Shown: one piece after another, positions 1 through 64,000 of the stretch
How the letters are laid out: every line of letters begins with the position of its first letter
Numbering within the stretch: position 1 is the stretch's first letter
Source of the DNA: Treponema berlinense
GTDB taxonomy: Bacteria > Spirochaetota > Spirochaetia > Treponematales > Treponemataceae
Assembly: GCF_900167025.1 (NCBI RefSeq)
Contig: NZ_FUXC01000003.1
Location: forward strand, 8,457 to 72,456
Direction: 5' to 3'
DNA: 64,000 nucleotides
Made by a program: the position numbers and the translations under genes
Notes under the pieces: generated by a model
Told to the model about the DNA's origin: nothing
Database searches by the model: none
What the model saw: only the letters and a program-made list of their open reading frames with translations

Positions 1-156
1 AATTATAACTGATTAATTTTTCCGGTCAATCTGCAACAATAAAGAAAAAAATTGTAACTTTTTTCAAGCAAAGCCCACAATGAATTCTTTCCGAAAAAAA
101 AGCCTTTCCATCATACCTTGATACAGTTTTCCTTGCGCGGAATTGCAACTGGCATT

Positions 157-271
157 ATGCAAAAATGGTAATTTTATTGCTAAGAATGTGCAATTATGTG
201 TAAAAACTGTACGTTATAATATGCAAAAATGTGTAAAAATATAAAAAAAACAGTGCAAAAATGTGTATAAT
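157..271 (+). promoter_or_regulatory. Four phased repeats and promoter before the ATPase gene
   Basis: Four near-copies of TGCAAWWATGTGTAWAA begin at about 158, 189, 222 and 254, so they are spaced 31-33 bp apart, close to three helical turns. The last copy runs into a TATAAT box (266-271) 22 bp before the ATG at 293. No convincing -35 box or Shine-Dalgarno is visible. The even phasing suggests a regulator binding one face of the DNA. No gene is seen in bases 1-292. Confidence 0.5.
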
Positions 272-292
272 CTGCTATGCTAATTACAAAGT

Positions 293-1591
293 ATGGAACG
301 CAAAGCATTGCAGAAAATGGAGGAGTGGAAAAACTCTTCTCATAGAAAACCGCTTGTTTTAAAAGGCGCCCGTCAGGTTGGTAAAACCTGGCTTATGAAA
401 GAATTCGGCAGGCGCAAGTATAAGAAGACTTTCTATTTTTCTTTTGACAAGGAAGAAAGCCTCCATGAAATTTTTAAGGTAAATAAAGAGCCGCATAGAA
501 TTATAGAGATTCTCGGCACAATTAGAGGCGATAAAATTCTTCCTGAAGAAGATTTGATTATCTTTGATGAAGTGCAGGAGTGTCCGGAAGCTCTGAATTC
601 TCTTAAGTATTTCAATGAGGAAGCAAACGAATATCATGTTATTGCCGCAGGAAGTCTTTTAGGAACTCTTCTTGCAAAACCAATGTCTTATCCTGTTGGA
701 AAAGTGAATCTTCTTGATATATATCCTATGGATTTTGAAGAATTTCTGAATGCTGTGGAACCTGTGCTGTTTAACTATATTGAAGAAACTCCTCCGGCGG
801 AAATATTGAAAATTCAGCATGACAGATTGATAGAACAATACAGAAATTATTTGATCGTCGGCGGAATGCCGGATTGTGTATGCTCCTGGATGACAGAAAA
901 AAATTCCGGAGTCGTTTTGCAAATACAAAATGAGTTATTGGCTCTCTATGAAAATGATATTTCCAAATACAACGGAAAGGTAAATGCCGGCCGCATACTT
1001 CTGGTAATGCGAAGCATTATTTCACAGCTTTCTAAAGAAAATGAAAAATTTGTTTATGGCTGCGTCAAATCTGGAGCAAGGGCACGTGAATTTGAAGAGG
1101 CAATCGAATGGCTTGTCAGCGCGGGAATTGTCATACGCATCTATGATGTTACAAAACCTGAACATCCTTTAAACGTTTTTGAAGATTTTTCCAGTTTTAA
1201 ACTGTTCTATTTTGATGTTGGACTTGCAAAATGCGCCGCAGGTGTAAGCAATGAGGCAATAATACTGAATTCAGATTTTCAGTTTAAGGGAGCGTTGACA
1301 GAAAACTATTGTCTTCAACAGTTAAGAGGACAGTTCGATGTTGCTCCTCACTATTATTCTCCTTCCAGAAATTACGAAGTGGATTTTCTTTTACAAAATG
1401 AAACGCAGATAATTCCTGTTGAATGCAAGGATGGCGGAAATGTGCCTTCTTCCAGTTTCAAGCGCTACCGAAGGGAAGAAAATCCTGACTGTGCGATAAG
1501 ATTCTCGGCATTGGAATACAAAGAACAGGAAGATATGATAAATGTTCCGCTTTACCTTGCAGACAGGATTAAACAAATGTGTAAAAAGTGA
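293..1591 (+). CDS. AAA_14/DUF4143 family ATPase
   Basis: This 432-residue protein has the layout of the AAA_14-DUF4143 family, a common but functionally ill-defined group of bacterial ATPases often found in accessory regions. The Walker A motif GARQVGKT is at residues 25-32 and the Walker B motif LIIFDE at 88-93, followed by a sensor-like AAGSLLG near 118. The C-terminal half ends in a DUF4143 domain with an EVDFLL...IPVECK stretch that resembles the core of a PD-(D/E)XK fold. Length is normal for the family. The ATG at 293 lacks a good Shine-Dalgarno but fits the start of the family. It stands alone behind a phased-repeat promoter. The cellular role cannot be deduced. Confidence 0.85.
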   Translation: MERKALQKMEEWKNSSHRKPLVLKGARQVGKTWLMKEFGRRKYKKTFYFSFDKEESLHEIFKVNKEPHRIIEILGTIRGDKILPEEDLIIFDEVQECPEALNSLKYFNEEANEYHVIAAGSLLGTLLAKPMSYPVGKVNLLDIYPMDFEEFLNAVEPVLFNYIEETPPAEILKIQHDRLIEQYRNYLIVGGMPDCVCSWMTEKNSGVVLQIQNELLALYENDISKYNGKVNAGRILLVMRSIISQLSKENEKFVYGCVKSGARAREFEEAIEWLVSAGIVIRIYDVTKPEHPLNVFEDFSSFKLFYFDVGLAKCAAGVSNEAIILNSDFQFKGALTENYCLQQLRGQFDVAPHYYSPSRNYEVDFLLQNETQIIPVECKDGGNVPSSSFKRYRREENPDCAIRFSALEYKEQEDMINVPLYLADRIKQMCKK

Positions 1592-1824
1592 TTCTTTCAT
1601 GTTTCTGTAAACTGCATGGCTAATTATATCGGATTCCCAATCGTCCTGAAAATATCGCCTTTTATAAGAACCGAGCGCGCTTTTAGTTCAATCGGGATTT
1701 CTTCCTTTTCCATATTTAGCGAAGCAAGAAACTACGCGTTAGCGGCGAGCCACGGATGACGAGAAACATGTCTCCTCTTTTTCGTTGCATGAACTAAAAA
1801 GAAGAGAAGCGTCAATAGCAAAAG

Positions 1825-3711
1825 TTAAAATTTAAAGTCCGACATTTTTTCGCTTAATGACTTTACATTTGCAGAATTTTTCAGAACGTGTTCTTTTGAA
1901 TCCGCCAAAGTTTCTGTAACTTTTTGAACAGATTCGTTAATCGAATTTACTTTTGTGTTTGTTTCGTAAGTTACTTTGTTCAAATTCTTCATTTCTATAG
2001 AAATCTGCTCGCCGCCTTTCAGCATTTCCGCCGCGCCGTCCTTTACAGTTGTTGTTGATTCTGTCAACCGGCTGATTCCTTCAAGAATCTGCTTGTTGCC
2101 TTCGGTCTGTTCTGTCATTGCGTTGGAAATTACAAGCTCTTCGTTCTGAACCCTCTTTATGAGAGAATAAATATTATTGAACTGGTCAGAAACGTCACTT
2201 GCATTTGTGGCAACCGAGTTGATTAATTCAGAAAGACTTCGCAGGTTTGTTTCAATGGATTTTGCGCGCTCATTGCTCTGCTCGGCAAGCTTTCTGATTT
2301 CGTCCGCAACAACGGAGAAGCCTTTTCCGAATTCACCGGCATGGGCAGCTTCAATCGCCGCGTTCATGGAAAGAAGGTTTGTCTGGCTTGCAATGTCCTG
2401 AATGACTTTGCTTGCGTCCATAAGCAATGTTGATTTTTCCAGAACTTCTTCGGAAAGCTCGCTTGCAATGTGGACTTTTTTCATTCCGGCTTCGGATGCG
2501 CTTTCAAGCTCCTGGACTGTGCCGTTGTTTTTCTTAAGGCTTGAAGTTACACCGTTTACGTTCGCAACCATCTGCTCGATTGCGGCCGACGACTGGTCAA
2601 TTGCAGATGTCTGCTTTTCAATTTCATTGTTCAAATGGCGGATGTGCTTGATGATTTCTTCAACTGTCGCGCTCGTCTCTTCAACAGAAGCAACCTGATT
2701 TATCATTTCATTTTTTACAGAATTTGAGATGCTCTTTACGTTTGCGATTTCTGAAATTGACTGGTCAACGTGCTCAGAAACTTCAGATGAAACAGACAGC
2801 GTGGAATTTACGTCCTTGCTGATTTCCTGAAAAATAGTTCTTATGATTTTGTATGCGTTGTTCAAGTCGTTTATGATGATTCCGAAGTCGTTTCTTGTAA
2901 CAACCTGCGCCTGCTTTATAGCATAGTTTTTTTCTGCAAGCGCACCCAAAATAGCTTTTTCCTGCTGAAGGTTGTTTTTTATGTCGTAAGCGGTAACTGA
3001 AGTTGTAAGTCCTACTGAAATAAAACTGAATACCGCTGCTGGGAAAATAACTTTCAGAACGCCGGAAACCGAAGAGTCGGATGCAACACTGGGAACCAAA
3101 AAAGATGCCGTAATAATTAGAAAGCAGCCCAAAAGATTTACAAGCGTCATCAAGATGATTCGCTCGCGGTTTGATGAAGTTACAACGGATTTATCAAACG
3201 GAAGCCAGTGCAGGAAGTGCTCGAAGCGGCTGTTGAAAACTGTGTAAAAGCTGATTCCGTAGAGAAGCATAAAGCCTGTGCAGATAAGAATGATTGAAAG
3301 ATATGGCGAGGTTTCTTCAAAGGCTTCGAACTGGAGGCCTTTTAGATGAATTACAAAGCAGGCAAGAAAAGATATGCCAATTACTAAAACTAAATTTATT
3401 GCAAAAATTATTTTTCTGGAATATTTCAATAGAAGATTTATTTTCCTAATGACTTCATCTGTTCCGTCATAAGATTTGATTCTTTTTTTTAGAAATCCGA
3501 AAAAAACAAACGGACACAAAACCGCAATCACGTATGCAAGAATAGTGTAAGGAGAAAGCAGGATGGTAATAAATTCATCAATTGTGGCAATTCCAGTAAT
3601 ACATAGGTAAACTGGAGCCAGCAAGAATGGTGAAAACGAAGATAAAAGCAGCAGAAAAGGAAGCTTTACATAAAATAATTTTCTGTCAGTTTCTGAAAGT
3701 TTTTGTTCCAT
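1825..3711 (-). CDS. Methyl-accepting chemotaxis protein with six-TM N-terminus
   Basis: A 628-residue chemoreceptor. About 240 N-terminal residues form six hydrophobic segments (roughly 18-42, 49-75, 96-118, 137-159, 185-209 and 218-244) in place of the usual two-TM periplasmic sensor, so input is probably sensed in or near the membrane. No clear HAMP domain is seen. The C-terminal half is a standard cytoplasmic signalling hairpin; its tip carries the conserved [18 protein letters not shown] segment and the following [13 protein letters not shown]. This region would bind CheA and CheW. It is monocistronic, with an AT-rich leader upstream. The ligand is unknown. Confidence 0.92.
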
Positions 3712-4122
3712 AAAAAATATCCCTTATTAGAAATATATTTTTATAACTAATTTTATATGTATCAAGTAAAATTTTAATTTATTTATGAAAAAGTATGAGA
3801 AATTAAAAATATTCAGATAGGCTTGACATTTCGAATGCATCATTTCAAAAAAGGACATAAAGAAGAAAAGTTGAATTAAAGAATGAGATACATGAACAGT
3901 CAAAAAGAAATTGATTCTGTTGTAAGAATTGCTTGTTGGATTATTTTGAATTTAGTATTCAAACAAGGAATTTTATCTCTTTGCTAAATTTTGCAATAAA
4001 ATCTCTTCAATTATTTTTTTATTTTCTCTATGATGCCTCTTTTCAGGTCTTTTTTCAGTCGGCTGTAGATACTCTCAGAAACAGATTATAGCTTTCATTT
4101 AAAATATCCGCAGAGGTGTAAA
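3712..4122. other. Intergenic region, no supported gene
   Basis: About 410 AT-rich bases between the chemoreceptor and the recombinase, which are divergent. A 31-codon frame at 3892-3987 has no convincing ribosome binding site. Immediately before the recombinase, AGAGGTG (4112-4118) gives a usable Shine-Dalgarno. No strong inverted repeat or terminator was found. Confidence 0.4.
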
Positions 4123-4728
4123 ATGACTTATGGATATATCCGCGTAAGCACGGACAAGCAGACGGTTGAAAATCAGCGGTTTGAAATCTGCGATTTCTGT
4201 AAAAAAGAAAATCTTGAGATTGACGGCTGGATAGAAGAGACAATCAGCGGAACAAAAAACTATGACAAGCGAAAACTCGGAGACCTGCTGAATCATGTTC
4301 AGAGCGGCGATCTGATAATCTGTGCGGAGCTTAGCAGGCTTGGACGAAGCCTGTTCATGATTATGGAAATTCTTTCAATCTGCATGAAAAAAGACTGCAA
4401 GGTTTGGACAATAAAAGACAACTTCCGTCTTGGCGATGACATTCAAAGCAAAGTGCTGGCATTTGCCTTCGGTCTGAGTGCGGAAATTGAGCGCAACTTG
4501 ATTAGCCAGAGAACTAAGGAAGCGTTGAGACTGAAGAAAGCGGAGGGTGTCCATATTGGCAGAATAAAAGGTTCGCGAAATTCATACACAAAACTTACAG
4601 GAAAAGATGAATATATAAAACAACGGCTTTTGGAAGGTTGCACAAAAACACAGCTTGCAAAAGACTTGAAAGTTGACCGCACAACACTTTATCGATATTT
4701 AAAGTGGGGAAAAAAAACGACCCTCTAA
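4123..4728 (+). CDS. Serine site-specific recombinase, Mpi-like DNA invertase
   Basis: A 201-residue small serine recombinase of the resolvase/invertase family. The N-terminus YGYIRVSTDKQ supplies catalytic Ser9 and Arg7; the second conserved arginine cluster is SRLGRS (Arg72 and Arg75). The long E helix contains AFGLSAEIERNLISQRTKEAL. The C-terminal 30 residues form a Hin-type helix-turn-helix (TKTQLAKDLKVDRTTLYRYL). The overall sequence resembles the Bacteroides Mpi master-invertase group, which flips promoter segments. Its last codons, TTL and stop, lie inside the left inverted block (from 4718) that is shared with the methyltransferase, so it borders the segment it probably inverts. The target is inferred from position only. 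Confidence 0.9.
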   Translation: MTYGYIRVSTDKQTVENQRFEICDFCKKENLEIDGWIEETISGTKNYDKRKLGDLLNHVQSGDLIICAELSRLGRSLFMIMEILSICMKKDCKVWTIKDNFRLGDDIQSKVLAFAFGLSAEIERNLISQRTKEALRLKKAEGVHIGRIKGSRNSYTKLTGKDEYIKQRLLEGCTKTQLAKDLKVDRTTLYRYLKWGKKTTL

Positions 4729-4780
4729 CTGCAACGGCAGGAACGGCTTTGACATTGTGATTGGTAACCCGCCGTATATA
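4718..4780 (+). repeat. Left inverted block shared with the methyltransferase gene
   Basis: These 63 bases align with the reverse complement of 10201-10260 (60 bases), with one codon-sized gap and scattered silent-looking changes. Both encode RPS...GFDIVIGNPPYI in the same frame. Exact shared cores are CGACCCTCT and GACATTGTGATTGG (4751-4764). Homology begins abruptly at 4718, inside the end of the recombinase gene. This is the proposed left recombination region; the exact crossover dinucleotide cannot be placed by eye. Confidence 0.75.
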
Positions 4781-6076
4781 AAAGAATACGAAAATCGAGA
4801 TGCTTTTGATGTTTTCAGAGAAGAAAGTCCATATTATATGGGAAAAATGGATTTATGGTACGGTTTTGCTTGCAAAGGCTTAGATTTGCTTACTACAAAT
4901 GGACATTTGTGCTTTATTGCTCAAAACAATTGGACTACAAGCGCGGGTGCAAAAATTATGCGCAATAAAGTAATCAAAGATTCAAAAATATGCGAGATGA
5001 TAAACTTTAACGATTACATGGTTTTTGAAAATGCAGATATTCAAACGATGATAATGCTTTTTGAAAAAAACAATGACGTTAACAATTATAACTTTGATTA
5101 CAGAACTTTAAAAACGAACGCTGAAAAAGAAGATATGCTTGACCTGCTCGAAAAAAAGCAAACGTCAAAAACAAAATATCTTTCGCCAAAAATCAACCGC
5201 GAAAAAACAATTGGCAAACTTTTAACATTTAGCAATAATGATTTAATTTTTGAAAAAATTGCGCAAGAAAAATGTAATTTGATGGAAAAGGAAGCCACAA
5301 ATGGAATACATACCCATCACGATTGTGTAAACAAAAAAATTCATGGGGTGTTTCCTGATTTGGAACTTGGAAAAGGAATTTTTGTTCTGTCAAATAACGA
5401 ATTGAATAACCTTAATCTCGATAAAAAAGAAAAATCTTTGATAAAGCCTTATTTTACATCTGAACAAATTGAACGTTATTATACATCAAATAAAAATTGT
5501 TTCTGGATTATTTATACAGATTCAAGTTTCAAAAACAAAAATAGCATGGATAATTATCCAAAACTGAAATCTCATTTTGATAAAGTTGGAAAAGCAATTA
5601 CTTCTGACAATAAACCTTACGGATTACATCGTGCTAGAGAAGAACATTTTTTCAAAGGTGAAAAAATAATTTCTCAAAGAAAATGCGTTGGAAGACCTGT
5701 TTTTTCTTATTCCGATTTTGATTGTTATGTACCTGCAATGTATTACATCATCAAAACAACACGCTGGAACATGAAATTCTTAACTGGTGTTCTAAACTCA
5801 AAATTAATAGCTTACTGGCTCAAAAATAAAGGTAAAATGCAAGGCACAAACTATCAGGTAGACAAAGAGCCGCTTGTGTCAATTCCACTGCCTTATCCAC
5901 AAAAAATTAACAATAAAATAGAACAGCAAATCATCGCCTTAGTGGACAAAATCCTCGCAGCAAAAAAACAGGATTCTTCTATTGACACAACTGCACTGGA
6001 ATCAAAAATCGATGAGTTTGTTTATGACTTGTACGGCTTAACAGAGGAAGAAAAAGACATTATCCGTAACAATTAA
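4718..6076 (+). pseudogene. Silent alternative C-terminal half of an adenine methyltransferase
   Basis: An open frame of 452 codons with no promoter, ribosome binding site or ATG at its beginning; the first possible start is GTG at 4757. It opens with GFDIVIGNPPYI, the catalytic motif IV of gamma-class N6-adenine methyltransferases, then runs through a target-recognition region to a C-terminal end (QQIIALVDKILAAKK, LYGLTEEE) nearly the same as that of the complete gene at 8959-12174. The recognition region between about residues 20 and 400 is clearly different from that gene. The frame contains no stop, which argues for selection and against ordinary decay. It is best read as a storage cassette that becomes expressed on inversion; a plain truncated gene is the alternative. 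Confidence 0.8.
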
Positions 6077-6212
6077 ATTTCAATGGAATACGAGCCACAT
6101 TTTGGAATTCGTATTCCATTGAATCATTGCTAGTAAATTACTATGCAAGAGTTAAAAAGAAGACCTGTTTTCCTTACTTAAAGATAAATTACCTTTAGCA
6201 TTTTTGTTATCA

Positions 6213-6624
6213 TTATACATTCAAAAAGTCTTCCGCAGAAATGACTTTTACAGGAGAATTGTAAAAACCTTTGCCAGCATCTCTTGTAACAATATAATCA
6301 AGTTTTTCAAAATCGGTGCATTTCATCTGGAATCCCTCTTCCAAGTCATTCCAATTATTATTTTGACATACAGCTGTATAAAAATTCTTATTCTCTAGAA
6401 TAACTGTGAAAAAACTGCACAAATTCAAAATCAATGCTTTTCTTTCTTCAACAGTTTTGTCTTTTCTTAAAATGAAAAAAAATGTCAGAAAGAGAATGTG
6501 CTGAAATATATCCTTCATTTTCTTTTTTTACATATGAATTTATGATTTTTGAGGCATTTTCAGAAAACGGTTCCCTGCTTTGAATAAAATCCAGAATAAT
6601 ATTAGTATCAGTCAATATCTTCAT
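6213..6624 (-). pseudogene. VapC-like PIN toxin gene with a frameshift
   Basis: Reading leftward from the ATG at 6624, the frame encodes a PIN-domain start (MKILTDTNIILDF, acidic residue D6) through AHSLSDIFF, then stops early. The rest of a PIN domain, including DFEKLDYIVTRDAGKGFYNSPVKVISAEDFL, continues in a second frame to 6213. The two frames meet at an A8 run on the plus strand (6475-6482); removing one base nearby restores a single protein of about 135 residues. The start overlaps the antitoxin gene by 17 bases, as is usual for toxin-antitoxin pairs. It may be truly inactive, switched by slippage, or an assembly error. Confidence 0.7.
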
Positions 6625-6844
6625 ATTTTTCTCTTAATGATTCTGAAAGTTCCTTGTCGGCGTCAATTTCTCTTGTTACTGTGCCTTTTATGCTGTTGAA
6701 ATAAGCAAGCCCCTTTTTGACAGAATCATCTTCTTTCGCTTTTTTCTTGAAAATCAAAGATGTGATTTTTTGAGACAGTATTTCCAAGTCATGAAGATCC
6801 AGTTTGTCAATAGAATTATAATATTGCAACGCTAAATCTGACAT
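6608..6844 (-). CDS. Antitoxin-like partner of the VapC fragment
   Basis: A 78-residue acidic and lysine-rich protein starting MSDLALQYYNSIDKLDLHDLE. The start at 6844 is chosen because GGAGG lies just upstream; the longer TTG frame runs through that site. The N-terminal part looks helical (DLALQYYNSIDKLDLHDLEILSQKI) and the C-terminal tail is charged and probably disordered until bound to toxin. No DNA-binding motif is obvious. Its 3' end overlaps the PIN toxin start, which is the main evidence for an antitoxin role. It lies inside the proposed invertible segment. Confidence 0.65.
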   Translation of the reverse strand: MSDLALQYYNSIDKLDLHDLEILSQKITSLIFKKKAKEDDSVKKGLAYFNSIKGTVTREIDADKELSESLREKYEDID

Positions 6845-6959
6845 ATTTGCCTCCAATAACGTTCTGGTGTAAGCAGAAAATATTTCTTTAATGAATATAA
6901 CATAAAAATCGAAAATTCTTTATGCTGTTTACCTTATTGGGAACAAAATAGTTTTTATT

Positions 6960-6976
6960 CCGTAAAAAAATTACGG
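6960..6976. promoter_or_regulatory. Short palindrome before the ATPase/TOPRIM pair
   Basis: CCGTAA (6960-6965) and TTACGG (6971-6976) form a perfect 6-bp inverted repeat with an A-rich 5-base spacer, about 60 bp before the ATPase start at 7037. It lies between the divergent antitoxin gene and the ATPase gene and could be an operator. No regulator can be assigned. Confidence 0.35.
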
Positions 6977-7036
6977 CATATATTGAATTTTAGGAGATTT
7001 TAACCGATAATATATTATCCTATTTTGGAGCATGAT

Positions 7037-8137
7037 ATGTTAGCAAAATTTGCAGTAACCAATTTTCGCGGTTTTGAAAAACGGATAGAACTGGATTTGA
7101 CACAACCAAGAGACTACGCTTTTAATTCTTTCGCAGTCAAAAACGGAATAATCAAAAATGGTATTATTTACGGTCCGAACGGTTGCGGAAAAAGCAATTT
7201 CGGACTTGCAATTTTTGATATTGTCTATCATCTTACCCAAAAATTCAAAAATCCTAATTATCTTCTTAACTATGCTTTTGCAGGTGCCCAGTCAAAACTT
7301 GTAACATTTGAATATACATTTAATTTTAACGGTCAGATTGTTGAGTATGTTTACTCAAAGGATTCACGAGCTGTTTTAAGAGAAGAGAAACTGACAGTTG
7401 ATTCAAAATTGGTTTTTGAAAAAAGAATCGGAACAATTGAAATTGACGATTCTATCTTCCCTATGGAAAAAAATATTCGGAATAATCTTGCCCATAATGC
7501 GAACAATGTTTCTATAATAAATTTCTTGATAACCACGTACCCGCTTGATGAATCAAACTGTCTGATAAAGCTTCAGGATTTTGTAAACTCCATGCTTTGG
7601 TTCAGAAGTCTTGAGGAAAAAGAATTTATTGGACTTGAAACCGGAATATATATTCTTGATGAGTATATTATCAGACATAATTACATAAAAGAATTTTCAG
7701 CATTTTTGGAGAAAGTAAGCGGCCAGCATTTTGAATTTGTAAAGCCTGTACAAGGCGAAAAACTGCTTCGTGTCTATATAAAAGGCTTTCCTCAAATTTT
7801 CAATACAATAGCTTCAACAGGCACCAATGCGCTAACGCTTTTATTCTTTTGGTTTAAGCATTTGGAGAATGCAAGTTTTGTATTTATTGATGAATTTGAT
7901 GCTTTCTATCACTTTAAACTTTCCTTCGATGTCTGTGATGAACTGTTCAAAAAAAATTGCCAGCTTTTTGTGTCTTCCCACAATACATTTTTAATGACAA
8001 ATGATCTGCTTCGTCCAGATTGTAATTTCGTCTTAAAGGATAATAAAATCACTTCACTTTGCAATGCAACTGACAAGGAGCTTAGGGAAGGTCATAACAT
8101 TGAAAAACTTTATCGTGGCGGTGCGTTTGACTTATGA
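7037..8137 (+). CDS. AAA15/OLD-like ATPase of a two-gene defence module
   Basis: A 366-residue ATPase with an ABC/SMC-like head. It begins MLAKFAVTNFRGFEKRIELDL, typical of AbiL/RloA and related AAA15 proteins. Walker A GPNGCGKS is at residues 46-53; a signature-like STGTNALTLLFFW lies near 260; Walker B FVFIDEFDAFYH follows, then a switch-like VSSHNTF. There is no long coiled-coil arm, so it is a compact form. The start at 7037 has GGAG six bases upstream. The stop overlaps the next gene as ATGA, so the two are translationally coupled. Families with this pairing (AbiL, PARIS, RloAB-type) sense phage and release a nuclease partner; which one this is cannot be decided by eye. Confidence 0.8.
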   Translation: MLAKFAVTNFRGFEKRIELDLTQPRDYAFNSFAVKNGIIKNGIIYGPNGCGKSNFGLAIFDIVYHLTQKFKNPNYLLNYAFAGAQSKLVTFEYTFNFNGQIVEYVYSKDSRAVLREEKLTVDSKLVFEKRIGTIEIDDSIFPMEKNIRNNLAHNANNVSIINFLITTYPLDESNCLIKLQDFVNSMLWFRSLEEKEFIGLETGIYILDEYIIRHNYIKEFSAFLEKVSGQHFEFVKPVQGEKLLRVYIKGFPQIFNTIASTGTNALTLLFFWFKHLENASFVFIDEFDAFYHFKLSFDVCDELFKKNCQLFVSSHNTFLMTNDLLRPDCNFVLKDNKITSLCNATDKELREGHNIEKLYRGGAFDL

Positions 8138-8931
8138 TATTGTTTGTGTTTGAAGGCGAAAACAGGGAACCAACTCTTTTTAAAACCTTGGAATATCTGT
8201 ATTTTTCCAAAAACAAACAAATAAGAATTTGCTCTTACAAAAACAATATCTATGACTTATACAAGAGGATGAACGAGACAGATGAGCCTGAAGACATTGT
8301 TTCAATCCTTAAAAACAAGCTTGTTGCAGACAAAGATAATCCATTGAAAGAAATCCGCCGGCGTTCTGACTTCTCACAAATTTATCTTTTTTTTGATTAT
8401 GACAGCCACAACAATAAAGATCAGAATATTTCAGATTCTCAGATTCAGAAAATGCTTGATTTCTTTAATGATGAGTCTTCTGACTATGGAAAACTATTTA
8501 TCAATTATCCTATGGTAGAGTCTATTCGTTATGTCAAAAATCCTCTTCCGGACAACGACTATTTTAGCTATACAACTCAAATAAATTTGGGCAAAAAATT
8601 TAAAGAAAAAGCGAATTCAGAATCTTTTTATAAGAATCTTGATTTTATTACTTTTAGAATAAACCTTAAAACCTTGTCTCTAAAGATTCCTGAGGAAAAA
8701 GAACGGATTGAGAAGATCAGACAGAACTGGGAACTCCTCCTGAAGATGAACGTTCAAAAAGCAAATTTTATCTGCACAGACAAAAATGATTTTCCTGAAA
8801 ATGAAGAAGACATATCACAAGATAAAATTTTCAAGAACCAGCTTGAAAAGTACATTGAACCGAAAAGAGAAGTTGCAATTTTAAATTCTTTTCCCTTGTT
8901 TCTGTTCGAATACAAAGACAAACTGAAATAA
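8134..8931 (+). CDS. TOPRIM/RloB-like effector partner of the ATPase
   Basis: A 265-residue protein that starts within the ATPase stop codon (ATGA). The pattern FVFEGENRE at residues 5-13 gives the TOPRIM glutamate, and YLFFDYDSH around 84-91 gives a DxD pair (D88, D90), as in TOPRIM nucleases of the OLD, AriB and RloB groups. A further MVESIR near 127-132 is also typical. The C-terminal half has no recognisable domain. By analogy with PARIS or AbiL it would be the toxic nuclease or effector held by the ATPase. The fold is inferred from short motifs only. It is convergent with the methyltransferase gene that ends 28 bases away. Confidence 0.65.
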   Translation: MILFVFEGENREPTLFKTLEYLYFSKNKQIRICSYKNNIYDLYKRMNETDEPEDIVSILKNKLVADKDNPLKEIRRRSDFSQIYLFFDYDSHNNKDQNISDSQIQKMLDFFNDESSDYGKLFINYPMVESIRYVKNPLPDNDYFSYTTQINLGKKFKEKANSESFYKNLDFITFRINLKTLSLKIPEEKERIEKIRQNWELLLKMNVQKANFICTDKNDFPENEEDISQDKIFKNQLEKYIEPKREVAILNSFPLFLFEYKDKLK

Positions 8932-8958
8932 TTCAAAGCATTTCCCATTTTTGCGCTT

Positions 8959-11900
8959 TTAGGTTTGTTCTATGATTTTTATTTCCTCATCCGTTAAGCC
9001 GTACAGTTTGTAAACTAGTGCGTCAATTTGCATTTCCAATGTGCTTGTGTCAGCAAGTTCACTGTCATTTTCGTGCTTGACACGGCAATCTTTCTTTGCC
9101 GCAAGGATTTTGTCTACCAATGCGATGATTTGTTGCTGCTGGATTGGAGTTGTGGAGGGGATTGGAACTCTCATTAGAAAATCTCGCTTGAAACGTAATC
9201 CTTTGTAACCTAATGCACCGCCACAGTAAAAGTTTTTATAGAAAAATGAAAAAGCCTTACTATTCAAAATTCCAAGTAAGTAATGTAGATTATCACCAAA
9301 AATCAAAAACGCAGTATCATTTGTGTAATATTTTTCATCATCAAGATAGAATTTCCCTGTGTTCTGAACTATATCAGCATAAATGATTTTTGTTTCTTCA
9401 AATCTGTCGATATAAGTACAATTTCTTAAATTCCAAAAATTATCGCCTTGTTCGCCGCGCTTCTTAAAATCTTTACCAAAACTTTCAAAGTATGGAATCA
9501 ATGTCGGATAATCCTTTTTGACATTAATTGGCGGAATGTTCTTTGATTTTACTCCATTGTGTGTGCAAAGTAAATAGACATCATTGAATTTTGAGCCATA
9601 ACGTTCCAGGTCTTTTCCGCGTAGAATCGGTTTTATGATTTCTTTGTTTTTCTTATCTAAAGCAATTAATTTCTCCGCTTTTTCTTTTGAAAGAATGAAA
9701 GTTTTGTTTGCACCTGTTAAAATTCCGTAATCAAGCTCAACATTAAAATCTGTAAGTCTTGTTGAAATTTTATCTAACTTTTCTTTTATGCTGTTCAAAT
9801 TGAGATTCCTTAAATTCCAAATATCAGACTTGGATAATTTTGCGTTTGAGAACTTTATGTTAGCCAAATTTTTGTTTGCTATAGATGCAACTTTCGTAGT
9901 TTTCTCATATTTTGTTTTTTTGCAAATAAGAATATTTGTATCAACTGTTGCAGACTCAAAAATACCAGCACCTAAATCTAAAATGATTTCTGGAGAAGCT
10001 TTTTCTGCTATATACTTGCGAAGTTTTTCACCATAATTTGCAATAAGCCATTTGTTTGAAGTTATAAAACAAAGAATTCCATTGGAATTTAAAAGTTCAA
10101 TTCCCTTTTCATAAAACAGACAATATATATCGCCTGTACTTTCAAAAGTTGAAAACCCCAGCTTTTTATAAGCAATTTTTTCACCAAGCCATTTTATCTG
10201 AATATACGGCGGATTTCCAATCACAATGTCGAAGCCGCTTCTGTTGCGGTCAGAGGGTCGGTTGAAAACATCGTAGAACCAAGTGTGCCACAGGAAAAAC
10301 TGGCTGTTTTCGTGCAGGTCAAGTTTTGACAAGTCTTCTATTACTTTTGGTGGGAGCTGGCGTTCCTTTAAAAGCTGAATTATATTTTCCTTTATCTGTG
10401 CGCGGATTTTTGCTTTTGCCACATGGTCGTGAGGAATATAGAATCCGTTTATTGCTTGTGTTAGTTTTGCAATTGTTTCTCCGTTGTCAAAAAGGTTTCC
10501 TGATTCCTGCTTTGTCATATTGCTTAGGTCTTCGCCTTCAAAACTTTCAAGCAGGCTGTTTCCCTGCATAATCTTGTAGTCAAGGTTCGGCAATGGTAGC
10601 GGCTCTTCTTCGTCAACAATAATCGCAAGCCAGAAACGCAGGCGTGCAATGTCAACTGCGCCTTTTTCAATGTCTACGCCGTAAATGTTGTTTTTTACGA
10701 TGTGCTTTTTAAGCTCAACTCTTGTTTTTGCTTCTCCGGTAAGAATATGAACGCATGGCAAAAGCTCGTTCAACATTCCCATAGGAAACGCTCCGCTTCC
10801 TACAGCAGGATCGCAGATTTTAACGTCAATCAAGGCTTTAAGAATAACCGCCTTTTCTTTTTCCGAGAATGATGAGGCTTCATGATTCAGAACAAAATTC
10901 CTTATCTTGTCTTTTGAGGCTGTTTCATCAGGTTTGAGAGTTTCGGTTTCCAGATATGCGATTAAACTTTCGCGGCACATATACTGGACGATTTCTTTAG
11001 GGGTATAGAACGCTCCTTTGTCCTTGTTGTCTTCCAGAAGATTTTCAAAAATCTTGCCAAGCATTTCCGGATCTACGCCGATTTCAACATCGTCCGGGTC
11101 AGTCTCGTCGATTGTGAAGTTGTACTGATTGAAGAATTCAAAAATAGATTCAAAATGTTCTTTCTTAAATTTAACCCTTTTCTTGTCAAGTTCATCTTCC
11201 TCAAAAAGTCCGCCGTTCAGATACGGAATCCTGATTTCGCTTCTGTAGATATTGCATACAGCTTTTGGCGCAATTGCTTCTTCTCCGCGGTCGCAGTTCA
11301 GGCTTTTAAAGAACAGAGGCTCAAGTGCCTGTTCGAGAAAATCATTTTTTACAGAGACGTCCGCATTCTTAAAAAGATTGTAGATAAAGTTCTTATCGCC
11401 GGTTCCCCATTTTGCGTTTTTTGGAACTCCGAGCCATCCTTTTTTCTGCAAAAACTGAAGGAACACAAGCCGTCCCAGCATCTTTTTTACAAAATCGCGG
11501 ACAGCTTTGTCGTCTCCGTTAAAAGAATTTGCAAATTCTGAGGCAGCCTTCTTTGTCTTTTCTTCTACAAATTTTCCGCCCTTTTTTATAAAACGCTTTC
11601 CGCTTATGTATTCAACAAGGTCAGCATAGTGCTTACGGTATTCGTTAAAGAAATCATCGCTCAATGGGGCAACAGCGAACGCTTCAAGCATATTCTCATC
11701 TCTGATTGTTGAGAGACCTTCAAGTGTAGAAAATCTTTCTGCGATAGTCCTGCAGGAATGTTCCGGTCCGCAGAGATATGTGTATCGTTTTGCGCTTGTG
11801 CTGTTTTTCAGGGAGTCGGCTTTGTTTACATAGCTTACACGCCATTCTTTTGCATTGTCCGTAAAATGAAAAAAGATGAGCGCATTTGAATCGTTTTCCA

Positions 11901-12174
11901 TGACCTTGCGGACACAGTTCTGGATATTGACTCTGCTTCTTTTTAATGCAACGTTGTCCTGCAGCTCAATATCTGCAAATGTTATTGGAAAACTGCCTCT
12001 GACTTGTGCGATAATCCTGAATGACTTTATCTGCTTTTTGTCTGAATCAGAAAGTTCCTGTTCATCTGTTAGAGTTGTGTCATTTGCTTTTACAAAAATC
12101 GGTTTTATAAGGCTTTCAAATAAAACTTTTTTTCCTGGATATTCATTTTCAAATAATGCCCTCAAGTTTTCCAT
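8959..12174 (-). CDS. Eco57I/PglX-like N6-adenine DNA methyltransferase, expressed form
   Basis: A 1071-residue protein. The N-terminal ~400 residues include GRLVFLQFLQKKGWLG, typical of the Eco57I-methylase family. The SAM motif DPAVGSGAF is near residue 455 and catalytic NPPY at 654-657. The part after about 670 is the target-recognition region, ending in a helical IIALVDKILAAKK and LYGLTDEE tail. No clear nuclease motif was found in it, so cleavage is probably done by the helicase/PLD partner that precedes it by 15 bases. An alternative C-terminal half lies in inverse orientation at 4718-6076, and the shared block begins at codon 639. It would methylate adenine in a sequence set by the current recognition domain. 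Confidence 0.88.
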   Translation of the reverse strand: MENLRALFENEYPGKKVLFESLIKPIFVKANDTTLTDEQELSDSDKKQIKSFRIIAQVRGSFPITFADIELQDNVALKRSRVNIQNCVRKVMENDSNALIFFHFTDNAKEWRVSYVNKADSLKNSTSAKRYTYLCGPEHSCRTIAERFSTLEGLSTIRDENMLEAFAVAPLSDDFFNEYRKHYADLVEYISGKRFIKKGGKFVEEKTKKAASEFANSFNGDDKAVRDFVKKMLGRLVFLQFLQKKGWLGVPKNAKWGTGDKNFIYNLFKNADVSVKNDFLEQALEPLFFKSLNCDRGEEAIAPKAVCNIYRSEIRIPYLNGGLFEEDELDKKRVKFKKEHFESIFEFFNQYNFTIDETDPDDVEIGVDPEMLGKIFENLLEDNKDKGAFYTPKEIVQYMCRESLIAYLETETLKPDETASKDKIRNFVLNHEASSFSEKEKAVILKALIDVKICDPAVGSGAFPMGMLNELLPCVHILTGEAKTRVELKKHIVKNNIYGVDIEKGAVDIARLRFWLAIIVDEEEPLPLPNLDYKIMQGNSLLESFEGEDLSNMTKQESGNLFDNGETIAKLTQAINGFYIPHDHVAKAKIRAQIKENIIQLLKERQLPPKVIEDLSKLDLHENSQFFLWHTWFYDVFNRPSDRNRSGFDIVIGNPPYIQIKWLGEKIAYKKLGFSTFESTGDIYCLFYEKGIELLNSNGILCFITSNKWLIANYGEKLRKYIAEKASPEIILDLGAGIFESATVDTNILICKKTKYEKTTKVASIANKNLANIKFSNAKLSKSDIWNLRNLNLNSIKEKLDKISTRLTDFNVELDYGILTGANKTFILSKEKAEKLIALDKKNKEIIKPILRGKDLERYGSKFNDVYLLCTHNGVKSKNIPPINVKKDYPTLIPYFESFGKDFKKRGEQGDNFWNLRNCTYIDRFEETKIIYADIVQNTGKFYLDDEKYYTNDTAFLIFGDNLHYLLGILNSKAFSFFYKNFYCGGALGYKGLRFKRDFLMRVPIPSTTPIQQQQIIALVDKILAAKKDCRVKHENDSELADTSTLEMQIDALVYKLYGLTDEEIKIIEQT
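10201..10260 (-). repeat. Right inverted block within the methyltransferase gene
   Basis: Codons 639-658 of the methyltransferase. Its reverse complement matches 4718-4780: shared CGACCCTCT, GCAAC and a 14-bp identical core (10217-10230). Reading frame is the same in both blocks, so exchange anywhere in the aligned part gives an in-frame 1090-residue hybrid (638 + 452). Confidence 0.75.
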
Positions 12175-12189
12175 AATATTTTCCCCAAA

Positions 12190-15100
12190 TTATTTAACTA
12201 TAAATTCAATTGCAATGTTTGCTTCGGATTCTGAAGAATGAGCATGTGTATATTTGTGCAGATAATCAATATCGGCTTCTATCTGAATCGTTCCAAGTCC
12301 TTCGTTCTTAAAATTCATTTCCAGAACTTTGTTTATCAGGCTGAAATTTTTATCTCTAATTGAATTTGAGATTTCATCAAGTTTTTCTTCATAGATTTCA
12401 GACATACCAAAATTATAAAGTGATTTTATTTTCTTGATTGCAGCTGAAATTTCCTTGTCACCTTTTCGGAGTTTGCTTTTCATGGAAAGCTCTGCATTCT
12501 GCTTGTCTGCGGCATAGCAGTTAATGACTGACTTTCTGTATTTTTCTATAAGTGTGATGTCTGTTTCCGTTTCTTTAAGAGTTGAAAGTGGTTTCAATGT
12601 TTCAAAAAATTCCAGCTGGCTGACTTTTGTCGCGCTTCCGTCTTCATTTGAAATATAAAGTGCGGAACGTAATGCTTTGCTGTTTTTATCTGTCTCTTTA
12701 AGCTCAGAAAATGCTTTCTTGTTTTCCGATTGTGTTGTTGAGACTATAGTGTTGCCAATGGAAGAAAGTTTTACATAATTGCTTTCATTGTTTTTCTTGA
12801 ATTCTCTCAGTTCTGCGATAAACGGCATTATAGGTGTCTCTGAATCCTGAGCTTCATCGCGGATTACTTTGTCAAAGTGCTTAACTTCCTCTTCGCTTGA
12901 ATAAATCTGGCTGTCCTCTCCAAAAAGCTCGTGAAATGCCTGAAGTTTTACATAAGTTCTGTTTTTGAGGTTTATCTGGCTGTCGCCCAAAGTTGACGGA
13001 TAAAAATTGTAGTTCCATATTTTCTTTGCATCCGTGCCGATACGGTTGATTCTTCCTAAACGCTGCATAAGCCGCGTTGCGTTCCAAGGAGAGTCGTAGT
13101 TCAAAATTGAATTTGAGCGGTGCAGGTTTACGCCTTCCGCAAGGACATCGGTGGTGATAAGAATCTGATAATCGTCTTTTTTTGTTCCTTTATAGTTTGC
13201 GTCAAAGTTTGCGGCGATTATTTCTTTCATATCATCACGGTTTTTTGCAGTGATAGAAAGTACATTGCAGTTTGGAATAGGCATTTCGTTCAGCTTTTGC
13301 ACAAGAGCTTTTTGGGTTGCGATACATTCTGTAAAAATGATAAGCTTGTTATTCTTGTTCCTTTTCGGATCAAGAAATTGCCTTGCGGTTTCAAATATAA
13401 AGGTGCTCATTTTTGGATCTGAAGTCTGAACGTCCCATTTTGTGCAAAGCTCGTCAATAAGGCGCAAATCATTGTTCAGATTCTCTATATAACTGTCAAA
13501 AAAATCTGCCCGTTTGTATTCCTGATTTGGACCTTCGTTTCCGTCGCCTGAATTTTTCTTGTTCGCCTTCTTTGCTTTTTCAGCCAAAACACAGAGTGTC
13601 TGCTCAAAAGTTCCATTTTTCGAGATATTCTCATCGTTTAGCTCTTTGTTTACATTTAGGTCAGGGCAAATAAAAATCCTGTCTGCATTCCACATTTTTA
13701 TCATATTTTCTGTGTAGCGGTGCAGGTTGTGCAGGGATTCTTTAAAAGCCGCCTGCGAGCTTTCAAGACGCTTTACCAAAAGCAGTTCCATAATCTGCGC
13801 AAGACGCTGGGAAGTTCCTGTAACGCTCAGGTTGTTTATTTCGTGCCGTCTGCGGTTTTCTTCTGATTTTAGAAATTCAATCGCTCTGTAGCGGTAATAG
13901 CCAAGCCCGTCTTCTCCAGCCGTTGCTCCAAAGTCAAGAACTGGCTCACCATTCTCGTCTGAATCAACATGGCTTACCTGAGGCGCGATTATATTTATTG
14001 TGTTATTGAAAAGATTTCCAAGTTCTCCGTTCATTTCGTAAGGAATTGCTACCGGTTTTTGAATTTTAGGAAAACTTAATCCCTGATTTTTCATGTCTTC
14101 CTGATAAAAACGTTCTATGTCTGTTCTTGTGCGGCGTATTACAAGAGGCTCTACTATTCTTTTTCTGATGTCTTCGCTGTCTGCAATAAGAGCAGCCTTG
14201 TCATGTGCCAGCTCTTCTTTTGTTTTAGGAATTTTTTTGCCGTCAACAGTCTTTTCTTTCTTTATATATTCCTTGTAGTTATTGTGTTTTTCTGCAAAAT
14301 AGTTTTCCAATTTGTTTCCGAATTTTCCGAGATTCTGCAAAGTGGAGCGGTTGTGCTCACGCTGAAATAAATAAATCTGATTTCTCAAATCGTAAGGCTC
14401 GTTGTTCTGCGGTGTTGCGGAAAGAAGCACAATGTATGGCTGCGGATTTATTGAGCCGATAAGGTCATCTAGCTTCTGGTACATTATTGTGCTGTCATTT
14501 CTAAAGCGGTGGCTTTCATCTACGATAATCATTCCGTATTCTTCTTTCTTAAATGCGGAATCAAAATCATTTTCGGCGATATATTCGCCTGTTTCATTGA
14601 CATCATCAATGCAGCCGATTGTTGTAAGAGTTATAAAAGGATGAATCTTTTTTTCTGAAACTTCACCTTTGTCAAAATATTCGATTGAGTCTATCCAGCT
14701 TTGCTTGATTGCTGGCGGAGTAATAATAAGAACTGGATTCTTAAGGCCTGTCTCAAGCAGGTGTCGTTTTGCCACCATAAGAGCTGTAAATGTTTTTCCA
14801 AGACCTACAACATCTGCAAGAATAAAGCCGTGATGCTGCTTCATTATTGAAAATCCCTGGTTTACAGCCTCCGCCTGATAGGTAAGACGCTTGAAATTCG
14901 GATCCTTCGGCATATAGTCATCGGGTGTGATTTTTCCATTAAAGCTGATTATTTCATCAAACTGGTCGATAAGAAATTTTATGTAGGTTTCGTAAGGAGA
15001 AAGCACCGTATAATTTAAAATTGCAGTGTTTTTTTGTTTTTTGTCATCCAGCACTTTCTTTGCGATTGATGAAGGACGGAGAATCTGCTCAAGAAATTCC

Positions 15101-15729
15101 TTTGACCAGTCCTCCGACAAAGCCCACTTTTCATTGAACCAGAAAATATGTCCTTTTGAGACATTTATACCGTTTGGTTCTGCAGTAATAATTTGAGAAA
15201 GGGTTTCAAGATAATTCAATTCTGAGTTTTCTTTTAAGCCTTTCTCTGTAAAATTGCTGCTTCCTATGATTCCGTATGAAATTCCTTTTCCGTAAAAAAT
15301 ATAGCACTTTGAATGTAGAAACTGCTTTTCTTCATTTTCATTTTTTTTGAAGATATGAATCTCTATTTTGTCTGTTTTGCCGAGATATTTTAAAAGGAAC
15401 GAAACTGCGTTTTCATATTCAGGTTTTACTTCAATTTCGTTTATGTCTGTGCGGATAAATTCTTCCGGCCAGTTCTTTATATCTTTGTATTTCGGATTCT
15501 TGTTGTACTGCGCAAAAAGATATGGGTCTTTGCCTATTAAAAGCCGGAGCTTAGTATTGTCTCTTGCCAAAAAGGCATTGAGCTCATATGCAAGAACGGC
15601 AGTTCCCGGAATATCCCAATAGCCCGTGGCAATGTCAATATGATTGATTTTTGGATTTCTTAAAATTTCTTTTATTGTATCTGCAAGCTTTAGATTTTCT
15701 GAATTGTCTATTAAAGTGTTACCTATCAT
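12190..15729 (-). CDS. PLD-nuclease/SNF2-helicase fusion of a restriction or defence system
   Basis: A 1179-residue protein. The N-terminal 200 residues look like a phospholipase D-type nuclease: HSKCYIF (HxK) followed by GSSNFTEKGL. A superfamily 2 SNF2-like motor follows: Walker A VGLGKT near residue 305, DESH near 405, SATPQNN, then the second RecA lobe with TTDVLAEGVNL and QRLGRINRIGT. A ~250-residue C-terminal region has no recognised domain. It is the first gene of an operon with the methyltransferase. PLD nucleases with helicases act in ATP-dependent restriction (the NgoAVII/CglI group) and in DISARM; here nuclease and motor are fused. It is probably the restriction arm. The exact system name is uncertain. 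Confidence 0.85.
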   Translation of the reverse strand: MIGNTLIDNSENLKLADTIKEILRNPKINHIDIATGYWDIPGTAVLAYELNAFLARDNTKLRLLIGKDPYLFAQYNKNPKYKDIKNWPEEFIRTDINEIEVKPEYENAVSFLLKYLGKTDKIEIHIFKKNENEEKQFLHSKCYIFYGKGISYGIIGSSNFTEKGLKENSELNYLETLSQIITAEPNGINVSKGHIFWFNEKWALSEDWSKEFLEQILRPSSIAKKVLDDKKQKNTAILNYTVLSPYETYIKFLIDQFDEIISFNGKITPDDYMPKDPNFKRLTYQAEAVNQGFSIMKQHHGFILADVVGLGKTFTALMVAKRHLLETGLKNPVLIITPPAIKQSWIDSIEYFDKGEVSEKKIHPFITLTTIGCIDDVNETGEYIAENDFDSAFKKEEYGMIIVDESHRFRNDSTIMYQKLDDLIGSINPQPYIVLLSATPQNNEPYDLRNQIYLFQREHNRSTLQNLGKFGNKLENYFAEKHNNYKEYIKKEKTVDGKKIPKTKEELAHDKAALIADSEDIRKRIVEPLVIRRTRTDIERFYQEDMKNQGLSFPKIQKPVAIPYEMNGELGNLFNNTINIIAPQVSHVDSDENGEPVLDFGATAGEDGLGYYRYRAIEFLKSEENRRRHEINNLSVTGTSQRLAQIMELLLVKRLESSQAAFKESLHNLHRYTENMIKMWNADRIFICPDLNVNKELNDENISKNGTFEQTLCVLAEKAKKANKKNSGDGNEGPNQEYKRADFFDSYIENLNNDLRLIDELCTKWDVQTSDPKMSTFIFETARQFLDPKRNKNNKLIIFTECIATQKALVQKLNEMPIPNCNVLSITAKNRDDMKEIIAANFDANYKGTKKDDYQILITTDVLAEGVNLHRSNSILNYDSPWNATRLMQRLGRINRIGTDAKKIWNYNFYPSTLGDSQINLKNRTYVKLQAFHELFGEDSQIYSSEEEVKHFDKVIRDEAQDSETPIMPFIAELREFKKNNESNYVKLSSIGNTIVSTTQSENKKAFSELKETDKNSKALRSALYISNEDGSATKVSQLEFFETLKPLSTLKETETDITLIEKYRKSVINCYAADKQNAELSMKSKLRKGDKEISAAIKKIKSLYNFGMSEIYEEKLDEISNSIRDKNFSLINKVLEMNFKNEGLGTIQIEADIDYLHKYTHAHSSESEANIAIEFIVK

Positions 15730-16039
15730 TTTCCGTGCTTTATCCAGCCTTAATTTTACTATACTATTGGAATTTTTGCATCGTAAAATTCTGCTTCGCT
15801 TAAAAGGCTATTTCTTCCGCTTCCAATCCTGCCTCCTTTCCGCTTCCAGCCGGAACTTCTTTCCTGCTAGAGCAAAAAGCATCTTCCTGTTCTAAGCGGA
15901 ACGTCTTTCCTGTTAGAGCAGGAATCTTATCAACAACAGGCAGCAGCTTTCAAATCGAATCGTTCTTTAAAGTGTAAATTTTGACAATTTTATACTTGAC
16001 AATGACAAGTTTGTAATCTATATTGTTTTTAGGAGGTTA
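15730..16039. promoter_or_regulatory. Divergent control region with imperfect direct repeats
   Basis: 310 bases between the helicase operon (minus) and the XRE gene (plus). A 24-base element starting CGGAACTTCTTTCCTG occurs at 15851-15874 and again at 15897-15920 with two differences, a period of 46 bases. CCGCTTCCA also occurs twice near 15820-15850. On the minus strand the repeats would lie in the leader of the helicase mRNA, where short hairpins such as CCTG...CAGG can form. The region may bind the XRE protein or form a structured leader. Confidence 0.45.
15996..16024 (+). promoter_or_regulatory. Promoter of the XRE-ImmA pair with overlapping dyad
   Basis: A consensus-like TTGACA (15996-16001), 17-bp spacer and TATATT (16019-16024). 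The -35 box is inside the partial dyad CTTGACAATGACAAG (15995-16009), a plausible XRE operator. Transcription would begin near 16031, so the first ATG at 16040 would have almost no leader. Confidence 0.55.
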
Positions 16040-16459
16040 ATGCTAAAAACGAATAGAAAGTGCCGCAAAATAAAATGGCGATTGCGGCGGATGTGCCGTA
16101 AGGCAAGAATTGAATTAGGAATTGAAATAATTATGGAAAGCATGGCTGTTAAAGACAGAATCGGTAAACTGCTTTCGGAAACAGGAATGAGCCAGAAGGC
16201 TCTTGCCGATGCAACTAACTTGAGTGAGGGGGCGGTTTCCCACTACCTTAAAGGGGATAGGGTTCCGAAGGGTGCAATCCTTCTGAACATAGCAAATGCG
16301 CTGGGTACGACGGTCGATTATCTTACTGGAAAAAGCGACGATGCCCATAAGTTCTCATCAGAACAGGAAATTGAACAGGCATTCGAGCTTATCGCGCGCA
16401 ATGCCAAGACTCTGACCGATGAGGAGCGCAAAAGGTTCGCGAAAATTCTTTTTTCGTAA
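16040..16459 (+). CDS. XRE-family HTH regulator
   Basis: A 139-residue protein; residues 39-95 are a Cro/CI-type helix-turn-helix (MSQKALADATNLSEGAVSHYLKG) followed by NALGTTVDYLTG. The C-terminal 40 residues are helical. AGGAGG at 16031-16036 lies only three bases from the first ATG at 16040; the ATG at 16133 would give a more typical 108-residue regulator without the basic leader. It is followed 12 bases later by an ImmA-like gene and is divergent from the helicase-methyltransferase operon. By analogy with XRE/ImmA modules of integrative elements, it probably represses its own and perhaps the defence promoter until the protease partner relieves it. Confidence 0.85.
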   Translation: MLKTNRKCRKIKWRLRRMCRKARIELGIEIIMESMAVKDRIGKLLSETGMSQKALADATNLSEGAVSHYLKGDRVPKGAILLNIANALGTTVDYLTGKSDDAHKFSSEQEIEQAFELIARNAKTLTDEERKRFAKILFS

Positions 16460-16471
16460 GATGAGGTATGA

Positions 16472-17062
16472 ATGGAAAGAGCGGTTCAGCTTTTGGGAAG
16501 TGAATATGATGAGATAGAAGAAGAGGCGAATTGTCTTTTTGAGGATTTGGGAATAAAAAAATATCCGGCGGACTGCTTTGAGGTTGCTCGCCTGCTTGGA
16601 ATTGAGCTTGTAAAATATTCAGATTCCTCAGATGAGGACAGAAAATTTATGACCTCAAAGTATGAGGAGGGGTTTTCCACGATGACGGCAAAGTCAAGGT
16701 ACGCGATTTACTACAATGACTCGCTTCCGCCTTGCACCGTCCGTTTTACAATCTGGTATGAGATTGCCCATATACAGCTCGGGCACTTGTACGAGAATCA
16801 GGGAAAGTCGGCGGCCAGGATGAAAGCGGAATGCAACCGTTTTGCAACTTATGCTCAGGCTGCAATGCCGTTCGTGATAAAGCTTTCACCGTGCTGTCCG
16901 GATGAGCTTATGCAGGAATTCGGGCTTGGCTGGACTTGCGCAAACTATGTCTTTGACAGTTATATGCGCATAAGGCAGTACCCGAATATTGTGAGAAGAA
17001 TTCTTTCAAACAGGATTCTTGATTTATTCAGTCCAGAACAAGTGCTGGAGGAGGCTGTATGA
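16472..17062 (+). CDS. ImmA/IrrE-like metallopeptidase homologue with altered active site
   Basis: A 196-residue ImmA/IrrE (DUF955) family member. The family normally has a zinc site in RFTIAHELGH. Here residues 91-100 read RFTIWYEIAH, so the first histidine of HExxH is tyrosine (Y96), while E97, H100 and the following LGH are kept. ImmA proteins cleave their partner XRE repressor in response to DNA damage or phage. With the first zinc ligand gone, this one may be a sensor or binding protein and not a working protease. It lies just after the XRE gene and is surely cotranscribed with it. Confidence 0.8.
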   Translation: MERAVQLLGSEYDEIEEEANCLFEDLGIKKYPADCFEVARLLGIELVKYSDSSDEDRKFMTSKYEEGFSTMTAKSRYAIYYNDSLPPCTVRFTIWYEIAHIQLGHLYENQGKSAARMKAECNRFATYAQAAMPFVIKLSPCCPDELMQEFGLGWTCANYVFDSYMRIRQYPNIVRRILSNRILDLFSPEQVLEEAV

Positions 17063-17080
17063 AAAATGAAGCAAAAAATT

Positions 17081-17137
17081 AAGCCCTTAGGATTTGCCGA
17101 AAACATTTGCGGTGCGTAAGGCATTTCTTAAGGGCTT
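17081..17137 (+). terminator. Inverted repeat after the XRE-ImmA pair
   Basis: AAGCCCTTA (17081-17089) pairs with TAAGGGCTT (17129-17137) across a 39-base loop that contains its own partial complement. It follows the ImmA-like stop by about 20 bases, but the following bases (TAAAAAGAC) are A-rich and not U-rich, so termination is uncertain. Confidence 0.35.
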
Positions 17138-17308
17138 TAAAAAGACACTCCAGACGGAGAATCTTCAAATCTGATTTTAGAAGTATACTCCTGTCTTTCG
17201 TGTCTGGTCAACAGAAAATCTTGCGAAAAGCGGAAATTCTGTTCAGTGTGGAAAAGGAAACTCACCTTTTTATAACAGACAGTCCAAAAACGGACAAGGA
17301 ACTTACTT

Positions 17309-18076
17309 ATGAGTACAACTACAAACATTAACTATTCGGACACAGATGGAAGCGGAAATCTCACTCTGTACAAAAATTACTTTGACAATGGCGGAAAATA
17401 TTACGCACGTTTTGACCGGCGCAATGTTACGATTGACAATCTTATAGCACGCACGCAGAAAAAAGACATCGGCGTGAACGCCATAACTGCAAAGCACATT
17501 CTTTCCCTGATAAAAGCGGAAATAATAGAAGCATTGCAGCGCGGCGAAAGCGTGAACCTCATGGACTTGGGAACTTTCTATATTGCGGCAAGCGGCACAA
17601 GCGGAAATACCGCTGAAACCGCAGAAATAAAAAAATTGCTTGTAAAGTTCACTTCGTCAAAGGAAACGAACGAGGCGGTCTCAAAGCTGGGGATAAACAG
17701 AATCGTGATTGCGGATTCAAGCCCCTCAATTGATTCTGTTACTGACCTTTTTACAGGGCTTAATGACGGAACTCTTACATCTAAAAAAGCCGCGAGACTT
17801 GACGGCGGCAGACTGAAAATTTCTGGCAGTGATGGCGGAATTTTCTTTGCCGAATGTGACACAGACGGGATTTATTCCGAAGATGAAAGCTTGTGGCACA
17901 AGGTGAACCCGGAGTCCATAATGCGAAACCTTTCAAAGACGCTCGAATTCTTCCTGCCAGAAAGCCTTGAAATCGGCAAAAGCTACAGGATTATCCTGCG
18001 CACAAACAGCCGAAAAGGAAACGAAGACAAAAAGACCTTTGTTTCCGCAGTGTCTGACATTGTCACTGTAAAATAA
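17309..18076 (+). CDS. HU-like DNA-binding protein with C-terminal DUF4469-type domain
   Basis: A 255-residue protein. Residues about 18-125 resemble an HU/IHF-like fold (YYARFDRRNVTIDNLIARTQ...GLNAITAKHILSLI type pattern, then SVNLMDLGTFYIAASG). The C-terminal half (about 135-255) is a beta-rich domain of the DUF4469 kind, ending in RIILRTNSRKG...SAVSDIVTVK. Such proteins are common in Bacteroidetes and some spirochetes and are thought to be nucleoid or mobile-element-linked; the role is not established. AAGGA lies before the ATG. It is isolated, followed by a strong hairpin at 18094. Confidence 0.7.
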   Translation: MSTTTNINYSDTDGSGNLTLYKNYFDNGGKYYARFDRRNVTIDNLIARTQKKDIGVNAITAKHILSLIKAEIIEALQRGESVNLMDLGTFYIAASGTSGNTAETAEIKKLLVKFTSSKETNEAVSKLGINRIVIADSSPSIDSVTDLFTGLNDGTLTSKKAARLDGGRLKISGSDGGIFFAECDTDGIYSEDESLWHKVNPESIMRNLSKTLEFFLPESLEIGKSYRIILRTNSRKGNEDKKTFVSAVSDIVTVK

Positions 18077-18093
18077 AAGCGGTGATTCTGTAA

Positions 18094-18133
18094 TTAACTC
18101 TACTATGCTTGGAAAACCACATAGTGGAGTTAA
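18094..18133. terminator. Hairpin between convergent genes
   Basis: TTAACTCTACTATG (18094-18107) pairs over 14 bp with CATAGTGGAGTTAA (18120-18133), with one G-T wobble and a 12-base loop. It separates the HU-like gene and the convergent symporter gene. The following bases are moderately T-rich. Confidence 0.6.
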
Positions 18134-18153
18134 TCGTTGTTAATATTATATTT

Positions 18154-19491
18154 CTATTTCCACTTGAACGTCGCAAGCCCGATTATGTAGATTGCGATTA
18201 TGCAAAGCGGAACAAAGTACGCGAAGACTGGCTTCATCCAGTTTTTGACTTTGAGACCTTCGCCCCCGTTTGCTTCCTGCACGAGTTTTTCCCAGCCTAA
18301 GCCGAATCTGCTGCTGCAGCTGAAAACTGCGAAAATCAGCGCGCCGAGCGGAAGAAGGTTGTTGCTTACGATAAAATCCCAGAAGTCAAGCCATGCCGAT
18401 CCTTCGCCGAACGGGTGAAAATGGAGCACGCTGTAGCCTAGAGCGGTTGTGAGCGCGATTAAGAAAATGCCGGCTCCGCAGATTACGCAGCCTTTTTTGC
18501 GTGACCAGCCTGTCATCTCGCGCACGCAGGCAAGAATATTTTCGCATACCGCAAGTTCCGTTGAGAACGCCGCGAATACCATAAAAAGAAAGAAAAGACT
18601 TCCCCATACTCTGCCGCCTCCCATGTTGTTGAAGACGGTTGTCATTGTGTTGAAAAGAAGAGACGGACCTGCGTCAACTGCGATTCCAAACGACGCGCAT
18701 GCCGGAAAGATAATCAAGCCCGCTGTAACCGCAACGAAAGTGTCAAGAATAATGACTTTTACGGATTCTCCCATAAGGCTTCTGTCTTTTCCGATGTAGC
18801 TTCCAAAAATTGACATTGCGCCTATTCCAAGAGAAAGCGTAAAAAACGCCTGGTTCATAGCACCAACGACAACCGGAACTGTGAGCTTCTTAAAGTCGGG
18901 AACGAGATAGAACGAAAGTCCTTTTGCACCGCCCGGAAGAGAAATGCTCCGCACAGCAAGCACTGTCATCAAGACCAAAAGAAGAACCATCATGTATTTT
19001 GTGATTCGCTCAAGTCCGCTCTGAAGATTGCGGGTGAGAATCAAAAAGCACACCGCAACAGCGATAAAAAGGTACATTACATTTATACGCGGGCTTGAAA
19101 TCATCTTGCCAAAGCTAAGCTCTCCTGACTTTCCAACTACAAACGAGACAAAATAGTAAACCAGCCAGCCTGTAACAACCGTGTAGAACGCCATCAAGAA
19201 AATGTTACCAAGCAGGCAGACGTAGCCGTGAATGTGCCATTTTGAGCCTGGCTTTTCAAGCTTCTGGTACATTCTGACCGGGCTTGCCTGAGAAGCTCTT
19301 CCAAGCGCGAATTCCATTGTCAAAGCCGGAAGCCCCAGCACAACAAGAAAAGCAAGATAAACAAGAACAAACGCGCCGCCTCCGTTCTGACCGACCATCC
19401 ACGGAAATTTCCAGACGTTTCCGCACCCAATAGCGCAGCCTGCGCTCAGCAGAATAAATCCAAGTCTGCTGCTCAATCTTTCTCTAGCCAT
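18154..19491 (-). CDS. Sodium-dependent (NSS/SNF family) amino-acid symporter
   Basis: A 445-residue integral membrane protein of the neurotransmitter:sodium symporter family, with about 11-12 hydrophobic segments. The first helix has the family hallmark GNVWKFPWMVGQNGGGAF, which forms part of the sodium and substrate site. Bacterial members such as LeuT, TnaT and MhsT import hydrophobic or aromatic amino acids with Na+; the substrate here cannot be told. The gene stands alone and is convergent with the HU-like gene. Length is normal for the family. Confidence 0.92.
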   Translation of the reverse strand: MARERLSSRLGFILLSAGCAIGCGNVWKFPWMVGQNGGGAFVLVYLAFLVVLGLPALTMEFALGRASQASPVRMYQKLEKPGSKWHIHGYVCLLGNIFLMAFYTVVTGWLVYYFVSFVVGKSGELSFGKMISSPRINVMYLFIAVAVCFLILTRNLQSGLERITKYMMVLLLVLMTVLAVRSISLPGGAKGLSFYLVPDFKKLTVPVVVGAMNQAFFTLSLGIGAMSIFGSYIGKDRSLMGESVKVIILDTFVAVTAGLIIFPACASFGIAVDAGPSLLFNTMTTVFNNMGGGRVWGSLFFLFMVFAAFSTELAVCENILACVREMTGWSRKKGCVICGAGIFLIALTTALGYSVLHFHPFGEGSAWLDFWDFIVSNNLLPLGALIFAVFSCSSRFGLGWEKLVQEANGGEGLKVKNWMKPVFAYFVPLCIIAIYIIGLATFKWK

Positions 19492-19579
19492 AAAAATATT
19501 TTAGCAGAATTTCAGGGCGGTGAGAACAAAATTTCTTGATTGCAAAAGAAATCGCCTTGCAGAACGGAAATTGTAATTT

Positions 19580-19621
19580 TACACTTGAAAAACACATGAA
19601 ATTCACATATATTCAAGTGTA
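19580..19621 (+). promoter_or_regulatory. Operator and promoter of dinJ-yafQ
   Basis: TACACTTGAA (19580-19589) and TTCAAGTGTA (19612-19621) are a perfect 10-bp inverted repeat, 32 bp centre to centre. The left arm overlaps a -35 box TTGAAA (19585-19590) and the right arm overlaps a -10 box TATATT (19608-19613), spaced 17 bp. Binding of an antitoxin or toxin-antitoxin complex to the arms would block RNA polymerase directly. Confidence 0.65.
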
Positions 19622-19644
19622 GGTTACTGTTTTTGGAGGATATT

Positions 19645-19911
19645 ATGGCAAATTTAACAATTACTTTGGATGACCAGGACAAAAAGGATATTTCTTCATT
19701 TTGCGAGCAGGTTGGCATGACAGTTTCAGGTCTTTACAACGTTTTTACAAAACAGGTTCTCCGCGAAGGACGGATTCCGTTCGACATAGCCGTTGACCGC
19801 CCGAACCGCAAGACAATCAAGGCAATGAAGGAAGGCGACAGAATTGCGAACGACCCGAATGTGAAAGGATACAATAATGTTCATGACTTGATGGAGGCCT
19901 TGTTAAAGTAA
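19645..19911 (+). CDS. dinJ: RelB/DinJ-family antitoxin
   Basis: An 88-residue antitoxin. The N-terminus MANLTITLDDQDKKDISSFCEQVGMTVSGL forms the ribbon-helix-helix DNA-binding domain, and FDIAVDRPNRKTIKAMKEGD is the usual DinJ continuation that wraps the toxin. The ATG at 19645 is chosen because GGAGGA lies at 19636-19641; an upstream TTG frame would place the ribosome site inside the gene. The stop overlaps the toxin start (TAATG). It is expected to repress its own promoter through the inverted repeat upstream. Confidence 0.9.
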   Translation: MANLTITLDDQDKKDISSFCEQVGMTVSGLYNVFTKQVLREGRIPFDIAVDRPNRKTIKAMKEGDRIANDPNVKGYNNVHDLMEALLK

Positions 19912-20213
19912 TGGAATTTTCAAAGGAAAAAACAAAATACGAAGTAAAATTCACCTCTGCAATGAAGAAAGACATGAAGAAAGTTGAAAAGCGGCATTAC
20001 GACTTAAGCCTTTTTGCAGAAATTGTCGGCAAACTCGCAAACGCTCTTCCTCTCGATGAAAAATACCACGACCACGAGCTTGAGGGAAACTGGAAAAATC
20101 ACCGTGAATGTCACATAAAACCGGACTGGCTTTTAATTTATCAGATAAAGGATGATGTGCTGATTCTTGAACTTTCACGCACAGGAACTCACGCTGACTT
20201 ATTTAAAAAATAG
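19911..20213 (+). CDS. yafQ: YafQ-family mRNA interferase toxin
   Basis: A 100-residue RelE-superfamily toxin very close to YafQ. The region KYHDHELEGNWKNHRECHIKPD followed by WLLIYQI and LELSRTGTHADLF is the family signature; H68, D72 and H94 match the residues needed for ribosome-dependent mRNA cleavage. Length is standard. It overlaps the DinJ-like antitoxin by one base, and nothing suggests inactivation. A GC-rich dispersed repeat follows. Confidence 0.92.
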   Translation: MEFSKEKTKYEVKFTSAMKKDMKKVEKRHYDLSLFAEIVGKLANALPLDEKYHDHELEGNWKNHRECHIKPDWLLIYQIKDDVLILELSRTGTHADLFKK

Positions 20214-20300
20214 AATTTTTTTCCAGCCCGCTTATTTTTCCCGGAAACTGAAGGTACTCACCAGAATCCCAGGATCCGGCGGAAGATAATTTTTTGCGTG

Positions 20301-20378
20301 AAGGATTGGAAGAGCGGCGGAGCCGTTGCGGAACGTAGTGGAGCAATGCAGGCGGAAGCCGGAACTCTGGAAAGCCTG
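20301..20378 (+). repeat. Dispersed intergenic repeat, family A copy 1
   Basis: A 78-base GC-rich element that aligns without gaps to 46150-46227 with about 13 differences. Shared core includes GCCGTTGCGGAAC and TGGAGCAATGCAGGCG. Just after it, TCGGCAACTTGTTGCCGG (20380-20397) can form a hairpin. It lies between yafQ and the hemerythrin gene, with no coding frame. Confidence 0.7.
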
Positions 20379-20491
20379 TCGGCAACTTGTTGCCGGCACG
20401 CCCTTGTTTTGCCCTAAAATTTGACGAACTGAGATTTTTATTGTATTTTTTTTGTCAGATAAATATTTTTTGTAAAAAATGAGGTTTTTAT

Positions 20492-20911
20492 ATGAATGAA
20501 GAAATTAAAAAAATCGAATGGAACGACGAATATCTTTTGGGGGTTCCGGAAATTGACAAGCAGCACAAAAAACTTATTGCTATTGCAAACGAGCTTTATG
20601 ATGTTGTTACTGGAGATGAATCTGCCTTAAAGGAAAAAATGCCTTCCATTTTAAAAGAATTGACTGATTATACTGAATATCATTTTTCTAACGAAGAAGA
20701 GCTTCAGAAAAAAATCGGTTATGTCGGACTTAGCACGCACAAGGCCGCACATGAATTTTTTATAAAGGAAGTTGGTTTTCAGATTCAGAAACTTTCTGCT
20801 GACAGCAAGGGCGGTGTTCTTGGTTTTTACAAATATATTGTAAACTGGGTTTTGAATCACATTGCAAAGGCTGACAAAATCTGGGCAAATTTTATGAAGC
20901 AGAATTCTTAA
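20492..20911 (+). CDS. Bacteriohemerythrin
   Basis: A 139-residue single-domain hemerythrin that binds O2 at a non-heme di-iron site. All expected ligands are seen: H25 (DKQHKKL), H64 and E68 (YHFSNEE), H83 and H87 (HKAAHEF), H123 and D128 (NHIAKAD). Length is normal. No chemotaxis or cyclase domain is fused. In anaerobes such proteins scavenge or deliver oxygen. A possible promoter is TTGACG (20421-20426) with TATTTT 17 bp on. The gene is alone. Confidence 0.93.
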   Translation: MNEEIKKIEWNDEYLLGVPEIDKQHKKLIAIANELYDVVTGDESALKEKMPSILKELTDYTEYHFSNEEELQKKIGYVGLSTHKAAHEFFIKEVGFQIQKLSADSKGGVLGFYKYIVNWVLNHIAKADKIWANFMKQNS

Positions 20912-21037
20912 ATTTAACAGGTTTCGATCAAATCTTCTAAAAGAATTTTTTAGATTTTTTTTCACAAAAATTGTCAAAAGTTTAACTTTAAAGACACTTT
21001 ATTATATAGAAGAGTTTTTTTTGTTAAGAGGCAATTT

Positions 21038-22051
21038 ATGAAAATTAAGAAATCTGTTTTTTGTTTTGGTTTTGCATTTTTTGTGTCAGGATTTTTGTTT
21101 TGTTCGTGCAGTCAGTCGTGTTTGCTTGCAGAAAAAAATCAGTCTGAAAAATTGAATTCTGTCAAAATTTTGAACTGGAATTTGCAGACTTTTTTTGACG
21201 GAAACTTTAGCGGAACTGAATATTCTGAGTTTGCTTCAAGTTCTGCCGGCTGGTGCAAAGAAAAATACGGTGTTAGGCTTGAGCGGCTTTCGGAAGTTGT
21301 AAAAGCCTGCGAGCCGGATATTTTTGTTATGCAGGAGCTTGAAAACGAAGACCAGCTTTATGACATTTTTAACCGGCTTTGTTCAAATTTCAGTATTTCA
21401 AAAAATTATAGTTATGGTTGTTTTTACAAAGATGAAGGTTCGGCGATTGGTCTGGGTGTTTTGAGCCGTTTTCCGCTTTTTGGAAAAACCGTTCATTCTC
21501 TGGATGTTCGTTCTGAAGCCGAAAGCCAGCCTTCGATGCGCCCGCTTTTAAAAGTTTTTGTAAATGTAAATGAACGGCCTCTTTTGCTTTTGGTTAATCA
21601 CTGGAAAAGTAAGAGCGGTGGGGCGGAAAAAAGCGAGGTTTGGCGGAATTTTCAGGAATCTGTTCTTGCCCAGAGTTTTGCGGAGTATGAGGGTAAAAAT
21701 ATTCCTGTTGTTGCCTGTGGCGACTTTAACCGCGATATTCTTGAATTTAGAAAGATAAACGGACGAAAACTTCAGTTTAATGTTGAGCTTCGCGGTGAAA
21801 ATCCTGCTTTGGTTTATTCTCCCTGGTATGATTCTGGCGGAAACCTTTTTGAGCCGGGCAGTTATTTTTATAACGGGAATTGGGAGCGAATAGACCATTT
21901 TTTTGCCGGAAGTGGCGCGAATGTTTCTGATTTTAAGGTTGAATGTAAAGGAAACTGGTCAAATGCCGACGGTTCGCCTTCAAAATATATTTTAAAGTAC
22001 GGAACTGGATATTCTGATCATTTTCCTGTCAGCTGCGTAATTTCGTGGTAA
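21038..22051 (+). CDS. Endonuclease/exonuclease/phosphatase-family lipoprotein
   Basis: A 337-residue protein. It starts with a lipoprotein signal (hydrophobic run then LFCSC, lipid cysteine near residue 23). The body is an EEP fold as in DNase I: ILNWNLQTF (metal site), MQELENEDQ with the catalytic glutamate, LVNHWKSKSGG, CGDFNRD, and terminal YSDHFPVSCVI with the catalytic Asp-His pair. It is presumably exported and lipid-anchored. It could act as a nuclease for DNA scavenging or on phosphorylated lipids; the substrate cannot be told. Its 3' end faces a convergent methyltransferase gene 24 bases away. Confidence 0.88.
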   Translation: MKIKKSVFCFGFAFFVSGFLFCSCSQSCLLAEKNQSEKLNSVKILNWNLQTFFDGNFSGTEYSEFASSSAGWCKEKYGVRLERLSEVVKACEPDIFVMQELENEDQLYDIFNRLCSNFSISKNYSYGCFYKDEGSAIGLGVLSRFPLFGKTVHSLDVRSEAESQPSMRPLLKVFVNVNERPLLLLVNHWKSKSGGAEKSEVWRNFQESVLAQSFAEYEGKNIPVVACGDFNRDILEFRKINGRKLQFNVELRGENPALVYSPWYDSGGNLFEPGSYFYNGNWERIDHFFAGSGANVSDFKVECKGNWSNADGSPSKYILKYGTGYSDHFPVSCVISW

Positions 22052-22075
22052 GTTGAGATTTTTTTGCAGAAAAGG

Positions 22076-23023
22076 CTATTCGTTTCGCATATGAAAAATT
22101 CCGTCGGAATAGCCTTGAATCGAAGAGTCTTTTTCTGCCATTTGAAGGCGGTATTCGCTCCAGGCGCAGTAACGCTGTTCTTTTTCGATTGTGCACCAGT
22201 GGCGGCCGAGTTTTTTTGCCGTTACGGCTGTGCTTCCAGAACCTGCAAAAGGGTCGAATATTAAATCTCCCTGATTGCTTGACGCCAAGATTAGCTTTGC
22301 AAGGAGTTTTTCTGGTTTTTGAGTTGGATGCGCTGTATTTTCGCTCATCGACCAGAATGGAATTGTTATGTCGTTCCAAAAATTTGAAGGGCAGGTGTCG
22401 CGGTAATTTCCTTCGGAAGATTCTGTCCAGTCTTTTGGTTTTCCGTTGGTTTTGTACGGAGCGATTACTTTTCTGCGCATTTTTACTGCATCTGTGTTAA
22501 AAACATAATCTTCGGATTTTGTAAAAAACCAAATGTCTTCGTGGCAGTTTTTCCAGTTTGCTTTTGCTCCGCGGCCTTTTTCTCTTTCCCAGGTGATTCT
22601 GTTTCGCAGAAATATTTTTCCTTCTTCTTCGTATTCGTTTAAAACTTCGCCGACAATTATTGAGCTTTGCCAGTCGACGCAGATGTACATTGAGCCGTTT
22701 TTTGTGAGAAGAGGCAGCGTAAGTTCAAGCCATTTTTTTGTGTAAGATTTGTATTCCGCATGATTTTTTGCTGCAAATTTTGAAGAATTGTACTGTTTTG
22801 AAAGGTTGTACGGCGGATCTGCAATTACGAGCGGAAATGTTTCTTCTGGAAGTTTTGGAAGCAGTTCAAATGTGTCGCCACAGATTATGCAGTCGGTAAG
22901 TTTTTCTTTTGATGGCAAAAATGACGGATCTGCAAAAAGGCATTTTTTTAAGTATTCTGAGCCTTCTTCTTCTGTAAAATTTATGGTCTTGTTTCGAGAG
23001 GATTTTTCTTTAATTTGCGGCAT
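22076..23023 (-). CDS. Solitary beta-class DNA methyltransferase (N4/N6)
   Basis: A 315-residue DNA methyltransferase. Motif IV DPPYNL comes first (residues 69-74), the target-recognition part follows, and the SAM motif FDPFAGSGSTAVTA comes near the end (about residue 252). This order is the beta class, which includes CcrM and HinfI. No restriction gene is next to it, so it is an orphan methylase that could serve regulation or protection. The recognition sequence cannot be read from the protein. It is divergent from the ABC importer operon. Confidence 0.88.
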   Translation of the reverse strand: MPQIKEKSSRNKTINFTEEEGSEYLKKCLFADPSFLPSKEKLTDCIICGDTFELLPKLPEETFPLVIADPPYNLSKQYNSSKFAAKNHAEYKSYTKKWLELTLPLLTKNGSMYICVDWQSSIIVGEVLNEYEEEGKIFLRNRITWEREKGRGAKANWKNCHEDIWFFTKSEDYVFNTDAVKMRRKVIAPYKTNGKPKDWTESSEGNYRDTCPSNFWNDITIPFWSMSENTAHPTQKPEKLLAKLILASSNQGDLIFDPFAGSGSTAVTAKKLGRHWCTIEKEQRYCAWSEYRLQMAEKDSSIQGYSDGIFHMRNE

Positions 23024-23129
23024 GAACGAAATTATAATTAAAATTCAATTTTTTTTCTATTTGTCCGTTTTGCGTTTTTTTTAATCAAAAATTAACATTC
23101 AGTTTTTATACTTATTATCTATATTCGTA

Positions 23130-23171
23130 TTGAATAAACTTTTATAACATACTATATTACTAGGTTATAAA
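23130..23171 (+). promoter_or_regulatory. Promoter and dyad of the ABC importer operon
   Basis: TTGAAT (23130-23135), 17 bp, then TATATT (23153-23158). Perfect 8-bp arms TTTATAAC (23141-23148) and GTTATAAA (23164-23171) flank the -10 box with a 15-base spacer. The dyad is a likely repressor site; it does not look like a clear Fur box, and the regulator is unknown. Confidence 0.55.
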
Positions 23172-23186
23172 GGGATTGGAGGACTT

Positions 23187-24185
23187 ATGAAAAAAGTTTT
23201 TGGAACACTTGCGCTTGTTTTGGCTTCTTGTGTATTGTTTTCGGCCTGTGGAAAAAAAGGCGGAGAATTGAATGTTTATTCGATTATTCACGATGAAGAA
23301 ACTGCGGCTCTTTGTAATCTTTTTACAAAAAAAACTGGAATTAAAGTAAATTATTTGCGTGCGACAACTGGCGAACTTGTAAACCGCGTTATTGCCGAAA
23401 AAGACGACCCTAAAGCCGATGTTCTTTTGGGCGGCGGTTCTGCTTATCATATTCAGGCTGCAAAAGCCGGTGCTTTGGACGTTTATGTTCCAAAAATTGC
23501 AGGCAAATTGCCGTCTTATGCAAAATCTGCTGACGGAACCTGGACTGGATTTTGTGTCCTTTCTCTTGGAATCGGAATTAACGCAAAACGTTTTGCAGAA
23601 AAATTCCCTGGCGTTGAATATCCTAAGACTTGGGACGAGCTTGCAAATCCAATTTTTAAGGGCGAAGTTGTTATGACAAACCCTGCAAGTTCTTCGACGG
23701 CGTATCTTTTCCTTCAGAACCAGTTGCAGCGTCTTGGCTGGGAAAATGGCTGGAATTATCTTGAAAAATTGAGCCAGCTTGTTGGTCAGTTCCCGGACAG
23801 TGGAAGCGCGCCTCCAAAACTCATTGGAACAGGCGAATATGCTCTTGGAGTTGCTTACCTTCATGCTCTTGTAAAATACAAGGCACAGGGATTTGATATT
23901 GTGACAGTTTCGCCTCCAAAAACTGCCGGCGACGTTGACTGTATTGCAGTGCTGAAGAATGCAAAAAATCCTGAAAATGCCAAAAAGTTTGTTGATTTTA
24001 TTCTCGGTAAAGACGCTCAGGAACTTATGACTTCAATCGACTTTACTGTTCCTGTAAATTCAGAAGCTGGCATAATTGAAGGAGCAACAAGAATTGAAGA
24101 TGTTGATTTAATCAATTATGATAGAGCAAAGGCCGCTGGTCAAAAAACAGAAGTTTTGTCTAAGTGGTCAAAAATCTTAAACTAG
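23187..24185 (+). CDS. ABC transporter substrate-binding lipoprotein (Fe3+/phosphonate class)
   Basis: A 332-residue binding lipoprotein with signal peptide and lipobox LFSAC (Cys near 20). The mature part is a type 2 periplasmic binding fold of the group that binds Fe3+, thiamine or 2-aminoethylphosphonate: LNVYSIIHDEE, ADVLLGGGSAYHIQAAKAG, GVEYPKTWDEL, SSSTAYLFL and a terminal INYDRAKAAG. The paired tyrosines of classical FbpA are not evident, so iron is not certain. It heads an operon with permease and ATPase genes. Confidence 0.85.
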   Translation: MKKVFGTLALVLASCVLFSACGKKGGELNVYSIIHDEETAALCNLFTKKTGIKVNYLRATTGELVNRVIAEKDDPKADVLLGGGSAYHIQAAKAGALDVYVPKIAGKLPSYAKSADGTWTGFCVLSLGIGINAKRFAEKFPGVEYPKTWDELANPIFKGEVVMTNPASSSTAYLFLQNQLQRLGWENGWNYLEKLSQLVGQFPDSGSAPPKLIGTGEYALGVAYLHALVKYKAQGFDIVTVSPPKTAGDVDCIAVLKNAKNPENAKKFVDFILGKDAQELMTSIDFTVPVNSEAGIIEGATRIEDVDLINYDRAKAAGQKTEVLSKWSKILN

Positions 24186-24217
24186 AATTGGAATAGTCCA
24201 TTTTTCAAGGAACTAAA

Positions 24218-25891
24218 TTGAATAAAACAGGAAAAATTTACGGTCAGGAAAAAAGTTTTTTTGCCTGCGCTGCATTGTGGCTTTTTTTTGCGATAACAGT
24301 AATTATTCCTGTTTTATACGCTCTTTTTTCTGTGCGCCTGTCCGACTTTGCACAGATTTTTACTCAAAAAAGATTTTTTACGGCAATCAGAAATACTGCT
24401 ATTGAATGTGTCTGCTCGACCTTTGTTTCTGTTTTTGTCGGTTACATTTACGCTTATGCCGTTGTCCGCGGCAATCTTCCTTTTAAAAAATTATTTGCGG
24501 TCGTTCCTGTTGTCCACATGGTAACGCCTCCTTTTGTCGGAGGTCTTTCTTTTATTCTTTTGTTTGGACGGCAGGGATTTTTTACAAAAACATTGCTCGG
24601 TCTTGATGTGAGCCTTTACGGTTTTTGGGGACTTCTCTTAAGCCAGGTTTTGTGTTTTTTTCCGATTGCATATTTAATTTGCTGCCAGACTTTAAACGGA
24701 ATAAATCCTTCTATTGAGCAGGCTGCAAAAAGCATGGGGGCAGGCAACTGGAAAATTTTTAAGTCGGTTACTTTGCCGTTGAGTTTTGCTGGAATTGTTT
24801 CGGCTACGCTCTTTATTGCAGTAAGCGTTTTGAGCGATTTTGGAAATCCTCTGATTGTTGGCGGAAGATTTAATGTTCTTGCTGTTGAAATCTACACTCA
24901 GCTTACCGGCTGGCTTAATATTGGGACAAGTGCGGCAATGGGGCTTGTACTTTTGATTCCGTCAATTTTGCTTTTTGTGATGCAAAATCGTTTTTATAAA
25001 AAAAATGCCTTAAAATTTGCGACAATTGGCGGAAAAATCGGCGGAGGAAAGCCAAGTCCAAAATCAGAAAAAAATATTCCGTTCAAAAAAAACAAAAATG
25101 TCAGTTTTGGAATGAATATTTTACTTACGGTTTTTTGTTCTTTTTTTGCAATCCTTATTATTGCGCAACTTCTTTCTATTATAATGGGGGCTTTTCAAAA
25201 ACTTTGGGGAATAAATACGAGCTTTACCTTTGCCCATTTTAAGGCAATTTTTTCGTTCAGCCAGAGTCTGTTCAATTCCCTTTGTTTTGCCTTTGTGGCG
25301 GCGCTTTTGTCGACTTTTATTGCGGCTCTAACCGTTTATCTTACTCACAGGACAAAGCTTCCGCTTGTTTCGGGGCTTGATGCGGTTTGTCAGATTCCTT
25401 CTGCAATTCCAGGAACACTTTTTGGACTTTCTCTTGCCTATGTTTCTTCGTATATCGAAAGAATCCTTCATTTTGAATTGAGCTCGTTTTTAATCATAAT
25501 TGCAATGACTGTAAGTTATCTGCCGTTTAGCTACAGAATCTGCTCTTCAACTTTTAGCCGCTTGAAAATTTCTCTTGACGAAGCGGCACGTTCTTTGGGG
25601 GCAGGACGGCTGAAGGTTTTAAACGATATTATTTTGCCATTGAGCATTGGCGGTCTATTTAGTTCTGCCGTTTACGATTTTGCCCGTGGCGTTGGAACTA
25701 TAAGTTCGGTTATTTTTCTGGTAAGTTTTAACACAGGACTTGCCTCGATAAAAATTTTGAATTTGGCAGAGCAGGGCGACTGGGGCAAATCTGCGGCTCT
25801 GGCACTTGTTTTAACTGTCATTACTTTTATAATACTTGGAGCCGGAAAAATTTTTAGCCGGCGGTTTGAGGCAAAAATTTATGAACAGTAG
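24218..25891 (+). CDS. ABC transporter permease, fused two-domain (FbpB-like)
   Basis: A 557-residue permease with two tandem binding-protein-dependent transport domains, a layout typical of FbpB/AfuB iron and phosphonate importers. Each half has about six hydrophobic segments and an EAA loop for ATPase docking: EQAAKSMGAGNWKIFKSVTLPLS around residue 168 and DEAARSLGAGRLKVLNDIILPLS around 455. It lies 32 bases after the binding protein gene and overlaps the ATPase gene start (ATGAACAGTAG). Confidence 0.92.
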   Translation: MNKTGKIYGQEKSFFACAALWLFFAITVIIPVLYALFSVRLSDFAQIFTQKRFFTAIRNTAIECVCSTFVSVFVGYIYAYAVVRGNLPFKKLFAVVPVVHMVTPPFVGGLSFILLFGRQGFFTKTLLGLDVSLYGFWGLLLSQVLCFFPIAYLICCQTLNGINPSIEQAAKSMGAGNWKIFKSVTLPLSFAGIVSATLFIAVSVLSDFGNPLIVGGRFNVLAVEIYTQLTGWLNIGTSAAMGLVLLIPSILLFVMQNRFYKKNALKFATIGGKIGGGKPSPKSEKNIPFKKNKNVSFGMNILLTVFCSFFAILIIAQLLSIIMGAFQKLWGINTSFTFAHFKAIFSFSQSLFNSLCFAFVAALLSTFIAALTVYLTHRTKLPLVSGLDAVCQIPSAIPGTLFGLSLAYVSSYIERILHFELSSFLIIIAMTVSYLPFSYRICSSTFSRLKISLDEAARSLGAGRLKVLNDIILPLSIGGLFSSAVYDFARGVGTISSVIFLVSFNTGLASIKILNLAEQGDWGKSAALALVLTVITFIILGAGKIFSRRFEAKIYEQ

Positions 25892-26918
25892 CAGTGCAAG
25901 CCTTACTTTTAAGAACGTTTCTTTTAGTTTTGGAAATACTCGGACTATCGACGATTTTTTTCTTGAAGTAAAAAGCGGTAGTTTTACAACACTTTTGGGA
26001 CCAAGCGGTTGCGGAAAAACCACCCTCCTAAAAATAGTTTCCGGTTTTTTAACACCGGATTCCGGTTCAATTTTGATTGATGGTGCGGACTGCACCTTTG
26101 TTCCGCCGGAAAAAAGACAGATTGGAATGGTTTTTCAGGATTATGCTCTTTTTCCGCATATGACGGTTCAAAAAAATCTTCTCTACGGACTTGAAATAAA
26201 AAACAAAAACAGCAAAGAAGAAAATTTTGCAAAAATACATAAAACCGCGCGCATCCTCGGAATCGCCAATCTTCTGGAAAGATTCCCTCATGAGCTTTCT
26301 GGCGGACAGCAGCAGCGCGTAGCCTTGGGGCGCGCTCTCGTTCTTGAGCCGAAAATTCTTTTAATGGACGAACCGCTTTCTTCTCTTGATGCAAAGTTGC
26401 GTACTCAGGTTCGTGAAGAACTAAAAGATGTTCAAAGCCAGATTGGAATTACAACTCTCTATGTTACTCACGACCAGGAAGAAGCTCTCTCGCTTTCTGA
26501 CACGATTGCGGTTTTAAAAGCCGGAAAATTGCAGCAGGTTGGAACTCCAAGGCAAATCTATTTTGAACCGGCAAACGATTTTGTCGCAGATGCGGTCGGC
26601 AGGGCAAATTTTATAAAACTGACAGACTTAAATGAATTTGAAATTGATAATCCGTCTCTAAAAGAAGCAAAAACATTGACAGTCCGGCCGGAATGGTTTT
26701 TAAAGATAAATGCCGGCGAAAAAGAGACAAAAAATTGCCTTACAGTCAGTGGAACTGTTGTTTCGACAGCATTTTTAGGACAGACAACTCGCTACCGCAT
26801 TCGCCTTGACAACAAAACTTCCCAGATTTTGACCGCAGATTTACCGACCGAAGATGAAGATTTGCCTTCAGGTCAAAAAATCACCCTCAAAATCGAAAAA
26901 TATCTGTTAAAAAAATAG
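25881..26918 (+). CDS. ABC transporter ATP-binding protein (FbpC-like)
   Basis: A 345-residue ABC ATPase. Walker A GPSGCGKTT, Q-loop VFQDYALFPH, signature LSGGQQQR, Walker B ILLMDEP and the H-loop TLYVTHDQEEA are intact. A C-terminal ~100-residue beta domain resembles the TOBE regulatory domain of FbpC and PotA types. The ATG at 25881 is chosen since it overlaps the permease stop; a longer frame would sit inside the permease gene. It powers the preceding permease. Confidence 0.93.
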   Translation: MNSSSASLTFKNVSFSFGNTRTIDDFFLEVKSGSFTTLLGPSGCGKTTLLKIVSGFLTPDSGSILIDGADCTFVPPEKRQIGMVFQDYALFPHMTVQKNLLYGLEIKNKNSKEENFAKIHKTARILGIANLLERFPHELSGGQQQRVALGRALVLEPKILLMDEPLSSLDAKLRTQVREELKDVQSQIGITTLYVTHDQEEALSLSDTIAVLKAGKLQQVGTPRQIYFEPANDFVADAVGRANFIKLTDLNEFEIDNPSLKEAKTLTVRPEWFLKINAGEKETKNCLTVSGTVVSTAFLGQTTRYRIRLDNKTSQILTADLPTEDEDLPSGQKITLKIEKYLLKK

Positions 26919-26923
26919 CGTAT

Positions 26924-28150
26924 ATGAAAAAAATTCTGGCAACAATTTTTGCATTTTTTGCAGTTCAGCTTATTTTTGCTTTTCCTTCTCTTGAGCCGTC
27001 AATTTTGTGGGGACTGGAGGAAAATTCAATTCAAAAATTTGAACACATTGACGAAAAACATAACATTCTTGGCCAAAATCTTACCTCAAGACAGATAATC
27101 CAGACAGCGTTGGAATATTCGTTTTGTCCAGTAGAAAGCGAAGAAGGCTTATCCTGCTTAAAAAAATACGATTCGCTCGAAAAAGCCGTAAAAAAACAGT
27201 TTTCCGGTCTTGAAAAAATTGACGCGGCGGAAAGACTGCTTTTATTTTTGTATGATGTTGCCCTTTACCGGTACGAAGAAGACGCAACACGCCTTAACAC
27301 GACACTTTTGACAGGTTCGTACAACTGCGTCACTGCAAGCATTTTGTATCTTGCGTTGGCCAGGAGTCTAGAAATCGAAGCCTGCGTTCAGGAAACAAAT
27401 ATCCACGCCTATTGTTCTGTTTTTATTGACACAAAAAAAATCGACGTCGAAACGACAAATCCTTATGGCTTTAATCCCGGCGAAAAAAAACTTGTCGCAC
27501 AATCCGAAAACAACCGCAAATACGCCGTAATTCCAAAAAAATACTACGCCGGAAACAGACAGATAAGCAGTCGTGCAGCCGCAACCTTGACCGGAAAAAA
27601 TATTGCAAGCAGCTTAAACGATTCCGGCGACTACGAAAAGTCAATTCCTCTCGAAATAAGCCGCCTTGAGTTTCTAAAGCTTTTTTCAGACCCGGAAACA
27701 AAAACAGCAAAAAACGACCTTGATACGCTGGCCTGCAACTACGCAATAACCCAAAATCGCGCCTCACAGCCGGAAAACGCCCTCGAATTTCTTGAAAAAG
27801 TAATTCAAAATTTTGGAAACAGCGCGGCCCTTCAAAAAACTTACGGAAATTCGCTTTACAACGCCGCAGTCAATCTTCTTAACAAAAACCGCGAAAATGA
27901 CGCGCTTGAACTTTTTAAAAACCGTAGCGCCCTTGCAGCCGAAGCAATGCAAAACCGCGTAAAAAAAATGATAGACGGACAGATTTTAAAAAAACACGAA
28001 ATATCCGTTCACAATCAGGTTGTACCGCTTTTTAATACAGGAAAATTTGACGAGGCCAAATCGATACTCGAAAAAGAACTTGCTCAAAATCCCGAAAGCC
28101 CGCTCTTAAAAAAAGATTTGCAGACCGTAAAAAAAGCCTTGGCACAATAA
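26924..28150 (+). CDS. Secreted transglutaminase-like/TPR protein
   Basis: A 408-residue protein with a signal peptide (MKKILATIFAFFAVQLIFAF). Residues about 125-190 have a transglutaminase-like triad pattern: Cys in SYNCVTASI, His in NIHAYCSVFI and Asp in KIDVETTNPYG. The C-terminal 200 residues contain helical TPR-like repeats (ENALEFLEKVIQNFGNSA, FDEAKSILEKELAQNPESP). It begins five bases after the ABC ATPase gene, so it belongs to the importer operon. It is probably a periplasmic scaffold or processing protein; the link to transport is unclear. Confidence 0.7.
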   Translation: MKKILATIFAFFAVQLIFAFPSLEPSILWGLEENSIQKFEHIDEKHNILGQNLTSRQIIQTALEYSFCPVESEEGLSCLKKYDSLEKAVKKQFSGLEKIDAAERLLLFLYDVALYRYEEDATRLNTTLLTGSYNCVTASILYLALARSLEIEACVQETNIHAYCSVFIDTKKIDVETTNPYGFNPGEKKLVAQSENNRKYAVIPKKYYAGNRQISSRAAATLTGKNIASSLNDSGDYEKSIPLEISRLEFLKLFSDPETKTAKNDLDTLACNYAITQNRASQPENALEFLEKVIQNFGNSAALQKTYGNSLYNAAVNLLNKNRENDALELFKNRSALAAEAMQNRVKKMIDGQILKKHEISVHNQVVPLFNTGKFDEAKSILEKELAQNPESPLLKKDLQTVKKALAQ

Positions 28151-28246
28151 AAAAATCGTTTGTTATTCCGGGCGTTCCCTTCACTGCGTTCGGGTCGCTA
28201 TGTCCATGGTTCGCTACGCTCATTCCTGCGCCTTGCTCCGGAACCA

Positions 28247-28341
28247 GGATGTCCCATAAGTATCTTTTATGTCATTTTTAAGCTTGACCCGACATATATT
28301 ACAATCATTTAGAAATTTTTCAACGACTTATAGGGACATCC
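28247..28341. repeat. Inverted repeat pair in a GC-rich intergenic block
   Basis: GGATGTCCCATAAGT (28247-28261) is the near-perfect reverse complement of ACTTATAGGGACATCC (28326-28341), one base bulged, flanking a 64-base AT-rich core. Just outside, 28160-28245 is GC-rich with TTCGCTACGCTCATTCC-type runs like other dispersed blocks of the window. It may be a MITE-like element. No gene is supported from 28151 to 28406. Confidence 0.5.
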
Positions 28342-28406
28342 CCTCATTCCCAGCGCTAACGCAGTATGCACTAAAGAATAATGCAGACCCTGTCATAAAA
28401 TCAATT

Positions 28407-28520
28407 TTAATTCTTAAGCACTCCAATCGGAACGACTAAAACACCGTCTTCACGTTTGTAGGCGTATTTTCCAAAATTTCATTTGCCATTCATCAATAAG
28501 ACGTGGAACAGCGCTTTTTA
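28407..28520 (-). pseudogene. Remnant of a DUF4143-type ATPase gene
   Basis: On the minus strand one frame reads AVPRLIDEWQ, the conserved segment that follows the Walker A region in AAA_14-DUF4143 proteins, and a shifted frame reads KYAYKREDGVLVVPIGVLKN and stop, which resembles the end of such proteins. The whole middle is missing. This seems to be a deleted and frameshifted relic; the match is short and could be chance. Confidence 0.4.
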
Positions 28521-28743
28521 GTTCAAGTTTTTTCGACGTTTTGTAAAGATTTTGTTCGGCGGGTTGTGGCGAAAATTTTTGGTCTTTTGATTATTATAGT
28601 ACAAATTTCAAGTTCAACTTTTGATTTGTACCAAAATAATAAGTTCATTATGCAAAAGCCGGTCTTGGCCAGAGTTTTTGCATTTGTTTTCAAGGATTTC
28701 GTGAAGAATGCAAGCGCACCAGAAGATAGAATTTTTGTCAAAT

Positions 28744-28796
28744 AAAAAAGGCTACCCTTTGTTGAACAATCAACTTTACAGGCAGCCTTTTTTTTT
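28744..28796. terminator. Bidirectional terminator next to pckG
   Basis: AAAAAAGGCT on one side pairs with AGCCTTTTTT on the other, and GTTGA...TCAAC closes the inner loop. T-runs lie at both ends for transcripts in either direction. It lies 20 bases beyond the end of the PEP carboxykinase gene on its minus strand. Confidence 0.8.
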
Positions 28797-28815
28797 AATC
28801 TAGCTTAAAGCCAAA

Positions 28816-30660
28816 TTATTTGTTCAAGCGAGCCTCGAGTTCATCGAGGATTGCCGTAAGTTCTTTTGGAAGGTGTTTTCCGAATTTTGGATAGTGGTTT
28901 TCACGAATATCCTTAACTTCTTTTTTCCATCCTTCAACATCAACCTTGAGAATCTCTGGAAGAGTCTTTTTGTAGTAGTCTGCGAGACCGTCAGTGTTGA
29001 TTGCGCCTTCTTTTGGCATGTAACCGATTGGTGTGTCGATAAAGTTGTCTTTTCCGTCACAGCGGTCAAAAATCCATTCAAGAACGCGGCTGTTGTCGCC
29101 GTATCCTGGCCACATAAATCCGCCTGGAAGTTCTGCGTTGTTGTCGTCCTTGCGGAACCAGTTAACGTAGAAGATTTTTGGCAAGAGGTCTTTGTCTTTT
29201 GCAGCGTTGCCAACGTCGATCCAGTGCTGGAAGTAGTCGCCCATGTTGTATCCACAGAATGGAAGAATTGCGAATGGGTCGCGGCGGATTTTTCCAACCT
29301 GAGAAGCATCGATTGTAGAAGCAGCAGTGATTTCTGAACCTACGATAGATCCGAGGAATACACCGTGGTTCCAGTCACGGCTCTGGTGAACAAGTGGAAT
29401 TGTTGACGGACGGCGTCCACCGAACAAGATTGCGCTGATAGGTACACCTTCTGGAGATTCCCAGTCAGAAGCGATACATGGACACTGTTTAGCTGGTGCT
29501 GTAAAGCGTGCGTTTGGATGAGCGAATTCTTCGCCTTTTGGTGATTTGTCTTTTGGAAGAGCATCACGTGTGTTGCCTTTCCAGTCAACGAGCTTGCCTT
29601 TTGCAGGGTAGCCGATTCCTTCCCACCAAACATCTCCGTCTTCTGTGAGCGCACAGTTTGTGAAGATTGTGTTTTTAGAAGCAGCTTCAAGAGCGTTTTT
29701 GTTAGACTGGGCAGAAGTTCCTGGAGCAACTCCGAAGAATCCTGCTTCTGGGTTGATAGCGTAAAGACGACCGTCTTTTCCGAATTTCATCCATGCAATA
29801 TCATCGCCGACTGTTTCAACTTTCCAGCCAGGAATTGTAGGAATAAGCATTGCGAGGTTTGTTTTTCCACAAGCTGATGGGAAAGCACCTGTAACGTATT
29901 TAACTTCGCCCTGTGGGTTTGTGAGCTTAAGAATAAGCATGTGTTCTGCAAGCCAGCCTTCTTCGCGGGCGAGAACTGAAGCAATACGGAGAGCGAAACA
30001 TTTTTTTCCGAGAAGAGCGTTTCCGCCGTATCCAGAACCATAAGACCAGATGAGGTGTTCTTCTGGGAACTGAGAAATGTATTTCTGTTCAACTGGAGCA
30101 CAAGCCCATACACCGTTGTCTTTTTCGCCATTGTTGAGTGGTTTTCCAACTGAGTGAAGACAAGGAATAAAGTTGTCATCAATGTACTTCCAAACTTTTT
30201 CGCCGGCACGTGTCATGATGTCCATGTTCAAAACAACATATTCTGAATCTGTAAGTTCAATACCGTATTTTGCGATTGGTGAACCGAGAGGTCCCATGCA
30301 GAACGGAATAACGTACATTGTGCGTCCGTGCATACATCCTTTGTAAAGACCTTTCATTGTTGCTTTGAGTTCAGCAGGGTCGATCCAGTTGTTTGTAGGA
30401 CCAGCAGCTTCCTGAGTTTTTGCTGCAATGAATGTTCTTTTTTCAACACGTGCTACGTCAGAAGGATCTGAGCGGAAAAGGTAGCTGTGAGGTTTTTTAG
30501 CCAATGGAGTAGCAAGACCGGCGTCTACACAAATTTTTACGAGACGGTCATACTCTGCTGTAGAACCGTCGCATACAACAACCTGGTCAGGTTCACACAT
30601 TTTAACACATTCTTCAACCCAAGCCTTAACCTTGGCGTTTTTAATGTCATTAACTGTCAT
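28816..30660 (-). CDS. pckG: Phosphoenolpyruvate carboxykinase (GTP)
   Basis: A 614-residue GTP-dependent PEP carboxykinase, which interconverts oxaloacetate + GTP and PEP + CO2 + GDP. Key elements: the P-loop-like [13 protein letters not shown] near residue 285, the [12 protein letters not shown] motif near 410, and an N-terminal [11 protein letters not shown]-type stretch ([17 protein letters not shown]). Length is normal. In anaerobes it often works in the carboxylating direction to make succinate or similar products. AAGGAG precedes the ATG; the promoter is at 30697-30725. The strong codon bias hints at high expression. Confidence 0.97.
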
Positions 30661-30696
30661 TCTAAGATCTCCTTAAAAAAAATCTAACTAAAACGC

Positions 30697-30725
30697 ATTA
30701 TAGTATTTTTGAGCCGTGAATTCAA
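30697..30725 (-). promoter_or_regulatory. pckG promoter
   Basis: Read on the minus strand: TTGAAT (30725-30720), 17-bp spacer, TATAAT (30702-30697), then AAGGAG about 10 bases before the ATG at 30660. A consensus-like housekeeping promoter. Confidence 0.65.
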
Positions 30726-30848
30726 TGACAATAATTGCGATTTTGTCGTTAATTATTTTTTATTATTGGGCTATTGGGCGAAATTTATTGCGCAAAATTG
30801 AGCAAAAAACCGGGTAAAAATTCTTGAAAATTCGGAGCGCATTTTCTT

Positions 30849-30920
30849 GTCAAACCGGCTCTTACTGCAAGTCCTTCTTCGCTTCGCTCGTCCGGTCTTT
30901 CCGTGGCGATCCGGGCTAAG
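30849..30920 (-). repeat. Dispersed intergenic repeat, family B copy 1
   Basis: A GC-rich block in an otherwise AT-rich 380-base gap between pckG and the permease. It begins GTCAAACCGG and ends CCGGGCTAAG, sharing these end motifs with blocks at 32487, 57963 and 60875. Inside is GCTTCGCTCGTCC. No coding frame is supported. Confidence 0.55.
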
Positions 30921-31040
30921 TTTTTCTCTAAAAACGCGCAGTTTCCGCATTTTTTTTGCATCTTTGTTCACTCAGTTTTTTCGCTTTTCCATGTCGCCTT
31001 AATTTGCTAAAATAGTTTCACTTTTTTATTGGGGTTTTTT

Positions 31041-32396
31041 ATGGAACTTAAATGGGTTATTCTGGTGCTTGCCGTCTTAATGTACGCGCTTGTAATCGTC
31101 TTTCAGGACAAAAAAGTGTGGTTTACGACATTTGCCGGAATTTTATGCATTGTGCTCGGAATGATTTTTCCGGGCGTTATTTTTGGTTCTGCAGAAGGAC
31201 AGGTTTCGCGTCTTTTTGCTTTGACAAACGCTTTCGGTACCTTGATTAACTGGAACGTTCTTATGATTTATGTCGGCGCAATGACGATTGCGGCACTTTT
31301 CTTGTATTCAAAGGTTCCCGCAAAAATTGCCGACTGGCTTGTTTCCATTGCGCCTTCGACAGGAGTTGCGATTGTACTGATTCTTGCAATGACCGGAATT
31401 ATTTCGATTTTTGTCGAGAACGTTGCGACTGTTCTTGTTATGGCTCCGATTGCTCTGAGCCTCTGCAAAAAATTAGAGATGAACCCGACAATGTTTATGG
31501 TCGGTCTTGCTGTCATGTCAAATCTCGAAGGAACAGCAACTCTTGTAGGTGATCCTCCGAGCATGATTTTTGCCGCGGTTGCAAATTACAATTTTAACGA
31601 CTTTTTTATTCACGAAGGAAAACTCTCCATATTCTTTGTCGTTCAGACAGGTCTTCTTGCAGGCTGTATTTTCTTCTATATAGTGTTTGCGCATTTAAAG
31701 GACAAATCCGCTGTTCAAAGCGAACCTGTTCTCTCAGCCTTTCCTGCCGCTTTAATGCTCGTCATGATTTTTGGACTGGCGGCTCTTTCTTTTGCAAGTC
31801 CTTCCCTTTCAAAAATCATTCCTGAAGGCATAATGAACCTTTCTTCCGGACTTTTTGTAATAATTTTGGCGGCAATCGGAGTTCTGTGGTATTCTGCAAA
31901 CCAGAAAAAAAACAAAAGCGAAGTCTGGACTTTGATAAAGGAGCTCGACTGGGAAACAATTTTCTTCCTGATGGGAATTTTCGTTGTCGTTGGAGCAATC
32001 AGCGGAGTAGGGCTTTTAAAAGAATTTGCAAATTTCCTTGTTCACTTCTGCGGCGGAAGTAAATTTTTGGGCTTTGTCGTAATTCTTGCAGTGAGCATTT
32101 TGATTTCTGGATTTGTAGACAACGTTCCGTACATTATGGTTATGCTTCCTGTCGCGCAGCAGATGGGCGCCGGACTCGGAATGGGAGCTGACCTTTTTAT
32201 GTTTGCTCTGCTTGTTGGTTCTTGTCTTGGCGGAAACCTCACTCCTTTTGGAGCAAGCGCAAATGTTGTTGCCATGGGAATCGTCAAAAACGAAGGCTAT
32301 CCAATGTCATTTGCAAAATGGCTAAAAGTCGGAGGAAGTTTTACAATTATTACAACAACAGCTTCGGCAATCGTTCTTTGGCTTTTGTGGAGCTAA
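31041..32396 (+). CDS. ArsB/NhaD-type ion transporter (SLC13/citrate-transporter domain)
   Basis: A 451-residue membrane protein with about 11-12 hydrophobic segments. Two inverted halves each carry a re-entrant motif: EGTATLVGDPPSMIFA and GGNLTPFGASANVVAMG, the hallmark of the IT superfamily (ArsB, NhaD, CitT). The GDPPSMI motif is common in ArsB/NhaD Na+/H+ antiporter-like proteins, so an ion or organic-acid antiporter is likely. ATG at 31041 is chosen with GGGG six bases upstream; a TTG upstream would include that site. It is monocistronic and followed by a clear terminator. Confidence 0.85.
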   Translation: MELKWVILVLAVLMYALVIVFQDKKVWFTTFAGILCIVLGMIFPGVIFGSAEGQVSRLFALTNAFGTLINWNVLMIYVGAMTIAALFLYSKVPAKIADWLVSIAPSTGVAIVLILAMTGIISIFVENVATVLVMAPIALSLCKKLEMNPTMFMVGLAVMSNLEGTATLVGDPPSMIFAAVANYNFNDFFIHEGKLSIFFVVQTGLLAGCIFFYIVFAHLKDKSAVQSEPVLSAFPAALMLVMIFGLAALSFASPSLSKIIPEGIMNLSSGLFVIILAAIGVLWYSANQKKNKSEVWTLIKELDWETIFFLMGIFVVVGAISGVGLLKEFANFLVHFCGGSKFLGFVVILAVSILISGFVDNVPYIMVMLPVAQQMGAGLGMGADLFMFALLVGSCLGGNLTPFGASANVVAMGIVKNEGYPMSFAKWLKVGGSFTIITTTASAIVLWLLWS

Positions 32397-32420
32397 AAAT
32401 TTAAAAACTCAAAACGTACA

Positions 32421-32458
32421 AAAACGGGATGCAAGTAAAAAAGCATCTCGTTTTTTTT
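32421..32458 (+). terminator. Terminator after the ArsB/NhaD-like gene
   Basis: AAAACGGGATGC (32421-32432) pairs with GCATCTCGTTTT around a short A-rich loop, one mismatch, followed by eight T. Confidence 0.85.
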
Positions 32459-32486
32459 ATTTAAAACTTTTGGAGCGCATCTGCTC

Positions 32487-32562
32487 TCAAACCGTCCTTC
32501 CTCAATTCGGTAACCCTCAGCCCTTTCGGGCCGCCTTTGGCGTTGCTCCAGCACGGGCTAGG
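32487..32562 (-). repeat. Dispersed intergenic repeat, family B copy 2
   Basis: GC-rich block starting TCAAACCG and ending GCACGGGCTAGG, with CCCTTTCGGG as an internal palindrome. It lies between a terminator and the next promoter, in a 328-base gap. Ends match the block at 30849. Confidence 0.55.
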
Positions 32563-32646
32563 CATTGATTAAAAAACTTTTCTTTGGTTCTTTAGGTTAA
32601 ATGTTTAATTATTTAAACGTTATTTCATTTTTTTATAAAAAATTTA

Positions 32647-32709
32647 TTTACACTCAGAAAATATTTCTGTATAATTTATATAAAAGTTACCGAACAATCG
32701 GTAACTTTT
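32647..32709 (+). promoter_or_regulatory. Promoter and 5' hairpin of the VTC-DUF4956-CotH operon
   Basis: TTTACA (32647-32652), 17 bp, TATAAT (32670-32675). The transcript would begin almost directly with a perfect 12-bp hairpin: AAAAGTTACCGA (32682-32693), loop ACAA, TCGGTAACTTTT (32698-32709), followed by GGGG as ribosome site. It could stabilise the mRNA end or be an operator. Confidence 0.6.
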
Positions 32710-32724
32710 AGGGGACTTGCGATA

Positions 32725-33420
32725 ATGCCTAAATTCAGACACGAGTTTAAATATTTTTCTCCAGAAATGGTTCTTTCTGCAATTGAACAGCGGATTGGAG
32801 CGTTGCTGTGTCTGGACAAAAATACTGGAGAAGCAGGCGAATACGCAATCCGAAGCATTTATTTTGACGATATTTACGACACTTGTTTTTTAGAAAACGA
32901 AAATGGCACCGACCCGCGCGAAAAATTCAGAATCAGAATTTACAACTGTTCAAAAGAGCGCATTACTTTGGAATTAAAGCAAAAAATAAACGGAATGTGC
33001 CTTAAAACTTCGTGTCCGGTTCCGCTAAAAACCCTCGAACAGATTATGGCCGGCCAAATTCCGGATTTTACGGCCCAAACTCCATACCTCTTAAAAAAAT
33101 TGATTTCTCAGATGCATTTTCGTGCATTAAGGCCTGTTGTAATTGTCGCTTACGAGAGAGTTCCTTTTGTTTATCCGGACGGAAACGTTCGTGTAACTTT
33201 TGACAGAAACCTTCGCAGTTCAAGCAACATAGAAGATTTTTTTAATCCGCAGGCAGCGTTCAGGTCTGTTCTTTCGGTTGGAACTAATATGATGGAAGTA
33301 AAATTCGACGAGTTTTTGCCGGATTTTATAAACGAGGCATGTCAGACGAGCCTTTTGCAATGGACGAGTTTTTCAAAATTCTATCTTTGCAGAAAATTTG
33401 ACATTCACGGAATGGCTTAA
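32725..33420 (+). CDS. VTC-domain (polyphosphate polymerase-like) protein
   Basis: A 231-residue protein with a VTC/TTM-type fold, related to the catalytic domain of yeast Vtc4, which makes polyphosphate from ATP. Characteristic parts: RHEFKYF at the start, AIRSIYFDD, EKFRIRIYN, LELKQKI, VAYERVPFVY and a terminal MEVKFDE. Acidic and basic residues of the tunnel seem present (ExK in LELKQK). It is the first of three genes; the second is a DUF4956 membrane protein and the third a CotH protein, a recurring trio whose function is not well defined but points to envelope polymers or phosphotransfer. Confidence 0.88.
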   Translation: MPKFRHEFKYFSPEMVLSAIEQRIGALLCLDKNTGEAGEYAIRSIYFDDIYDTCFLENENGTDPREKFRIRIYNCSKERITLELKQKINGMCLKTSCPVPLKTLEQIMAGQIPDFTAQTPYLLKKLISQMHFRALRPVVIVAYERVPFVYPDGNVRVTFDRNLRSSSNIEDFFNPQAAFRSVLSVGTNMMEVKFDEFLPDFINEACQTSLLQWTSFSKFYLCRKFDIHGMA

Positions 33421-33464
33421 AAATTTTTAAATATAGAAAAACATAAAAAAGGACGGTAGCTTTT

Positions 33465-34139
33465 ATGGGATTTAAGGATATTTTCAAAAAATCATTCATT
33501 CAGGGATTTACAAGATACGATGCGACTCCAGAAAACATCATTGTCGTTTTTTTGATTGCATCGGTTTTTGCGCTGTACATTTTCTTTGCCTACAGGCTTT
33601 TGACGCGCAGAACTTTTTATTCAAAGTCTTTTAACATTGCGCTTCCTGCTCTCGTATTGATTACTGCCGGTGTAATTTTGACGATTCAGTCGAGCGTTGT
33701 AATTTCTTTAGGTATGGTCGGCGCTCTTTCTATTGTCCGCTTTAGAACTGCAATAAAAGATCCAATGGATTTGGTTTTTCTGTTCTGGGCGATTTCTACA
33801 GGAATTATCTGTGGCGCAGGTCTTGCCCAGATTTCGTGCGTGCTCGCATTTATTTTGACTGTTGCACTTTTTGTTTTGGACAGACTTCCTGTTGCAAAAG
33901 CTCCAAAAATTTTGATGGTAAGCGGTAACAGTTACGAACTCGAAAAAAGCATAATGGCGCTTGTTCAAAAATATTGCAAAACTTTTGCAGTAAAAAGCCG
34001 CGCTCTTTCTAACGGAAAAATCAACCTTGTTGTGGAAATTCGCGCTTCTGACGATTCTGCCCTTTTACAGGAAGTCGCCGCTCTTGAGAATGTTGTTTCT
34101 TCAACAATTCTTGCGCACGACGGCGAAGTAACTTACTAG
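33465..34139 (+). CDS. DUF4956 membrane protein
   Basis: A 224-residue protein with four hydrophobic segments in the first 145 residues (about 24-44, 62-83, 87-95 continuing in SLGMVGALSIVRFRTAIKDPMDL, and 110-145), then a ~75-residue soluble domain. The SIVRFRTAIKDP stretch is typical of DUF4956. It lies 44 bases after the VTC gene and 22 before the CotH gene. It may anchor the VTC enzyme at the membrane; this is inferred from gene order. Confidence 0.85.
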   Translation: MGFKDIFKKSFIQGFTRYDATPENIIVVFLIASVFALYIFFAYRLLTRRTFYSKSFNIALPALVLITAGVILTIQSSVVISLGMVGALSIVRFRTAIKDPMDLVFLFWAISTGIICGAGLAQISCVLAFILTVALFVLDRLPVAKAPKILMVSGNSYELEKSIMALVQKYCKTFAVKSRALSNGKINLVVEIRASDDSALLQEVAALENVVSSTILAHDGEVTY

Positions 34140-34161
34140 ATTCATCTAAAAAAAAGAAAAT

Positions 34162-35529
34162 ATGAGCGTTTTTAAGGGAATAAAAAGATATTCTGTCGGC
34201 TTTGTTTTTTTATTTGTTCTGCTGTCGTTTGGCTGCGTTTTAGCATTTTTGCTTTCTTCCGAACGGGAAGTTACTTTTGAAAGTTGCAAAAAACTTGGTC
34301 TTCCGATACTTGAACTTTCTACAAACAAAAACAAGGAAATTACAAGCAAAGAAGACTATGTAAAAGGTGATTTTACTTTAACGGATTCTTCTGTCGTTCT
34401 TACAGGAAAATGCAAGGTTCGTGGACACGGAAATTCAACCTGGAAGACAACTTTTACAAAGAAAAAACCGTATCTTTTAAAACTTGACCGCGAAGAAAAT
34501 CTTCTGGGAATGCCTGCTGCCAGAAAATGGATTTTAATGGCAAATTCCTGCGACCGCTCAATGCTTCGAAATTTTTATGCCGAGCATCTTACTCACAATG
34601 TCTGGAATAAAATGCGCTGGAATCCGCAGTCAAAATTTATAACGCTCTTTATAAATGGCAAATACCGCGGACTTTATTCGATTACGGAAAAAGTCGAAGT
34701 CGAAAAAAGCCGCGTTGAATTTGAGGGTGAAGGTTTTCTTGCCGAAATCGACAGTCACAGCGGCCGTCCATATTCTTTTTCAAGTCCGACGGGCTTAAGA
34801 TTTCATATCCGCTCTCCAAAATCAACCGAAGAAAACTACAAAATATGGGCGGAAAAAATAACCGAACTCGAAAAAATTCTTTACAGCGAAAACTGGTTAA
34901 AAAAAGACGGATACAAAAAATATTTTGATATGGATTCGTTTGTTGACTGGTATCTTCTTTCTGAATTTTCAAAAAATTACGATGCAAAGTTCTATAACTC
35001 GGTTTTCATGAATTATGACTACAGCCAGGACAAGCTTTTTATGGGTCCTGCCTGGGATCACGACATTGCTTTTGGAAACAGCGGCGAAAGTTCTACAGGA
35101 AGCAATTCTTATAATTCTCTCGTAAGCAACAGCGCGTGGATTCAAATGTTCAGGGTTTTTGATTTTTCTAAAAACTCGACAATGCCGTCCAACGAAGAAG
35201 GTTTTTTGATAAATCAGTCGTCATGGTATCATCGCCTTTTTAACGATGCGGATTTTGTAAACGCGGTAGAAAAACGCTGGTGCGAAACCCGGCTTGAATT
35301 AAAATCTTCGATTGACTGGCTCAAGGAGCAGGGCGAGCTTTTAAATTCTGCCGGAGAATTAAATGACAGCGTATGGCACATAATTGGAAGCGCAATCTGG
35401 CCACGCGCGCCCGGATACCGCGACAGAAAAACTTATAAAAGCGAAGTAAAATATCTTACGGACTGGTGCGAGCGGCGTTTTGAGTGGATGGACAGTATTT
35501 TTTACCAGAAAACGTCCGTAAATAACTAG
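34162..35529 (+). CDS. CotH kinase-family protein
   Basis: A 455-residue protein with an N-terminal membrane anchor or signal (about residues 10-33). The CotH region has GHGNSTW near residue 90, KKPYLLKLD, RKWILMANSCDRSMLRN, then YRGLYSITEKVEV and later FMGPAWDHDIAFGN, which contains the conserved D of the kinase-like fold. CotH proteins phosphorylate spore-coat proteins in Bacillus; in non-sporulating bacteria the targets are surface proteins or unknown. It ends the VTC trio. Confidence 0.88.
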   Translation: MSVFKGIKRYSVGFVFLFVLLSFGCVLAFLLSSEREVTFESCKKLGLPILELSTNKNKEITSKEDYVKGDFTLTDSSVVLTGKCKVRGHGNSTWKTTFTKKKPYLLKLDREENLLGMPAARKWILMANSCDRSMLRNFYAEHLTHNVWNKMRWNPQSKFITLFINGKYRGLYSITEKVEVEKSRVEFEGEGFLAEIDSHSGRPYSFSSPTGLRFHIRSPKSTEENYKIWAEKITELEKILYSENWLKKDGYKKYFDMDSFVDWYLLSEFSKNYDAKFYNSVFMNYDYSQDKLFMGPAWDHDIAFGNSGESSTGSNSYNSLVSNSAWIQMFRVFDFSKNSTMPSNEEGFLINQSSWYHRLFNDADFVNAVEKRWCETRLELKSSIDWLKEQGELLNSAGELNDSVWHIIGSAIWPRAPGYRDRKTYKSEVKYLTDWCERRFEWMDSIFYQKTSVNN

Positions 35530-35531
35530 AA

Positions 35532-35921
35532 TTACGCCGTCAAATCGAGAATTTGTCCTGCCTGAGGCTGAACTCCTGCAAGTCCGTAGCCTGTCAGATG
35601 GGATTTTTCTATTTCGTTTTGAATCTGCGACTGATAATTTTGAATAAGGCTTTCCATCTGGTCATCGCTCAAATTCGAATTGTCGGAAAATTCTGCTTTT
35701 GGCTGGTTTCTCATGGAGATAAGCTGGTTTAAAAGAGAGTTTAAAATCTGAATTTTACTTACAGAAACGCCTTGCTCTGGAATTGAAGAGGCAACTCCAG
35801 AAATATGGTCAAATTGAGAATAGATAACGGAAGCAGGATTTACAGGAACATAGAGTTTTCCCGAGCTGCCGCTTAAAATTCCGCCGTATGAATAAGCATT
35901 TAAAGAAATAGAATTGACCAT
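35532..35921 (-). CDS. Hypothetical protein, Ser/Gln-rich
   Basis: A 129-residue protein with no recognised domain. No signal peptide is seen; composition is rich in Ser, Gln, Asn and Gly. A helical middle segment (VSKIQILNSLLNQLISMRNQPK) and a second helix (DDQMESLIQNYQSQIQNEIEK) suggest a coiled or bundled protein, loosely like flagellar or surface accessory proteins. It ends three bases from the stop of the convergent CotH gene. It may be in a transcript with no clear partner. Confidence 0.65.
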   Translation of the reverse strand: MVNSISLNAYSYGGILSGSSGKLYVPVNPASVIYSQFDHISGVASSIPEQGVSVSKIQILNSLLNQLISMRNQPKAEFSDNSNLSDDQMESLIQNYQSQIQNEIEKSHLTGYGLAGVQPQAGQILDLTA

Positions 35922-36027
35922 AACTCAACCTCTAATAAATTTTCGGAAAAATAAAAAATTAGTTTAGAGGTTGATATATTTTTTTCTGGCATTTTGTGCA
36001 AACGTCAGAAAAGACAGCTGAAAACTT

Positions 36028-36240
36028 TTAGCGGTTTTTTCCTAGAACGCTGTCAACTTCTTCCTGGGTTACAGAAATCCGTTCGGTTTTTAATCTGTCC
36101 GAAAACAATTTGCTGTTTTTTTCAAAATTTTCCATGATTTGTGATGATTTAAAATTCGGTTTTCTTATGGTTTTTATTTTAGAACGTTCTGCCTGTAAAA
36201 GTTTGTTAAGTTCGTCCTGAGAAATTAAAGCTTCGTTCAT
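36028..36240 (-). CDS. Small protein with two FliM/FliN-like N-terminal peptides
   Basis: A 70-residue charged protein. Residues 4-13 (ALISQDELNKLL) closely resemble the N-terminal SQDEIDQLL peptide of FliM that binds phospho-CheY, and the last part (ISVTQEEVDSVLGKNR) resembles it a second time. The middle is basic and helical. No switch-complex domain is present. The ATG at 36240 has GGAG upstream; a longer TTG frame would include it. It could be a CheY or motor adaptor; this is inferred from motifs only. A solute-binding lipoprotein gene lies upstream with a 24-base gap. Confidence 0.65.
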   Translation of the reverse strand: MNEALISQDELNKLLQAERSKIKTIRKPNFKSSQIMENFEKNSKLFSDRLKTERISVTQEEVDSVLGKNR

Positions 36241-36264
36241 AATTTTGCACTCCAATATGCTTTT

Positions 36265-37536
36265 TTAGTCAAACTGCTTTGACCAGGTATTTAAAAGCGA
36301 TTCCATCGTAAGATTTTTTTTGTCGCTGTCTGTTTTTATTGCATTGTTCAAATAAGGAAAAATTACGCGCTCTTTTATGCTTTGCCAGCGTGGTGGAAAA
36401 GCCTGTGGAGCTGCAATTTTTTCTTCTGCCGGCAAGTTTCCGAGCAGATTTCTGTAAAAAGTTGGAAAAATGCGCTCGTTTACACCTTTTATTGTCGAAA
36501 AACCGGACACGATTCCAAAAGTCGCCGTGTCCAGATGCATTTTTGCAGAGCGTTCCAGCAAAAGCTTTTGATTTTTTTCCTGGAAAAACCAGCGGATAAA
36601 ATTTTCAGCCTGCTTTGGATTTTTTGCGTGCTTGTAAATTGCCATAGAAACAATGTCGTCTTTTGCAGGAATGAAGCCGTTTATCGAAAGCCATCGGAAA
36701 TCAACTTCGCCAAGCTGTTCAAAAGAAATTTTAAAAAGTTCACTGCTTGTTATATAGCTAAAAAGCGTTCTGCCTTCGGCAATTTGCCTGTATTTTGGAG
36801 TGTAGAGATATTTGAATTCAAAATCCTGCTCTGCCGTTGTGCTTGAGTTTTTTTCAGCAGTCCAGGCTCTGATATATTCAACTGCTTCTGAGAGTTTTTT
36901 TTCGTCCCAGACAAATCCGTTTCCTTTTTGCTTAAAACAAGGACCGAATTTTTTAGCAACTTCGTACAAAAATTCATCGTCCCAGGAAGGAGCAAAACCC
37001 ATTTTTGTATAGAAACCTTTTTTATTTACAGCGTTAAAATCGCCGGCGAGTTCTTTTATCTGCTCAAGAGAAAGCGAATGTTGATTTGGAATTTTATCTT
37101 CGTTTTTGGAAGAAAAAACAAAAAGCGGAAGGTTAAAACTTACAGGAAGAAGATACTGGCTGCCAAAAATTTTGCCGTATTCAACGAGAGGCTCGTAAAG
37201 CGTAGAAACGTCGATGCTGTCTTTGCTCAAAAGAGAATCGAGAGGCCTAAAAAGTTTGCGGGTGCTGTCGTTTTTGAGCCATGAACCTGCGATTAAATCC
37301 GGTTTTTCTTCATCTTTTGCAGGTGGAAGTGAGCTTGCAAGACGCTTTTTGTAAACAATTACAGCTTTTGTCTTGTCTTGGATCGAATTAAAAAGTTCAC
37401 TGTAAGAAACAAATTCTTCGCGGTCAGTCCAAATTATAAAAGTGTCTGGCGAATTGTCTTGTGTCTTGCAGCCCAAAAAAAGTCCGCAAAAAATAAAAAT
37501 CGCCGCAAAAAAAGAAGTCCTCAAAAATCCAGTCAT
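36265..37536 (-). CDS. Extracellular solute-binding lipoprotein (ABC type 1)
   Basis: A 423-residue lipoprotein; the signal ends in LFLGC (Cys near 23). The mature protein is a periplasmic binding fold of the sugar-type group: TFIIWTDREEFVSYSELFN, DLIAGSWLKND, LPVSFNLPLFVFS, KNPKQAENFIRWFFQEKNQ. The fold is recognised from overall pattern. No permease genes are next to it, so it is an orphan binding protein or works with permeases elsewhere. The ligand is unknown. The ribosome binding site is weak. Confidence 0.75.
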   Translation of the reverse strand: MTGFLRTSFFAAIFIFCGLFLGCKTQDNSPDTFIIWTDREEFVSYSELFNSIQDKTKAVIVYKKRLASSLPPAKDEEKPDLIAGSWLKNDSTRKLFRPLDSLLSKDSIDVSTLYEPLVEYGKIFGSQYLLPVSFNLPLFVFSSKNEDKIPNQHSLSLEQIKELAGDFNAVNKKGFYTKMGFAPSWDDEFLYEVAKKFGPCFKQKGNGFVWDEKKLSEAVEYIRAWTAEKNSSTTAEQDFEFKYLYTPKYRQIAEGRTLFSYITSSELFKISFEQLGEVDFRWLSINGFIPAKDDIVSMAIYKHAKNPKQAENFIRWFFQEKNQKLLLERSAKMHLDTATFGIVSGFSTIKGVNERIFPTFYRNLLGNLPAEEKIAAPQAFPPRWQSIKERVIFPYLNNAIKTDSDKKNLTMESLLNTWSKQFD

Positions 37537-37691
37537 TATTCAAGTATACCGCATTTTTTTATATTTATAAATATTTAAAAATCAAAAATCGACTGTGTGG
37601 GTTGGTTCAAAAATGAACTTTACAGATGAATGTTGGATGTTGGAATGCTTGACTGACAGCACATTTTTCTGATTATGAGCAGATTGCCGCC

Positions 37692-37736
37692 AAAAACAAA
37701 AAGACGCCAGATTTTTTCTGACGTCTTTTTGTTTTT
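37692..37736. terminator. Bidirectional terminator after the aminotransferase
   Basis: AAAAACAAAAAGACG (37692-37706) pairs with CGTCTTTTTGTTTTT (37722-37736), with CAGA/TCTG continuing the stem after one mismatch. Confidence 0.85.
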
Positions 37737-37747
37737 ATAAGATTGAT

Positions 37748-39031
37748 TTACATATTGTCGGCGCAGTCATAAATTGCTTTATATACTGTTTCTACCTGTT
37801 CTTTTTCAATACTGGAGAATGCAACTCTGAGTGTTTCTGAATCAATCGCAACTGTTCCAATCTGTTTTTCGTGCAGAATTTTCTGTCGCAGCTGTTCGGC
37901 ATCGACTTTTGTGTGAAAACTCATAAAATATCCTGAATTGAAAGGCAGGGCTTCAAGATTTTTGCTTGTATGCGAGGTTACGAATTTTTTTACTTCTGTA
38001 TAGCGCTCTTCGAGGAGCTTGCGGAAATCCTTTTTTTGATTTTCGAGCGCCGGATCGCTGAATGCGCGCAATGCAAGGCTCTGGCTTGGAGTTGATGAGC
38101 AGCTTACTGAAGAACGAATCAGTCCCATGAGCTTTTTTTCGAGGGCGGCGTAGTGCTCTTCTGTCAAGCCTTTTCCGCCAAATGTTAAAAATCCTGTGCG
38201 GAAGCCCCATACAAAGTCTTCTTTTGTTGGTCCGTCGATTTTTACTGCAAGGACATTCTCGTGCAAGTCTGCAAATTCTGCAAAAAGCGACTGCGGATAA
38301 ATGTCGTTTTCGTAGTTTAGTCCAAAATATGCGTCATCGTCCCAGATAAGAACTTTTGCGCCTTTTTCTGCAATATCGCGGATTATTTTTACAATCTGAG
38401 CGGCTTCTGCGTTTGTAGGTGAATAGCCGCTTGGATTTTGCGGAAAGTTTAAAAGCAGGCGGACAAAGCCTGTTTCCGCTTCTTTTTCTACTGCTTTTTT
38501 GAACGAGTCAAGGTCGAATCCGTCGTCTGAAAAAAGATTGAATGTGTGGAACTGTGAATTTCTGCGTGTTTCTACAATGAGCGCATAATTGTCCCAGCTT
38601 GGATTTGGCGAAAGAAGAGGTTTGTCTTCGTCAAGAAAAAGGTCTGCAAGATAGGAAATTCCTGCTGTTAGTCCTGGAACTACAACTGGCATGGAAATTG
38701 ATTTTCCTTTGAGCCCTGGATTTTTTTTGTAGATTAAATCTTTCCAAAGTGTACGCAGTTCCGGATTGCCAGCGGTCGGCATATACGAAACCAGTTCTCC
38801 AGCAGAAAGTTCTGGTGCATATTTATGCACAGCTTCGAGAATTGCCGGTTTTCCGCCTGTGAGCGTTGTTCCGATTGTTGCGTTTGCAACTTTTCCGAAT
38901 TTTTTTGCTTCTCCTCCCTGAGCAATAATGCCTTTTGGGAAGAAAATCCTTAATCCTAAATCTGAAAGCAACTCGCCTGGAGTTGTGTTTTTAAGAACAT
39001 TGTTCAATTCTTGTGCTAAAGGGTTCAACAT
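37748..39031 (-). CDS. PLP-dependent aminotransferase, class I/II
   Basis: A 427-residue fold-type I aminotransferase. SYMPTAGNPELRTLW and the SPNPSWDNYALI and LNFPQNPSGYSPT stretches are typical, WDDDAYFGLNY has the Asp and Tyr that contact PLP, and IDGPTKEDFVWGFRTGFLTFG has the Schiff-base lysine and following Arg. It resembles aromatic/aspartate-type aminotransferases with a somewhat long N-terminus. The amino donor cannot be told. It is divergent from the moxR operon. Confidence 0.88.
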   Translation of the reverse strand: MLNPLAQELNNVLKNTTPGELLSDLGLRIFFPKGIIAQGGEAKKFGKVANATIGTTLTGGKPAILEAVHKYAPELSAGELVSYMPTAGNPELRTLWKDLIYKKNPGLKGKSISMPVVVPGLTAGISYLADLFLDEDKPLLSPNPSWDNYALIVETRRNSQFHTFNLFSDDGFDLDSFKKAVEKEAETGFVRLLLNFPQNPSGYSPTNAEAAQIVKIIRDIAEKGAKVLIWDDDAYFGLNYENDIYPQSLFAEFADLHENVLAVKIDGPTKEDFVWGFRTGFLTFGGKGLTEEHYAALEKKLMGLIRSSVSCSSTPSQSLALRAFSDPALENQKKDFRKLLEERYTEVKKFVTSHTSKNLEALPFNSGYFMSFHTKVDAEQLRQKILHEKQIGTVAIDSETLRVAFSSIEKEQVETVYKAIYDCADNM

Positions 39032-39115
39032 GATAAAGTATATTATCGTTATAAAGTGCGTGCGTCAATTGGACATGCATAAAACTGCATAAATATACAA
39101 TTTTTAGGCTATAAA

Positions 39116-40171
39116 ATGGATAAAAATAATATAAATTCAACTTTAACTGGTTTTGAAAATACGGAAGTTAACGGACAGGGCAACAGCGGCGAAAATATTC
39201 AGGATTCGGCGATTTTTGAAAACTGCCGGAAGATTCTGGATGAGTGCCGGGCGGAAGCTGCAAAACGGCTTGTTGGACAGGGACAGGTAATTGATGCGAT
39301 TCTTACTGCGATAATTACAGGCGGACATGTTCTTTTGGAGGGTGTTCCCGGTCTTGCAAAGACACTTGCCGTAAAAACTTTTGCTGAACTTTCCGGTCTT
39401 GATTTTAAGCGCATTCAGTTTACTCCGGATCTTTTGCCTGCGGACGTAAGCGGAACTTTGATTTACGAGCAGAACACTGGAAATTTTTCTGTCAGAAAAG
39501 GTCCTGTTTTTACAAATGTTGTGCTTGCCGATGAAATTAACCGCGCTCCTGCAAAAGTTCAGTCGGCGCTGCTTGAAGCCATGGCGGAAAAACAGGTTAC
39601 AATTGGTGAAAAGACATATCCTCTTCCTCAGCCATTTTTGGTTCTTGCAACCCAGAACCCGATTGAGCAGGAAGGAACTTACAATTTGCCGGAAGCTGAG
39701 CTTGACCGCTTTTTGCTAAAAGTTCTTGTTTCTTATCCGACTCCTCAGGAAGAAATTCAAATCGTAAAAACTGCCGGAAAAGCGGGCGATGTTGCTGTTA
39801 AAAAAGTGCTTTCCGCTCAAAAAATAAAAGACTTGCAGTCGGCTTTTGAAAAAGTTGTCTGCGCTGACAAAATTATCGAATATATGGTAAACATTGTTTC
39901 GGTAACGCGCAATCTTAATACCGGACGGCGCACTGAGTTTTCAAAATATATTTCTTTTGGTGCTTCGCCTCGTTCTGGAATTGCGCTTTTGCAGTGTTCA
40001 AAAGTAAAAGCCTTGTTTGCCGGACGTTCTTTTGTTTTGCCGGAAGACGTAAAAAATGCCGCCTGCGAAGTTTTAAGGCACAGACTCGTTCTTTCTTACG
40101 AAGCTGCCGCCGATGGAATAACTGCCGACGAAATTATTTCAAAAATTTTAACGTTTGTTCCTGTTCCATAG
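39116..40171 (+). CDS. MoxR-family AAA+ ATPase
   Basis: A 351-residue MoxR/RavA-type AAA+ ATPase. Walker A GVPGLAKT, Walker B VVLADEINRAPAKVQSALLEAM, sensor 1 VLATQNPIEQEGTYNLPEAELDRF and a C-terminal lid are complete. The N-terminal 35 residues are polar. MoxR proteins act as chaperones for the VWA proteins coded next to them. It is the first gene of the Bat operon (39.1-46.1 kb). An imperfect dyad ATGCA...TGCAT (39075-39090) lies 25 bases upstream in a possible promoter. Confidence 0.95.
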   Translation: MDKNNINSTLTGFENTEVNGQGNSGENIQDSAIFENCRKILDECRAEAAKRLVGQGQVIDAILTAIITGGHVLLEGVPGLAKTLAVKTFAELSGLDFKRIQFTPDLLPADVSGTLIYEQNTGNFSVRKGPVFTNVVLADEINRAPAKVQSALLEAMAEKQVTIGEKTYPLPQPFLVLATQNPIEQEGTYNLPEAELDRFLLKVLVSYPTPQEEIQIVKTAGKAGDVAVKKVLSAQKIKDLQSAFEKVVCADKIIEYMVNIVSVTRNLNTGRRTEFSKYISFGASPRSGIALLQCSKVKALFAGRSFVLPEDVKNAACEVLRHRLVLSYEAAADGITADEIISKILTFVPVP

Positions 40172-40193
40172 TTGAATTTTTAAAGGCTGTCCG

Positions 40194-41087
40194 ATGCTGA
40201 AAATTTTTGACGAAAATTCAAACAGACTTGCACAAAAAGCTTCTCTTTTAAAACTGTCTGCAAAAACACTTGCCGACAATCTGCGTCTTGGCGGTTTTAA
40301 GTCGCTTTACCGTGGTCAGGGAATTGATTTTTACGGAGTTCGCGAATACAACGCCGGAGATAACGTTCGTTCAATCGACTGGAACGTTACAGCAAGAATG
40401 GGACATCCTTTTGTAAAATTATACGAAGAAGACCGTGAGCTTCAGGTGTTTTTTGTTTTGGACCGTTCCCTTTCTATGTTTTCTGGAACAAATAAAAAAA
40501 CTAGAATTCAGGTTGCTTCGGAAGCCGCCGCGCTTTTGGTTCTTGCCTGTTTGCAAAACAATTCTTCGATTGGGGCTGTTTTTTTTGACGGAAAAATAAG
40601 ATTCAGCACAAAGGCAAAAACCGGACGTGATCAGGCAATGATGATTTTGAGCAGGCTTGACGAGGCTGAAGAAAAAATTGAAAAAGGTTCAGTTCTTGGT
40701 TCTGCGTTAAAAGGAGCACATAAGCTCTTAAAAAAACGTTCTTTGGTTTTTGTAATTTCGGATTTCCGTTCGTCGCTGTGGCAGGAAAATCTTGCCCGGC
40801 TTGCAGAAAAAAATGACGTTGTTGCAATACGGATTACGGATTCTTTGGACAGCGAATTGCCGGAAATCGGAACAGCTTTTTTTTCTGACATTGAAAGCGG
40901 CGTTACAAGAAAATTTCCTACATCCTTAAAAGCCTTTAAAAATGCCTGGTTTGAAGACAATCGCCGTCGTCTGGACAACTGGAAGGAATTCTGCCTTAGA
41001 CACGGAGCAAGCCCTGTTATTTTATCGACTGCGGACGACCCTGCCTTTGTTTTGAATAAGTTTTTTTGCAGCCGGAGAGAAAGATGA
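40194..41087 (+). CDS. DUF58 (VWA-like) protein
   Basis: A 297-residue DUF58 protein. The segment GQGIDFYGVREYNAGDNVRSIDWNVTAR is the family signature, followed by a VWA-like fold with VFFVLDRSLSMFSG (MIDAS-like DxSxS). No transmembrane segment is seen, so it is cytoplasmic. It follows MoxR by 22 bases and overlaps the next gene by four bases (ATGA), as in Bacteroides and spirochete Bat operons. Confidence 0.92.
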   Translation: MLKIFDENSNRLAQKASLLKLSAKTLADNLRLGGFKSLYRGQGIDFYGVREYNAGDNVRSIDWNVTARMGHPFVKLYEEDRELQVFFVLDRSLSMFSGTNKKTRIQVASEAAALLVLACLQNNSSIGAVFFDGKIRFSTKAKTGRDQAMMILSRLDEAEEKIEKGSVLGSALKGAHKLLKKRSLVFVISDFRSSLWQENLARLAEKNDVVAIRITDSLDSELPEIGTAFFSDIESGVTRKFPTSLKAFKNAWFEDNRRRLDNWKEFCLRHGASPVILSTADDPAFVLNKFFCSRRER

Positions 41088-42151
41088 AAAAAGTTTTTCT
41101 TTTGCTGTTTTGTTTTGTTTTGTCCGGCTCATTTTGTTTTGCACAGAATCTTGCTTCAAAAAATTCAAGTTCAAACAGCGCGGTGCAGATTCTTATGCCG
41201 AAAAATGTTTATGTCGGCGACAGATGTGAATTAAAATATGTTTTTCATACAGACGTTGATCTTTTTGAAAATAAAATTTCCGGAACTGACATAAAAACAC
41301 TCGAACTTTTGACTGACTGGCCGGCTTTTAACAAAATGTCGGAAAAATGTCTGGTTTATCGGGTTGTTTTGGAGCACATTGGTTTTGAATACACGCTCAC
41401 AGTTTTTTTTATTCCGTGGCAGACTGGCGTAATTGATTTTTCTTCATTCGATTTGTCGAATCTGGTCCGCGCTTCGCAAAAAAAAGAACGCTCCGTTGCG
41501 GCTTTTCCTGTAGATTTTGCTCCTGTTTCTGTAAATTCTCTTGCCGGAAAAATAGGGGCGGTTTCTCTTAGACCTCCGGCAGGTCCCCGCGTTGTTCCAG
41601 GAACTTCTTTTTTGTTGATTATTCTTGCGGTAATTTTTTTGGTTTGTGCCGGAATTGTCATATTTTTTGTTTTAAAACTGCCGTATTTTTTAGCGTTTTT
41701 TATTCTTGCTGGAGAACAGCGAAAAATCAAAAAACTTTATAAAAATTCGCAAAGGCAGTTGAACAAACTTCTCAAAGAAAAAAAAGATGATGAAGAATTT
41801 TGCTCTCAACTTACACTGACCGTCAGAAAATATCTGTGCGGCCGGTTCGACGAATGTTTTTTGTCGATGACATGCGGACATTTTTACGAAAAATTTGAAG
41901 AAATAGCCTGCGGTTCGCTTTCGGAAGCGCAAGGTGCTGCTGTGAGCGACATTGTGGAAGTTTTTGGAAGATGTGATTATATTCGCTTTGCAAAAGGTTC
42001 TGTCGATTCGTTTAAAAAACCTGCCTCTCTTTACGAAGCTGTGCTTGCCGACGGAGAACGCGAAATTCTTGTAAACCGCTGTCTTAGCGCCATAAAATTT
42101 TTTACTTTTGAACTGGAGAATGAAGCAAATGATGAGAATGCCAGTGTTTGA
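41084..42151 (+). CDS. Bat-operon membrane protein of unknown function
   Basis: A 355-residue protein. ATG at 41084 is chosen since it overlaps the DUF58 stop and gives a proper signal peptide (MKKVFLLLFCFVLSGSFCFA). The N-terminal ~150 residues are a beta-rich BatD-like domain (VYVGDRCELKYVFHTD). A membrane helix is near residues 175-200 (TSFLLIILAVIFLVCAGIVI), then a cytoplasmic helical part. In other species a DUF4381-like protein holds this place. It would work with the VWA proteins that follow. Confidence 0.75.
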   Translation: MKKVFLLLFCFVLSGSFCFAQNLASKNSSSNSAVQILMPKNVYVGDRCELKYVFHTDVDLFENKISGTDIKTLELLTDWPAFNKMSEKCLVYRVVLEHIGFEYTLTVFFIPWQTGVIDFSSFDLSNLVRASQKKERSVAAFPVDFAPVSVNSLAGKIGAVSLRPPAGPRVVPGTSFLLIILAVIFLVCAGIVIFFVLKLPYFLAFFILAGEQRKIKKLYKNSQRQLNKLLKEKKDDEEFCSQLTLTVRKYLCGRFDECFLSMTCGHFYEKFEEIACGSLSEAQGAAVSDIVEVFGRCDYIRFAKGSVDSFKKPASLYEAVLADGEREILVNRCLSAIKFFTFELENEANDENASV

Positions 42152-43136
42152 AAATCCGACTGCTTTTTTGTTTTTGGCGGCAATTCCTGCTCTTTTTATT
42201 CTCCGCCAGCTTAAAATTTTCAAAAAAGTTTCTTTTCCAGTTGTTTTTGCGGATTGGAAAGGAAAAAGTTTTGTCTGGAAAGGAAAAGTTTCTGTTTTTT
42301 TTAACGCGCTTTCTGTTTTTTTAGGCATTGCAGGTTATATAAGCCTTGTCTGTGCTTTTGCCGACCCTGTAATTCAAAAACAGGAAAAAATTTATACTTC
42401 TAAGGGAGCAGATATTCTTTTTGTGCTTGATACGAGCCCTTCAATGGCAGCCCGCGATATTGCAAATATGACCCGTCTGGACGCTGCAAAACAGGGAATC
42501 CGCACTCTTGTAAACAACAACAGAGGCGCCGCTTTTGGGCTTGTTGCCATGGCAAGCGAGGCCGCCGCGATTGTTCCGCCGACTGTCGACCATGAGCTTT
42601 TTTTGCGGCGCCTTGACTCTCTTGTTACAGGCGGGCTTGGAGAAGGAACAGCTCTTGGAATCGGTTTAAGCAGCGCAGTTTACCATCTTATAGCTTCTTC
42701 TGCTCCAAAAAAGTGCATTGTTTTAATAACCGACGGCGAAAATAATGCAGGCTCAATTCATCCTGACACAGCGGCAAACCTTGCTGCAAAAAATGGAATT
42801 ACAGTCTACACTTTTGGAATCGGAACAAAAGGAACAGTGCCGATTGAATATGTTGATCCTAATTCCGGCAAAGTTCATTCTGGCTATTACGATTCTGAAT
42901 TTGATTCGTCTTCTCTCGAAGAAATTGCTCTTGCTGGTGGCGGAACATATTTTGGAATTGAATCGACTGCGGCTTTTGCGGAGGCTCTTAATTCTGTCAG
43001 CCGAAAGCAAAATGTCTTGCAGACTTTTCACTACAAATCTTCAAACCGGCAGCTTTATTCATATTTTTTGATTTTTTCAGCGATTGTTTTTTTTGCAGCG
43101 TGGTTTATCCGCCGAATTTTGTTGAAAGAAATTTAA
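42129..43136 (+). CDS. batA: BatA-like VWA membrane protein
   Basis: A 335-residue protein with two N-terminal membrane helices (about 6-22 and 47-72), a VWA domain with MIDAS DTSPSMAARD near residue 97, VLITDGENNAGSI, and a last C-terminal helix (SYFLIFSAIVFFAAWFI). GGAG at 42115-42118 favours the start at 42129; ATG at 42120 is also possible. The start overlaps the previous gene by 23 bases. BatA with BatB is linked to oxidative stress and fitness in Leptospira and Bacteroides; the exact role is unsettled. Confidence 0.88.
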   Translation: MMRMPVFENPTAFLFLAAIPALFILRQLKIFKKVSFPVVFADWKGKSFVWKGKVSVFFNALSVFLGIAGYISLVCAFADPVIQKQEKIYTSKGADILFVLDTSPSMAARDIANMTRLDAAKQGIRTLVNNNRGAAFGLVAMASEAAAIVPPTVDHELFLRRLDSLVTGGLGEGTALGIGLSSAVYHLIASSAPKKCIVLITDGENNAGSIHPDTAANLAAKNGITVYTFGIGTKGTVPIEYVDPNSGKVHSGYYDSEFDSSSLEEIALAGGGTYFGIESTAAFAEALNSVSRKQNVLQTFHYKSSNRQLYSYFLIFSAIVFFAAWFIRRILLKEI

Positions 43137-43155
43137 AACTTAATCGAGGAATTTT

Positions 43156-44790
43156 ATGCTGGATATTCAAAGACCGTACGCTTTTTTTATTTTGTTGATT
43201 TTGATTTTTTTCTCTGCTTATGATTTGTTCCGCTACAAAAAAGTGGCAAAAAGTTTAGGCGTTGCAAATTTAATGAATAATTTTCAAAAAAACAAATCTT
43301 TCCGCCGTTTTAAGATTTCGATAATTTTGCGGACTGTGCTGCGTTTTTTTGCCTGTGCCTTTGCAGTTTTTGCTTTTGCTGGAATTTTCTGGGGAACAAA
43401 CGCTGTTGCTGTTCAAAAAACAGGAGATGCGGTTGCCTTTGTTTTTGATATTTCCTGGAGCATGAATGCAAAAGACGCTCCTGGAGGTTTGACAAGGCTT
43501 GAAGCATCAAGACAATATGCCTGGAAACTTCTTGAAAAAATGAATGGAACTTCTGTGAGCGTGGTTCTTGCAAAAGGCGATGGAATTATTGCCGTTCCTT
43601 TGACAGATGACAGGACAAGCGTGGATTCTATTTTAGAAAGCCTTTCTCCAGCCTTAATGACGGCTGCCGGTTCTTCAATCGGAAAAGGAATTTCTTCTGC
43701 AATGCAGGCTTTTCCAAAAAATATGAGTCAGAACGCCCATGTCTGGGTTTTTACGGACGGAGACGAAACAGACGGTTCTCTGTCCTTTGCTCTTGACGAT
43801 GCTGCAAGGTTTGGAATTCCTGTTACTCTGGTTGGTTTTGGAACTGCGCGTCCAGTTGAAATTCTTGCAGGAGATGGCGTTACAAAGGTAAAAACTTTCT
43901 TAAATGCTGAAAAAATGATAGATGCCGCTTCTGCTGCCAATAAAAAATCTCTTTTGCCACGGCACCGTCTTAGTCCAGACAATTCGATTTCTTACGTTGC
44001 CGCAGATTCTGAAGGTTCCGCCTACGTTTTGCTCAATCAGCTTTCTGGAAAAAAAATGGCTGGAGAGTCTTTTGAAATTCAAAAGATTTCGCATCACAAA
44101 ATGTTTATTTTTCTAGCGATTTTATTTTTTATTTTTTCTTTTATTGTTTCCGAACTTGATTTGAATTTTCTTTCCGGTTCTAAATCTGCAAAAAAAACGG
44201 CTGTTCTTGCGGTTTTTGCTCTTCTTCCGTTTTTTACTTCCTGCAAGTCCGAAAAATTTTCGGTTTTGAACGGGGTTTTTAACTGGTACCAGAAAAAATA
44301 TCAGACAGCGACAGCGAATTTTTTACGTTCGTACAACAATTCAAAACTTTCAGAAGACAAAACTCTTGCCGAGTACTGCGCTTACAACCTTGCTTCAACT
44401 TACATCATGCAGGATGAGCTAGATGCCGCTTTAATCAGGCTTGAACAGGTTTCTCCAGAAGCAGATGAAAAACTCAAGAGCGAGGCTTTTTACAATGCTG
44501 GAATTATTGCAAACCGACGCGGAGATTTTTCGCTTGCAAGGGAATATTTTAAAAAAGCGGTTCTTGCGGATTCTTCAAATTTGAATGCAAAAATCAATCT
44601 GGAATTTATTCAGCAGCAGCTGGAAAGTAGAAATTCAAAGTCGGCGGAAAAAGAAATGACTTCTGTCAATGTTGAAAAAAACAACAATTCAATGGAAAAC
44701 GCCGTTTTTAATCTTATTCAGCAGGAGGAAAAAGAACGATGGCAAAAACTTCAGTCAAACAAAAAAGATTCGTCTGTCGTGGATTATTAG
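43156..44790 (+). CDS. batB: BatB-like VWA protein with C-terminal TPR (BatB-BatC fusion)
   Basis: A 544-residue protein. Two membrane helices at the N-terminus, a VWA domain with MIDAS DISWSMNAKDAP near residue 96, VFTDGDETDG near 200, then membrane helices near 315-360. The C-terminal ~180 residues hold TPR-like repeats (SEAFYNAGIIANRRGDFSLAREYFKKAV), as BatC does. It therefore combines BatB and BatC. It overlaps the next gene by 52 bases. Confidence 0.88.
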   Translation: MLDIQRPYAFFILLILIFFSAYDLFRYKKVAKSLGVANLMNNFQKNKSFRRFKISIILRTVLRFFACAFAVFAFAGIFWGTNAVAVQKTGDAVAFVFDISWSMNAKDAPGGLTRLEASRQYAWKLLEKMNGTSVSVVLAKGDGIIAVPLTDDRTSVDSILESLSPALMTAAGSSIGKGISSAMQAFPKNMSQNAHVWVFTDGDETDGSLSFALDDAARFGIPVTLVGFGTARPVEILAGDGVTKVKTFLNAEKMIDAASAANKKSLLPRHRLSPDNSISYVAADSEGSAYVLLNQLSGKKMAGESFEIQKISHHKMFIFLAILFFIFSFIVSELDLNFLSGSKSAKKTAVLAVFALLPFFTSCKSEKFSVLNGVFNWYQKKYQTATANFLRSYNNSKLSEDKTLAEYCAYNLASTYIMQDELDAALIRLEQVSPEADEKLKSEAFYNAGIIANRRGDFSLAREYFKKAVLADSSNLNAKINLEFIQQQLESRNSKSAEKEMTSVNVEKNNNSMENAVFNLIQQEEKERWQKLQSNKKDSSVVDY

Positions 44791-46133
44791 TTTTTGTATT
44801 TTTTTTGATTTTTGGTTCGCTTTATGCAAAATCTCCGTCACCTGCTTTTATCCGCACATTAAAAGTTAAGGCGGACAATTCGTCGATTTTTACGGTTTAC
44901 GAGAACGGCTTTACGCTTAAAATTCCTGGGGTTGAGCCTTCTAACGTCCAGACCGATTTGCCGCAATTGCCGGAAGGAGTCCAGCTTATTTCTTCAAAAA
45001 AAGAAGAATTTATTGGAGAAACCGGGACCCGTGGAACTGCGGTTCATCTTTGGTTTGCTTTTAAGGACACAGGTCCTGTAAGGCTTCCGCCTTTGATCGT
45101 AATTATTGGTTTTAGGACTTATTATATTCCGTTTGACGACATAACTGTTTTTGAAAATCCGGATTTGATAAATCCTCAGGCTCTAGTTGAATTTGTTTCC
45201 GGGGCAAAATTTAATCGAAATTTTGGAGATTCGAAAAAATTTACTGCGAGGGCAGGCGAAGAAATTATCTTTGAATTGAATTTGAAGTATTTTTCTCAGA
45301 TTATTTCTTTTAACTGGAAATTGCCGAAAAATTCAATTTTTGAAGAAATCGAAACTTCTGAATATGCCCGCGGAAAATCTGTCGGAAGAAATTTTTCTGA
45401 CAAAAGCCTTCCTGTTGCAAAATTCCGGTGGAAGCCGCTTGTAGAAGGCGAATACGATTTACCGGAATTTGCTTTGACGGCGATTGCCTACAATGGAAGC
45501 CAGCGCACTGTAAAAATTCCGAATGTAATTTTAACTGTTTTGCCGGCTTCTCAAAAAGTTGAAAATTCTGAAGGCAAAATAATCGACAAAAGACTGTTTA
45601 ATTCGGCATTTTCTGAGCCAAAAAACACTGCCGGCGGCTTTACAAAAAAGAAAATTGGAATTGAAGATTGCAAAAAAATTGCGGAATTGCGCAGCCTTGA
45701 AAGAAATTCTTTGTTTTCTGGAAAAGTAAAATTGGAGCGCGAGCAGCTTGAAAAAAAATTTTCGCTTTCAAATAACGAAAATGAAATAAAAAAGCCTTTT
45801 GTGGAATTATTTGCTGTTTGCGGAATAATTTTGCTGGCTTTGATGGTGATTTTTATTATTTTGAAGCGGAAAAAGATTGCAATTATGCTTGCGTTCTGCA
45901 TGATTTTTGCGTTTGTCGCGAGTTTTTACAAAGGAACTCAAATTTTTAAGAATTATGGAATTTTTGCAGGCGGAAACATAAGTCCTGTGCCGGAAGAAAC
46001 AAGTTCTGCCGTGCAGAATTTTTACGGTGGAATCCGCGTAAAAATTTCGGAAAAAACAAGCGATTACTTTTATATAGAATCGTCGGAAATAAACGGCTGG
46101 GTAAAAAAAGAACTTGTTTTTGAAATAAAATAA
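44739..46133 (+). CDS. BatD-like membrane protein with C-terminal SH3-like domain
   Basis: A 464-residue protein. The start ATG at 44739 has AGGAGG about 10 bases upstream, inside the previous gene. A signal peptide (LLVFVFFLIFGSLYA) is followed by a BatD-type beta-rich ectodomain (FTVYENGFTLKIPGVEPS... and FNWKLPKNSIFEEIE), then two membrane helices near 352-398, and a final ~60-residue SH3-like part (FYGGIRVKISEKTSDYFYIESSEINGWVKKELVFE). It closes the Bat operon. Confidence 0.8.
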   Translation: MAKTSVKQKRFVCRGLLVFVFFLIFGSLYAKSPSPAFIRTLKVKADNSSIFTVYENGFTLKIPGVEPSNVQTDLPQLPEGVQLISSKKEEFIGETGTRGTAVHLWFAFKDTGPVRLPPLIVIIGFRTYYIPFDDITVFENPDLINPQALVEFVSGAKFNRNFGDSKKFTARAGEEIIFELNLKYFSQIISFNWKLPKNSIFEEIETSEYARGKSVGRNFSDKSLPVAKFRWKPLVEGEYDLPEFALTAIAYNGSQRTVKIPNVILTVLPASQKVENSEGKIIDKRLFNSAFSEPKNTAGGFTKKKIGIEDCKKIAELRSLERNSLFSGKVKLEREQLEKKFSLSNNENEIKKPFVELFAVCGIILLALMVIFIILKRKKIAIMLAFCMIFAFVASFYKGTQIFKNYGIFAGGNISPVPEETSSAVQNFYGGIRVKISEKTSDYFYIESSEINGWVKKELVFEIK

Positions 46134-46149
46134 TTTACTGCAAAGCGGC

Positions 46150-46227
46150 AAGGATAGGAGTGGCGGCAAAGCCGTTGCGGAACTTTGTGGAGCAATGCAG
46201 GCGAAAGCCGGAACCACGGATAGCCTG
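46150..46227 (+). repeat. Dispersed intergenic repeat, family A copy 2
   Basis: A 78-base GC-rich element matching 20301-20378 without gaps, about 83 percent identical by eye. It lies directly after the BatD-like gene and before the Smr gene, the same setting as copy 1 (between two plus-strand genes). Confidence 0.7.
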
Positions 46228-46277
46228 ATTTTTGCTATGCAAAAAGCCGCCCGATAAAAAATTATTGGAGGAATAAA

Positions 46278-46844
46278 ATGGATTTTGGTGATATTTTGGC
46301 ACAATGGTCGGAAGCTCAAAAAAAAGAAAAATCTGCTGCAAAAAAGCCTGCGTCTCAGGTTAGCCACAAAAAAGCAAATGCGCCGACTCCCGAAGAAAAA
46401 GAACTTGCCGCTCAAAATTACAAAAAAACTTTGGAAGGGCAGATGATTGAGGATTCAAAAAAAGCAATCAATCCGATGGAACTTTGGCTGCGCCGTTATG
46501 GAACTGTTGATAAAGACCGTCTGAACGAAGAAAGCGAAGAAGCGTCAAAAATGGAAAGCCGCAATTACTTAAAATCTATGCGCCCTGAAGCAAGAATCGA
46601 CCTGCATGGACTTACCCGTGACGAAGCCTGGGCAAAACTTGAATCTTTTGTAAACGATTGTCTTAGGCGCGGAATAAAAAAAATTGAAATTGTTCACGGA
46701 AAGGGAATCCACAGCCACGGAACTGATCCTGTTTTGGGAGCAATGGTGCGGACTTTTATTGAGCAGAATAAACATTTGGGAGTGAGCGGACATAACGACA
46801 GAAATCATGGCGGTTCTGGAGCAACCTGGGTTTTGTTAAAGTAA
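46278..46844 (+). CDS. Smr-domain protein
   Basis: A 188-residue protein. The C-terminal ~85 residues are an Smr domain: IDLHGLTRDEAW (DLHG motif), KIEIVHGKG (HGKG) and a terminal GGSGATWVLLK. The N-terminal ~100 residues are lysine-rich and helical. Stand-alone Smr domains have nicking or RNA cleavage activity in some proteins (MutS2 tail, YdaL). GGAGGA precedes the ATG. Confidence 0.9.
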   Translation: MDFGDILAQWSEAQKKEKSAAKKPASQVSHKKANAPTPEEKELAAQNYKKTLEGQMIEDSKKAINPMELWLRRYGTVDKDRLNEESEEASKMESRNYLKSMRPEARIDLHGLTRDEAWAKLESFVNDCLRRGIKKIEIVHGKGIHSHGTDPVLGAMVRTFIEQNKHLGVSGHNDRNHGGSGATWVLLK

Positions 46845-46943
46845 GGTTTAAAAAACTGTTTTTACTTGTAACTGTGGGGAATTTTGATTATTTTAATTGC
46901 AGAAAAGTTTATAATAAAACAGTAAAAACTTAAGGAATGAATA

Positions 46944-47528
46944 TTGGAAGATTTATACGCAGTATTGGGAGTTTCTAAAGACGCATCTCAGGACGAAATA
47001 AAGTCGGCTTACAGAAAACTGGCTATGAAATATCATCCTGACCGGAATCCTGGCAATAAAGAAGCCGAAGAAAAATTCAAGAATATAAGCGCTGCTTACG
47101 ATGTTTTGGGTGATGAAACTAAACGCCGTAGTTATGACAGTTACGGTGCTTTCGGTTCTCAGTCTCAGCAGTCGTATAATCAGCAATACAATCCTTGGGG
47201 ACAGCAAAGTGCTTATGACGGTCAGTCTTACCAGGACGATCCTTTTTGGCAGTGGGCGCAATATGGCTGGAAAAACGAAAATTCGCAAAATGGTCAAAAC
47301 CGCACATATTATTATAAATACGAAAAATCAGAAAAAAAATACACCCGCGCCGAATGGTTCAGGCAGTTTTTGCAAAGCGCGGCAATTTTGCTTTTGAGCA
47401 TGTATTTTATGAAATTTAGTTTTTTTATAATTCCTATTGGTCCGATTTTGTGTATTGCAGGAGTTATAAAGGGACTTTCCGGAATGACAAAAAGCCTTAA
47501 AGGAATTTTTGCAAGAAAGACAAAATAA
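46944..47528 (+). CDS. DnaJ-domain membrane protein
   Basis: A 194-residue protein with an N-terminal J domain: [20 protein letters not shown], the HPD motif in YHPDRNPGN, and [12 protein letters not shown] Gln/Ser/Tyr/Trp-rich linker follows, then a C-terminal hydrophobic part ([33 protein letters not shown]) that is probably a membrane hairpin. The start is TTG at 46944, with AAGGA upstream; the nearby ATG is out of frame. It should recruit DnaK to the membrane. Confidence 0.9.
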
Positions 47529-47550
47529 AAAATAGATTTATAGAATAGAA

Positions 47551-47596
47551 AAAAAAAGGTCATTGGGCGGTTAAAAACCGAAATGACCTTTTTTTT
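47551..47596. terminator. Bidirectional terminator between dnaJ-like gene and infA
   Basis: AAAAAAGGTCATT pairs with AATGACCTTTTTTT, with CGG/CCG closing the inner loop; A- and T-runs make it work both ways between convergent genes. Confidence 0.85.
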
Positions 47597-47613
47597 GCGA
47601 TTAGCAGTTTTGA

Positions 47614-47835
47614 TTAGCGTTCGCGGAAAATTATGCGTCCGCGGTTCAAGTCGTATGGAGAGAGTGCAACTTTTACGCTGTCTCCTGGAACAATCTTAAT
47701 GTAGTGTTTGCGCATTTTGCCTGAAAGATGTGCCATGATGACATGTCCGCCATTTTTAAGTTCAACACGGAACATGGTGTTTGGCAGCGCTTCTTTTACA
47801 ATTCCCTCAACTTCTATAGCTTCTTCTTTAGCCAC
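47614..47835 (-). CDS. infA: Translation initiation factor IF-1
   Basis: A 73-residue S1/OB-fold protein: [35 protein letters not shown], then [32 protein letters not shown]. It binds the ribosomal A site during initiation. Full length; GGAGG precedes the ATG. It is divergent from the DksA-like gene. Confidence 0.97.
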
Positions 47836-47923
47836 ATTTCCTCCAAAAAAAGTTTGCCTTTTTGTTAGTTCTTTATTATATTTATTATCTACTTATAAAA
47901 AATCTTGTCAACGGGAGACGGAT

Positions 47924-48280
47924 ATGGAAAAAGCATTTGTTGAAAAAATGAAAGAAAAATTAATTGAGCAGAAAAATACGATTCTCGGATCTCTTGCTGC
48001 ACAAAATGAAGATTACAAAAAAATTGTCGAAGGTGGGGAGTCTGGAGATGAAGTTGATGTTGCTTCTGATGTTGTGGATGGTCGTTTGCTTGAATCGCTT
48101 GGTGCTCAGGATTCAAACCGCCTGCAAATGATAAATAATGCACTTGACCGCATTAAGCAGGGAACTTACGGCCGCTGTCTGGTTTGCAAGGAAGAAATTC
48201 CTAAGGAAAGGCTCGAGGCAATTCCTTACGCTTTTATGTGCATTAACTGTCAGAGCCGCAACGAAAGACAGAACCGCTAA
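47924..48280 (+). CDS. DksA/TraR-type zinc-finger protein
   Basis: A 118-residue protein. An N-terminal coiled coil (MEKAFVEKMKEKLIEQKNTIL...) has acidic residues near the tip (GGESGDEVDVASDVVDG), and a C4 zinc finger follows (CLVCKEEIP...AFMCINC). Such proteins enter the RNA polymerase secondary channel and, with ppGpp, tune promoters. ATG at 47924 has GGGAG upstream; longer readings extend into the divergent infA promoter and are rejected. The 3' end overlaps the convergent PHP gene by four bases. Confidence 0.9.
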   Translation: MEKAFVEKMKEKLIEQKNTILGSLAAQNEDYKKIVEGGESGDEVDVASDVVDGRLLESLGAQDSNRLQMINNALDRIKQGTYGRCLVCKEEIPKERLEAIPYAFMCINCQSRNERQNR

Positions 48281-49161
48281 ATCTTATATGTGATAATATT
48301 TTTATTTTTCGGGTATGCAAGTTCTGTGTACCCGATTTTTTTTGCAAGAGCGGTCGCTTGTTCAAACGCGCAGTCCAGCGTTTCGGCGGCATGCGAGTCT
48401 GAACTGAGCATTATTGGAACATTTTGCTCGTGTAAAAGCGTTAAAAAATATTCTGACGGATAGGGAAGCGTTAAAAATCCGCGGCTTATTGCGCCGGTAT
48501 TTATTTCGCAGATAACTCCAGCACGACTTATGGACTTTGCTGTTTCTTTTAGTTCGTTTTTGTACCAGCTTTCGTTTTCGTTAAAAAATGGATTTTTCTG
48601 ATTAAATTTGCGGACTAAGTCTGCGTGTCCGATTATCGAAAAATTGCATTCTGAAAGCATTTTTCGCTCTGATTCAAAATAGCGGCAGATCATTTTTTTT
48701 GCATCGCCTGCGTAAATGCTTTTTATTCCCTCAAAAAGTTTTTCTGTGCTCCAGTCGACAGGCATGGTTTTTTCTGGAGAATTTTCGCCATTGTACAGAT
48801 AGTGAACAGAACCGATTAAAAAGTCGGGAGAAAATTTTTTATAAGCGTCAAAATCCGGTTTGCAAAAAGGCGGAATATAGTCTGCTTCAAAACCGCAGAA
48901 AATTTCGATTTGATCCGCATATTTTTGTTTTAGAGAGTTGATTTCCTGAATGTATTTTTCAAATTCATCTTTTTTTATGCTGTCGCCAAAAGGAAACGAC
49001 CAGGTTGAATGACTCGAAAAACCCAAAATCTTAAAACCTTTTTTTATTGCGGAAATAACATTTTCTTCCGGCGTGTTTTTTCCGTCGCAAAATGTGGAAT
49101 GTGTGTGAAAATTTACTTTCAATGAATTTGAATCTTTTTTTAAATCAACAAAATCTTTCAT
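48277..49161 (-). CDS. PHP-domain histidinol-phosphatase-like protein
   Basis: A 294-residue PHP hydrolase of the HisJ/HisK type. Metal ligands appear in NFHTHSTFCDGKN, GFSSHSTW, FCGFEADY, GSVHYLYN, IIGHADLV and a terminal SSDSHAAETL. HisJ removes phosphate from histidinol phosphate; no other histidine genes lie here, so another phospho-substrate is possible. Its start overlaps the stop of the histidine kinase gene by four bases, suggesting one transcript. Confidence 0.85.
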   Translation of the reverse strand: MKDFVDLKKDSNSLKVNFHTHSTFCDGKNTPEENVISAIKKGFKILGFSSHSTWSFPFGDSIKKDEFEKYIQEINSLKQKYADQIEIFCGFEADYIPPFCKPDFDAYKKFSPDFLIGSVHYLYNGENSPEKTMPVDWSTEKLFEGIKSIYAGDAKKMICRYFESERKMLSECNFSIIGHADLVRKFNQKNPFFNENESWYKNELKETAKSISRAGVICEINTGAISRGFLTLPYPSEYFLTLLHEQNVPIMLSSDSHAAETLDCAFEQATALAKKIGYTELAYPKNKNIITYKI

Positions 49162-51161
49162 TTTTTTACTGCCTGTTCTGATCTTATGAATTTTGCTACA
49201 AGCTTTTTAAAGCGGACATATTCATGCTTAAATTCTTCCAGATTGAATCTGCAGCCTGCAATGTCTCCTGTTTTTGCCGTAATGTTTAGTCTGGAAGCGT
49301 ATTCTGCAAGCAATTTTGCGCTTACTGTGCCAGAACTGCCTTTTAGTGAATGGCCCAGCATCCGCAGTTTTTCAAAATCTTTTGCCTCAACAGCCATTTC
49401 TGTCTCTTTTAAAAGCCTGTTTGTCTGTTTTGCAAAAGTTTTTAATATTTCGATTGAAGACGCAATGTCGCCACCTGTAGTGTCCAAAAAATCCTCTTTG
49501 TCCCATGCCGTTTTTTTTGCAGAATTTTCGGGTTCGAGGGTTGTGACTGATTTTAAAACAGGCAAATCTATAATCGGAATCCATTTTTCGAGAATCGTGC
49601 GGATTGTGCTGCTTTTGAACGGCTTTACAAGAATGTCGTTTATGCCGCTTTTTTTGTATGTCTCAAAATCGTTTGAGTCGTTATTTGCCGTGCAGGCGAT
49701 GATAATTCCTTTGTAACCAGATTTTCGGAGCTCGACTGTGGCTTCGACTCCATTTTTTACAGGCATTTGAATGTCCATAAAAATCAGCTCAATATTTGGA
49801 TTCTGTTTAATCTGTTCAACTGCCTGCTGTCCGTCTTCTGCCAAAAAAACATCTGCTCCAAAATTCCGCAAAAAAGTTTCGATTAACTTGCTGTTTACAG
49901 GATGGTCTTCCGCAACGAGAACTCTTTTGTTTTTTGCAACAGATGAATCGTCAACCGGCTCAAGAGTCATAATCATGTCGTCGTTTGCAAGTTCCAGTTC
50001 AACAATATTGTTATTTTTTTTGTCCGTGCGTTCTTTTAAAAGCTCAAATACTTTTTTTCGCTTTAAAGGCTTGTAAAGGTATCCTTCAAACCAGTTGAGC
50101 ATTTTCATTTTTGCTTCGCCTTTCATCTGGCCTTCTGGCACAATAAGGTAAAGCTCCGGCGTGTTTTTTATTTTTTTTTCATTGTGAATTTCGCTCGCCA
50201 GGTGCCATCCGTCCATTGCCGGCATAATCATATCGATAAAAACAAGATTAAACGGATTTTTTTGAGATTCTGCGTCTAAAATAAGTTGAATTGTGTTTTG
50301 AGGTTGTGTCGTCGATTCAATATCAAAAATTCCTGCGGCGTTTAGAATTTTTATCAGTGAATTTGCTGCCGTTTGGTTGTCGTCAATTATTAAGATTTTG
50401 GAATTTTTTTGAGCCTGAAATGTTTCTTTTTGTTCAAAATTTTCAAATCCTGGATTTTTTACAATTGGCAGTGTAAACCAAAAAATTGAACCTTCGTCCT
50501 TGTTTGGTTTTACGCCGATTCTTCCATTCATTAAATGCACAAGGTTTTTGCTGATTGAAAGTCCAAGTCCTGTTCCTCCGAATCTGCGGTAAGTGGAAAT
50601 GTCGCCCTGGTAATAATTTGTAAAGATTTTTTCTTTTTGTTCTTTTTTTATGCCGATTCCAGTATCTTTTATCGTGAATAAAATATTTTGCCCTGTTTTT
50701 TTTAGTTCAAGATGAATATAGCCGTGATTTGTGAATTTTACAGCGTTTTTTAAAAGGTTTAAGATTATCTGTTGAATTCTGACAGGATCTCCACAAATTA
50801 TCGAAGGAATTGAAAAATCAATGTCCGTAATAATTTCCAGTCCACGGTTAAACGCTTCGATGCTGATTAAATCTACGACCTGCTCTGTAAGCTCAACAAT
50901 GTTAAAAGGAACTGATTCCAGCTTAAACTGGTCGGAACGGATCTTTGTAAAATCCAAAATATTGTTTGCAAGGTCCAGCAGAACATCTGCGCTAAATTGA
51001 ATTTGGCGGATATATTCGCGCTGTTCGTCGTCCATACTTGTGTCCTGCAAAAGTTCGACTGTGCCGATAATTGTTTGAATCGGTGTCCGGATTTCGTGAA
51101 GTGTGCTCGCAAGATAACGGCTGGCCTCGTCAATCGCACTGAGAGAATCAGAGTTTTCCAT
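49158..51161 (-). CDS. Hybrid histidine kinase with two receivers and an HPt domain
   Basis: A 667-residue protein with no sensor or membrane part. The HisKA site H22 (LHEIRTPIQTIIG) is almost at the N-terminus, followed by HATPase motifs NLLKNAVKFT, DTGIGI, GGTGLGLSI. Then come receiver 1 (ILIIDDNQTA, VFIDMIMPAMDGW), receiver 2 (VLVAEDHPVNSKL, IFMDIQMPVKNG), and a C-terminal HPt domain (MLGHSLKGSSGTVSA). It would sense through a partner. Its start overlaps the upstream response-regulator gene by 14 bases, so the two are surely a pair. Confidence 0.93.
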   Translation of the reverse strand: MENSDSLSAIDEASRYLASTLHEIRTPIQTIIGTVELLQDTSMDDEQREYIRQIQFSADVLLDLANNILDFTKIRSDQFKLESVPFNIVELTEQVVDLISIEAFNRGLEIITDIDFSIPSIICGDPVRIQQIILNLLKNAVKFTNHGYIHLELKKTGQNILFTIKDTGIGIKKEQKEKIFTNYYQGDISTYRRFGGTGLGLSISKNLVHLMNGRIGVKPNKDEGSIFWFTLPIVKNPGFENFEQKETFQAQKNSKILIIDDNQTAANSLIKILNAAGIFDIESTTQPQNTIQLILDAESQKNPFNLVFIDMIMPAMDGWHLASEIHNEKKIKNTPELYLIVPEGQMKGEAKMKMLNWFEGYLYKPLKRKKVFELLKERTDKKNNNIVELELANDDMIMTLEPVDDSSVAKNKRVLVAEDHPVNSKLIETFLRNFGADVFLAEDGQQAVEQIKQNPNIELIFMDIQMPVKNGVEATVELRKSGYKGIIIACTANNDSNDFETYKKSGINDILVKPFKSSTIRTILEKWIPIIDLPVLKSVTTLEPENSAKKTAWDKEDFLDTTGGDIASSIEILKTFAKQTNRLLKETEMAVEAKDFEKLRMLGHSLKGSSGTVSAKLLAEYASRLNITAKTGDIAGCRFNLEEFKHEYVRFKKLVAKFIRSEQAVKK

Positions 51162-52413
51162 TTATGATTTCCAATGCTTTTTGAATTATAAAATCCGGTT
51201 TTTGAGGTTTTACAATGTAGGTTTTTGCACCGAGCGAAAGCGACTGAACAATCAGTTCCCGCTGTGCCGACTGCGAATAAACGATTATCGGACTTTTTAT
51301 GTTGAATTGCTGTAAGTTCTTTAAAATATCAAAACCGCTTATTCCCGGCATAAAAATATCAAGGACAATCAGAGTGTAATTATTTGTCTTTGCGGCCTGT
51401 AAAAATTCAGTTCCGCTCGAGAAAAGATCACATTCTGCATTTATGGATTTAAAACTGAGCGAAAGCAACTGACGGACGACCGCATCGTCATCGACAATTG
51501 CAATTTTAAACGGTTGAGAACTGTCCTGTTCTTCTTCGTGTTCAGAAGTTCCTGTGTCGGAATAAAAGCGCATTTCCACAGAACCTCCGTCATCTGAACC
51601 TGTTGATGTTAAAATTTGATCCGAAATTATGTCTTGGACTGTTGATTCTGAACCGCTTTCAACAACCGAATTTAAAACTTCGTTTAGGTTTGAAACAACT
51701 TCTACGCCGTAATATTCTGTATGACCGTCAACAAATTCTTTTGCAAAACTGTCCAGCGAAAGAACTTTTAGATTTTTTCGTTCAATTCTCTTGTCTGCAA
51801 GAATATTGTCAAAAAGAAGCTCAAGGTTTGAGCCGTCGACAAAACTCAGAGAAAGGTCTGTCATCATTACTATAACTTTAGGAGAATCCAGACGGTTTTT
51901 GTCCATTAGTTCCGTAAGCTTGTATTTTAGAAGGGCCATTTTTTCGCGGTTAAGCCCCTGTGCAATTTCAATAAAAATAATGTTTTTGTTCAGGTGAATT
52001 TCAAGCACGCACGGAGTTATGTCCATCGTAAATGCAGAACGTAAAATTTGTCCGATTGATTCAAAAAAAAGGTCGAATTTGATTGGTTTTGTAAAATATT
52101 TTGCAACGCCGTAATGAATAAGCTGCGCAACACGTTCTTTTTCGATTTTTGGACCGGAAACAATCATTGGAATTTTGACTGTATTCGGATTTGACGCTTT
52201 TTTGTCCAAAAATTCCTGCATATCGTCAATCGAAGTTTCAATATCCAAAATAATAAGGTCGGGCAGGTCGTTTGCTATTTTGATTACGGCATCGCGGTGT
52301 CCCTGCGCAGTTTCAACCTCGATTTTTTCTTCGGTAAGTTTTTCTGTTAAAAATTCCCGGAACATTGGGGTTGCGTCTATGATTAAAACCTGTTTTTTTG
52401 GAAACTGTGCCAT
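51148..52413 (-). CDS. Response regulator: receiver - STAS-like - receiver
   Basis: A 421-residue protein. Receiver 1 (VLIIDATPMFREF, LIILDIETSID) occupies residues 1-125. The middle, about 130-265, resembles a STAS/anti-sigma-antagonist fold (FIEIAQGLNREKMALLKYKL, VIVMMTDLSLSFVDGSNLELL, LKVLSLDSFAKEF). Receiver 2 (IAIVDDDAVVRQLL, LIVLDIFMPGISGFD, KPQKPDF) is at about 300-421. No DNA-binding or enzyme domain is seen, so output may be through protein binding. It precedes the hybrid kinase in the same transcript. Confidence 0.85.
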   Translation of the reverse strand: MAQFPKKQVLIIDATPMFREFLTEKLTEEKIEVETAQGHRDAVIKIANDLPDLIILDIETSIDDMQEFLDKKASNPNTVKIPMIVSGPKIEKERVAQLIHYGVAKYFTKPIKFDLFFESIGQILRSAFTMDITPCVLEIHLNKNIIFIEIAQGLNREKMALLKYKLTELMDKNRLDSPKVIVMMTDLSLSFVDGSNLELLFDNILADKRIERKNLKVLSLDSFAKEFVDGHTEYYGVEVVSNLNEVLNSVVESGSESTVQDIISDQILTSTGSDDGGSVEMRFYSDTGTSEHEEEQDSSQPFKIAIVDDDAVVRQLLSLSFKSINAECDLFSSGTEFLQAAKTNNYTLIVLDIFMPGISGFDILKNLQQFNIKSPIIVYSQSAQRELIVQSLSLGAKTYIVKPQKPDFIIQKALEIINGKL

Positions 52414-52525
52414 ATTTCAATTTTAGAGTAAGTCTATCGAATTTTCAATTAAAATCTTTTATATAGAAAGATTTTGTCTTAACGAAAAATTAACAGAATT
52501 GCAGATTTTCTCTGTTTTTTTCCGG

Positions 52526-52717
52526 TTGACAAGATTTTCTTAAAAGAATACTTTTTATACTGATTTTTATTCAATTTTTTTGTTCAAGGAGGAAACGTTT
52601 ATGCCTGACGGTAGTTCCGGTAACCCGGCTTCTGGTCAAAGTTTGAATGCAGTTCCTCCCCCGGTGAATTTCTAAATCATTCTTTGGCCATAAATTTCTC
52701 ATCTTATGGAGTTTTCT
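52526..52717 (+). promoter_or_regulatory. mgtE leader region with SD/anti-SD pairing
   Basis: TTGACA at 52526-52531 may be the -35 box (TACTTT at 17 bp). The leader holds AAGGAGGAAAC (52586-52596) before a short ORF, and GTTCCTCCCCC (52652-52662) near its end, which can pair with that Shine-Dalgarno over eight to nine bases. GGAG before mgtE (52708-52711) could compete for the same CCTCC. This looks like a translation-coupled control element. Confidence 0.5.
52601..52675 (+). CDS. 24-codon leader peptide upstream of mgtE
   Basis: A short ORF with the strongest Shine-Dalgarno of the neighbourhood (AGGAGG, eight bases from ATG). It encodes 24 residues: Gly/Ser/Asn-rich, with an Ala-Val-Pro-Pro-Pro-Val-Asn-Phe end. 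It stops 42 bases before the mgtE start at 52718. Proline-rich leader peptides govern mgtA and mgtC in enterobacteria by letting ribosomes stall or fall off when Mg2+ is low. A similar role is inferred from position, PPP and the overlapping anti-SD. No homology was checked. Confidence 0.55.
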   Translation: MPDGSSGNPASGQSLNAVPPPVNF

Positions 52718-54094
52718 ATGGCAGATTTTAACGCTACTTTTCAAAAGACGCTGGACATTTTGCTTGAAGAAAAAAAATATTCTTCGGCAAAAGATATTCT
52801 TTCTACTATGGCGCCGGAAGATGTCGCTTCGGTTCTTCAGGAACTTGATGAAAAACCGGCCGCCCTGCTGTTCCGCCTTCTTCCTAAAAAAATTGCGGCG
52901 GAAGCCTTTGTTGAGATGGAAAGCGATTTTCAGGAAAAACTGATTAAGGGTTTTTCTGACAAGGAGCTTACCGCTATTCTTGACGAAATGTATGTGAACG
53001 ATGCCGCTGACATTGTTGAAGAAATGCCTGCAAACGTTGTGAACAGGATTCTTTCAAACGTGAATGCGGAGACAAGAACGGCAATAAACCAGATTCTTCA
53101 GTATCCGGAAAATTCCGCCGGTTCGATTATGACTACGGAATATGTCTCGCTGCGGCTGGGAACAACTGTAGGCCAGGCAATCAATCAAATCCGCCGGAAG
53201 GGTTCGGACAAAAAGTCTTTTTACACTTGCTATGTAACTCAAAACCGCAAGCTTCTCGGACGGCTTTCTGTAAAGGATTTGCTTCTTGCAAAAGACGACG
53301 ACCTTCTGATTGACGATTTGATGAAGACAAACGTTATTTCTGTAGACACGCACACCGACCAAGAAGAGGTTGTCCAGATATTTTCAAAATACAACTTTAT
53401 GGCTTTGCCGGTTGTTGACAAAGAGCAGAATATGGTCGGAATCATTTCTTTTGACGACGCAATTGACGTGATGGAAGACGAAACCACCGAAGACATTGAG
53501 ATTATGGCAGGTATGACTCCTTCCGACAAAACTTATCTGCGCACTTCGGCATTCAGCCTTTTTAAGCACAGAGTCGGATGGCTTTTGTTTCTGATGGTTT
53601 CCGCGACTTTTACAGGAATGATTATTACGAATTTTGAAAGCGCTTTGTCGCAGCTGGTTGTTCTTACTGCTTTTATTCCTATGCTTATGGATACCGGCGG
53701 AAATTCCGGCTCGCAGTCGTCTGTAACGATTATCCGCTCCCTTTCGCTGGGGGAACTCGGATTTTCTGACATCGGCATAATTATATGGAAAGAAATAAGA
53801 ACGGCGGTTTTGTGCGGAATAGCCCTGTCCGCTGTTTGTTTTGCAAAAGTTATGCTTGTTGACCGCCTTTTGCTTGGAAATACGGATGTCTCGGCTATGG
53901 TTGCGCTTGTTGTATGCCTTACGATGACTGTTACCGTTCTTGTCGCGAAGGTTGTGGGTTGCACGCTTCCGCTTTTTGCAAAAAAACTAGGTTTTGATCC
54001 GGCGGTCATGGCAAGTCCGCTGATTACAACAATTGCGGACACGCTTTCTCTTCTGGTTTATTTTGGAATTGCAAAATTCTTTCTTCACCTTTAA
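52718..54094 (+). CDS. mgtE: Magnesium transporter MgtE
   Basis: A 458-residue MgtE-type Mg2+ channel. The N-terminal helical domain (about 1-130, EDVASVLQELDEKPAALLFRLLP), a CBS pair (about 135-260, AGSIMTTEYVSLRLGTTVGQAI and VISVDTHTDQEEVVQIF), and a five-helix membrane domain with FIPMLMDTGGNSGSQSS that lines the pore are all present. The cytoplasmic part gates the channel by binding Mg2+. ATG at 52718 is preferred, with GGAG seven bases upstream; the ATG at 52706 would include that site. Confidence 0.95.
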   Translation: MADFNATFQKTLDILLEEKKYSSAKDILSTMAPEDVASVLQELDEKPAALLFRLLPKKIAAEAFVEMESDFQEKLIKGFSDKELTAILDEMYVNDAADIVEEMPANVVNRILSNVNAETRTAINQILQYPENSAGSIMTTEYVSLRLGTTVGQAINQIRRKGSDKKSFYTCYVTQNRKLLGRLSVKDLLLAKDDDLLIDDLMKTNVISVDTHTDQEEVVQIFSKYNFMALPVVDKEQNMVGIISFDDAIDVMEDETTEDIEIMAGMTPSDKTYLRTSAFSLFKHRVGWLLFLMVSATFTGMIITNFESALSQLVVLTAFIPMLMDTGGNSGSQSSVTIIRSLSLGELGFSDIGIIIWKEIRTAVLCGIALSAVCFAKVMLVDRLLLGNTDVSAMVALVVCLTMTVTVLVAKVVGCTLPLFAKKLGFDPAVMASPLITTIADTLSLLVYFGIAKFFLHL

Positions 54095-54112
54095 GTTTCT
54101 GACAAATTCAAA

Positions 54113-54166
54113 AAAAACACCTCCCAAAGAGAACTTTATTTGTTTAACTTTAGGAGGTGCGTTTTA
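54113..54166 (+). terminator. Terminator-like hairpin after mgtE
   Basis: CACCTCCCAAAG (54118-54129) pairs with CTTTAGGAGGTG (54148-54159) with one mismatch, A-rich before and CGTTTT after. Confidence 0.65.
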
Positions 54167-54248
54167 GAGTGTCATTTTAGTGGCGGATTTTTATTTTTTC
54201 TGCCAGATTTTTTATGACAAACTTATCAAACTGACTGAACGAGTTTTG

Positions 54249-56366
54249 TTAAATTTTGAACAGGTCGATTTCTGAACCGATTTTGTCGATAGAATCTTTT
54301 ACTTTGTGCGAAATATCTGAAAGTGATTCTTCGGCTGCACTGATTCGCTCGGCGCCTTCGCTCATATTTGACATGCTGTCTCTCATTTTTACTGTAATCT
54401 CTTTTAGGGAGTTGATTTCGTTCATGATTTTTTCGTTGCGGTCTTCCATCTGTTTTGAAGAAGAACGTACATTGTTTGTACTTTCGTTCATGTCTTTGAG
54501 CGAATTTACAATTTGTTCTGAACCAATCTGCTGTTCGTTCATTGCGCCCTTAATCTGCACAACAAGCTGATTTGTTTCATGAATTTTGTTTGAGACAAGA
54601 GCTAGTGCTTTGCCAGATTCTGTTGCTGAGGAAACAACGTTCGTAATTGAATCACGGATTTTGTCGAGCTGTTCTCCAATTGTCTTTGATTGCAGCGATG
54701 AAGTTTCTGAAAGTTTTCTGATTTCGTCTGCAACTACAGAGAATCCTTTTCCAGCTTCGCCGGCATGAGCTGCTTCGATTGCCGCATTCATTGCAAGAAG
54801 GTTTGTCTGTTCCGCAATTGATGCAATTACAGAGTTTGCTTCCTGAAGCATTTTTGACTGTCCTTCAATAGAAGTTATCTGGTCGTTTACATCTTGCTGT
54901 TTAGAAAAACCAGCCTGTGCGTTTGCCGTAAGCTCCTCGAACGAAACAGCCATTTTGTCGACAGAAGTGTTTACGCTTGCAATGTTTCCAACCATTTCTT
55001 CGACCGCCGCAGTTGCTTCGTTTACACCGCTTACCTGTTTTTCAATCATGTCGTTCAAAGCCGTAATCGAATTTGAAATTTCGGAAACTGAATCAGCTGT
55101 CTGATGTACACTGTCGTTTTGGAACGAAATTTGGTTGCGAATATTTGAAAGATTTTGAATTATGTTTGAAATTGAACTTGAAGTTTCTGTCGTAGTTTCG
55201 GACATCTGGCTTCCGGCAGAATAAAGATTTTCTTTTGAATTCTTTATTTCGCCTACGATTTGCTGCAATTTGTCGCAGAAAAAGTCGAATTGAATTACAA
55301 GGTCGCCAATTTCGTCGCGGATAAGCAGTTTTACACGTTTTGTAAGGTCTGCGTCTCCGCTTGCCATATCTTTGAGCGTATTTGTTACATTGGAAATTCG
55401 CCACATAAGCCAGCGTACAAAAAATCCGCCGATTGTAATTATGAGCGCACAAAGGATACATACTACAGGAATAACGATTGTTCCGGTTTTTGCACGGATT
55501 GCTTCGATTGAGTCAATGTTCTTTGCAATAAAGAACATTCCTGTAATTTTTCCGTCGCCCGACGTAATCGGAAAATAATATCCGTAGTATGAACGTCCGC
55601 TTATATCGACAGGCCCTGCAAATGCATTTCCGTCGTGAAGAACAGTTTCTTCAACAAAACTGTCGTCGAGTTTAGTTCCAGCCAGGGAGTTGCCGTCTGA
55701 ATCCGTTAATGTTGTAGCGGTGCGAATATCGTTTTTCAAAACAGTGCATTCAACATTGTAACTTCTTGAAATGTAATCAATTATATGATTTGTGGAAAGG
55801 TCGTATCCTGTAACGACAGTTCCAAAGATTTTTCCATTTATGTAAATTGGTTCGCTTGCGATTATTGCATAATTGAAATTTGCAACGCCCTCAATTCCGA
55901 TTGAAGGCTCTCCAGAAAGCGCGTTTGCGACTGTTCCAATGTACGAAACGTCCACACCGTCTGTAACATTTACACCACCGCCTTTTAATACCCGTCCGCG
56001 GGAATCTGTCACAAACATAAAGTCAATCTCAGAATCGTCTACAAAAGATTTTACAGCATGCTGCAGCGCATAAGAAGAATCGTATTCAATTGCATTTAGA
56101 AGTTCAGAATTGCGTGCAAAAAGTTTAGAGTAGTGAGAAAGGTCGTTTTCTCTCGAAGTTATATAAAGTTCAACCCCGTCTGCAGTGTGGTTAAGATCTT
56201 CTATTGTGTTGTCAATCATCTTGCTGTTAAAAATTCCCAGCGAGAGAATGCAGACACCGATTGAACTTATAACTACGCCTGCACCGATAAAAAGCATCAG
56301 TTTTGTAGAAATTCTCATGTTGCGTTTTGCTTTTGTGTCAAATCGGTCAAGTTCTTTTTTTGCCAT
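54249..56366 (-). CDS. Methyl-accepting chemotaxis protein with Cache-type sensor
   Basis: A 705-residue chemoreceptor: one N-terminal membrane helix (about 22-46), a ~240-residue periplasmic domain of Cache type ([28 protein letters not shown]), a second helix (about 295-318), HAMP, and a cytoplasmic signalling domain with [22 protein letters not shown] and [11 protein letters not shown]. The gene follows a TRAP-type binding protein gene by 27 bases on the same strand, so that protein may present ligand to this receptor. Confidence 0.93.
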
Positions 56367-56393
56367 TTTTTAGCCTCTTCCTTATAAAAAATC

Positions 56394-57431
56394 CTATTGT
56401 CTTGCCATCTTAAGAAAGCGTTCCATGCCGTTCTTTTTGGCAAATTCGTCCTGAATAGGAAGGGCAATAGCTTTGAATGCTGCAGTGTCGATGTCGCTGT
56501 TTTCTACAACAACCGCTCCTTCAGCAATAGTTTTTGCTTTTGAACCAGATGCCTGTTCAAAAGTCTTTTGGCGTTCAACCTGTGTAGCATAAGAGGCGGC
56601 CTGTTCAATCCACTTTTTCTGAGCTGGAGTAAGTTTATTGAAGAAATCTCCGTTTACAAGCATAAGACGTGTTGTAAAGTCGTGTTCTGTTTCGCAGATA
56701 TATTTTCCGTTCTTTGCCTTGTGATGATTTTTAAGACTCATATTTGTGTAGTCATTTTCTGCAGAATCAACTTTTCCAGTGTTCAAAGCATCGTAAAGAA
56801 CGCCCCAGCCGACAGACGCAGGAATTGCGCCGCAGCCTTTCCAGAACTGCTGCTGAACAGGAGAGCTTCCAATACGGATTGTCATGCCTTTTAAATCTTT
56901 TGGAGAATGAATTGGTTTTTTACCATAATAGTTTCTTACGCCGGCAGACCAGTAACCCAAAATCTGGATTTTTCCGTTTGTTTTCTGGTTTACGATTCCT
57001 GCAAGTTCAGAACCGAACGGACCGTCAAGAACTTTTCCCCAATGTGCAAAATTGTTAAAAAGATAGTTGAGCGAGAAAATATCAACTTCTGCAACGCCAA
57101 GACTTGTAAGGTATCCTGGAGAAATTACTACGATGTTTGCTTCTCCACTCTGGAGCTTTTTAAAAAGTTCTCCTTCGTCTTCGCTCATAGTTCCGTTGTA
57201 AAGAGTTGCAGTTGCTCCTCCTCCAGAAACCTGTTCGAGTTTGTCCTTAAAAGCTTTTGCGCCAAAAGTGTAAGGATTGTCAGAAGCAGTCTGGTTGTGG
57301 GCCAGCGAAACTGTAATTTCAAGTGAACGTGATTCTGCTTTTTTAGAAGCAGCGCTTTTTGTTCTTGCAGAATCTCTTGAGATTACTTTTCCAGCCTTTG
57401 CGGCGTATGTTGAAAATGTTGCCGAAAGCAT
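56394..57431 (-). CDS. TRAP-type (DctP) substrate-binding protein, signal peptide out of frame
   Basis: A 345-residue DctP-family binding protein: VSLAHNQTASDNPYTFGAKAFKDKLE, VISPGYLTSLGVAEVDIFSLNYLF, RIGSSPVQQQFWKGCGAIPASVGW, and VDSAENDYTNM. Normally a signal peptide precedes it. The visible frame starts at ATG 57431 (MLSATFSTYAA), in the middle of a signal sequence. The better start, ATG 57469 with GGGAG upstream, gives MKK and then a stop, because the A run has seven A; eight would give MKKNLKSVLAVALMLSATFSTYAA. So it may be slippage-switched, mutated or misread. No DctQ/DctM genes adjoin; the neighbour is an MCP. Confidence 0.85.
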   Translation of the reverse strand: MLSATFSTYAAKAGKVISRDSARTKSAASKKAESRSLEITVSLAHNQTASDNPYTFGAKAFKDKLEQVSGGGATATLYNGTMSEDEGELFKKLQSGEANIVVISPGYLTSLGVAEVDIFSLNYLFNNFAHWGKVLDGPFGSELAGIVNQKTNGKIQILGYWSAGVRNYYGKKPIHSPKDLKGMTIRIGSSPVQQQFWKGCGAIPASVGWGVLYDALNTGKVDSAENDYTNMSLKNHHKAKNGKYICETEHDFTTRLMLVNGDFFNKLTPAQKKWIEQAASYATQVERQKTFEQASGSKAKTIAEGAVVVENSDIDTAAFKAIALPIQDEFAKKNGMERFLKMARQ

Positions 57432-57685
57432 GAGCGCTACAGCAAGAACCGATTTTAAATTTTTTTCATTAAAAAACTCCCTTTAAAAACTCTGTATTAG
57501 CAGTGAGTCAAGAATTGCGAAAAACACAGTTTGTGAAGGCAACGCTTGAACGAACTGTAATTATAAAATTTTGCACTTTTTTAATACAAATATAATAATT
57601 TATAAAAAAAACTCTGTCAAAAAAATCAAATTTTGCTCAAAAAATTATAAAAAATGACAAAAATAATTCAAAAACCTACAGATTG

Positions 57686-57715
57686 TTGACCTGTTTTTTA
57701 TTTTTTTTGTAAAAT
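57686..57715 (+). promoter_or_regulatory. Promoter of the small gene at 57753
   Basis: TTGACC (57686-57691), 18 bp, TAAAAT (57710-57715). Transcription would begin about 25 bases before the GTGGAGGAAC ribosome site of the next gene. Confidence 0.45.
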
Positions 57716-57752
57716 ACGACAGTTTAATTTGAAAAAAGTGGAGGAACCATCT

Positions 57753-57938
57753 ATGAAAGACGTAACAGAAGCCTTTGACGATTATTGGAAGACTCATTTT
57801 GAAAACCTTGTTCTTCCTATAAATCAAAAAAGCGAGATGAAAAAAATTGCTTTTCACGCATACAAAGAAGGTTATAAAAGCTTTGAACGTGAACATCTGA
57901 CCGAAAAATCAGAAAACGGCGATACAGTTTCCGCTTAA
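57753..57938 (+). CDS. Small hypothetical protein
   Basis: A 61-residue charged, helical protein (DVTEAFDDYWKTHFENLVLP, MKKIAFHAYKEGYKSFEREHL) with no membrane or metal motif. GGAGG lies before the ATG at 57753; an earlier TTG would include that site and is rejected. A family of small spirochete proteins with FxxYWxxHF-like patterns may exist, but no function is known. A dispersed inverted repeat follows. Confidence 0.65.
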   Translation: MKDVTEAFDDYWKTHFENLVLPINQKSEMKKIAFHAYKEGYKSFEREHLTEKSENGDTVSA

Positions 57939-57962
57939 TTTTTATCTGGACGAAATTTTTTT

Positions 57963-58113
57963 GTCTAACCGGCTGCTTTGGGTTTGCTCGCGCGCATTGC
58001 GGCTGTCAATTTTTGTGTCTGCGAACATATTTTCTGCAAAAAAAACATCAACAGTTTGATATTCATTTTTGACAGCCGCAACTAAAGCCCGTCGCATCCG
58101 GCGTAAGTTAGAC
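57963..58113. repeat. Nested inverted repeat, family B copy 3
   Basis: Outer arms GTCTAAC (57963-57969) and GTTAGAC (58107-58113); inner perfect 13-bp arms TTGCGGCTGTCAA (57997-58009) and TTGACAGCCGCAA (58069-58081) around a 59-base AT-rich core. The ends (TAACCGG, AGCCCG) resemble the blocks at 30849 and 32487. It may be a non-autonomous mobile repeat. It also sits between convergent genes. Confidence 0.6.
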
Positions 58114-58121
58114 TTAAAAAG

Positions 58122-59504
58122 TTAAATTTCAGGTTTTTCAGTTTTTTTAATTTTTATAAAAATCCACACACCGAGGATTACAGCAAGCATTCCGCTCAAA
58201 AAGTTGCTTATTCCCATTACAATTCCGGCAGATTCGCTTCCATAATTTGTAAATTTCTGAAGGGCAATCAAAACTGGCACACGGAATACAAAAATTCGGC
58301 AGAAATTCATAAAAAGCGTGATTTTTGTTTTTCCAAAACCGTACATGAGCGACAGAACCGAAGCGTTTATTCCAAGAGGAATTGCGCCCCAGGCTTCCCA
58401 ACTGTAAATTCCTTTTATCATTTCCTGAAATTCCGGATTGTCTCCTGCAAAAAATTTCGAAATCTGTTCAAGGCACAAAAGGGAAATGCTCATCAAAACA
58501 ACTCCAATGATAAGGTTGCAGATAAGTTCGCACCAAAAGGCTTTGAGTGTCCTGCTGAATTTTTTTGCTCCGCGGTTTTGGCTTATTACTGCGCTTCCGC
58601 CTTCCTGAAAGCCATTTTGAGGCATAGTCGTAATTCCGCCGATGTTGTTGGAAATTCCGAGGGCGCCGACTGTCTGAGGTCCATAAACCGTGCACATGGA
58701 ATTTACGATTACTTTTCCCATTGCAAAAGCCGCTTTTTCGATTATTACAGGAATTGAAAGTTTGAGCATTGGATTTACAATTTCGCTCTTAAACGAAACC
58801 GCCTTTGACGAAAAACTAAAAAGATTGTCTTTTTTTGTCATTACGACAATTGCCGTAAAAAGAACAGTCAGCTGCGAAATCAAGGTTGCAACTGCAATCG
58901 CCGTAATTCCAAGATGAAAAATGTATACGAATATTGCCGTCAATGCGAGTTTTGAAGCGACAATTCCCATATTCATATAAAGAATTCTTTTTGAATTTCC
59001 GCGCGCGCGTTCAATCGAAATGTATATGTTGTTAAAAAATGTTATTACAAGCGCAAGAATTTCGATTCTAAAGTAAGTGCTTCCTATCGAGATAAATTCT
59101 TCAGGAGTTTTCATAAAACGCAAAAATGCAGAAGCTGTCGGCAAAAGAAAGAGCAAAAGCGCGCTGCCCAAAATTGCGCACATTGCAACCATTGTGGAAA
59201 CTCTCTTGCTTACGAGTTCCCAGTCTCCGGCACCGTACGCTTCGCTTACTTTTATGCTCGCACCGACAGCAAGACCGCTTCCAAGTGCGGAAAGCATAAT
59301 CTGAATCTGGCCAATGTACGCAACCGAAGAAACGGCCGTTGCAGAAATGTGTGCGGCCATCATCGTGTCGAAAACTTTAAAAATTTGTGTAAGGCTCTGG
59401 TACAGGGCGAGCGGAATGCAGACATAAAGAATTACATGAAACATATTTCCGTTCAGAGAAAAATCACGAAATTTTTCGTCTTTTTTTGAAAGTTGAACAC
59501 TCAT
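58122..59504 (-). CDS. MATE-family efflux transporter
   Basis: A 460-residue MATE antiporter with 12 predicted hydrophobic segments in two similar halves. Typical stretches: LALYQSLTQIFKVFDTMMAAHIS, GSGLAVGASIKVSEAYGAGD, and in the second half GALGISNNIGGITTMPQNGFQEGGSAVISQNRGA. Such proteins export drugs or organic cations using Na+ or H+. The divergent AraC regulator at 59653 may control it. Confidence 0.93.
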   Translation of the reverse strand: MSVQLSKKDEKFRDFSLNGNMFHVILYVCIPLALYQSLTQIFKVFDTMMAAHISATAVSSVAYIGQIQIMLSALGSGLAVGASIKVSEAYGAGDWELVSKRVSTMVAMCAILGSALLLFLLPTASAFLRFMKTPEEFISIGSTYFRIEILALVITFFNNIYISIERARGNSKRILYMNMGIVASKLALTAIFVYIFHLGITAIAVATLISQLTVLFTAIVVMTKKDNLFSFSSKAVSFKSEIVNPMLKLSIPVIIEKAAFAMGKVIVNSMCTVYGPQTVGALGISNNIGGITTMPQNGFQEGGSAVISQNRGAKKFSRTLKAFWCELICNLIIGVVLMSISLLCLEQISKFFAGDNPEFQEMIKGIYSWEAWGAIPLGINASVLSLMYGFGKTKITLFMNFCRIFVFRVPVLIALQKFTNYGSESAGIVMGISNFLSGMLAVILGVWIFIKIKKTEKPEI

Positions 59505-59652
59505 TTTTTTTCGTCCTTGTTATTTTATTGTTAAGATTTTTTAACACAACCTTAATAAATTATATGCCAAAATAAAATGTAAAAAAGCGTGATTTTTATG
59601 AAAAAATGCATTAAACTACAGAAAATTTATGATTATCAAAAAACGGTAAAAA

Positions 59653-60516
59653 ATGAACCAGAAAGTATTTGACAATGCACGAAACGGATTTTATCGCGAC
59701 ACCGTAAAGGATTTTGACATAGTTTTTAAGGATAAAGAAGTTTCTATGGGAAGCAGTCATTATCATCCTTATTTTGAAATTTGCTGCGTAAAAAAAGGGC
59801 AGTGCAGAATTTTTGTTGACCACAATCTTTTTTTTGTGAATGAAGGCGAAATTGTAATTCTGCCTCCGTCAACCTTGCACAGAAATCAATACGAAAAAGA
59901 AATGCCGGCGGAAAGAGTCAATTTGAGTTTTACCCGGGAATTTGTTGAACCTTTTTTGCGTCCTCTTATGCCGAATTTTTTAGAAAAAACTCTGGTTTTG
60001 GGAAAGATGAGTTTTTCCGGAAAAGAAAGAAGAGAATTTTTTTATGTTTTGGATTTGCTTTTAAAAGAAAAAGAAAGGAACGATTTTTACAGCGGACTGA
60101 ATATTCACGGACTGATTCTCACTCTTTTTGCCATGATTGGACGCAACGGAAATAATATAAAAAACGAAGAGCTTATCGACCAGACGACGGCTGCGGTTCA
60201 GGAATCGGCAAAATTTATTTTTGAAAACTACGCTCAAAAAATTACGCTTGACGAAGCTGCTGGAATTGCAGGAATGTGCAGTACATATTTTTCGAGAAAA
60301 TTTATAGAAGTGACAGGTTATGGTTTTAAGGAATATCTGACAAACGTGCGCATAAAACGGAGCCAGGAAATGCTTACAACCGGAAAACTGACCGTAACGC
60401 AGATTGCTTTTGCCTGTGGCTTTACCGACGCGAATTATTTTGGCGATGCGTTTAGAAAATGCACCGGCTGCTCTCCAAGAGAATTCCGAAAAAAATACAA
60501 TTTGGCGAAAAAATAA
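59653..60516 (+). CDS. AraC-family regulator with cupin domain
   Basis: A 287-residue regulator. The N-terminal half is a cupin (SSHYHPYFEICCVKKGQCRIFVD and EGEIVILPPSTLHRNQYE), the C-terminal ~100 residues two HTH motifs (ITLDEAAGIAGMCSTYFSRKFIEVTGYGFKEYL and VTQIAFACGFTDANYFGDAFRKCTGCSPREFRK). It probably senses a small molecule, often a sugar, and activates nearby genes. It is divergent from the MATE pump across a 148-base gap. Confidence 0.9.
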   Translation: MNQKVFDNARNGFYRDTVKDFDIVFKDKEVSMGSSHYHPYFEICCVKKGQCRIFVDHNLFFVNEGEIVILPPSTLHRNQYEKEMPAERVNLSFTREFVEPFLRPLMPNFLEKTLVLGKMSFSGKERREFFYVLDLLLKEKERNDFYSGLNIHGLILTLFAMIGRNGNNIKNEELIDQTTAAVQESAKFIFENYAQKITLDEAAGIAGMCSTYFSRKFIEVTGYGFKEYLTNVRIKRSQEMLTTGKLTVTQIAFACGFTDANYFGDAFRKCTGCSPREFRKKYNLAKK

Positions 60517-60549
60517 AAAAGAAAAAACAGGTTTTTTATAACAGTTTTT

Positions 60550-60790
60550 TATTTTACGAGCCTGGAATACCGTGTTAGTATTAAATCGTGGTCAGGAAAG
60601 AGATGAGGACTTAGCACCGGCTACACGTAGAGGAGACGCTTATGCTGCCGACAAAAATATCAGACCTTTTAGAGGTCAAAAACTAGACTTAATCTACCTG
60701 CAGTTACGCAGGAACTGAATATTGTGCCAGCAAACAAAATGTGTTTTGTATGGCGTGTATACATACCGGGATGAGCTCCCGGTTTTTTGT
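60550..60790 (+). ncRNA. Candidate structured RNA with intrinsic terminator
   Basis: About 240 bases that hold no plausible ORF but several hairpins in a row: AATAC...GTATT (60566-60582), GACCT...AGGTC (60663-60677), CCTGC...GCAGG (60697-60712), GTATG...CATAC (about 60748-60765) and a final terminator ACCGGG...CCCGGT followed by TTTTTTG (60765-60788). GC content is higher than in the flanks. It does not match tmRNA, RNase P, SRP or common riboswitch cores that I recall. 6S RNA or a lineage-specific RNA are options. No clear promoter was found. Confidence 0.5.
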
Positions 60791-60874
60791 TTTAAACTGT
60801 GTTTTTGTTTATTTTTTGTAAAAGAAATCCGCAATTTGTGTTTTTGAAAGAAAAATGTTTATGAACAAAAAAAA

Positions 60875-60974
60875 CTTAGCCCCGGCTGTAGCAACGAAGT
60901 TGAGGCGGATGCTGAGCTTTGCGAAGCTGTCGCCTCAATGGAGCAAAGGCGGAATTGCGAAAGACGGGTTTGAC
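60875..60974 (+). repeat. Dispersed intergenic repeat, family B copy 4
   Basis: GC-rich block beginning CTTAGCCCCGGC and ending GACGGGTTTGAC, the reverse orientation of the copy at 30849. TTGAGGCG (60900-60907) pairs with CGCCTCAA (60931-60938), with GAGCTTTGCGAAGC inside. The 552-base gap 60517-61068 contains this block and the candidate RNA only. Confidence 0.55.
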
Positions 60975-61068
60975 GAAAAATTGTGCTCCAGAATAGTTCA
61001 TCTTTAAATAAGATTTTATATGCAAGTTTGGCGTTGTTTATGTTATTATAAGTTTTGAGGTAAGAATT

Positions 61069-61335
61069 ATGTTTGATGATGATATTTATACTACTGACGA
61101 CGATGATTTGGACGATTTTGATTACTACGTTTCTTACATCAAGGCTTTGGAAGAAGAACTGGTAAGCAAAGGCGACATTGTGCGTGAACTTATGGATGAA
61201 TTTGACATTGAAAAAGATGAAGCTGTAAAAATTCTGAAAAAGTATTTGCGCGAAAAGTCTGACGACGATGAAGAAGATGAAGAAGATGACATTGTTGAAG
61301 ACGATGATTACAGTGACGGAAACAGGGAAAATTAA
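61069..61335 (+). CDS. Small acidic hypothetical protein
   Basis: An 88-residue very acidic protein. Asp/Glu runs at both ends (FDDDIYTTDDDDLDDFDYY and DDDEEDEEDDIVEDDD) flank a helical core (IKALEEELVSKGDIVRELMDEFDIEKDEAVKILKKYL) that might be a small helix-turn-helix. GAGGTAAG precedes the ATG. Such tails may buffer cations or bind basic proteins; no function can be given. It comes before the glycine riboswitch. Confidence 0.7.
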   Translation: MFDDDIYTTDDDDLDDFDYYVSYIKALEEELVSKGDIVRELMDEFDIEKDEAVKILKKYLREKSDDDEEDEEDDIVEDDDYSDGNREN

Positions 61336-61394
61336 TCGTTAAAACAAAATATAAAAGCTCTTGTAAAAAATTTGCCATATCGGTAATCTTATAA

Positions 61395-61566
61395 ATGAAG
61401 GCGGGTGCGTTGTACCTAAGCCATCTCTCTGGAGAGTCCTTGTAATGTGGCAAGGCGCCGAAGGGTTAAGGTTATAAGAACCGATATCTCAGGCAAACGG
61501 ACGGAGCTTAAAAAAGTTCTACTCACTCTAGAGAGCCTGCCCGATGAGACAGGCTCTATTTTTTTT
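61395..61566 (+). promoter_or_regulatory. Glycine riboswitch (single aptamer) with terminator
   Basis: Conserved gcvT-type core: GGAGAG (61431-61436), GCGCCGAAGGG (61455-61465), TCTCAGGCAAA (61488-61498) and GGAC (61500-61503). A terminator follows: AGAGCCTG (61532-61539), loop, CAGGCTCT (61550-61557), ATTTTTTTT. The symporter gene starts 48 bases on. Only one aptamer is visible. By analogy with other terminators of this class, ligand binding likely controls read-through; the direction (on or off) is not fixed by eye. Confidence 0.85.
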
Positions 61567-61613
61567 CTCTGCGTAAGTTTTTGCAGGGATTTTTTATTCA
61601 CAAGGAGAACACT

Positions 61614-63134
61614 ATGACTTCATCGGTGTTCACAAAAATCAATTCTGTTTTAGATGCTATTGACGGTTTTGTGTGGGGACTTCCCCTCATAATTCTGATT
61701 CTTGCAACCGGCATCTTTTTGACAATCAGGCTCAGAGGCGTTCAGTTCTCTCAACTCAAGTTTGCAATTAAATCTATTTTCCGCAAACCTGATTCAAAGG
61801 AAGGCGGAGAGCTTTCTTCTTTTAAGAGCCTTTGTACTGCGCTTTCTGCAACAATTGGAACCGGAAACATTGTCGGTGTTGCTACTGCCATTGCTCTTGG
61901 CGGTCCTGGTTCTCTTTTCTGGATGTGGCTTGCCGCGCTTTTGGGAATGGCCACAAAATATTCTGAATGTCTTCTTGCTATTCATTTCCGCGAAGAAAAG
62001 GCTGACGGCCATATTCTCGGAGGTCCTTTCTACACTTGCGAAAAAGGCGTTGGCGCAAAATTCCCTCGTCTTGGAAAAGTTCTCGCGATTTTGTTTGCAA
62101 TCTTCGGAACCATGGTTGGTTTGTTTGGAATCGGAACTTTTAGTCAGGTAAATTCTATCACAACTGCTGTTGAAACTTTCTCTTCGACTGTTGTCGGAGG
62201 CGCTGCTCTCGCTACTGTTTCAATTCCTGGAATTGGTACATATTCTGTTGTTGTGGTAATTGCTTCTATTGTTCTTGCAATTTTGGTTGCCCTCGTAATC
62301 ATTGGCGGTCTTAAAAGAATTTCAAATGTTGCGGCGGTAATTGTTCCTGTAATGGCTGTTATTTATTTTGTGTTTGGTGTTTTTGCCGTTTCTTGCAATA
62401 TTTCTCATGTTACAGAAGCTTTTGAAAGAATTTTCCAGGGCGCATTTGGCTTTAAGGCTGTTACTGGTGGCGCTGTCGGCGCAATGATTGTTGCAATGCA
62501 GAAAGGTATTGCCCGCGGTATTTTCTCGAACGAAGCCGGACTTGGTTCTGCTCCGATTGCCGCTTCTGCCGCAAAGGTTGATTATGCGGTTCAGCAGGGA
62601 ATTATCTCTATGACTGGAACTTTCTTTGATACAATCGTAATCTGTACTATCACAGGTCTTACAATTGTAATCGGCGGAATTTTGAATCCTGAAATTCTCG
62701 ATCCTCAAAAATTCCAGGGATTTGCAATTACAAACGCTGCGTTCCACGCCTTGCTTCCTCGCATTCCTGACGTTGTAATTTCGTTTGTTTTGATGGCTTG
62801 TCTTGTTTTGTTTGCATTTACAACAATTTTGGGCTGGGATTATTATTCAGAACGCTGTATCGAATATCTTTCTGACGGAAAAATGACTCTGGTAAAAATC
62901 TACCGCTGGCTTTATATTGCCGCAATTTTTAGCGGTCCTTATATGACTGTAAGCGCTGTTTGGACAATCGCCGACATCGTAAACGGACTTATGGCAATTC
63001 CAAATATTATTTCTCTCCTTGTTCTGAACGGAATTATCGTAAAACTTACGGCGGATTATTTCTCTGGAAAACGCATCTATTCAATTGGATACGATTTTTG
63101 GAACAATCCTGTTGCTGACGCAGAACAAAACTAA
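61614..63134 (+). CDS. AGCS-family alanine/glycine:cation symporter
   Basis: A 506-residue Na+-coupled alanine/glycine transporter of the AGCS family, with 11 or so hydrophobic segments. Hallmarks: LSATIGTGNIVGVATAIALGGPGSLFWMW and GIARGIFSNEAGLGSAPIAASAA. AAGGAG at 61602-61607 marks the ATG at 61614; the longer TTG frame runs into the riboswitch terminator. The glycine riboswitch just upstream indicates glycine as a likely substrate or signal. Confidence 0.95.
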   Translation: MTSSVFTKINSVLDAIDGFVWGLPLIILILATGIFLTIRLRGVQFSQLKFAIKSIFRKPDSKEGGELSSFKSLCTALSATIGTGNIVGVATAIALGGPGSLFWMWLAALLGMATKYSECLLAIHFREEKADGHILGGPFYTCEKGVGAKFPRLGKVLAILFAIFGTMVGLFGIGTFSQVNSITTAVETFSSTVVGGAALATVSIPGIGTYSVVVVIASIVLAILVALVIIGGLKRISNVAAVIVPVMAVIYFVFGVFAVSCNISHVTEAFERIFQGAFGFKAVTGGAVGAMIVAMQKGIARGIFSNEAGLGSAPIAASAAKVDYAVQQGIISMTGTFFDTIVICTITGLTIVIGGILNPEILDPQKFQGFAITNAAFHALLPRIPDVVISFVLMACLVLFAFTTILGWDYYSERCIEYLSDGKMTLVKIYRWLYIAAIFSGPYMTVSAVWTIADIVNGLMAIPNIISLLVLNGIIVKLTADYFSGKRIYSIGYDFWNNPVADAEQN

Positions 63135-63162
63135 AAAATAGAGTTCAGTTAAAAAATGGAAT

Positions 63163-63200
63163 ATTCCCCGGAAGACAGAAGTTTTCCGGGGATTTTTTTT
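63163..63200 (+). terminator. Terminator after the symporter gene
   Basis: TCCCCGG (63165-63171) pairs with CCGGGGA (63186-63192), extended by AA/TT, followed by eight T. Confidence 0.9.
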
Positions 63201-63257
63201 GACAGAATTTTTTGAACGGATTTTGCCGTAAAAATTGTTTTGTGCTAGAATGAAATT

Positions 63258-63881
63258 ATGAATATTTCTGTTTTTCTTGCGCCAGGGTTTGAAGAAATCG
63301 AAGCCCTGACGGTTGTTGATTATTTGCGTCGTGCTGGTCAGAATGTTACGACTGTTAGCGTGCCGGAAGACGGCTGTGTTGATGAGCAGATTGTTGTAAA
63401 AGGCAGTCATGGAATTCCTGTTACTGCGGATATTCTGCTTAAAGATTACATAAAAAAACTGGACGGTGAATTGACCGATGCCATTTACTTTCCTGGCGGA
63501 ATGCCTGGAGCAAAAAATTTGGCGGACAATCAGTTTTTGTTTACTTTTACGATTAGAATGGCGCGCGGCGGAAAAGTTGTTGCTGCAATTTGTGCCGCTC
63601 CTGCTGTTGTTCTTGCTCCAACTGGAATTTTGGCTAACCGAAAATGGACATGCTATCCGGAGATGGAAAAAGAACTTGATAAGTGGTGTGGAAGCGCGCT
63701 TAAGGCTGAGGAACTGACCGAAAATTCAACTCATATAAAGAATGTTCCGTTTGTTTTAGATAACAATGTGCTTACGGGGCGCGGACCTGGAACTGCCGAA
63801 CAGTTTGCAATGAAATTCGTTGAGCTTCTTTGCGGAGAACTTGTCGCAGAAAGAATCCGTCAAGGTTCTTGCCAGAGATAA
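63258..63881 (+). CDS. DJ-1/PfpI-family protein
   Basis: A 207-residue DJ-1/ThiJ protein, slightly longer than the usual 180-190. The nucleophile elbow AAICAAPAVVL has Cys112, and Glu15 (APGFEEIEAL) would orient it. DJ-1 members act as protein or glyoxal deglycases or redox sensors; the reaction here is not determined. It is monocistronic, ended by a strong hairpin. Confidence 0.92.
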   Translation: MNISVFLAPGFEEIEALTVVDYLRRAGQNVTTVSVPEDGCVDEQIVVKGSHGIPVTADILLKDYIKKLDGELTDAIYFPGGMPGAKNLADNQFLFTFTIRMARGGKVVAAICAAPAVVLAPTGILANRKWTCYPEMEKELDKWCGSALKAEELTENSTHIKNVPFVLDNNVLTGRGPGTAEQFAMKFVELLCGELVAERIRQGSCQR

Positions 63882-63912
63882 ATTTGTAAAACAGTTTGTT
63901 TTTTACAAAAAA

Positions 63913-63973
63913 GGCTGTCTGAAAGTTTGTGGAGCTTTTAATTGCCACAGGTTGTCAGACAGCCATTTTTTTT
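63913..63973 (+). terminator. Terminator after the DJ-1-like gene
   Basis: GGCTGTCTGA (63913-63922) pairs with TCAGACAGCC (63955-63964), with TGTGG/CCACA stacked inside, followed by A and eight T. Confidence 0.9.
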
Positions 63974-64000
63974 AGCAAAAAATTATGCGTTTTGGACGCA

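Follow-up and report, generated by a model that had tools for sequence, protein, structure and literature searches.

Candidate translational Mg2+ switches built on an MDxGSS-type leader peptide precede Mg2+ transporter genes in Treponema and Clostridia

The mgtE gene of Treponema berlinense is preceded by a short leader ORF whose relatives, as comparison between loci shows, are strictly associated with Mg2+ transporters of unrelated families. The encoded peptides share an M-D-x-G-S-S type signature, often followed by Tyr-Pro/His or x-G-R-S. Judged from sequence, the leader is probably a translational attenuator that senses ribosome passage through its first codons, and hence likely Mg2+, and it would belong to the translation-aborting type known from mgtQ. 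The architecture is strongly supported, and so is the Mg2+ link, by gene association; the direction of the response and the sensing step we infer. Work in enterobacteria has established ribosomal Mg2+ sensing through leader peptides, and in Firmicutes mgtE is under Mg2+ control by the M-box (ykoK) riboswitch RF00380. The element described here differs from the M-box in being centred on a translated ORF and in lacking an RF00380 match.

Positions are those of the window, the whole 64,000-nucleotide stretch of DNA that was analysed. Five segments of the leader RNA are distinguished: the leader Shine-Dalgarno sequence (SD; 1), the 5' half of the ORF (2), an anti-SD late in the ORF (3), a strand after the stop codon (4), and the mgtE SD and start (5). 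The features are as follows.

52526-52554, plus strand: weak promoter-like TTGACA, 17 nt, TACTTT, read by eye and kept in the near-identical relative L156
52586-52592, plus strand: leader SD AAGGAGG, kept in nearly all leaders; with the next AA it forms segment 1 (GGAGGAA, 52588-52594)
52601-52675, plus strand: leader ORF of 24 codons, MPDGSSGNPASGQSLNAVPPPVNF, ATG at 52601 and TAA at 52673-52675, with homologous leader ORFs in relatives
52601-52642, plus strand: conserved N-terminal half of the leader peptide, of the M[PG]DGSS... type, the candidate sensing part
52633-52641, plus strand: segment 2 (c), TGGTCAAAG, partner of 52682-52690 in the proposed ON state (duplex against shuffles, compensatory changes)
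52653-52659, plus strand: segment 3 (a'), TTCCTCC, anti-SD within the Val-Pro-Pro-Pro codons and partner of 52588-52594
52682-52692, plus strand: segment 4 (c'), CTTTGGCCATA, with segment 2 or the mgtE ribosome-binding site (RBS) and start as alternative partners
52708-52722, plus strand: segment 5, mgtE SD (GGAG, 52708-52711) and start, proposed OFF-state partner of segment 4
52718-54094, plus strand: mgtE, Mg2+ transporter of 458 aa (TIGR00400, PF01769, PF03448, PF00571)

The downstream gene is identified as mgtE by its score of 463.7 bits with NCBIfam TIGR00400 (cut-off 232.75) and by the Pfam domains MgtE_N, CBS and MgtE, and homologues use the start at 52718. The original prediction described a 24-codon ORF with a strong ribosome site whose own SD is complementary to its V-P-P-P codons. 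Both are present: the Val-Pro-Pro-Pro codons GTT CCT CCC CCG occupy 52652-52663 (Pro-Pro-Pro at 52655-52663), and TTCCTCC is the full complement of GGAGGAA. In the window sequence by itself helix 1:3 is marginal (p = 0.05; helix p-values here compare RNAduplex energies with dinucleotide shuffles). An Rfam scan returned no family for the leader in the window or for those of 19 related loci, and the earlier remark that no classic M-box is visible thus holds at the RF00380 gathering score. The promoter-like element was missed by a consensus scan, and a leader transcription start at about 52560-52570 is only a guess.

Conservation was assessed with mgtE orthologues from Treponema genomes and a species-level collection (80 loci, chiefly MAGs of rumen/gut Treponema and Clostridia), the relatives being mostly MAGs and certain of their taxon labels possibly bin errors. 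At the same place most orthologues of the window type have a strong SD and a leader ORF, 18-39 codons long, and the SD/anti-SD helix recurs with covariation before most of them in Treponema and ruminal Clostridia. Both the ORF and the pairing are therefore conserved in relatives, and the lack of conservation that was named as refuting the original prediction is not seen. L002 and L130, whose full-length mgtE genes come closest to that of the window (81-82% identical), have no leader, which we count against the switch model; it is also absent at L140, L145, L149 and other orthologues.

The N-terminus of the peptide is kept as MDxGSSxGxxxGRS in Clostridia and as M[PG]DGSSxGSYPG in Treponema. Asp2, Gly4, Gly8 and Arg13 occur without exception in a set of 38 distinct clostridial leaders free of indels (38/38); codons 2 and 4 differ among these leaders at their third positions, and only small polar residues stand at positions 5-7 (S/T/N/G, with C once). 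Counted from the start codon, the c motif (GGCCGAAG) lies a multiple of 3 nt downstream in all 54 leaders that have it at 21-36 nt, shorter regex matches in the start region being excluded, and the spacing between this motif and the anti-SD shows no frame restriction (27, 15 and 12 leaders across the three frames). These observations indicate that the first half of the ORF is constrained as peptide and the second half mainly as RNA. In relatives the anti-SD encodes unrelated residues (KLSP, LLS, GFL, RFL, GVS or SLL), and the Pro-Pro-Pro of the window copy is thus incidental; it is limited to the window leader and L156. The idea that the prolines are the sensor is not supported, since they are unconserved and lie where the frame is free, while the frame-kept part is the N-terminal half.

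Divergent Treponematales mgtE genes (~35-46% identical) have leaders of similar flavour, MNDSDGPGSSQPPEPH (L016), MDQSDSSGSSSTVPLP (L163), MGDSDSPGNSSNIPLPD (L169) and MPDGSPNTCMDYH (L159). At L016, L163, L165, L167, L168 and L169 the leaders have Asp/Ser/Gly and then IPLP, VPLP or PPEP. Within Treponema, mgtE of the window type is patchy (~32 of 200 genomes by match list) and is up to ~70% identical to clostridial MgtE, suggesting that gene plus leader may have moved by horizontal transfer.

Helices 1:3 and 2:4 have 31 pairs between them; across 36 clostridial leaders 88.5% of the pairs are standard, and 16 of the 31 have changed on both sides. Their covariation score is 0.247, against 0.187 +/- 0.007 in shuffled alignments (0 of 500 shuffles as high), and pairing drops to 35-51% with slid-partner controls. 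Taken alone, helix 1:3 is 94.8% paired, and double-sided changes affect 4 of its 7 pairs. A strand-swap control gave no information, since homologous strands also pair when exchanged between loci; covariation counts and dinucleotide shuffles took its place. Subgroups exchange entire helices: CUUCC/GUCGG occur with GGAGG/CCGAUG, GGUUUUUC with GAAAGACC or GAAAAACC, and GCCAUA with UAUGGC. In the window, helix 2:4 joins TGGTCAAAG (52633-52641) and CTTTGGCCA (52682-52690; p = 0.000 of 200 shuffles), and helix 4:5 joins GCCATA (52687-52692) and TATGGC (52717-52722), covering the mgtE start codon, with an extra pairing of CTC (52698-52700) and GAG (52709-52711) in the proposed OFF state. Helices 2:4 and 4:5 are mutually exclusive, and 1:3 crosses 2:4.

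Helix 4:5 is weaker in column counts, its helices being 80.5% and 70.1% paired, and a compensated form is seen in L032 and L033 (ACCATA:TATGGT, an A-U pair, vs the G-C pair of GCCATA:TATGGC in the window). Compared with dinucleotide shuffles, the RBS/3'-tail region folds more stably in the clostridial leaders (n = 54, Wilcoxon p = 4e-7) and in the window (-10.4 vs a shuffled mean of -6.0, p = 0.01), and the difference is non-significant for 18 Treponema leaders pooled (p = 0.13). The sequestor is thus weakly supported in many Treponema mgtE leaders, which again counts against the switch model. By comparison, the predicted pairing of the post-stop strand with the transporter RBS/start is best supported in Clostridia, the clade of the window and the corA leaders described below. 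These results suggest that the leader ORF and helix 1:3 are almost certainly real, and that the second helix and the alternative structures very probably are. The SD/anti-SD switch of the original prediction therefore stands as to ORF and helix, and the comparative alignment proposed with it finds covarying helices and a conserved N-terminal peptide; what it overlooked is that a further long-range helix exists and that the mgtE start is sequestered, the two features that jointly turn the leader into a switch.

The same peptide type was found before a second transporter gene. The clostridial covariance model R1 was too divergent for Treponema, giving mostly sub-threshold results and one weak match, L113 (MDGGSSSYPIFFLITNQCLQENFS), which lies before a CorA gene (PF01544, 165 bits). 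Leaders before corA are frequent in the genus, with the form MD[GS]GSSYPIRSLITN.SLL and the divergent forms MDGGSSSSAYHQRAY, MDSGSDSSGYHGVYV and MDDGSSSHCQQA. A corA-independent pattern, AGGAGG-N4-9-ATG-Asp-x-Gly-[WSN][WSN], was scanned in 196 Treponema genomes and gave 44 matches, vs 0 for the reversed pattern. By tblastn, corA is directly downstream of 28 of the 30 fetched matches, the remaining two (L252 and L255) lying at contig ends with the corA start motif present, and 12 of the 14 unfetched matches are located at a corA by coordinates. Thus the link to Mg2+ already proposed for the window gains from leader peptides of one type preceding unrelated Mg2+ transporters. The corA of the window genome (L206) has no leader of the MDxGSS type, a further count against the switch model. 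MDxGSS(Y)P leaders of Treponema with a complete attenuator before corA are L176-L204 and L226-L255.

Among the corA leaders the codons for Ser5 and Ser6 alternate between AGY and TCN, indicating selection on the peptide, and Asp2 is present in nearly all (Glu2 in L181 and L182). Their predicted arrangement is that of a classical attenuator in which the SD of the leader serves as segment 1. Of 51 such leaders 92% have a significant helix 1:2 (p < 0.05) between the SD and the late-ORF anti-SD (e.g. TCAGGAGGC : GCCTCCTGA); helix 2:3, between the anti-SD region and the post-stop strand, is significant in 84% of 45 (KS p = 4e-32); and helix 3:4, between the post-stop strand and the corA RBS, in 47% (KS p = 1e-15), the loci being related and the fractions therefore not independent trials. 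Examples are AGCCUcUUGGA : UCCAAaAGGCU in L254 and GAAUUUC : GAAAUUC vs GAAAUUCU : AGAAUUU in L189 and L200. For corA leaders a helix of the mgtE type, joining the ORF 5' half to the post-stop strand, was considered and rejected (0/45), the pairing of anti-SD and post-stop strand being adopted instead. The two classes are therefore not one RNA fold, and the peptide type appears to be common to them while the RNA wiring is different. As a finding, we rate the corA leaders roughly on a par with the mgtE leader.

In Clostridia the strict pattern is rare, with 8 matches in a sample of 391 clostridial-class genomes. Two of the eight are the two sides of a single mgtE leader at a contig break. A further match, L261 (G524; MDVGSSSSISPVGRSS), begins MDVGSSSSISPVGRSSHLF, with a leader start at ~1515 on the reverse strand, and lies before an MgtA-type Mg2+ P-type ATPase whose best matches are PRK15122 and TIGR01524 (550 bits over 438 residues), a score that misses the full-length cut-off since the gene is cut short by the contig end. 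A CUUCCUU stretch at this locus could pair with its own AAGGAGG. The other strict matches look like chance. Three other clostridial Mg2+ ATPase genes (L266, L267 and L268) have short acidic leaders (MDSERGKSEKYGPDS..., MDMADQKPDQGPGG... and MEDGLPSN...); they were excluded as members since only a loose similarity of acidic leaders is seen, and may represent a further, looser leader class.

Comparison across loci shows a conserved leader ORF with a strong SD, helix 1:3, an antisequestor and a sequestor exclusive with it, the antisequestor pairing the post-stop strand with the ORF 5' half in mgtE leaders and with the anti-SD in corA leaders. It is very likely that this leader regulates Mg2+ transport. 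Without a ribosome, or when the leader is fully translated, helix 1:3 and/or the sequestor would form and the transporter would be OFF. When a ribosome loads and then slows or drops off in the N-terminal codons, segment 1 would be unavailable to the anti-SD, allowing the antisequestor to form and leaving the transporter start free (ON). In the corA form, the RBS would be open only with segment 2 free and segment 1 unavailable, that is, with a ribosome loaded that has not reached the end; complete translation would cover segment 2 so that 3:4 closes the RBS, and without a ribosome 1:2 and 3:4 would remain. The mgtE form would follow the same logic with 2:4 as antisequestor. Since the RBS would open only on a loaded, unfinished ribosome, the signal is expected to be failure or delay in the first codons, where the conserved peptide lies. 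By analogy with mgtQ, low Mg2+ would cause early failure through the acidic/Gly/Ser(/Tyr-Pro) nascent N-terminus, by intrinsic ribosome destabilization or a related early pause, and we lean towards early failure as what opens the transporter RBS at low Mg2+. The conserved N-terminus has just one or two acidic residues (D3 in the window), fewer than classical sequences of intrinsic ribosome destabilization, and an early pause of another kind is thus possible.

N-terminal acidic residues are reported to cause intrinsic ribosome destabilization that high Mg2+ suppresses (PMC9718836). In mgtQ, the leader ORF of Salmonella mgtB, a destabilising effect on the ribosome is proposed for Asp2 and Glu5, and on early abortion stem 2:3 is proposed to form and free the mgtB RBS (Choi et al. 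2021, PMC8092293). Leaders of the window type likewise are short ORFs with an SD and an early acidic residue immediately before a Mg2+ transporter gene, and exclusive stems (1:2 and 3:4, with the transporter RBS in 3:4, vs 2:3 in mgtQ) are also found in the corA and mgtE leaders, although mgtE leaders differ from the mgtQ-type layout in the antisequestor strand. Whereas mgtQ has 8 codons, is enterobacterial, lies intergenically within an operon and lacks MDxGSS, the leaders here have 18-39 codons; new relative to mgtQ are the use of the leader's own SD as segment 1 and MgtE and CorA as targets. The peptides are too short for a sequence comparison with MgtQ to be informative, and we treat the likeness as convergent. 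The closest analogue is enterobacterial mgtQ rather than the MgtL and MgtP leaders cited in the original prediction.

Translation of mgtL and corL is inversely related to transporter expression (PMC11552253), and efficient leader translation at high Mg2+ represses the transporter for enterobacterial MgtL/mgtA and CorL/corA (PMC11552253, citing Chadani et al. 2017). These systems resemble the present one in having a leader ORF before a Mg2+ transporter gene, with corA and mgtA also as targets, but they act by Rho-dependent termination and their Pro/acidic-rich peptides are unrelated in sequence to the leaders here. Conserved proline codons, an MgtL-like trait, were not found among the homologous leaders. 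Candidate cis-regulatory RNAs are also reported before mgtE in Thioalkalivibrio (mgtE motif, PMC11109978) and before corA in Gammaproteobacteria (corA motif, PMC6429828); both are from other taxa, and the accessible portions of these reports describe no such leader peptide. A search of the open-access literature found no MDxGSS-type leader before Mg2+ transporters, and a ribosome-based Mg2+ sensor of this type is apparently undescribed so far.

The same leader and helices could instead serve a stable, erm-like N-terminal arrest in place of abortion, possibly in response to another translational-stress signal. The geometry needs merely a ribosome held before the anti-SD, and the conserved ...SYPG / SSYPI / GSIPLP stretch resembles a pause site; however, three Mg2+ transporter families make another signal unlikely, and in mgtE leaders segment 2 would be partly masked by a ribosome held early. 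We regard this alternative as unlikely. It is still less probable that the helices form the aptamer of a metal or metabolite riboswitch, possibly with an SD pseudoknot, and that the ORF is incidental. Such a reading would suit the two crossing conserved helices and the conserved unpaired UAGUA of the clostridial form, and the RNA is an mgtE leader, but it does not sit well with the conserved frame, the free third positions and the AGY/TCN swaps, nor with one peptide type in differently folded mgtE and corA RNAs and the lack of an Rfam match.

A proline-stall attenuator, in which slowing at Pro-Pro-Pro under limiting Mg2+ or EF-P covers the anti-SD and alters access to mgtE, is very improbable: the window leader does have the three prolines and enterobacterial MgtL uses prolines (PMC11552253), but nearly all homologous leaders lack them, late codons track the anti-SD in any frame, and in corA leaders a ribosome stopped at the end would mask segment 2 and favour a closed RBS. 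Transcription attenuation, with the long post-leader hairpin as terminator, can be nearly dismissed, for although U-runs follow the stem in L032, L033, L094, L101 and L104, a scan found no terminator-like site in the window leader, the U-run is absent in most copies, and the strand pairs with the transporter RBS instead; in the few leaders with a U-run after a long stem, termination may contribute to the translational attenuator that we favour.

The chances seem evenly balanced that MDxGSS represents an undescribed class of nascent-peptide Mg2+ sensor serving MgtE, CorA and MgtA in Spirochaetota and Clostridia, the MgtA association being one strict locus (L261), with at least two different RNA switches. 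On that reading, and with the same even weight, the constant part would be the interaction of peptide and ribosome, around which the RNA evolves freely. In two further phyla a single peptide signature is found ahead of MgtE, CorA and MgtA genes, together with covarying switches. This pattern suggests that Mg2+ sensing by early ribosome failure is widespread and that it arose or spread independently of the enterobacterial leaders. It also suggests a compact, testable sequence code for Mg2+-sensing leaders, and the short peptide allows a direct test of how a nascent N-terminus renders ribosomes Mg2+-sensitive.

A decayed copy of the locus was also found. In L156 (G168:C1:636400-638400) mgtE is near-identical to that of the window but is shortened to 196 aa by loss of the membrane domain and an internal portion. 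Its leader SD is mutated to AGGAAG and helix 1:3 is weakened, which fits relaxed constraint on the leader after gene death. Elsewhere in the window, a glycine riboswitch aptamer (RF00504, 51.6 bits, above the gathering score) is located at 61419-61514 on the plus strand.
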